NCBI GenBank assembly: GCA_011391115.1
Contig: JAABRC010000033.1
Location: 1 to 9,944 of the forward strand
Direction: 5' to 3'
DNA length: 9,944 bases
Source: Candidatus Egaibacter danicus
Lineage (GTDB): Bacteria > Pseudomonadota > Gammaproteobacteria > Burkholderiales > Burkholderiaceae
Under the pieces are notes generated by a model, which had not been told where the DNA came from, made no database searches, and saw nothing but the letters and a program-made list of their open reading frames with translations. The position numbers and the translations under genes were made by a program. Positions 1 to 9,944 of the stretch are shown here, one piece after another. The stretch's first letter is position 1, and every line of letters begins with the position of its first letter.

Positions 1-699
1 GAAAACAATCAGCGCAGAATTGCCTTGCTCGAAGAGTCAGTGCGGCTGTTGTATCGCGAGTGGTTCGTAAGCTTTCGTTTTCCCGGTTGTCAAAGTCAAA
101 AAGACGGGACCAACCTACCCAAAGGTTGGTCTCTTGGAAATGTTGGTGGTCTGACATCGCTTGTGAGCCGTGGCATCACTCCGCACTACGACGAGGCAGC
201 CAGCGGCCTTGTTATTAATCAGAAGTGCATTCGTGGAGGTCGTCTGACCTTGGCTGCAGCGCGCAGGCAATCCAAAGAAGTGAAGTCTGATCGGAATTTG
301 CAGATTGGTGATGTGTTGATCAATTCAACTGGAGCGGGTACGTTGGGTCGCGTCGCACAGGTTCGAACAGCGATACCCGACTGCACAGTGGACACACATG
401 TGACTATCGTTCGACCAAACGATCTCAATAGCGCCGCATTCCTTGGCGTCGCATTGATTGAGCAGGAGTCGGTGCTAGCGACGATGGGGGTCGGTGCGAC
501 AAATCAATTAGAACTTCCTCGCGCCGATATTGCGTCTGTACCACTAGTTGTTCCACCCGAACAATTTCGCGTTGAATTTCATGAGCTTGTCTGGCCACTT
601 TTTATGCAGGCAGAGACATTGGCAAAATCCAACGAGGGCTTGGTTGAGGCGCGCGACGCGTTACTGCCAAAAATAATGTCGGGCGAGCTCGCCGTCTGA
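1..699 (+). CDS. hsdS: Type I restriction-modification specificity subunit HsdS, 3' part (5' end outside window)
   Basis: The reading frame is open from base 1 and ends at TGA 697-699, so this is the C-terminal ~232 residues of a longer protein. HsdS reads the bipartite DNA target for the HsdM2-HsdS methylase and the HsdR-containing nuclease. It begins in the central conserved helix (QRRIALLEESVRLLYREWF), which separates the two target-recognition domains. A second recognition domain follows, over about visible residues 35-180, ending in the typical GATNQLELPRADIASVPLVVPP-type segment (shortened: GATNQLELPRADI). The C-terminal spacer helix closes with EARDALLPKIMSGEL, a hallmark HsdS ending. 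A TTG at 25 could be misread as a start, but the conserved helix already runs upstream of it. hsdR starts 20 bp downstream, so the two are an operon. The recognition-domain part looks more AT-rich and less codon-biased than hsdR, as expected for an exchangeable specificity domain. Confidence 0.93.
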   Translation, partial: ENNQRRIALLEESVRLLYREWFVSFRFPGCQSQKDGTNLPKGWSLGNVGGLTSLVSRGITPHYDEAASGLVINQKCIRGGRLTLAAARRQSKEVKSDRNLQIGDVLINSTGAGTLGRVAQVRTAIPDCTVDTHVTIVRPNDLNSAAFLGVALIEQESVLATMGVGATNQLELPRADIASVPLVVPPEQFRVEFHELVWPLFMQAETLAKSNEGLVEARDALLPKIMSGELAV

Positions 700-703
700 C
701 CCA

Positions 704-712
704 AAGGGAGAG
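704..712 (+). promoter_or_regulatory. Ribosome binding site of hsdR
   Basis: The purine-rich stretch AAGGGAGAG lies 7 bases before ATG 720 inside the short hsdS-hsdR gap. It supports the chosen hsdR start and separate translation initiation within one operon. Confidence 0.6.
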
Positions 713-719
713 AACAACA

Positions 720-3700
720 ATGGCCAGCGCGGAATACTCAGAAGACAACAACATCCAGGAGCCCGCTGCCAAGCTTTTCGAGGACAACCTGGACTGGCGC
801 TCGGTCTATGCCTTCAATGCCGAGACCTTTGGCCCGACCTCGATGTTGGGGCGCAAAGATGCGACCGAGGTGGTGCTGGTGCGAGAGCTGGATGCAGCAC
901 TGGTCAAACTGAACCCCAAGCTGGCGGCAACGCCTGGCGGGCGCCTCAAGCTGACCCTGGCGCGCGATCTGCTTCTGGATGCGGATCCGACCAAGACCTT
1001 GCTGCAGCACAACGAGGCTAAGTGGAAACTGATGCGCGACGGCATCACGCTGAAATCTCCGGGTGGCGTTGCGGCGGATGACGTGCATGTCACGGTGATT
1101 GACTTTGCGAACCCGACCGTGAACGATTTTCTGGTGGTGCGGGAACTGTGGGTCAAGAGTGGCCCGTTCCCGCGCCGTTGTGATCTGGTGGGTTTTGTCA
1201 ACGGGCTGCCCTTGGTCTTTATCGAACTCAAACGCCACGACAAGGGCCTGAAGTCCGCGTTCGACGACAACTACAGTGACTACAAGGACACGATTCCAAG
1301 GCTGTTTCACTACAACGCGCTGGTGATTGTGTCTAACGGCCTGGATGCGCGCTTCGGCTCCATCACCAGCAGCTGGGATCACTTCTACCGCTGGAAGCGC
1401 TTGAACGAGGGTGACCCGGACCCGGCGCCCAAGCACGACGAGCCGCCGCTTTTGCCGTTGCTGCCCATCTTGTTGCGCGGTATGTGCAACAAGGCAGCGC
1501 TGCTGGACACCGTTGAAAACTTCATCCTGTTTGACAGCAGCGAGGAGGTGACGGTGAAGGTAGTGGCCCGCAACCACCAGTACATTGGCGTGAACAAGGC
1601 CATTACCAAGTTGCAGTCCGGCGACGCGGAAGTGCTGGCCGGCAAGCTGGGCGTGTTCTGGCATACGCAGGGCAGTGGCAAGAGTTATTCCATGGTGTTC
1701 TTCTGCCAGAAGGTGCACCGCAGGGTGTCAAGCGCCTACACCTTTGTGCTGCTGACCGACCGCAAGGAGCTGGACGATCAGATTTACGCCACCTTTGTGG
1801 GTTGTGGCGTCTCCACCAACAAGGGCGACAAGGCCACGGGCGCCGAGGGGCTGGAGCGCTTGCTGCGAGATCAGAACCGGCGCTATGTGTTCAGCCTGAT
1901 TCACAAGTTCCGCAAGCGCGTAACCGAGCCCTGGACTGAGCGCCGTGACATCATCGTGCTGTCGGACGAAGCGCACCGCACGCAATACGGCCGGCTGGCA
2001 ACGCAGATGCGAATGGCCCTGCGGCATGCGGCATTCCTGGCGTTTACGGGCACGCCTCTGATTGACAGCAAGGAGCGGCACGAGACTGAAAAGGTCTTTG
2101 GATCTTATGTCTCCGTCTACGACTTTCAGCGCGCGGTGGCGGATGGCGCCACCTTGCCGCTGTACTACGAAAACCGGGGCGAGAAGCTTCGCCTGGTGGA
2201 CCCGGACCTGAACAAGCGGATTGAAGCGCGCATTGATGCGGCGCGGGCAGATGGTGAGTTGACGGAAGAGCAGGAAGAAAAGCTGTATCGGGAGCTGGCC
2301 CGCGAGTATCCGGTGTTGACGTCGGACACGCATCTCAACGATGTGGCCACCGATTTCGTGGAGCATTACCACCAGCGTTGGCGCTTGATGGAAGCCCCCA
2401 CCAAGCAGGGTGAGCCCGCCAAGTACGGCGGCAACACCAAGGCAATGTTGGTCTGCATCGACAAGGTTACCTGCGCGAAGATGGCAACACGGATCAAAAT
2501 CCTTTGGCTGAACAAGCAGCTGGAGCTGCAAGGCAAACTTCATAAGGAAGAAGCGGTGTATGCCAAAGCCGGCAAGCCTGAGCCGCCGTTCGTGATTCGA
2601 CTGCGGGCACAGATAGGCTGGATGGCCGACACGCTGATTCACCCGGTGTTTAGCCCGGAGCAGAACGAGGTGAAGGACTTCAAGGCAGAAGGCATTGATG
2701 TGACCCCTTTGCGTGAGGTGATGGCCAACGGCATTGGTGGCAAGAAGCTCGATGAGTGCTTCAAAGACGGCAAGCACCCGTTCCGGGTGGCCGTGGTGTG
2801 CGCCATGTGGCTGACGGGCTTTGATGTGAAGTCCCTGGCCACCCTGTATCTGGACAAGCCCATGAAGGGGCACACCCTGATGCAAGCCATTGCCCGTGTG
2901 AATCGGGTGGCAGCCAACAAAAAGAACGGCCTCATCATTGACTACAACGGCATGCTCAAAAGCCTGCGCAAAGCGCTGGCCACCTATGGGCAGGGTGACA
3001 AAGGTTTGCCGGTTGACCCACTGTTTGATGAAGTCCAGGCGCTGGCCGAATACGCGGCCTCCATCGGCAAGGTGCAGGCTCAGCTCGCGACACTGGGTTA
3101 CCACTTGGATGCCTTGGTGCGCGCCGAAGAGGGCGAAGAAACCTGGGTTGAACTGCTACATGCACAGAATGCGGTGAGCACTTCGCCAGAGAACAAGAAG
3201 ACGTTCCAAGTCCTGGCCGAAGACGTATTCGACCGGTTTCGCGGCCTGTTTCCTAACCCTGGCGTGTTCAAGTACGAGCCGCAGGAAAACGCCATTACTG
3301 CGCTCTACAACTTGCTGCAGAAGCCCAAACCCAAAGTAGACATCACGGCGATCATGCAAGAGATTCGCGGTGTGATTGACACGTCGTTGGACGTCGCGCA
3401 AAAGGGTGTGACAAAGCAGCCATCCAAACAGTATGACCTGTCTGGCATTGACTTTGAGCGCCTGCATGCCGAGTTTGCCAAGTCACCCTACAAGGAGACG
3501 GCGGTGCTGACCTTGCAGGAGCGAATTGAAGCGCGCCTGGCTTTGATGCTGAAGCTGAACCCTGGCCGTATAGACCTCTACAAGCGTTACCAGGAAATCA
3601 TTACGGAGTACAACCGCGACAAGGACGACGCCGAGATTCAGCGCGTCTTTGATGACCTCATCAAGCTGCACGATTCCCTGGACCAGGAAGAGCGGCGCTA

Positions 3701-4019
3701 CATACGCGAGGGCTTTGATAGCGAGAAAGAATTGGCGGTGTATGACCTGCTGTCAAAGGACAAGGCCGACATCACCAAGGGTGACATCGACAAGTTGAAG
3801 AAAGTGGCGCAAGCACTCATGGCAACGGTGGAGCAGCGCCGGCATGAGATGGGGGACCTGCGCGACCGCGCCTCTGTTCAGGCGCAGATGAAGGTCGCCA
3901 TCATCGACCGGCTGCTGGAGGGGATGCCCGATGGCTATTCCAGCGAGGATATCGAGGCACGGGTTGAGGTCATTTTTCAATACGTGCAGGAGCAGATGCT
4001 TTCGGGCTCGATGCATTGA
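720..4019 (+). CDS. hsdR: Type I restriction endonuclease motor/nuclease subunit HsdR
   Basis: This 1099-residue protein is the ATP-driven translocase and nuclease of the type I complex; with HsdM/HsdS it reels in and cuts DNA that lacks host methylation. The N-terminal nuclease domain has the PD-(D/E)xK signature D155...E169-L-K171, with the same spacing as the EcoR124I HsdR site. A Q-type motif (RNHQYIGVNKAI, about 284-295) precedes the helicase core: Walker A GSGKS 318-322, DEAH 416-419, TGT 443-445, TGFD 699-702, and motif VI QAIARVNR 722-729. The rest is the HsdR helical and C-terminal region that docks on the methylase. No key residue is missing and the frame is intact, so it should be active. 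ATG 720 is preceded by a GGGAG-type ribosome site (about 705-711). It follows hsdS by 20 bp and presumably shares its promoter upstream of the window. Confidence 0.97.
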   Translation: MASAEYSEDNNIQEPAAKLFEDNLDWRSVYAFNAETFGPTSMLGRKDATEVVLVRELDAALVKLNPKLAATPGGRLKLTLARDLLLDADPTKTLLQHNEAKWKLMRDGITLKSPGGVAADDVHVTVIDFANPTVNDFLVVRELWVKSGPFPRRCDLVGFVNGLPLVFIELKRHDKGLKSAFDDNYSDYKDTIPRLFHYNALVIVSNGLDARFGSITSSWDHFYRWKRLNEGDPDPAPKHDEPPLLPLLPILLRGMCNKAALLDTVENFILFDSSEEVTVKVVARNHQYIGVNKAITKLQSGDAEVLAGKLGVFWHTQGSGKSYSMVFFCQKVHRRVSSAYTFVLLTDRKELDDQIYATFVGCGVSTNKGDKATGAEGLERLLRDQNRRYVFSLIHKFRKRVTEPWTERRDIIVLSDEAHRTQYGRLATQMRMALRHAAFLAFTGTPLIDSKERHETEKVFGSYVSVYDFQRAVADGATLPLYYENRGEKLRLVDPDLNKRIEARIDAARADGELTEEQEEKLYRELAREYPVLTSDTHLNDVATDFVEHYHQRWRLMEAPTKQGEPAKYGGNTKAMLVCIDKVTCAKMATRIKILWLNKQLELQGKLHKEEAVYAKAGKPEPPFVIRLRAQIGWMADTLIHPVFSPEQNEVKDFKAEGIDVTPLREVMANGIGGKKLDECFKDGKHPFRVAVVCAMWLTGFDVKSLATLYLDKPMKGHTLMQAIARVNRVAANKKNGLIIDYNGMLKSLRKALATYGQGDKGLPVDPLFDEVQALAEYAASIGKVQAQLATLGYHLDALVRAEEGEETWVELLHAQNAVSTSPENKKTFQVLAEDVFDRFRGLFPNPGVFKYEPQENAITALYNLLQKPKPKVDITAIMQEIRGVIDTSLDVAQKGVTKQPSKQYDLSGIDFERLHAEFAKSPYKETAVLTLQERIEARLALMLKLNPGRIDLYKRYQEIITEYNRDKDDAEIQRVFDDLIKLHDSLDQEERRYIREGFDSEKELAVYDLLSKDKADITKGDIDKLKKVAQALMATVEQRRHEMGDLRDRASVQAQMKVAIIDRLLEGMPDGYSSEDIEARVEVIFQYVQEQMLSGSMH

Positions 4020-4040
4020 GTTTCTTAATAGGGAGTCTTC

Positions 4041-4115
4041 ATGAAGCCTCGAATCACGGTGGATAGATGTAAACAATGGGCTGGCGTCACCTGCTCCCAA
4101 ACGTCCAGCCGGTAG
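4041..4115 (+). CDS. Possible 24-aa small ORF downstream of hsdR
   Basis: ATG 4041 is preceded by a good GGGAG ribosome site (4031-4035, 5-base spacer) only 21 bp after the hsdR stop. The frame reads MKPRITVDRCKQWAG... and stops at TAG 4113-4115. The peptide has no recognisable domain. Its strong initiation signal and operon-like position suggest either a real small protein or the surviving front end of a gene that once followed hsdR. A chance ORF of this length is also quite possible, so confidence is low. Confidence 0.2.
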   Translation: MKPRITVDRCKQWAGVTCSQTSSR

Positions 4116-4143
4116 GCTCAATGAATTAATGGGATGAAATTTC

Positions 4144-4449
4144 TCAGTGTTGTGCTCTATACATTGCCGACCAAACATCCATATAAGCCGAGTGGCGTTT
4201 CTTTTCCTTCACCGTATTTTTGAAATTCGAATAATTTAAAGCCATGACCTGGTCATTCAACGCTTTGGCCACTAATTCGCGTGGCACCTTGGCCCGGTAT
4301 TTGTAATCCGTGCCTTTGTTCACTTCGACCTTGACATTAGGGAACAATTTTTCGATGTCGCCCTTCATACGCGCCCGCACCGTCAACAGGTCGGTATCCC
4401 CCGGCTTTTGGACAATGCTGATAAAACTTTTTGATGTGAACAGCCACAT
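4144..4449 (-). CDS. Conserved-looking 101-aa protein of unknown function
   Basis: From ATG 4449 the protein begins MWLFTSKSFISIVQKPGDTD and is 101 residues long. An ATG 18 codons upstream (4503) would add residues that look unlike a protein start. AGAAAG upstream of 4449 is a plausible weak ribosome site. From memory, small proteins beginning MWLFT..F.SIV and containing a DLLTVRAR-like strand and a DYKYR.KVPR-like segment (here residues ~67-77) recur as hypothetical proteins in proteobacteria; I know no assigned function. It is soluble-looking, basic (many Lys/Arg), with no signal peptide or membrane segment. It is divergent from the WYL regulator (163 bp apart), so it may be that regulator's target, and it converges with hsdR. 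Its base composition is AT-richer than hsdR. Confidence 0.8.
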   Translation of the reverse strand: MWLFTSKSFISIVQKPGDTDLLTVRARMKGDIEKLFPNVKVEVNKGTDYKYRAKVPRELVAKALNDQVMALNYSNFKNTVKEKKRHSAYMDVWSAMYRAQH

Positions 4450-4495
4450 GGTTTTTCTTTCTAAATTTGATGATGTGGACAGCATCGCACTACCC

Positions 4496-4514
4496 GGGCT
4501 CAAAAGTCGAGCCC
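4496..4514. promoter_or_regulatory. Inverted repeat GGGCTC-N7-GAGCCC, candidate operator of the WYL regulator
   Basis: Perfect 6-bp arms (4496-4501 and 4509-4514) separated by 7 bases lie in the region between the divergent 101-aa gene and the WYL regulator. The left arm extends to GGGCTCAAA, and the same nonamer returns at 4579-4587 just before the WYL gene. Bacterial regulators often bind such arms as dimers. Assigning it to the WYL protein is inference from position only. Confidence 0.4.
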
Positions 4515-4578
4515 AGGATCAACATACTGCGCGCCATTGATCAATTTACAAACACCTGGCTGCTACGATCCAGTAACT

Positions 4579-4587
4579 GGGCTCAAA
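4579..4587. repeat. Second copy of GGGCTCAAA upstream of the WYL gene
   Basis: This nonamer is identical to 4496-4504, giving a direct repeat with 83 bp between copies. It lies 25 bp upstream of the WYL start codon, downstream of a TACGAT that could be a -10 box (4564-4569, no good -35 at standard spacing). A protein bound here could block transcription, consistent with autoregulation, but chance cannot be excluded. Confidence 0.3.
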
Positions 4588-4612
4588 TTAGCGCCCCACC
4601 AGGAGATCAGGC

Positions 4613-5623
4613 GTGAGTCGAACAGAGCGTTTCTATCAAATTGACCAGCTGCTGGCGATCAGAAAGGTCATGTCGCGGCAAGATTTGCTCAGCGTGCTGG
4701 AGGTGTCCTGGGCCACGTTGAAGCGTGATTTGGCCTACATGCGCGATCGGCTCAATGCGCCCATCGAGTTTGACCGGGATGCAGGTGGTTATCGGTTTTG
4801 CACACCCTCTGTCGGCCCCAAGTACGAATTGCCGGGTTTGTGGTTCAACGCGGACGAGACCTACGCCTTGCTCACAACCCACCAACTGCTGTGTGATTTG
4901 GAGCCGGGCCTGCTTGCGCCGCATGTGGCTCCTTTGCTGTCGCGCCTGGAGGCCATCCTTGGGCAGGAAGAACTAAATTTCTCACAAATCGCCAACCGCA
5001 TCCGCTTGGGTCGTATCGGCAAGCGCCGCAAGAACCCGGCCCATTTCAGTGTGGTGTCTCGGGCTTTGCTGGAACGCAAACAACTGCAAGTACGCCACTA
5101 CTCACGCGAGCATGACAGCCATAGTGACCGAACCTTGTCGCCACAGCGCATGATCTTTTACCGGAACAACTGGTATTTGGAAGCCTGGTGCCAAGCCCGA
5201 AAGGCGTTGCGGCGCTTTTCTGTCGATGCGCTGGAGTCAGTGGAGCTGTTGACTGCCAAAGCCAAGGATGTTTCTGGCAAGCAGTTGGATGCGGCCTTCG
5301 CCACGGCGTATGGCATTTACGGCGGTGCCCGGGTCAAAAATGCCCACCTACGGTTTTCTGTGGCGGCCGCACGCTGGGTCGCAGATGAGGAATGGCATCC
5401 AGATCAAGTTGGCTCCCTGGATGCCGACGGCCGGTACGTGCTGGAGGTTCCATTTGCTGAACCGACCGAACTGCTGATGGACATCCTGCGCCACGGGCAT
5501 CATGTTGAAGTGCTGGGGCCACCGGAACTGCGGCGTGCCGTCGTGTCAGCCATCAAACAGATGCAGGCGCTGTACCCAGACCAAGCGACGGTGCGAGCTG
5601 AAACAACAAGGCCGCCACGGTGA
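4613..5623 (+). CDS. WYL-domain transcriptional regulator (HTH-WYL-WCX architecture)
   Basis: A 336-residue predicted DNA-binding regulator. Residues ~5-60 form a DeoR-like winged helix-turn-helix (ERFYQIDQLLAIRKVMSRQDLL, then a recognition helix around 32-46). Residues ~140-205 are a WYL domain, with the eponymous W187-Y188-L189 in NNWYLEAWC and the usual SPQRMIFYR strand before it. Residues ~240-320 match the C-terminal WCX extension. WYL domains sense nucleotide-type ligands, and regulators of this layout (BrxR/CapW) repress phage-defence operons. GTG 4613 is the likely start, preceded by AGGAGA (4601-4606, 6-base spacer). It is divergent from the 101-aa gene and follows the type I system, so it may control either or both. 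It ends 7 bp from the convergent Nudix gene. WYL membership is firm; the regulated target is inferred. Confidence 0.93.
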   Translation: MSRTERFYQIDQLLAIRKVMSRQDLLSVLEVSWATLKRDLAYMRDRLNAPIEFDRDAGGYRFCTPSVGPKYELPGLWFNADETYALLTTHQLLCDLEPGLLAPHVAPLLSRLEAILGQEELNFSQIANRIRLGRIGKRRKNPAHFSVVSRALLERKQLQVRHYSREHDSHSDRTLSPQRMIFYRNNWYLEAWCQARKALRRFSVDALESVELLTAKAKDVSGKQLDAAFATAYGIYGGARVKNAHLRFSVAAARWVADEEWHPDQVGSLDADGRYVLEVPFAEPTELLMDILRHGHHVEVLGPPELRRAVVSAIKQMQALYPDQATVRAETTRPPR

Positions 5624-5630
5624 TGGGTGG

Positions 5631-6602
5631 TTAGCGGTCCAACAATTCCACACCCCAGATCCAGAAGCAGACCGAGGGGCCTTCCTGAAGATGGAAGTGG
5701 TCACCATATTCGAATCGCTCCGAGCCCGGACCTTCTGCGTAAAGGGTGCCCTCGTCAATCGAGACGATGTCGAGCTTCTGATTGAGCAACTTCCAGCCAA
5801 GTGGTGTCAGGAGATCTCTGGGGACAGCCTCACACATGCCGCGGTTCAGCAGTAGCCGAGTCGGCCAACAACCGTATTGCCTGCGAAACCCAGCGATGGT
5901 CGCCAGAATGCGATGGACCGCAGCCAGCCCAGAGGTTGAACTCAAGATGTCTGATTCCGACAGTTGCGGCAGTGATCGCAACGTCTTAACGACGACTTCG
6001 TCATTGGCGTGAGAGGCAAACTGGGCCAATTGCGCCATCGGCACCAGATGCGTTGCTTGGCTTTCCCATTCCATGGCGGCCGGGTTGCCGCCCACCCTCA
6101 TGGCGAGGTAATAGCGAGTCACGCTGGTGGTCCGGATCGAATCGCACAAAAAGCCGTTTAACTCCACCTTCAAACCGGACTCTTCAAACACCTCCTTCAA
6201 GGCATTGGCGCGCAGACTCAAGCCCTCCTTTGGATCGAGTTTGCCTTTGGGAAAGGTGTGGGTGTAGCCACCGAAGCCATTGCTGGGTGAGACCACCCAG
6301 ACCCGCCCATCTGGCTCGATGACCACGGCACCGGAGGCAGGCGCTAGTCCAGCGGTGGTCTGCGTCGGTGGCTCGTCAAATGTTGAGGCTCCAGCCAGAC
6401 GCTCCCATCCGGCTGCATCGCGGGGTGCATCGGTCCAGGAGGCAATCGCTAGATGGTTGACCTGCTCTGGCATGGCTCCATCCGGGATCACGGTGGCAAT
6501 CTGGTCCGCCTGGCTCCAGGAGGAAGCGTTCGTGGGCTGGCTGGGGTGATCCAAGGCAACAGGCTGGGCTTTGTCGTTGTGGCGCGGGTGATACGTCTTC
6601 AT
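5631..6602 (-). CDS. Nudix hydrolase with an additional C-terminal domain
   Basis: A 323-residue protein. The Nudix box runs from PKG (118-120) to KEVFEESGL (136-144); the metal-binding glutamates E137, E140 and E141 are present. The loop is unusual: relative to Gx5Ex7REUxEExGU there are nine, not seven, residues between E126 and the KE pair, and Lys replaces the usual Arg. Nudix enzymes hydrolyse nucleoside diphosphates linked to another group (ADP-ribose, NAD, dNTPs); the substrate cannot be told here. Residues ~52-117 lead into the fold. Residues ~219-323 form a further domain with GFRRQYGCWPTRLLL and LTPLGWKLL segments, not part of a normal Nudix fold. ATG 6602 has a weak AGAGAAAG site; ATG 6476 (residue 43) is an alternative because residues 1-50 look low-complexity and unconserved. 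It converges with the WYL gene, 7 bp away. Confidence 0.88.
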   Translation of the reverse strand: MKTYHPRHNDKAQPVALDHPSQPTNASSWSQADQIATVIPDGAMPEQVNHLAIASWTDAPRDAAGWERLAGASTFDEPPTQTTAGLAPASGAVVIEPDGRVWVVSPSNGFGGYTHTFPKGKLDPKEGLSLRANALKEVFEESGLKVELNGFLCDSIRTTSVTRYYLAMRVGGNPAAMEWESQATHLVPMAQLAQFASHANDEVVVKTLRSLPQLSESDILSSTSGLAAVHRILATIAGFRRQYGCWPTRLLLNRGMCEAVPRDLLTPLGWKLLNQKLDIVSIDEGTLYAEGPGSERFEYGDHFHLQEGPSVCFWIWGVELLDR

Positions 6603-6754
6603 GCTCGGATTCTTTCTCTGTGATCAACGTCCACCGCCATGGCGGCATCGCTGGGTGTTCTGTTTCACCATTGACCTAGATTGATCTTGGTGGTCCCTAT
6701 GTTCCCTTTTCACGAGCTCAAATAGTGAGCCTGAAATTCCGCTGGGGTATCTCC
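6603..6754. other. Intergenic gap between mrr and the Nudix gene
   Basis: The gap holds no plausible gene. Besides the palindrome at 6634-6645 it contains a small stem GCTCA-N5-TGAGC (6716-6730) 25 bp past the mrr stop. No T-run follows on the minus strand, so this is at best a weak or factor-dependent terminator. The Nudix promoter should lie here if the gene is not read through from mrr; no clear -35/-10 pair was found. Confidence 0.4.
6634..6645. promoter_or_regulatory. 12-bp perfect palindrome upstream of the Nudix gene
   Basis: CCGCCATGGCGG is a perfect palindrome 32 bp upstream of the Nudix ATG (6602), in the 152-bp gap after mrr. It could be an operator, but GC-rich 12-bp palindromes also arise by chance. 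Confidence 0.2.
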
Positions 6755-7693
6755 TTACATCAGCTTGAAGTGCTCTGCGGATCCACCAGTGGGGTACAAA
6801 TACTCGGCAAAGAATCCCTCGTTTACCTGGTAGTCACCAGCGTTGCTACTCACTGACTGGACGCCGATGGCATTTTTCTGCATCAGTTTGATGAGTCGCT
6901 CGAGGCCGATCAATTCAATAGGTGTTGCCCCGGGGCGGCAAGCCTCCATTTCCGCGCTTGGGGTGAAAGATGACGTCGTAAAAATCAAACCATATTTGGC
7001 ACGCCCTTCAACTGCCCCCCGAAAATCCCTGACCTTTGACGAAGATACTTTGTTGTCGTCAAACCTTTTGCACTGCCATGCCACTGGCGCTTTAATCAAA
7101 GACAGTGCATCAAACGCAAGCATTCCCTCACCGTCCACGCCACCGTCACCAGATTGCCCGGTCACCTTGGTTGCCAACAGTCCGTTTTTAGTCATGATGA
7201 AAGCACACAGACGCTCAAAACCTTTATCGGGCATCTTGGTCAATAGGTTTTTGAGATTGCTCTCCCAGGACTCTGTGCCGATCAACTCGCTTTGACGGGC
7301 ATCTTCAGAAGGTGCATCCTGAGCATCCGAATTGCCAGCTGTACCTTTTTGCGCACTGGCTTTGTAAATTGCTTTGACGCTGGCCGCGTCAAGAACCATG
7401 TCCCAGCCTTTGGGGGTGAGTTTCCAGTTGCCATAGCCCGCAGTTGCCATGGGCTCCAGTATGTCGGCATTTACGAGGTACATCCGTGCCCATTGAATAT
7501 CGTTTGAGAACTTTTGCGCCCCTGACGCAAGGATGGTGTCTGGCACGGCCTTGTGCTCTGCCATCATGCTTTCGGCGATCCATTGTTTTACCGCTGCTGC
7601 CTTGGCGACACCATTCAATGACCGAAGCGCCTCAACGATGGGTTGGATGTAGCTCGTTGAATCCGGCAATTTTCCCTGACTGTTGTTGTTCAT
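6755..7693 (-). CDS. mrr: Mrr-type (type IV) restriction endonuclease
   Basis: A 312-aa protein from ATG 7693 (320 aa if GTG 7717 is used; ATG has a GGTGAAG site at close spacing, GTG has none, and the longer form runs toward the operator). Numbering here is from GTG. The N-terminal winged helix (~20-108, Mrr_N-like, ending GNWKLTPKGWDMVLD) should bind DNA. After a charged linker comes the Mrr catalytic domain: GFERLCAFI (166-174), GQSGDGGVDGEG (187-198), then VAWQCKR with Q215 and K217, the D...QxK version of the PD-(D/E)xK site. The GLERLIKLMQKNAIGVQSVS end parallels E. coli Mrr (304 aa) in order and length. Mrr enzymes cleave methylated DNA, so this should restrict modified phage or foreign DNA. 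It is divergent from the XRE gene, with two operators between. A -10-like TAGAAT (7741-7736, minus strand) overlaps operator 1, suggesting repression by the XRE protein. Confidence 0.9.
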   Translation of the reverse strand: MNNNSQGKLPDSTSYIQPIVEALRSLNGVAKAAAVKQWIAESMMAEHKAVPDTILASGAQKFSNDIQWARMYLVNADILEPMATAGYGNWKLTPKGWDMVLDAASVKAIYKASAQKGTAGNSDAQDAPSEDARQSELIGTESWESNLKNLLTKMPDKGFERLCAFIMTKNGLLATKVTGQSGDGGVDGEGMLAFDALSLIKAPVAWQCKRFDDNKVSSSKVRDFRGAVEGRAKYGLIFTTSSFTPSAEMEACRPGATPIELIGLERLIKLMQKNAIGVQSVSSNAGDYQVNEGFFAEYLYPTGGSAEHFKLM

Positions 7694-7738
7694 TACTTCA
7701 CCATGATTGCGCTGCACAAGAATGGCAGCACATTCATT

Positions 7739-7753
7739 CTACGAATATCGTAG
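7739..7753. promoter_or_regulatory. Operator 1: CTACGA-ATA-TCGTAG inverted repeat
   Basis: A perfect inverted repeat with 6-bp arms and a 3-bp centre lies between mrr and the XRE gene. It sits inside a 14-bp sequence (7737-7750) repeated exactly at 7770-7783. It overlaps TAGAAT on the minus strand, a good -10 match for mrr (36 bases from there to ATG 7693 allows a short leader). Position, symmetry and repetition make it the likely binding site of the adjacent XRE repressor. Confidence 0.7.
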
Positions 7754-7771
7754 AGAAATTAATGTGGCGTT

Positions 7772-7786
7772 CTACGAATATCGATG
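7772..7786. promoter_or_regulatory. Operator 2: CTACGA-ATA-TCGATG, imperfect copy of operator 1
   Basis: The left arm and centre match operator 1 exactly; the right arm keeps TCG then diverges (ATG for TAG). Centres of the two sites (7746 and 7779) are 33 bp apart, about three helical turns, so two dimers could sit on the same DNA face. It ends just before the proposed XRE start at 7788, fitting autoregulation, with a weaker site nearest its own gene. Confidence 0.65.
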
Positions 7787-7787
7787 G

Positions 7788-8120
7788 ATGCCTAGGCAAT
7801 CCACACCCTCAACACTCTTTGGACGACGCCTCCGCGACGCTCGAAAAAGAGTGGGCATCCCTCAAGATAAGCTGGGTGTCGCCATTGGCATGGACGAGGG
7901 TTCCAGCAGTGCCCGGATCAGTCGATATGAGACTGGAACGCATGAGCCACCGTTTGCGACCGCAGCAAACCTTGCGGTCGCACTCAACGTGCCGGCGGCC
8001 TATTTTTACTGTGACGACGATCTGTTGGCTGAATTGCTGATTCTTTATGCGGGGCTAACAAAATCCCAAAAAAATCAGGTCATGGCGCTGGCTTTGGAAT
8101 TGAGCGGCTCGACCACGTAA
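7788..8120 (+). CDS. XRE-family HTH repressor, candidate controller of mrr
   Basis: A 110-residue protein from ATG 7788. Residues ~10-65 are a Cro/CI-type helix-turn-helix (LFGRRLRDARKRVGIPQDKLG, recognition segment SARISRYETG 41-50, then EPP...ANLAVALNV). A short acidic and hydrophobic tail follows (YFYCDDDLLAELLILYAG), ending in a helix of the kind used for dimerisation. The frame stays open to 7707, but the extra 27 residues translate the operators (FYEYR appears twice because the DNA repeat is in frame: 33 bp), so the downstream ATG is preferred. No clear ribosome site precedes 7788; translation may be weak or leaderless. It is divergent from mrr and its last 46 bp overlap the convergent ADP-ribosylglycohydrolase gene. 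In function it resembles the controller proteins of restriction systems; this is inferred from context. Confidence 0.88.
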   Translation: MPRQSTPSTLFGRRLRDARKRVGIPQDKLGVAIGMDEGSSSARISRYETGTHEPPFATAANLAVALNVPAAYFYCDDDLLAELLILYAGLTKSQKNQVMALALELSGSTT

Positions 8121-9031
8121 CTTTGCCTGCCTGCCAAGGCATCGGCCATATCCCGAATTTCCGTCATCATGGTCAGTTTGGCCAGCCACTCGGGCGTTAT
8201 GGAGCCTTCACCATAAAACGCTCCGGCAATCTGGCCCGCCTGGGCCGCCGTCGTGTCGGCATCATCACCCAGGTTCGCCGCCATGAGCACACAGTCACGG
8301 AAACTGCTGGTCTGGGCAAAGCACCACAGGGTGGCTTCCAGGCTGTCCACCACATAGCCTGTGCCCCTGATGGCTTGCCTGTCCTTGGTGAGGTAGCTTC
8401 CTCGTCCAATGAGATCAACCTTGGTTGGCAGCTTGCCAGACAGCACTGGCGGTGCCAGAACCTGGTCTTTGCTTTGACTCTGCAATGCACGCACCAGAAG
8501 TTCGCCAAAAAGACGACTTGCCCCTAGGCATTCTGGAGCTTGATGGGTTGTCCTGGCTTGTTCCTCGCTGTACCTGACGGCTAGTTCCGGTTGGTCGGCA
8601 TACCGAATGGGCACGGGTGCCAGTCGCATGAGACAGCCGTTGCCGGCGCTGTTGGGGTCGGTCGAGCCTGCCAGTGGGTTACCGTTGCGCTGGAAGCGCT
8701 GCAGCGCCCCACGAGTGGCGATGCCGATGTCAAAGCAGCGTCCGGTGCTGCTCATGTAACCCTCATTGGCCCAGCGGGTGTACCGCTGCATCTGATCATG
8801 CAGGTCAAAGCCGTTGTCGATCAGGCTGATCGCCAGACACAAGGCCATGCTGGTGTCATCGGTGAATTGGCCGGGTTCAAGCCCAAAAGGGCCGCCACCG
8901 ATCATGTCGGTCAATGGCTTGAATGAGCCACGAGGTTTGAACTCGACGGTGGTGCCAATGGCGTCGCCCACAGCCAGGCCAAGGAGGGCGCCTCGAGCGC
9001 GATGTTGGAAAGTGATTTCAGGGTTTGTCAT
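8075..9031 (-). CDS. ADP-ribosylglycohydrolase family protein (DraG/ARH fold)
   Basis: A 318-residue enzyme predicted to remove ADP-ribose from a modified protein, nucleic acid or small molecule, using two divalent metals. The family signature is complete: RARGALLGLAVGDAIGTTVEF at the N terminus (given here shortened as LLGLAVGDAIGTT, 17-28), FTDDTSMALCLA with T57-D58-D59-T60, SAGNGCLMR (128-136), and LGDDADTTAAQAG with D256, D257, D259 and T260 near the C terminus. Length is typical. ATG 9031 is chosen because homology-like sequence starts right there; the longer frame needs a TTG at 9067 and adds unlikely residues. No good ribosome site is visible. The 3' end overlaps the XRE gene by 46 bp, tail to tail. 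Together with the Nudix gene on the same strand it points to ADP-ribose chemistry; the substrate is unknown. It could act as immunity against an ADP-ribosylating toxin, as Tri1 does, or be general metabolism. Confidence 0.92.
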   Translation of the reverse strand: MTNPEITFQHRARGALLGLAVGDAIGTTVEFKPRGSFKPLTDMIGGGPFGLEPGQFTDDTSMALCLAISLIDNGFDLHDQMQRYTRWANEGYMSSTGRCFDIGIATRGALQRFQRNGNPLAGSTDPNSAGNGCLMRLAPVPIRYADQPELAVRYSEEQARTTHQAPECLGASRLFGELLVRALQSQSKDQVLAPPVLSGKLPTKVDLIGRGSYLTKDRQAIRGTGYVVDSLEATLWCFAQTSSFRDCVLMAANLGDDADTTAAQAGQIAGAFYGEGSITPEWLAKLTMMTEIRDMADALAGRQSYVVEPLNSKASAMT

Positions 9032-9571
9032 GGGGATCAGTATTGGAGAATTTTTGGCACAAGGCAAGCACTTCAGACCCTTACGTTGTTGACTAGCGTT
9101 GGAGCCGTTACTGAGGCTAAATGGAAGGACGCAGCGTTGGCGCCAACATCAAATGACGTGTTGCTCAAGGCCCGATCCATACGCTCGAACACAGATTACC
9201 AGCCAGGCAAACGGTGCGTTTACGTTGGCATGTTCGGGTTGGACCCGGTCGTTCGCTTTGCAAGCACAAGGCCGGAATTCAGGCCGGTATGGGCAGGAAT
9301 GTGGCCAGCGCTTGTTGCCCGAAATCTATAAGCTGTACAACCCACTCGCCTACGATGAAGCATGGAGTTTGAAAGTGGAATTAGGGATCGACTTGCGCGA
9401 GGGCGGGTTCATTGGGCTCTGGCAGGCTTGAGACTTGCGAGCCTTTGAAAGAGCTACTTTCAACCACGTCACACTGGTGACACGCGCTGTTGGTAAAAAC
9501 ACCGGGTTACCCCAGGCGATACACCGCCATCAACCCAGTCTCCTCGCAGCACTCAGAAAGCCCCCCTGTTT
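9032..9571. other. Gene-poor stretch with possible decayed coding sequence
   Basis: No intact gene is convincing here. In one plus frame about 9105-9331 reads protein-like (KWKDAALAPTSNDVLLKARS ... AGMWPALVARNL, then TAA). Just past it another plus frame reads YNPLAYDEAWSLKVELGI ... GLWQA to TGA 9429-9431. The switch near 9310 could be a frameshifted gene remnant, but I do not recognise a family and neither piece has a clear start. Also present are a 12-bp palindrome GTTGGCGCCAAC (9136-9147), and inverted repeats at 9445-9463 and 9468-9481 upstream of the lipoprotein gene. The promoter of the glycohydrolase (minus strand) and of the lipoprotein (plus) should both lie here; no clear consensus was found. 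Confidence 0.4.
9445..9463. promoter_or_regulatory. Inverted repeat TTGAAAG-N5-CTTTCAA upstream of the lipoprotein gene
   Basis: Perfect 7-bp arms with a 5-base centre lie about 110 bp upstream of ATG 9572 and just past TGA 9429-9431. A second inverted repeat, GTCAC-ACTG-GTGAC (9468-9481), follows 4 bp later. There is no T-run, so an operator is likelier than an intrinsic terminator, though neither role is proven. Confidence 0.3.
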
Positions 9572-9944
9572 ATGTACTTCAAAACTCTCAGCGTCTTTTC
9601 ACTGTCGGCACTTTTAGTAGCCTGCGGTGGATCCGATGGCTCCGATAGCCCCCCTGTGCCGCCACCGGTGGTTATTTTGCCCGTCTGTGCCGCATCTGTC
9701 GCTGCAGATTCGCCACTTAAAAACGTTGGCGAAATACAAGGTACTACCGGTACCAGCCCCATGGCGACGCAAAAAGTCACGGTGCGTGGCGTCGTCGTGG
9801 GTGAGTTCCAAAAGCAATCAGACACGGTGACAAAACTCAACGGCTTTTTCATCCAGCAAGTAACGCCCGACGCTGACCCGGCCACGTCAGAAGGTATTTT
9901 TGTTTACGCCCCCGACGCGGTCAAAGTCAGCAAAGGTGATTTGC
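9572..9944 (+). CDS. Secreted lipoprotein, N-terminal part of an ExeM/NucH-like extracellular nuclease (3' end outside window)
   Basis: ATG 9572 opens a frame that runs off the window (124 residues visible). Residues 1-18 are a lipoprotein signal peptide ending in the lipobox LVAC (C18), so the mature protein should be lipid-anchored after export. A low-complexity Gly/Ser/Asp/Pro linker follows (GGSDGSDSPPVPPPV). From about residue 48 there is an OB-fold-like segment: VGEIQGTTGTSP, KVTVRGVVVGEFQ, LNGFFIQQ, DADPATSEGIFVY. This string of motifs is typical of the first domain of large extracellular endonucleases (ExeM/NucH/Xds group), whose catalytic endonuclease/phosphatase-fold domain would lie beyond the window. 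Such enzymes degrade extracellular DNA for nutrition or biofilm turnover. The ribosome site is weak (AGAAAG, spacer ~11). It is probably a resident chromosomal gene bordering the island. Confidence 0.82.
   Translation, partial: MYFKTLSVFSLSALLVACGGSDGSDSPPVPPPVVILPVCAASVAADSPLKNVGEIQGTTGTSPMATQKVTVRGVVVGEFQKQSDTVTKLNGFFIQQVTPDADPATSEGIFVYAPDAVKVSKGDL

Follow-up and report, generated by a model that had tools for sequence, protein, structure and literature searches.

The best-known role of controller (C) proteins is to time type II restriction; members of the C.Csp231I class have seven helices, whereas other C proteins have two fewer. The operator of C.Csp231I, which together with C.EcoO109I represents the class corresponding to motif 8 of Sorokin, consists of two 15 bp sites (CTAAGN5CTTAG) with an 18 bp spacer; the two sites, OL and OR, are bound equally well, and the base contacts are made by Ser32, Gln37 and His43 (PMC4321490). 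C.Csp231I is leaderless, with OL activating and OR repressing; the -35 element lies within OR, and the REase gene follows downstream in the same direction (PMC4824078). BswR of Pseudomonas aeruginosa (PDB entry 4O8B) has been described outside restriction-modification (R-M), its target being the rsmZ promoter and its palindrome a different one (PMC3985676). The Xre protein of I-F3b CRISPR-associated transposons, RtbC, regulates transposition; the Shewanella representatives cluster with C.Csp231I (PMC12452197), and zygotic induction has been described for I-F3 elements (PMC11406308). A further likeness is offered by RptR, which is small and represses a defence island containing restriction genes; its target, however, is TAGCTA within a set of three direct repeats, and its association is with type I R-M (PMC12255303). 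Literature on C proteins together with Mrr or type IV enzymes, or with type III enzymes, yielded a single pertinent review (PMC12707154), in which C proteins are named in type II loci and in one type I locus; none is named there for type IV, which, with the literature covered in part, is no proof of absence.

The locus reported here lies in a window, the whole stretch of DNA that was analysed, of 9944 bases; in comparisons its own locus is called W. The regulator, of 110 residues, is encoded at 7788-8120 on the forward strand. It belongs to the protein family of C.Csp231I and C.EcoO109I, shares Ser32 and His43 with them and, in its predicted model, the seven-helix fold. Like the C.Csp231I gene, its gene is preceded by paired 15 bp palindromes (5 bp arms, N5) with some 18 bp between them. 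It differs from these proteins in that the half-site is CTACG rather than CTAAG and Gln37 is replaced by arginine, and in that its start codon abuts OR; the start of C.Csp231I lies further from OR (PMC4824078). The surroundings also differ: no type II R-M system was found in the window, and the nuclease gene is divergent and of the Mrr type, which is not the arrangement of a C-controlled type II system, where the C gene is joined by a collinear REase gene and a cognate methyltransferase.

Predicted twin operators in the window

The initial annotation described a 14 bp sequence occurring twice, 33 bp apart, the first copy forming part of a perfect inverted repeat that overlaps a -10-like TAGAAT for mrr and the second part of an imperfect repeat that abuts the start of the XRE gene. 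These observations hold in full. The sequence TTCTACGAATATCG is found at 7737-7750 and 7770-7783 and is the sole direct-repeat family reported within 7500-8000. Part of the first copy lies in the perfect palindrome CTACGA-ATA-TCGTAG at 7739-7753, our predicted OL (CTACG-N5-CGTAG, with 7 bp arms if 7738-7754 is counted). The second palindrome, CTACGAATATCGATG at 7772-7786, is two bases off and is the predicted OR. The 18 bp spacer between them, 7754-7771, has the length published for C.Csp231I. On the minus strand, TAGAAT (7741-7736) overlaps the edge of OL, and the in-frame ATG of the regulator gene, at 7788, is separated from OR by one base, an ATG at 7784 being out of frame. When the whole window was searched with up to two mismatches only these two sites were found; dinucleotide-preserving shuffles of the window gave a mean of 0.09 sites and reached two in one of 200.

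Comparison of W with locus L001 indicates that OR and OL stand above the surrounding noncoding DNA. The stretch from OR through the start codon (7770-7792) is identical at 22 of 23 positions and OL with the -10 element (7735-7760) at 23 of 26, against 26 of 41 in the mrr leader and five of nine in the middle of the spacer. The corresponding values for coding sequence are 50/63 for XRE and 37/43 for mrr, so the conservation of OL is not above that of the mrr coding start. The pattern TCTACGANNNNCGTAGAG has a single occurrence in each of genomes G001-G004, none of which contains its reversed control.

The regulator and the divergent nuclease

By sequence, the XRE protein is a C.Csp231I homolog with the same operator geometry. 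A phmmer search of the PDB aligned residues 13-98 with C.Csp231I (E = 1.4e-20), the homology extending over the HTH and C-terminal part, and a profile of five homologs retrieved C.Csp231I with E = 1e-31. BswR was the runner-up with that profile, and phage P22 C2 (about 5e-4) and C.BclI and C.AhdI (about 0.008) were far weaker. PADLOC assigns the regulator to Control_protein (4.1e-21). An AlphaFold2 model built from 22 sequences (mean pLDDT 94) folds into seven helices. Foldseek returned seven matches for it at E <= 0.001: BswR and six entries or chains of C.Csp231I. At the position of the SQE sigma-contact patch the window protein has PQD (residues 25-27). Because the half-site is CTACG and Gln37 has become arginine, we regard the regulator as a sister specificity within the same protein family and not as one with a motif-8 operator; the CTACG motif may already be present in the C-protein motif catalogue of Sorokin (2009). 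The gene is probably leaderless; the position of the ATG next to OR, with no Shine-Dalgarno sequence seen, is consistent with this. Phages gave no match at 1e-8; four plasmid records matched at 1e-15, and one viral contig.

The divergent gene, mrr, occupies 6755-7693 on the minus strand and encodes 312 residues, with a Shine-Dalgarno-like GGTGA at 7698-7702 ahead of its start at 7693. Mrr_N and Mrr_cat both score above their curated Pfam cut-offs (74.5 versus 21 bits and 33.8 versus 29.5 bits, respectively), making the product a candidate type IV (Mrr-type) endonuclease by its domains. No methyltransferase was detected among the six main open reading frames of the window scanned with Pfam.

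We consider it probable that the repeats are the OL and OR of the controller protein encoded beside them, which would first activate and then repress its own leaderless gene and would repress mrr when OL is occupied. A dimer would fill the perfect OL first, centred about 42 bp upstream of the leaderless start, and from there activate the promoter of the regulator gene itself, where no -35 element is recognisable. At a higher protein level the weaker OR would be filled too, covering the -10 and start region and leading to self-repression. If transcription starts at 7788, the centres of OL and OR would lie at about -42 and -9. Because OL overlaps the -10 element of the divergent promoter, the same binding should also keep expression of mrr and of the NUDIX gene downstream of it low. 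On entry into a regulator-free cell mrr would be expressed first and damped later. Homology, predicted fold, operator geometry, conservation, covariation and the exchange of nuclease and regulator described below all support this reading; binding, activation, repression of mrr, the order of filling, leaderlessness and timing are inferred. That order is not a given of the C.Csp231I class, as the two sites of C.Csp231I itself are bound equally.

If this is correct, a controller switch also serves enzymes whose danger lies elsewhere than in missing self-methylation, and a controller wired to Mrr, with no partner methyltransferase, predicts that Mrr would surge upon entry and then be damped.

Operators across regulator homologs

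Homologs were drawn from one scan of genome contigs (12 loci), an order sample (26 of 399 genomes, E <= 1e-12), a family sample (30 of 299 genomes, 1e-15) and the class of G003 (12 of 274 genomes, 1e-15). The samples overlap in part, and the pooled set comprises 80 distinct loci, the window included. Within about 170 bp upstream, 55 of the 80 have a twin site with a score of 18/20 or more, compared with one of 240 mononucleotide shuffles; at a score of at least 17 the counts are 60 of 80 and 19 of 240. OL matches CTACGN5CGTAG at all ten positions in every window-type row (15 of 16) but L060, which lacks an operator. OR does so in four of the 15 loci (L002, L020, L022 and L025) and is off consensus in the other 11, that of L021 still being a perfect palindrome. 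A perfect OL and a poorer OR would fit a strong OL and a weaker OR. Relatives found here in Photobacterium have CTAAG sites. Distant controller homologs with CTAAG twin sites are also seen in L008, L009, L010 and L011 (about 350-4285), after genes resembling, and presumably representing, Tn7-type tnsABC.

A match to mrr (E <= 1e-3) accompanies the operators in W and L001 only; 53 of the 55 clear-operator loci are without one in the stretch examined, which for most was about 1.5 kb or more on each side. Among the 399 order-sample genomes mrr is present in 13, and the regulator lies within about 1.5 kb of it in G001 only. As the twin sites are equally well kept at regulators without mrr, they are primarily the regulator's own operators.

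The module in related genomes

In the window mrr is followed on the same strand by a gene for a NUDIX protein (5631-6602), and the regulator gene converges with an ADP-ribosylglycohydrolase gene (8075-9067, minus strand) that overlaps its 3' end; both are members of the shared module described here. The tail-to-tail overlap, 8075-8120, amounts to 46 bp and is similar in L134. Further out are a WYL/WCX regulator gene (4613-5623, forward strand), also present in L134 and L135 (87%), and a small gene without a family match (4144-4503, minus strand), also present in L134, L135 and L141; neither has a match anywhere on the L001 contig. Conversely, a cysteine-rich gene located between nuclease and NUDIX genes in L001, L134 and L135 has no match in the window, including 6603-6754. 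Next to the module, window positions 1-4019 hold a type I restriction system with a full HsdR (720-4019) and an open frame (1-699) resembling the end of HsdS.

A search of 89 genomes of the genus of G001 for the twin-operator pattern, made independently of any protein, found it in four genomes, each time just upstream of a C homolog, and found the reversed control in none. The initial annotation had looked to related XRE/Mrr pairs for a conserved repeat in the same place, and the repeat is indeed there in L001 and L134, which share the gene block of the window. L134 has mrr (77% identity), regulator (81%), NUDIX (85%), WYL (87%) and ADP-ribosylglycohydrolase (85%, cut by the contig end). Its mrr, cysteine-rich gene (no Pfam family) and NUDIX gene are spaced by about 15 bp (longest open reading frame) and then by a 4 bp overlap, and this tight spacing suggests a single operon running leftward from the operator. 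L135 retains the regulator (75%), NUDIX (69%), WYL (87%) and a part of the glycohydrolase gene (83%); its nuclease slot, however, holds a 303-residue HrgA-family protein in place of mrr. We call HrgA a nuclease because P146-D147 and E180-x-K182 are invariant in 34 aligned sequences and because five of 120 listed relatives are named HrgA in their sources; Foldseek gave no match at E <= 0.001, with FokI and AF2093 leading at about 0.007. In G1014 (L133), the last of the four genomes, the regulator (58%) and operators are present, and the 7.5 kb examined contained no match to mrr or NUDIX.

The genome of L135, G1027, contains a second copy of the module, L141, in which mrr (51%), the glycohydrolase (82%), residues 1-210 of NUDIX and both the small and the cysteine-rich gene are retained. 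Its controller slot is occupied by an unrelated XRE gene (3675-4037; HTH_31, HTH_3) divergent to mrr. A perfect palindrome, ATTGGCGCAATACGCCAAT, lies at 3594-3612, and an imperfect copy, first spotted by eye, follows 23 bp on with 10 of 12 arm letters, a match reached by four of 2000 shuffles of the remaining intergenic region. This joint replacement of regulator and palindromes, again perfect then imperfect, gives the strongest indication that the nuclease is controlled from the junction.

Taken together, L134, L135 and L141 point to a small module that includes the NUDIX and ADP-ribosylglycohydrolase genes and in which nuclease and regulator are exchangeable. We tentatively raise the possibility that this is an undescribed regulated type IV-like module comprising a nuclease (Mrr or HrgA), the cysteine-rich protein, NUDIX, an autoregulated XRE regulator (C.Csp231I-like or other) with paired operators and ADP-ribosylglycohydrolase, with WYL and the small gene in some copies; in it nuclease and regulator would have been swapped independently while the divergent operator logic was kept. 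The C.Csp231I-like family would also read its half-site through a simple code of three residues, Ser32/Gln37/His43. Exchange of both partners at one junction marks that junction as a selected unit. No empty site, with NUDIX beside ADP-ribosylglycohydrolase and lacking nuclease and regulator, was found. Glycohydrolase loci elsewhere (six in the family, four in the genus) have no other module gene in flanks of up to about 1.5 kb, nor does a NUDIX match in G965 (43%, one stop) have one beside it.

Among 21 window-type operator loci with surroundings listed, the divergent gene is mrr in three (W, L001 and L134), HrgA in one (L135) and, by PADLOC, a type III mod gene in three (L088, L089 and L091); Pfam found no defence family in the neighbours at L003, L005, L092 and L094, four of the remaining 14. 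The mod genes, at 4323-6056 in L088, 1-517 in L089 and 4305-6008 in L091, are divergent to a CTACG twin operator and controller, and res genes accompany them in L088 and L091. In L105 (1085-6208) a CTACG-class controller stands beside the BREX genes brxL and pglZ in convergent orientation.

The 53 mrr-less loci count against the proposed mechanism and would be expected if the operators served regulator feedback only, mrr having come to lie next to them by island shuffling with a weak or distant promoter left untouched; an mrr promoter without a recognisable -35 element fits this too. We nevertheless think it rather unlikely. The order nuclease-operator-regulator is kept in L001 and L134 with mrr and in L135 with HrgA, in L141 the gene divergent to mrr at this position encodes an unrelated XRE and is accompanied by palindromes of its own, type III mod genes diverge from operators of this kind in three loci, and W, L001, L134 and L135 all retain TAGAAT. 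Our proposal that OL controls mrr draws on position, on the swaps of nuclease (L135) and regulator (L141) at this site and on the retention of the -10 element.

The predicted divergent promoter

The region 7650-7850 contains no consensus promoter, which also weighs against the proposed mechanism, as do the single mrr with a neighbouring regulator in the order sample and the collinear REase gene and more distant start of C.Csp231I. TAGAAT is present in 11 of the 15 window-type loci, and a TTG lies 17 bp (18 in L021) upstream of TAGAAT in 12 of them, being absent in W, L001 and L025. The TTG is also absent in L133, L134 and L135 and present in L126, L127 and L128. At the divergent -35 place W, L001, L134 and L135 match TTGACA at no more than three of six positions, without TTG. 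The divergent promoter under OL may thus be an old feature that was weakened where the NUDIX module became attached. The annotation's broader proposal, a switch for a type IV enzyme resembling those of type II controllers, survives as regards the likeness to controllers (a C.Csp231I homolog with the same geometry); control of mrr is putative, and the -35 element of its supposed promoter is poor.

Promoters of mrr or HrgA without a recognisable -35 element, as predicted in these four loci, resemble activator-dependent ones, and the protein might instead activate mrr; it could do so from OR, say, much as classical C proteins turn on REase genes. This seems improbable to us, as OL, the better match to the consensus, would be centred near -17 of the mrr promoter; because it covers the spacer and the -10 element, its occupation should block RNA polymerase there.

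Residue-operator covariation

Ser32, Gln37 and His43 of C.Csp231I correspond, with an offset of nine, to residues 41, 46 and 52 of the window protein. At scores of at least 19/20, residue 46 and the half-site letter pair without exception in 43 loci, as Arg-C in 22 and Gln-A in 21. At scores of at least 17, S-R-H accompanies CTACG in 22 of 23 loci, S-Q-H accompanies CTAAG in 23 of 25 and R-R-H accompanies TNAC(G/A) in 11 of 11. These counts cover 60 of the 80 loci; the other 20 score below 17, one of them having too little upstream DNA. The exceptions are one R-T (GAATT, L060), two Q-C (GCCCC and ATGCC) and one G-A (L040); the R-T and Q-C cases are taken as chance palindromes because 19 of 240 shuffles reach 17. 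For a phylogenetic test, three of the 80 rows were set aside because of a stop or an absent residue; the tree of the remaining 77 gave two operator changes and four residue changes, with one independent pair on supported branches and two on all branches; these agree with the pairing, with significance out of reach. The covariation carries limited weight, as the loci are related and the tree has just two operator changes, but it amounts to a testable recognition code for the controller class. It is hardly credible that the repeats match by chance or belong to some unrelated factor, their small size being all that speaks for it, when two sites arise so rarely in window shuffles, the pattern recurs upstream of C homologs in four of 89 genomes with none for the reversed control, and the operator letter tracks a base-contact residue.

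Four regulators have arginine at the position of His43. One of them, L071, has no CTACC palindrome; by eye, the other three (L039, L044 and L045) have a CTACC...GGTAG palindrome in single copy.
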